Assembly (NCBI GenBank): GCA_001873285.1
Contig: MNYV01000147.1
Span: forward strand, 1-8,600
Reading direction: 5' to 3'
Source of the DNA: Nitrospirae bacterium CG2_30_53_67
GTDB lineage: Bacteria; CG2-30-53-67
Length of the DNA stretch: 8,600 nt
In this document: in pieces, positions 1 to 8,600 of the stretch
Layout of the letters: each line of letters starts with the position of its first letter
Numbering within the stretch: position 1 is the stretch's first letter
Program-made: the position numbers and the translations under genes
The notes under the pieces: model-generated
What the model saw: only the letters and a program-made list of their open reading frames with translations
What the model was told of the DNA's origin: nothing
Database searches by the model: none

Positions 1-1
1 G

Positions 2-106
2 CTGATCCATGATGAAGCAAGGTTCCTGCTGTATGAAGATGACGAATTGCAGGAGCAAGCGGTCGGCATGATTTCCGGAAGGGCGCTGCGCCTGATTGGG
101 AATTAA
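2..106 (+). CDS. 3' end of an upstream gene, product not identified (partial)
   Basis: An open frame runs in from the left edge and stops at TAA 104-106. It gives 34 residues starting LIHDEARFLLY and ending GMISGRALRLIGN. The start lies outside the window. Composition and codon use look like real coding sequence, with charged and hydrophobic residues alternating as in a helix. The ending, a hydrophobic residue followed by 'GRALRLIGN', resembles the C-terminal helix of some amidohydrolase-type TIM-barrel enzymes (…GNARRLLG), but 34 residues are too few to assign a family. It is separated from dsrA by about 410 bases containing repeats, so it is probably not in the dsr transcription unit. Coding status is fairly likely; function is unknown. 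Confidence 0.55.
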   Translation: MIHDEARFLLYEDDELQEQAVGMISGRALRLIGN

Positions 107-130
107 GGTTCATCTCCAAAAGAGTGGGTG

Positions 131-338
131 AAAACATCAGGGGTCAAGGGGTCAAGGATTCCAGGGGTCAAGTGAAGTGCTTTTCAAGACTTGAGGGTCC
201 GAGGGGCCAAGGATTCAAGGGGTCGAGTGAAGTGCTAAAAACATCAGGGTTCAAGGGTTACTGTGTTTTTCTCTGGAGATTTTGCTTGCATTTAAGTATT
301 TCACTTGAATCCTTGAACCCTGGAATCCTCGAACCCTT
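131..338. repeat. Cluster of GGGTCAAGGATTC-type direct and inverted repeats
   Basis: Two direct-repeat pairs are visible. Unit A (AAAACATCAGGGGTCAAGGG) lies at 131-150 and recurs at 238-257 with one mismatch. Unit B, of 27 bases, lies at 155-181 and recurs at 210-236 with two mismatches. The stretch 300-338 carries the same motif in the opposite orientation: its reverse complement contains GGATTCCAGGGTTCAAGG and AAGTGAA, matching 140-175, so the block can fold into a long imperfect hairpin around 176-299. There is no coding logic in it; a 101-codon open frame crosses it but its translation only reflects the repeats. It looks like a dispersed non-coding repeat of the kind common between genes in sulfate-reducer genomes. 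That last point is from general recollection and not shown here. Confidence 0.75.
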
Positions 339-518
339 TTTACCCACTATATGGGAGAAGAACCAAGAAAGACCTGTAAAACCCCGTCAACGGGAAGGTG
401 ACTGTTGCCGTACAGCGGGGAGAAAATAAGGTTCTTGAATGACGGTTAGTCGGTTGACGTTTTAATCATATTTCCTCCGTCCAGATGCCGGAGAGAGTGA
501 GGAAAGGAGAAACAAAGA
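339..518 (+). promoter_or_regulatory. Leader and presumed promoter region of dsrA
   Basis: These bases separate the repeat cluster from dsrA and contain no credible gene. The promoter of the dsrABD unit should lie here, but I see no good -35/-10 pair. A TTGACG at 454-459 has no matching -10 hexamer at normal spacing. A small GC-rich stretch at 381-420 (CCCG TCAA CGGG at 383-394, then a CGGGG at 416-420) could form local hairpins, but it matches no riboswitch family I can recognise. The ribosome binding site for dsrA is AGGAAAGGAG at 500-509, nine bases before the ATG. Confidence 0.4.
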
Positions 519-1724
519 ATGGCGACTGTAAATAAAGTAGAAACACCCCTTTTGAACGAGCTCGAAAAGGGACCCTGGCCGAGTTTTGTGAAGGAACTGA
601 AAGGGGTGGCTGGAAGAAAGCCGATGATTCAGGACCTGCTGAGGCAGCTCGAACTCTCTTATAAGGAAAAGAGAGGGCACTGGAAGCACGGGGGTCTGGT
701 GGGTGTCATGGGGTACGGCGGAGGCGTGATCGGGAGGTATTCCGATTCCCCGGACAAGTTTCCGGCCTGCGCTCACTTCCACACGATGCGTGTGAACCAG
801 CCGTCCGGATGGTTCTACACATCCAAGGCATTGCGGGAGCTCTGCGACATCTGGGATGCGCACGGTTCAGGGATGACCAATATGCACGGCTCAACAGGCG
901 ACTGCGTTTTTCTGGGGACCACCACGGAGGAACTGGAGCCGATTTTCAAGGAATTGACCGACAAAGGCTGGGACCTGGGAGGTTCGGGCTCGGATGTCCG
1001 GACCCCGAGCTGCTGCAACGGGCCGGCGCGCTGTGAGTACGCCTGCTATGACACCATGGACATGTGCTATAACATCACCATGGCCTACCAGGATGAACTG
1101 CACCGTCCCGCCTTCGCCTACAAGTGGAAATTCAAATTCTCCGGCTGTCCCAATGATTGCGTCGCCTCCATTGCGAGGTCAGACTTCTCCGTGATCGGGA
1201 CTTGGCGGGATGACATCAGGATCGACCAGGCTGCGGTCAAGGCATACTCGGATTCGGGGATGGACATCAGGGCCGACGTGATCCGGAAATGCCCGACGGC
1301 CTGCATGGGCTTTGACGGGAAGGCGATCAAAATAGATAATAAGCAGTGCAACCGCTGCATGCACTGCATCAATGTCATGCCCAAGGCCCTCCGGCCGGGC
1401 AAGGACACCGGGGCCACCATTCTGATCGGCGCCAAGGCCCCGATTATTGAAGGGGCGCTCCTCGCCTCGGTCCTGGTCCCCTTCATGAAGCTGAGCAAAG
1501 AGGACGATTACAAGGAGTTCAAGGATCTCGTCGGACGGATCTGGGAGTTCTGGGATGAACACGGCGTCAGCCGCGAAAGGATCGGAGAGTGCATCCAGCG
1601 CGTGGGCCTCGGAAATTTCATCGAAGAGATCGGTGTGGATCCTATCCCTGAAATGGTGATGCATCCGAGAGCCAACCCCTACATCTTCTACGAAGAGTAC
1701 TTCGAAGAAGGGGATGAATCATAG
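519..1724 (+). CDS. dsrA: Dissimilatory sulfite reductase alpha subunit DsrA
   Basis: This is the alpha subunit of the cytoplasmic alpha2beta2 siroheme enzyme that reduces sulfite to a DsrC-bound trisulfide in sulfite/sulfate respiration. The 401-residue product has the siroheme-[4Fe-4S] cysteines as C166-x5-C172 and C210-x3-C214, in the contexts SCCNGPARC and GCPNDC. An inserted ferredoxin domain follows with C258, C277, C280 and C283. The spacings between these (44 residues from first to third siroheme-site Cys; 19 within the ferredoxin set) match those I recall for the Desulfovibrio enzyme. The protein is somewhat shorter than Desulfovibrio DsrA (about 437), consistent with small loop deletions; no key residue is missing. 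The ATG at 519 is preceded by AGGAAAGGAG. dsrB follows 83 bases later, and the intact active site plus nearby dsrD support the reductive type. Confidence 0.97.
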
Positions 1725-1807
1725 AAGCAGGCAAGGAGACAAACGGGAAATCATAACAATAACAATATGGATAACGGATTCAGAAATCAAAGAAGGAGGT
1801 AATCAAC

Positions 1808-2893
1808 ATGGCAGCACCCACTGCACCAAGAAAAACCGATCTCGGACCGCCGCATTATGAACAGTTTCTCCCTCCCGTCATCAAGAAAAATTACGGGAAG
1901 TGGAAATATCATGAAATAGTCAAACCCGGCGTTTTGGTTCATGTATCGGAATCCGGAGACAAAATTTATTCGGTCCGCGCCGGATCGCCGAGACTGATCA
2001 GTGTGGACACGATCCGGATGTTCGCGGATCTGGCCGACAAGTACTGCGGAGGTTATCTCCGCTTTACCAGCCGGAACAATGTGGAATTCCTGCTGGACCA
2101 GCAGAAGAATATCGATCCCCTGATCAAGGATTTAAAGGCCAAGGGTTATCCCGTCGGAGGGACCGGCAGCTCCATATCGAACATCATCCACACACAGGGA
2201 TGGGTGCACTGCCATTCCGCGGCCACCGATGTGTCCGGGGTGGTGAAGTCCCTGATGGATGAGCTTTACGAGTATTTCGTGGATATGAAACTTCCCCACA
2301 AGCTCAAAATCGCGGCGGCCTGCTGCCTCAACATGTGCGGGGCCGTTCACTGTTCCGACATTGCGATCCTGGGCGTTCACAGGCGTCCGCCCAAGATTCA
2401 GCATGAAAACGTATCCAACATCTGCGAGATACCGAACACGGTTTCGGCCTGTCCCACGGCGGCCATCCGGCCTACGACGGTCAACGGCAAGCCGAGCGTA
2501 CAGATTGATGAAGACCGCTGTATGTTCTGCGCCAACTGTTTCACGGTCTGTCCGGCCATGCCGATTGCGGATCCCTTGAACGACGGGATTTCGATCTGGG
2601 TGGGCGGGAAGGTCAGTAACGCCCGGACCGAGCCTAAGTTCACCAAACTGGCCGTCCCATTCATTCCGAACAACCCGCCGCGATGGCCCGAGGTGACCTC
2701 TACGGTGAAGAACATCGTGAAGGTCTATGCATCGGACGGCCGGAGGTATGAGCGGCTCAGTGAGTGGATTGACCGGATCGGCTGGCCCAAGTTTTTCAGC
2801 ATGACCGGTCTTGAATTCACCAAGTATCATATTGATGACTTCAAGCATGCCGGCGAGACCTTCAAGAGATCCACGCATATTAAATTTCAGTAA
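1808..2893 (+). CDS. dsrB: Dissimilatory sulfite reductase beta subunit DsrB
   Basis: This is the beta partner of DsrA; in known structures the catalytic siroheme sites sit at the alpha/beta interface. The 361-residue product carries C135 ([11 protein letters not shown]) and C172-C173-x3-C177 (ACCLNMC), the beta-type siroheme/[4Fe-4S] set with a 37-residue gap between the first two, as in characterised DsrB. A ferredoxin insert follows with C215, C238, C241 and C244, in SACPTAA and [12 protein letters not shown]. Length is normal for the family. The start at 1808 has a near-perfect Shine-Dalgarno, AAGGAGGT, seven bases upstream. That is stronger than the dsrA site and suggests independent initiation despite the 83-base gap. 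dsrD follows after 14 bases, so the three form a tight unit. Confidence 0.97.
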
Positions 2894-2907
2894 AGGGGGG
2901 CCAAAGA

Positions 2908-3159
2908 ATGGCAGATAAAATGTCTGTCGAAGCAATTGCGGATGCCATGTTCAATATCGTAAAACAGTATGCCGGGAAGAAGCGGTACAAGGCCGGCGAT
3001 CTGACCAAGGAAATCCTCTCCACGTACGGGGACAAGGTCGATAAGCAGGATTGCAAGACGGCCATTCGGACTCTTATGGATTCCGGGCGCTGTATTTACG
3101 GTTATGCAGGCGGGAGCTTCATTGCCCTTCCCGGTACAGAAGGGGCTGCCAAAGGATAA
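2908..3159 (+). CDS. dsrD: Sulfite reductase activator DsrD
   Basis: This encodes an 83-residue winged-helix protein, close to the usual length of about 80 for DsrD. The family is small, cytoplasmic and nearly always next to dsrAB in reductive-type organisms. Published work describes DsrD as an allosteric activator that speeds sulfite reduction by DsrAB; an earlier view as a DNA-binding regulator rested on the fold. Visible features are the helical N-terminus (MSVEAIADAMFNIV), a lysine-rich turn (AGKKRYKAGDLTKEIL) and the wing-like end GRCIYGYAGGSFIALPG. The ATG is 14 bases after the dsrB stop, with a purine-rich AAAGGGGG before it. The stop codon is buried in a 9-bp hairpin. Its presence is the best local marker that this DsrAB works in the sulfite-reducing direction. 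Confidence 0.93.
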   Translation: MADKMSVEAIADAMFNIVKQYAGKKRYKAGDLTKEILSTYGDKVDKQDCKTAIRTLMDSGRCIYGYAGGSFIALPGTEGAAKG

Positions 3160-3178
3160 AGGTCGTTTTCCTTTATCC
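3154..3178 (+). other. Hairpin over the dsrD stop codon
   Basis: GGATAAAGG at 3154-3162 pairs perfectly with CCTTTATCC at 3170-3178 around a 7-base loop (TCGTTTT). The TAA at 3157-3159 is inside the left arm. There is no T-tract directly after the right arm, so it is more likely to stabilise the 3' end of the dsrABD message than to terminate by itself. That role is inference. Confidence 0.55.
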
Positions 3179-3220
3179 ATGGCATCCGGCCCTTGTCGGA
3201 CGAAACAAAGTTATTGCATC

Positions 3221-3281
3221 AGACAGCCGGTCGCCTCCGGATTGGAGTACGCCGTTTCTGAGAGCGGCCGGCTGTCTTTTT
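3221..3281 (+). terminator. Intrinsic terminator-like hairpin between dsrD and dsrL
   Basis: AGACAGCCGGTCGC at 3221-3234 pairs with GCGGCCGGCTGTCT at 3264-3277. This makes a 14-bp GC-rich stem with one G-U wobble, followed at once by a run of five T (3277-3281). The loop is long, 29 bases, and holds a small inner stem CTCC/GGAG. The position, 61 bases past the dsrD stop and 45 bases before dsrL, suggests that it ends or attenuates the dsrABD transcript. Genes downstream may then have lower read-through expression or their own promoter. Confidence 0.75.
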
Positions 3282-3325
3282 CGCTCTTGAATGCAGAGTT
3301 CTGCTCTCAAGAAGGAGTATGTCTT

Positions 3326-5014
3326 ATGGCACTACAGGTCAAGAAAAAGAAAAGAACATTAGGCGCTCGTGTCGGTGGGAAAGGCGGTGGAGAGTCTTCC
3401 AATCTAAGGCCGAAATATTCGCCAAAGACCCCGCCGTGTACATTCACCTGCCCAAGCAGTGAAGACATACGAGGGTACCTGACTTATATCGCTCAGTCGG
3501 AAAGCTACAACCGTTCTTATGATGAATCCTTCAAAGAGGCCTGGTCCATCATCACCCACAACAATCCCTTCCCTGCGGTCATGGGGAGGGTATGCCCGCA
3601 CCCCTGCGAGGGCGAATGCAACCGGAAGGGGAAGGACGTGGCCGTGGGGATCAACAGCATGGAGCGGTTCGTCGGCGATTACGGCATTCAGCACAAACTC
3701 CCTTTGAAAAAATTGAACGAGGGGACATTCAGTGAGAAGGTGGCCGTCATCGGGGCAGGCCCCTCGGGTCTTTCCTGTGCTTATCAGCTCGCCAGACAGG
3801 GATACCAGGTGACCGTTTTCGAGAGGTTTGACAAGGGCGGAGGTATGCTCCGTTTTGGAATTCCCATCTACCGTCTTCCCGAAGAGATCCTGGATGCCGA
3901 GATTCGGAGGATTGAAGATCTGGGTGTGGAAATCAAATACAATATAAAGATCGGCAAGGACATCACGTTTGAAGATCTCCAGAGTGAGTACAAGGCCGTC
4001 TATGTCTCTATCGGGGCCCACACCGGCTGGAACATGAATATTCCGGGTGAGGATGCCGAAAACGTTTGGACGGGCGCTGACTTCCTGCACAAGGTCAACG
4101 TCGGCGAACGATCGGATATCGGCAAGAAGGTGGTGGTCGTCGGCGGAGGCAATACCGCGATCGATGCGGCCATGAGCTCTCTCAGGATGGGGGCCGATGT
4201 GACCATCCTCTACCGCCGGACCAAGAACGAGATGCCGGCCATCGAGCATGAGATCGCCCTTGCCGAGGAAGATGGGATTCAATTTGAATTTCTGGCCGCT
4301 CCGGTAGAAATCATCAAGAATGGAAACGGAAAGGCCGTTCAGCTCAAGGCCATTCGCATGGAACTGGGTGAACCGGATGCGTCCGGAAGAAGGCGGCCTG
4401 TTCCTCTGCCTGGCTCGGAATATACCATGGACGTGACGGCCGTTATATCGGCCATCGGCCAGACCCCGGATTATGAAGGACTGGAGAGGTTGAAGAACCA
4501 GAAGGGGTGGGTCACCGCTAATGAGGACGGAACCACCGATGTTCCCGGCGTTTTTGCAGGCGGGGATGTGACCGTGGGACTCGGGATTGCGACGCAGGCC
4601 ATCGGCCTGGGCGCCAAGACCGCCCGCGCGATCCATCATTATCTGAGGGGAACCCAGCCGGAGAAGGCGGATGAACTTCCAGTGATCCGGTATGACAAGA
4701 TGAATCTCAATCACTATGTCCCGCTGGAGAGAACCCAGGTTAAGTCTCTCCCTGTGGAAGAACGGAAAGACAACTTTAAAGAGATTCATTTCACGCTGGA
4801 GGAGGCACAGGCCGTTGAGGAATCCAAGAGATGCCTGAGCTGCGGCAAGTGTTTTGATTGTGACAACTGTTTCACCTACTGCTCCGACAGCGCGGTCAAA
4901 AAGCTCTCCAAGGATATGCCTGTGGGGCAGCACTATGAGTTCCACCTGGAGACCTGCCAGGGCTGCAAAAAGTGCGCCGAAGAGTGCCCCTGCGGCTATA
5001 TCGACATGATCTAA
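3326..5014 (+). CDS. dsrL: DsrL-like NAD(P)H:acceptor iron-sulfur flavoprotein (glutamate synthase small-chain type)
   Basis: The 562-residue cytoplasmic protein has the GltD/NfnB-type fold. An N-terminal cysteine region (C38, C42, C90, C94, C98) is followed by an FAD-binding GAGPSG at 143-148 and an NAD(P)-binding GGGNTAID at 273-280 with YRRTKNEMPA after it. A second FAD contact is in GVFAGGD (408-414). The C-terminal ferredoxin domain has CxxCxxCxxxC sets at 509-519 and 544-554. That added domain and the dsr context are what distinguish DsrL from plain GltD. DsrL links NAD(P)H and DsrAB in sulfur oxidisers, and related forms occur beside reductive DsrAB. It is shorter than the Allochromatium protein (about 650). 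I chose ATG 3326 because AAGGAG lies eight bases upstream; the frame stays open 74 codons further, but that part overlaps dsrD and the terminator. Alternative: another GltD-like ferredoxin:NAD(P)H oxidoreductase. Confidence 0.75.
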   Translation: MALQVKKKKRTLGARVGGKGGGESSNLRPKYSPKTPPCTFTCPSSEDIRGYLTYIAQSESYNRSYDESFKEAWSIITHNNPFPAVMGRVCPHPCEGECNRKGKDVAVGINSMERFVGDYGIQHKLPLKKLNEGTFSEKVAVIGAGPSGLSCAYQLARQGYQVTVFERFDKGGGMLRFGIPIYRLPEEILDAEIRRIEDLGVEIKYNIKIGKDITFEDLQSEYKAVYVSIGAHTGWNMNIPGEDAENVWTGADFLHKVNVGERSDIGKKVVVVGGGNTAIDAAMSSLRMGADVTILYRRTKNEMPAIEHEIALAEEDGIQFEFLAAPVEIIKNGNGKAVQLKAIRMELGEPDASGRRRPVPLPGSEYTMDVTAVISAIGQTPDYEGLERLKNQKGWVTANEDGTTDVPGVFAGGDVTVGLGIATQAIGLGAKTARAIHHYLRGTQPEKADELPVIRYDKMNLNHYVPLERTQVKSLPVEERKDNFKEIHFTLEEAQAVEESKRCLSCGKCFDCDNCFTYCSDSAVKKLSKDMPVGQHYEFHLETCQGCKKCAEECPCGYIDMI

Positions 5015-5047
5015 TATTTTGTCCTCCTGAAAAGAGGAGAAAATATT
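5013..5047 (+). other. Hairpin in the gap after dsrL
   Basis: AATATTTT at 5013-5020 pairs with AAAATATT at 5040-5047, and TCCTC at 5022-5026 pairs with GAGGA at 5034-5038, with one G-G mismatch between the two helices and a 7-base loop. It begins within the dsrL stop codon. No T-run follows the right arm, so termination is doubtful; an mRNA processing or stabilising element is possible. The GAGGAG in the right arm is too far from the next start to be its ribosome binding site. Confidence 0.5.
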
Positions 5048-5092
5048 GTTCAAGATTCTTTAATGAAGTGGAGCGGCGCCAAGGAGTGGACC

Positions 5093-5560
5093 ATGGAAGA
5101 GATAACCTTTAGTGAAATCATCAGCTATGCCAAGATCGCAGAAGACAACGCAAAGAAGTTTTACCTGGATGCGGCCGATATCGCAAGCCTGAGCCATGTG
5201 AAGGAATTTCTCAAGTCCCTGGCCGGCGAGGAACAGAGCCACTACGACCGCCTGGATGCCCTGCAGAAAAACCTCAAGAAAAAGGGTATCGTGCCGAAGG
5301 TGCATGAGGCTATTCATAACTTCGGGTACGCCGACTACATCAAACCTGCGGGTCAACTGGATGAAGGCGCCTCCTACAAGGATGTTCTGGAGGCGGCCAT
5401 GGCCAAGGAGAAGGAAGCGATCCAGAGTTATGACAAGTTTTCCCGGTATGTGGATGATGCCGAGGCCAAGAAACTCTTCAATCTTCTGGCCCAGGAGGAG
5501 AAAAAGCATCTCAAGCGTTTTGAAGAGGAGTATGACGACCTCCAGGATCAGAAATATTAA
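5093..5560 (+). CDS. Rubrerythrin-like ferritin-domain diiron protein
   Basis: The 155-residue product is almost entirely helical, and the sequence shows two internal halves of a four-helix bundle. Probable diiron ligands follow the rubrerythrin pattern: E17 (EDNAKKFY), E47 and H50 (EEQSH), E106 (EKEAIQSY), E136 and H139 (EEKKH). There is no C-terminal rubredoxin domain (no CxxC at all), so it is a stand-alone ferritin-like protein, not full rubrerythrin. Such proteins are generally linked to peroxide or oxygen protection and iron handling in anaerobes; the exact reaction is not shown here. I chose ATG 5093 because AAGGAG lies six bases upstream; an in-frame ATG at 5063 would add ten residues (MKWSGAKEWT) but has no ribosome binding site. 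It sits between dsrL and nfnA, 30 bases before the latter, so it is probably cotranscribed. Confidence 0.85.
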   Translation: MEEITFSEIISYAKIAEDNAKKFYLDAADIASLSHVKEFLKSLAGEEQSHYDRLDALQKNLKKKGIVPKVHEAIHNFGYADYIKPAGQLDEGASYKDVLEAAMAKEKEAIQSYDKFSRYVDDAEAKKLFNLLAQEEKKHLKRFEEEYDDLQDQKY

Positions 5561-5590
5561 ACCGTAACCTGAGTGTAAGGTAGAAAACCG

Positions 5591-6442
5591 ATGTTTGAAA
5601 TATTAGAGAAGAAAGTCTGGTCCGATGAAGCGCCGAAGATCAAGGAATTCATGGTCAAGGCCCCGGAGATTGCGAAGGCCCATCACGCAGGCCAGTTCAT
5701 CATCCTGATCGTGGATGAGCATGGGGAGAGAATACCGCTGACCATCGCCGATACGGACGTGCAGAGGGGGACCATCAATATCCTCTTCCAGGAGGTCGGG
5801 AAGTCGACGATGTGCCTCGGCCTGCTCAACAAAGGCGGCCGTATCCATCATGTCTCCGGGCCTCTGGGCAAGCCCACGCATATTGAGAAGTTCGGCACGG
5901 TGGTGTGCGTGGGCGGCGGGATCGGGATCGCCCCGGTCCATCCGATCGCCAAGGCCATGAAGGACGCCGGAAACAAGGTGATCTCGATCCTGGGTTCCCG
6001 CACCAGGAACCTTCTGATCTATGAAGATAAGATGAAAAAAGTCAGCCATGAGATCCGGATCACGACAGACGACGGGTCCTATGGCCGGCATGGCTTTGTC
6101 ACGGACGAACTGAAGCATATGATCGAGGTGGAGAAGATCCCCATCGACTTGGTTGTGGTCATCGGGCCGCCCATCATGATGAAGTTCGTCTGCAAGGTCA
6201 CGGAGCCGTATAAGATCAAGACCTTTGTCAGCTTGAACACAATCATGGTAGACGGGACCGGTATGTGCGGCGCCTGCCGGGTGACCGTGGGCGGAAAGAC
6301 CAAGTTCGTTTGTGTGGATGGTCCTGAATTCGACGGCCATCAGGTTGATTTCGAAGAGATGATGATGCGCCAGCGGCAGTATCTTCCTGAGGAAAAACTG
6401 GCAAAAGAGATATGCGAGAAGCAGACCTGCCGCCAGGCTTGA
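5591..6442 (+). CDS. nfnA: NADH-dependent ferredoxin:NADP+ oxidoreductase small subunit NfnA
   Basis: This is the small subunit of the cytoplasmic electron-bifurcating transhydrogenase that couples NADH, NADPH and ferredoxin; it is also called the sulfide dehydrogenase or dihydroorotate dehydrogenase electron-transfer-like subunit. The 283 residues give an N-terminal FAD-binding barrel with RIPLTIAD (47-54), then the nucleotide-binding GGGIGIAP (108-115). The C-terminal [2Fe-2S] site has the Nfn signature D221-GTGMC226GAC229 … C241, followed by GPEFDGHQVDF. The aspartate as a probable fourth ligand separates it from all-cysteine PyrK proteins. Length is normal. The ribosome binding site is weak (TAAGGT at 5576-5581), which may mean translation coupled to the upstream ferritin-like gene. 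nfnB follows 40 bases later, the usual NfnAB order. Confidence 0.92.
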   Translation: MFEILEKKVWSDEAPKIKEFMVKAPEIAKAHHAGQFIILIVDEHGERIPLTIADTDVQRGTINILFQEVGKSTMCLGLLNKGGRIHHVSGPLGKPTHIEKFGTVVCVGGGIGIAPVHPIAKAMKDAGNKVISILGSRTRNLLIYEDKMKKVSHEIRITTDDGSYGRHGFVTDELKHMIEVEKIPIDLVVVIGPPIMMKFVCKVTEPYKIKTFVSLNTIMVDGTGMCGACRVTVGGKTKFVCVDGPEFDGHQVDFEEMMMRQRQYLPEEKLAKEICEKQTCRQA

Positions 6443-6482
6443 AAGATTGAATCAAACCATTAAATGAGGATCAAGAGCAATT

Positions 6483-7952
6483 ATGAGTGACGAGAAACCA
6501 ACCAAAGGGAGGCAGGAGACAAAACCCAAGAAGCCGAAGATTCCCAGGCAGCCCATGCCGGAACAGGATCCCCATCAGAGAGCCAAAAATTTCAGTTCCG
6601 TAACCCTCGGCTATAAACTTGAACATGCCGTGACTGAGGCCTCCCGCTGTCTGCAGTGCAAGAAACCCTTTTGCATAACCGGCTGCCCGGTTTCAATCAA
6701 CATCCCGAAGTTCATCAAACTGATCCAGGAAAAGGAGTTTCTGAAGGCCGTCCAGGCTATTAAGGAAACCAATCTTCTGCCTGCGGTCTGCGGGCGTGTC
6801 TGCCCTCAGGAGGATCAGTGTGAGAAGGTCTGTGTCGTGGGAAAGAAAGGAGAACCGGTAGCCATCGGAAGGCTGGAGCGCTTTGTGGCGGACTATGAGG
6901 CGGAACACGGCGAGGTTCCCCTGCCTGAACTCCCGCCGAAGACCGGCAAGAAGGTGGCCGTGGTCGGCGCCGGGCCGGGCGGTTTGACCGTTGCCGGGGA
7001 CCTGATACGGCGGGGTCACGATGTGACCATCTTTGAGGCCTTGCACAAAGCGGGAGGGGTCCTGGTCTACGGCATCCCGGAGTTCCGCCTTCCCAAGGCC
7101 ATTGTGGGTAGAGAGGTGAAGTACCTCCAGAGGCTCGGGGTGGACCTGAGATTGAACCATGTCATCGGGAAGATCCGGACCATCGATCAATTGATGAAGG
7201 AGGATGGATACGATGCCGTGTTCATCGGCAGCGGGGCGGGACTCCCCTGGTTCATGGGCATCCCCGGTGAGAATCTGAACGGGGTCTATTCGGCTAATGA
7301 GTACCTGACCCGGAACAATCTGATGAAGGCCTTTGAGTTTCCGGTTTATGACACTCCCATCAAGAAGTTCAAAAACGTGGCCGTGATCGGAGGCGGTAAC
7401 GTGGCCATGGATTCGGTGCGTACGGCCCTGCGCCTCGGAGCGGATAACGCCTACATCGTCTATCGGCGGTCCAGGACGGAGATGCCCGCCCGGAAGGAGG
7501 AGGTTGATCATGCGGAACATGAAGGGGTTCAGTTCAAAAACCTGACCGCACCGGTCCGTGTCATCGGCAACGAGCAGGGATGGGTGACCGGGCTGGAGTG
7601 CCTGAAGATGGAACTGGGTGAGCCGGATGCGTCGGGCAGACGCCGGCCGGTGCCCATCAAAGGTTCGGAGTTTACCCTCCCGATGGATGCCGTCATCATT
7701 GCCATCGGCACCAGCGCCAACCCCTTGATCGCCCAGACCACGCCGGATCTGAAGCTGAACAAAAAAGGATACATCGAGGTGGAAAACGAAACCACCTGCC
7801 GTACCAGCAAGAAAGGCGTATTTGCCGGCGGGGATATTGTGACCGGGAGCGCTACGGTGATTCTGGCCATGGGCGCAGGGCGGAATGCGGCCAAGGCCAT
7901 CCAGCAGTACCTGCAGACGGGCGAGTGGTGGAAACCCAATGGGAACCAGTAA
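6483..7952 (+). CDS. nfnB: NADPH-binding large subunit NfnB of the bifurcating transhydrogenase
   Basis: This is the large partner of NfnA, carrying the bifurcating FAD and the NADPH site, related to the glutamate synthase small chain and often annotated gltA/gltD or sudA. The 489 residues open with a lysine/proline-rich tail and the family hallmark PMPEQDP (24-30). The N-terminal iron-sulfur region has C56, C59, C64, C68, then C103, C107, C113, C117, followed by GEPVAIGRLERF. The FAD motif is GAGPGG at 162-167; the NADPH motif is GGGNVAMD at 303-310 with YRRSRTEMPA at 327-336; the second FAD contact is in GVFAGGD (445-451). Unlike the DsrL-like protein upstream it has no C-terminal ferredoxin domain. 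The start has only a weak TGAGGA 12 bases upstream. Pairing with nfnA makes NfnB much likelier than true glutamate synthase; no large GltB-type subunit is present here. Confidence 0.9.
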   Translation: MSDEKPTKGRQETKPKKPKIPRQPMPEQDPHQRAKNFSSVTLGYKLEHAVTEASRCLQCKKPFCITGCPVSINIPKFIKLIQEKEFLKAVQAIKETNLLPAVCGRVCPQEDQCEKVCVVGKKGEPVAIGRLERFVADYEAEHGEVPLPELPPKTGKKVAVVGAGPGGLTVAGDLIRRGHDVTIFEALHKAGGVLVYGIPEFRLPKAIVGREVKYLQRLGVDLRLNHVIGKIRTIDQLMKEDGYDAVFIGSGAGLPWFMGIPGENLNGVYSANEYLTRNNLMKAFEFPVYDTPIKKFKNVAVIGGGNVAMDSVRTALRLGADNAYIVYRRSRTEMPARKEEVDHAEHEGVQFKNLTAPVRVIGNEQGWVTGLECLKMELGEPDASGRRRPVPIKGSEFTLPMDAVIIAIGTSANPLIAQTTPDLKLNKKGYIEVENETTCRTSKKGVFAGGDIVTGSATVILAMGAGRNAAKAIQQYLQTGEWWKPNGNQ

Positions 7953-7970
7953 AAAAAGGATGAGAGATGA

Positions 7971-8013
7971 AACCACAGAGTGCTGAGAGAAATACTCTGT
8001 GTTCTCTGTGGTT
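7971..8013. repeat. ACCACAGAG/CTCTGTGGT palindromic intergenic element
   Basis: AACCACAGAG at 7971-7980 pairs perfectly with CTCTGTGGTT at 8004-8013; a second CTCTGTG copy at 7995-8001 lies inside the loop. Short intergenic palindromes with this same ACCACAGAG core are, from recollection, widespread in sulfate-reducer and other environmental genomes. It lies 18 bases after the nfnB stop. A weak T-run follows (GGTTTTGAC), so some terminator activity is possible, but the resemblance to a dispersed repeat is stronger. Confidence 0.65.
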
Positions 8014-8052
8014 AGGTTTTGACAATACGAATTTTGGTAAAAGGAGAAAACC

Positions 8053-8508
8053 ATGAGCTTTAAGTCCATAGAGGATATCATCAAGTACGCTATAGAAAAA
8101 GAAGCAGAGGCGGTGAAGTTCTATACCGATGCGGGAAAGCAGGAGAAATACAGCGCGGCCAGGAAGACCTTTGAGTCCTTTGCCGATGAGGAGAAAAAGC
8201 ACAAGGCCATGCTCGAAAACCTCGATCCCAAAAACGTGGCCGGGTTCAAGCCGGCAGGGATCGCCGACCTCAAGCGCAGCGACTACATGGTTGATATTGC
8301 ATACAAGGCGGGCATGTCCTACCCGGATATCCTGAGGCTGGCTATGAAGCGGGAGGAGAAAGCCAAGAAATTCTATGACGACTGCGCCGGCCGTGTGGAT
8401 GCAGGCGGCCATAAGAAGCTCTTCCAGATGCTCTCGCAGGAAGAGGCCAAACACAAACTGGCGCTTGAAACCCTCTACGACAACATCATGGCAAAAGGCG
8501 GAGATTAA
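8053..8508 (+). CDS. Second rubrerythrin-like ferritin-domain diiron protein
   Basis: The 151-residue helical protein is a paralog of the ferritin-like gene upstream of nfnA. The same ligand pattern is present at nearly the same positions: E17 (EAEAVKFY), E47 and H50 (EEKKH), E101 (EEKAKKFY), E131 and H134 (EEAKH). It also lacks a rubredoxin domain; its only cysteine is C111. The middle segment linking the two halves (NVAGFKPAG…SDYMVDIAYKAGMSYPDI) differs clearly from the first copy apart from the short DYI/DYM and SY motifs, so the duplication is not recent. AAGGAG at 8041-8046 gives a good ribosome binding site six bases before the ATG. It is separated from nfnB by 100 bases with a palindromic repeat, so cotranscription is less certain than for the first copy. 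Likely role: oxygen/peroxide protection or iron handling, inferred from the fold only. Confidence 0.85.
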   Translation: MSFKSIEDIIKYAIEKEAEAVKFYTDAGKQEKYSAARKTFESFADEEKKHKAMLENLDPKNVAGFKPAGIADLKRSDYMVDIAYKAGMSYPDILRLAMKREEKAKKFYDDCAGRVDAGGHKKLFQMLSQEEAKHKLALETLYDNIMAKGGD

Positions 8509-8518
8509 AATTTCCTAC

Positions 8519-8600
8519 CTAAAAGGGGAGGATGATGTCCTGATCATTCATCAGGTTGATGATCTCCTGATCTGTAACCACCTCCACGTCAATGATCAGG
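8519..8600 (-). CDS. Possible 3' end of a convergent gene (partial, unidentified)
   Basis: On the minus strand an open frame enters from the right edge and ends at a TAG (plus-strand CTA at 8519-8521). It gives 26 residues beginning LIIDVEVVTDQ and ending NDQDIILPF. It would stop 10 bases beyond the ferritin-like gene and run towards it. The composition is plausible for a protein end, but the stretch is short and rich in GATCAGG/CCTGATC motifs, so chance openness is quite possible. No family can be assigned. On the plus strand the only candidate start here (ATGATG at 8531-8536 after GGGGAGG) reaches a stop after three codons. Confidence 0.35.
   Translation of the reverse strand, partial: LIIDVEVVTDQEIINLMNDQDIILPF

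Follow-up and report, generated by a model that had tools for sequence, protein, structure and literature searches.

A predicted NfnAB and DsrL-2 electron supply encoded beside reductive DsrAB in the uncultured lineage CG2-30-53-67

The locus described here raises the question of how electrons reach a dissimilatory sulfite reductase whose genes are followed by those of a flavoprotein and a transhydrogenase. The window, an entire 8.6-kb contig of Nitrospirae bacterium CG2_30_53_67 (MNYV01000147.1), carries dsrA, dsrB, a dsrD-like gene, dsrL, nfnA and nfnB. Profile and structure-sequence matches confirm the content given in the initial annotation (dsrABD, a DsrL-like flavoprotein and nfnAB, all on one strand), which had overlooked two rubrerythrin-like genes, the 3′ end of a HEAT-type gene and a dispersed repeat. 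The features are as follows.

2..106, + strand: 3′ end of a HEAT-repeat-like gene, from the reading frame; the rest lies on contig C153, 3′ of dsrH
120..345, no strand: dispersed intergenic repeat between the HEAT-type gene and dsrA, from matches within its own genome
519..1724, + strand: dsrA, reductive type (TIGR02064, 576 bits, cut-off 393; tree)
1808..2893, + strand: dsrB, reductive type (TIGR02066, 526 bits, cut-off 341.5; tree)
2908..3159, + strand: dsrD-like winged-helix protein of 83 aa, directly 3′ of dsrB (predicted model)
3326..5014, + strand: dsrL, DsrL-2 of reductive loci (domains, motifs, tree)
5093..5560, + strand: rbr1, single-domain rubrerythrin-like diiron protein between dsrL and nfnA (Pfam Rubrerythrin, 52 bits)
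5591..6442, + strand: nfnA, small subunit, FAD and [2Fe-2S] (PRK06222, 404 bits; 323 bits to P. furiosus NfnI, 5jca_S)
6483..7952, + strand: nfnB, large subunit, FAD, two [4Fe-4S], NADPH site YRR (583 bits to T. maritima NfnB, 4ylf_B)
8053..8508, + strand: rbr2, second single-domain rubrerythrin-like protein (Pfam Rubrerythrin, 51 bits)

The start of the window overlaps the end of contig C153 exactly over 299 bp, and the joined contigs form a run of ~18 kb with the order RsbRD-dsrMKJOP-C-EFH-HEAT-dsrABDL-rbr-nfnA-nfnB-rbr. DsrMKJOP, which had been proposed as a possible companion of the nfnAB module, is encoded in this same run; dsrMKJOP, dsrC and dsrEFH lie upstream of dsrABDL on the same strand. 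A search of the + strand gaps between the operon genes found no terminator-like sites, and the window appears to be the 3′ half of one long dsr operon of an uncultured groundwater lineage. The published description of CG2_30_53_67 places dsrTMKJOPCEFH "elsewhere in the genome", whereas here it directly precedes dsrABDL. The contig break was probably caused by the dispersed repeat, which contains direct and inverted repeats and has 81 matching pieces (E ≤ 0.001) scattered over several dozen contigs of its own genome.

A second dsr set in the genome (L006) is of the oxidative type, rdsrABL, in the DsrAB tree; both this set and the dsrEFH genes of the operon lay outside the view of the initial annotation. 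The mixture of reductive and oxidative genes is not a binning artefact, because a sister genome carries both sets on one contig (CAKKPE010000090.1), and misassembly is likewise ruled out by a gene order common to six genomes. The genome also contains sat and aprAB. As to qmo, whose presence had been left to be checked, QmoC is named and two HdrA-like proteins occupy the QmoA/B positions.

DsrAB of the operon falls in the reductive clade with dsrD-bearing loci (support of 100 for the reductive/oxidative split). The small protein encoded downstream belongs to a 28-member family spanning phyla, and its model (pLDDT 91) is a winged helix that superimposes on DsrD of D. vulgaris (1ucr; VIA-align Z 8.2, rmsd 2.4 Å, 70 residues). 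This match is not specific, because other winged helices reach Z scores of up to 10.1 against the same model, many of them tying with 1ucr. A Foldseek search with the model returned nothing below 0.001, with 1ucr absent from the top 50; Pfam DsrD (PF08679) did not match the window protein and matched one of the 28 family members at E 0.095; and profile and sequence searches of the PDB with the family did not find DsrD. The co-occurrence of dsrD and dsrL, at first considered unusual, is in fact known from many phyla as the DsrL-2C arrangement (PMC7596348, PMC10591310). Such loci, found in Acidobacteriota, Zixibacteria, Bacteroidota (Kapabacteria), Myxococcota and others (same sources), share with the window a reductive DsrAB, the position of dsrD, a DsrL-2 with YRR and arginine, and the gene order.

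The mechanical ORF of dsrL begins at 3104, while homologues and a Shine-Dalgarno site place the start at 3326. The protein consists of an N-terminal ferredoxin domain, an FAD domain with an embedded NAD(P) domain, a linker and a C-terminal ferredoxin domain for two [4Fe-4S] clusters, in agreement with its Pfam matches (Fer4_20, Pyr_redox_2 and a C-terminal Fer4) and cysteine pattern. Its NADP site carries YRR at residue 296. The sequence S-N-L-R precedes the PPC...CP motif and, by eye, puts Ser at the position of NfnB Cys39 and Arg at that of NfnB Cys42; DsrL of the second set has S-W-K-C at this place. In a tree that took in no experimentally characterised reference DsrL, the protein groups with DsrL of dsrD-bearing loci, away from NfnB and from DsrL of oxidative loci (family clade 99, deeper forks 84-88; the oxidative set lies elsewhere with 98-99). 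The suspected DsrL is thus a true one, of the DsrL-2 group, on its domains, YRR motif, arginine ligand and tree position. It clusters with DsrL and not in a GltD clade, and domain order, motifs and tree together rule out a GltD or NfnB identity. DsrL-2 of D. amilsii, which has the YRR motif, works with NADP(H) and not with NAD(H) (PMC7596348), and the operon DsrL is, judging by these motifs, likely to be an NADPH-fed electron donor of DsrAB.

NfnAB exchanges electrons among ferredoxin, NADH and NADPH. All NfnB ligands (C39, C42, C47, C51, C90, C96, C100 and E117 in T. maritima numbering) are identical to those of 4ylf_B, and the [2Fe-2S] ligands of NfnA (DGTGMCGAC and a downstream Cys) to those of 5jca_S. 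Both subunits are nearer to NfnI than to the 5vj7 paralogue. With its cluster ligands kept, the enzyme is predicted to be a complete bifurcating/confurcating transhydrogenase; subunits, ligands and NADPH motif are those of NfnI of Thermotoga maritima and Pyrococcus furiosus, but in the window the genes form part of a dsr operon that also encodes single-domain rubrerythrins. This nfnA is the sole strong NfnA copy of the genome. The translations of rbr1 and rbr2 each show two E...ExxH diiron half-sites and match Pfam Rubrerythrin only, with no rubredoxin domain; rbr1 lacks cysteine and has a Shine-Dalgarno site at 5093. The NfnA-NfnB-ferritin fusions of PRK12775 combine the same three modules, which are separate genes in the window.

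The dsrL-nfnAB linkage, for which the initial annotation had suggested a survey, is conserved: the order dsrABDL-rbr-nfnAB is kept from dsrA to nfnB in all six genomes of the family, which represent three genera, and nfnA is always single-copy and always in the dsr locus. The same arrangement in six genomes whose proteins are 63-94% identical is not due to chance; since all six belong to one family, it represents one evolutionary event. rbr1 is kept in 6/6 of them and rbr2 is present in 4/6. The survey covered the family genomes, other dsrABDL loci and Zixibacteria. Unlike the window locus, ~29 other dsrABDL (DsrL-2C) loci, from other phyla, have neither nfnA nor nfnB in the flanking sequence available; NfnA occurs in 24 of the 33 genomes carrying those loci, but elsewhere. 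Among NfnA-bearing Zixibacteria, none of 39 genomes has NfnA within 39 kb of dsrB. The linkage is therefore not a general trait of DsrL-2. Genomes of the sister family lack NfnAB, have PntA and encode a DsrL without YRR; acetyl-CoA synthase is absent from both of them and present in 6/6 family genomes. Together with RnfC, found in all genomes, the acetyl-CoA synthase of the family means that a ferredoxin pool is expected.

The most likely mechanism, to which we give a probability of about 0.5, is that the operon encodes an electron supply beside reductive DsrAB, running from NfnAB through NADPH and DsrL-2 to the sulfite reductase. NfnAB would confurcate NADH and reduced ferredoxin to form 2 NADPH, and DsrL-2 would hand the NADPH electrons to DsrAB, which would use them in the first two-electron step of sulfite reduction on DsrC. 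The DsrC trisulfide would then be reduced by DsrMKJOP from the quinone pool. The rubrerythrins are probably peroxidases on the same NAD(P)H and ferredoxin pool, shielding Fe-S enzymes; in Hydrogenobacter, a rubrerythrin that lacks rubredoxin works as a peroxidase fed by NADPH/FNR (PMC3317640). In favour of this mechanism are the gene order kept despite protein divergence, the single nfnA confined to the locus, the YRR and Arg of DsrL, the reductive DsrAB, the gaps free of terminator-like sites, the overlap with the dsrMKJOP contig, the sat, aprAB and qmo-type genes and the expected ferredoxin pool; moreover, PntA is present in the NfnAB-less sister family and was not found above its cut-off in the NfnAB-bearing family. 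Against it, the linkage is one evolutionary event, the enzyme, as the only NfnAB of the genome, must also serve biosynthesis, most other DsrL-2 organisms do without the nfnAB linkage, and the type-I dsrEFH of the operon and the second set, rdsrABL, also speak for an oxidative capacity.

A tentative extension makes NfnAB a dsr-dedicated bifurcating partner that renders DsrL-2/DsrAB reversible, so that ferredoxin and NADH would drive sulfite reduction, and sulfide oxidation would drive the reduction of ferredoxin for CO2 fixation by the acetyl-CoA pathway. On this reading Dsr and Nfn came together on two or more occasions, once in this lineage and once in a dsr cluster of Chromatiaceae (L061), where a PRK12775-type fusion lies 6.2 kb behind oxidative-type dsrBL, past dsrMK.

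It is rather doubtful that the operon (also) oxidises sulfur, with DsrEFH loading DsrC, DsrAB forming sulfite, DsrL-2 reducing NADP+ and NfnAB bifurcating NADPH electrons to NADH and reduced ferredoxin for Wood-Ljungdahl CO2 fixation. In favour of this reading, type-I DsrEFH and acetyl-CoA synthase are both present: DsrE (123 bits to 2hy5) has the type-I active-site region, including a cysteine matching A. vinosum DsrE, and acetyl-CoA synthase separates the family from its sister. The Chromatiaceae cluster combines YRR-type dsrL with the fusion, and cable bacteria appear to oxidise sulfide via reductive-type DsrAB (PMC13293266). However, the operon DsrAB is in the reductive clade and accompanied by a DsrD-like protein, and a separate oxidative-type dsrAB-dsrL set exists for oxidation.

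Unlikely, too, is a NfnAB that provides NADPH in general, its genes having been inserted once behind dsrL, inherited and co-expressed but functionally uncoupled from sulfite reduction. Its single copy per genome, the confinement of the linkage to one family among the loci surveyed, and the general redox housekeeping role of NfnAB in sulfate reducers (PMC4215793) fit such a history; retention of the gene order across three genera does not, and functional coupling predicts just what is seen, an NADPH-type DsrL beside the only NADPH-forming transhydrogenase found. Least probable is a chance position behind dsrABDL, with no special NfnAB-DsrL link, of nfnAB and two rubrerythrins serving NAD(P)H-driven peroxide removal: PRK12775 (NCBIfam) is a natural fusion whose ferritin part is matched by rbr2, a fused copy occurs in L061 and rubredoxin-less rubrerythrin requires an FNR-type partner (PMC3317640), but two of the six genomes retain nfnAB with no rbr2 adjoining nfnB, and in other phyla the ~1.5 kb examined around NfnAB contains no such rubrerythrin.

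The combination of dsrABDL-2 and rdsrABL-2, the same pair of dsr sets as here, was already known in the lineage from the published description, the accessible part of which does not mention nfnAB or the rubrerythrins. Literature on DsrL or DsrAB with NfnAB or a transhydrogenase, in a search covering few subscription journals, did not report the linkage, and the conserved association with nfnAB and rubrerythrin appears to be the new element. A direct use of ferredoxin by the sulfite reductase system is conjectural. With DsrAB, an NADPH-type DsrL and the only NfnAB of the genome, the locus points to an electron supply of its own for sulfur respiration and to a concrete, testable path by which ferredoxin and NADH electrons could reach sulfite; the proteins of the operon are a natural set for reconstitution.

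The window is a complete contig (C147, 8,600 bp) belonging to a genome of 2.36 Mb (183 contigs, 95% complete, 1% contamination). Its forward-strand genes are, in order, dsrA, dsrB, a dsrD-like gene, dsrL, rbr1 (rubrerythrin-like), nfnA, nfnB and rbr2 (also rubrerythrin-like). The initial annotation had correctly named dsrABD, a DsrL-like gene and nfnAB, but overlooked the two rubrerythrins, both of which lack a rubredoxin domain. A dsrL start at 3104 was rejected and is replaced by 3326, because relatives align from that position and an AGGAG site precedes it.

The operon extends beyond the window. Searching the same genome with Dsr proteins from a sister genome showed that contig C153 carries dsrMKJOP, dsrC and dsrEFH, preceded by an RsbRD-type gene and followed by a HEAT-type gene (all named from translations and gene order except dsrE, which was compared with PDB entries). 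C153 ends in the same 299 bases with which the window begins, a stretch that takes in unique coding sequence from the HEAT gene, so the two are neighbouring contigs, and the dsrMKJOP-C-EFH run lies upstream of dsrA. Both gene groups are contiguous on a single contig in two sister genomes. The assembly split falls at a dispersed repeat (window 120–345) with internal direct and inverted repeats and several dozen full or partial copies genome-wide; lying between the HEAT gene and dsrA, it may divide two transcription units. A further contig, C120, carries sat, aprB, aprA, qmoC and, in the positions of QmoA and QmoB, genes for two HdrA-like proteins. Further DsrF-like proteins occur outside the dsrEFH set at C182:4-249 (66% identity) and, identified by eye, in genome G005, where the gene comes directly after nfnB and is encoded on the other strand (L018:17245-17607, minus strand).

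In the DsrAB tree, the window clusters with the five sister loci on the reductive side, where all loci with a recognised dsrD fall, and the split between the two halves is fully supported. The window DsrL has the YRR motif (NADPH-binding) and the Ser/Arg ligand pattern described for DsrL-2 of reductive loci (Loffler et al. 2020). All eight cluster ligands known from T. maritima NfnB are conserved in the window's NfnB, as is the [2Fe-2S] motif in NfnA. The dsrD-like gene encodes a winged-helix protein that can be aligned to solved DsrD but goes unrecognised by sequence profiles; gene position and fold are therefore the main grounds for its name. Within a 28-member family of such proteins from non-classical dsr loci, Pfam DsrD sees one (E 0.095), and surveys using that model would therefore miss them. 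DsrL-2-like proteins with no dsrAB in the flank were also seen in Gammaproteobacteria, Gemmatimonadota and Myxococcota (L064, L070, L074, L076, L079, L082 and L083); they nest in the reductive DsrL-2 clade and may have adopted another role.

A second, oxidative-type dsrABL set, with no dsrD, lies on contig C37 (locus L006) of the same genome, and both f2 genomes (the sister family) have an extra dsrA (dsrA') behind dsrL with no second dsrB, in the order dsrA-dsrB-dsrL-dsrA'.

Second dsr set and extra dsrA genes
C37 (L006) 4200-5474, minus strand: dsrA, second set
C37 (L006) from 3107, minus strand: dsrB, second set
C37 (L006) 1285-3090, minus strand: dsrL, second set
L025:6634-7833, minus strand: second dsrA (dsrA') of f2
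L026:3941-4846, plus strand: second dsrA (dsrA') of f2

The DsrAB of the C37 set joins oxidative loci of Nitrospirota and Nitrospinota. Its DsrL has YRR, a Cys at the ligand position of the window's Arg, and an insertion of ~30 residues in the NAD(P) domain resembling that described for DsrL-1A, and so mixes published type markers. The DsrL of L040 (CG2-30-53-67_02) nests within the second-set clade of f1, the window's own six-genome family, so the window probably belongs to the CG2-30-53-67 lineage. In one sister genome both dsr sets are found on a single contig (CAKKPE010000090.1). The f2 dsrA' is 88% identical to the first dsrA in G007. Locus L006 also has an in-frame TGA (14738-14740) at the usual selenocysteine site of a formate dehydrogenase-N alpha gene, and the organism therefore probably uses selenocysteine.

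All eight genomes sampled from the phylum carry dsrAB. The order dsrA-B-D-L-rbr1-nfnA-nfnB is identical in the six f1 genomes (protein identities to the window 63 to 94%), each with one strong NfnA match, solely in the dsr locus; neither f2 genome has one. The dsrL–nfnAB linkage noted in the initial annotation is thus kept throughout f1, but neither NfnA nor NfnB was found in the available flank of ~29 reductive dsrAB(D)L loci from named genomes of other phyla, several on short contigs. Of the other-phyla genomes with such loci, 24 of 33 do encode NfnA, but away from dsr, as do 39 of 51 dsrB genomes of Zixibacteria, where the closest same-contig spacing to dsrB, computed from listed coordinates, is ~39 kb. 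The linkage is therefore characteristic of a single family, in which it is conserved, and is not shared by DsrL organisms in general. A possible second case, from a single genome, is Chromatiaceae locus L061 (dsrB-dsrL(YRR)-dsrM-dsrK-octaheme cytochrome-cytochrome b, then NfnA-NfnB-ferritin-type protein). Here a 1033-aa NfnA-NfnB-rubrerythrin fusion (12627-15725), 6.2 kb behind dsrL, spans PRK12775 (NfnA-NfnB-ferritin) nearly end to end, at 1634 bits, under the strict cut-off of 1895; it may instead go with the adjacent octaheme cytochrome gene. The dsrABDL-2 and paired dsr sets of CG2-30-53-67 are already published (PMC7596348, PMC10591310). As far as the literature found shows, what is new is the conserved linkage of nfnAB and the rubrerythrin genes to the dsr locus, the continuity between dsrMKJOP-C-EFH and dsrABDL-nfnAB, and the presence of both dsr sets on one sister-genome contig.

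RnfC is present in all eight genomes of the phylum. The f1 genomes all have acetyl-CoA synthase and none has PntA above its cut-off, whereas both f2 genomes have PntA-like matches (one above cut-off), a DsrL without YRR, and neither acetyl-CoA synthase nor NfnAB. This contrast, a single split on the tree, fits NADPH-type DsrL and NfnAB going together.

The system may also run in the reverse, oxidative direction: type I dsrEFH and acetyl-CoA synthase are present, and the CG2-30-53-67 lineage is regarded as capable of switching direction (PMC10591310, PMC11406059). Most likely, electrons flow from NADH and ferredoxin through NfnAB, NADPH and DsrL-2 to DsrAB. NfnAB would join NADH and reduced ferredoxin to make NADPH, as established for this enzyme, and DsrL-2 would oxidise the NADPH, as in D. 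amilsii (PMC7596348), passing electrons to DsrAB; DsrAB would form the DsrC trisulfide, and DsrMKJOP would finish the reduction. Hydrogenobacter ferriperoxin, which like both window rubrerythrins is without a rubredoxin domain, receives NADPH electrons via FNR (PMC3317640), and NfnAB could take the part of FNR for the rubrerythrins encoded here.
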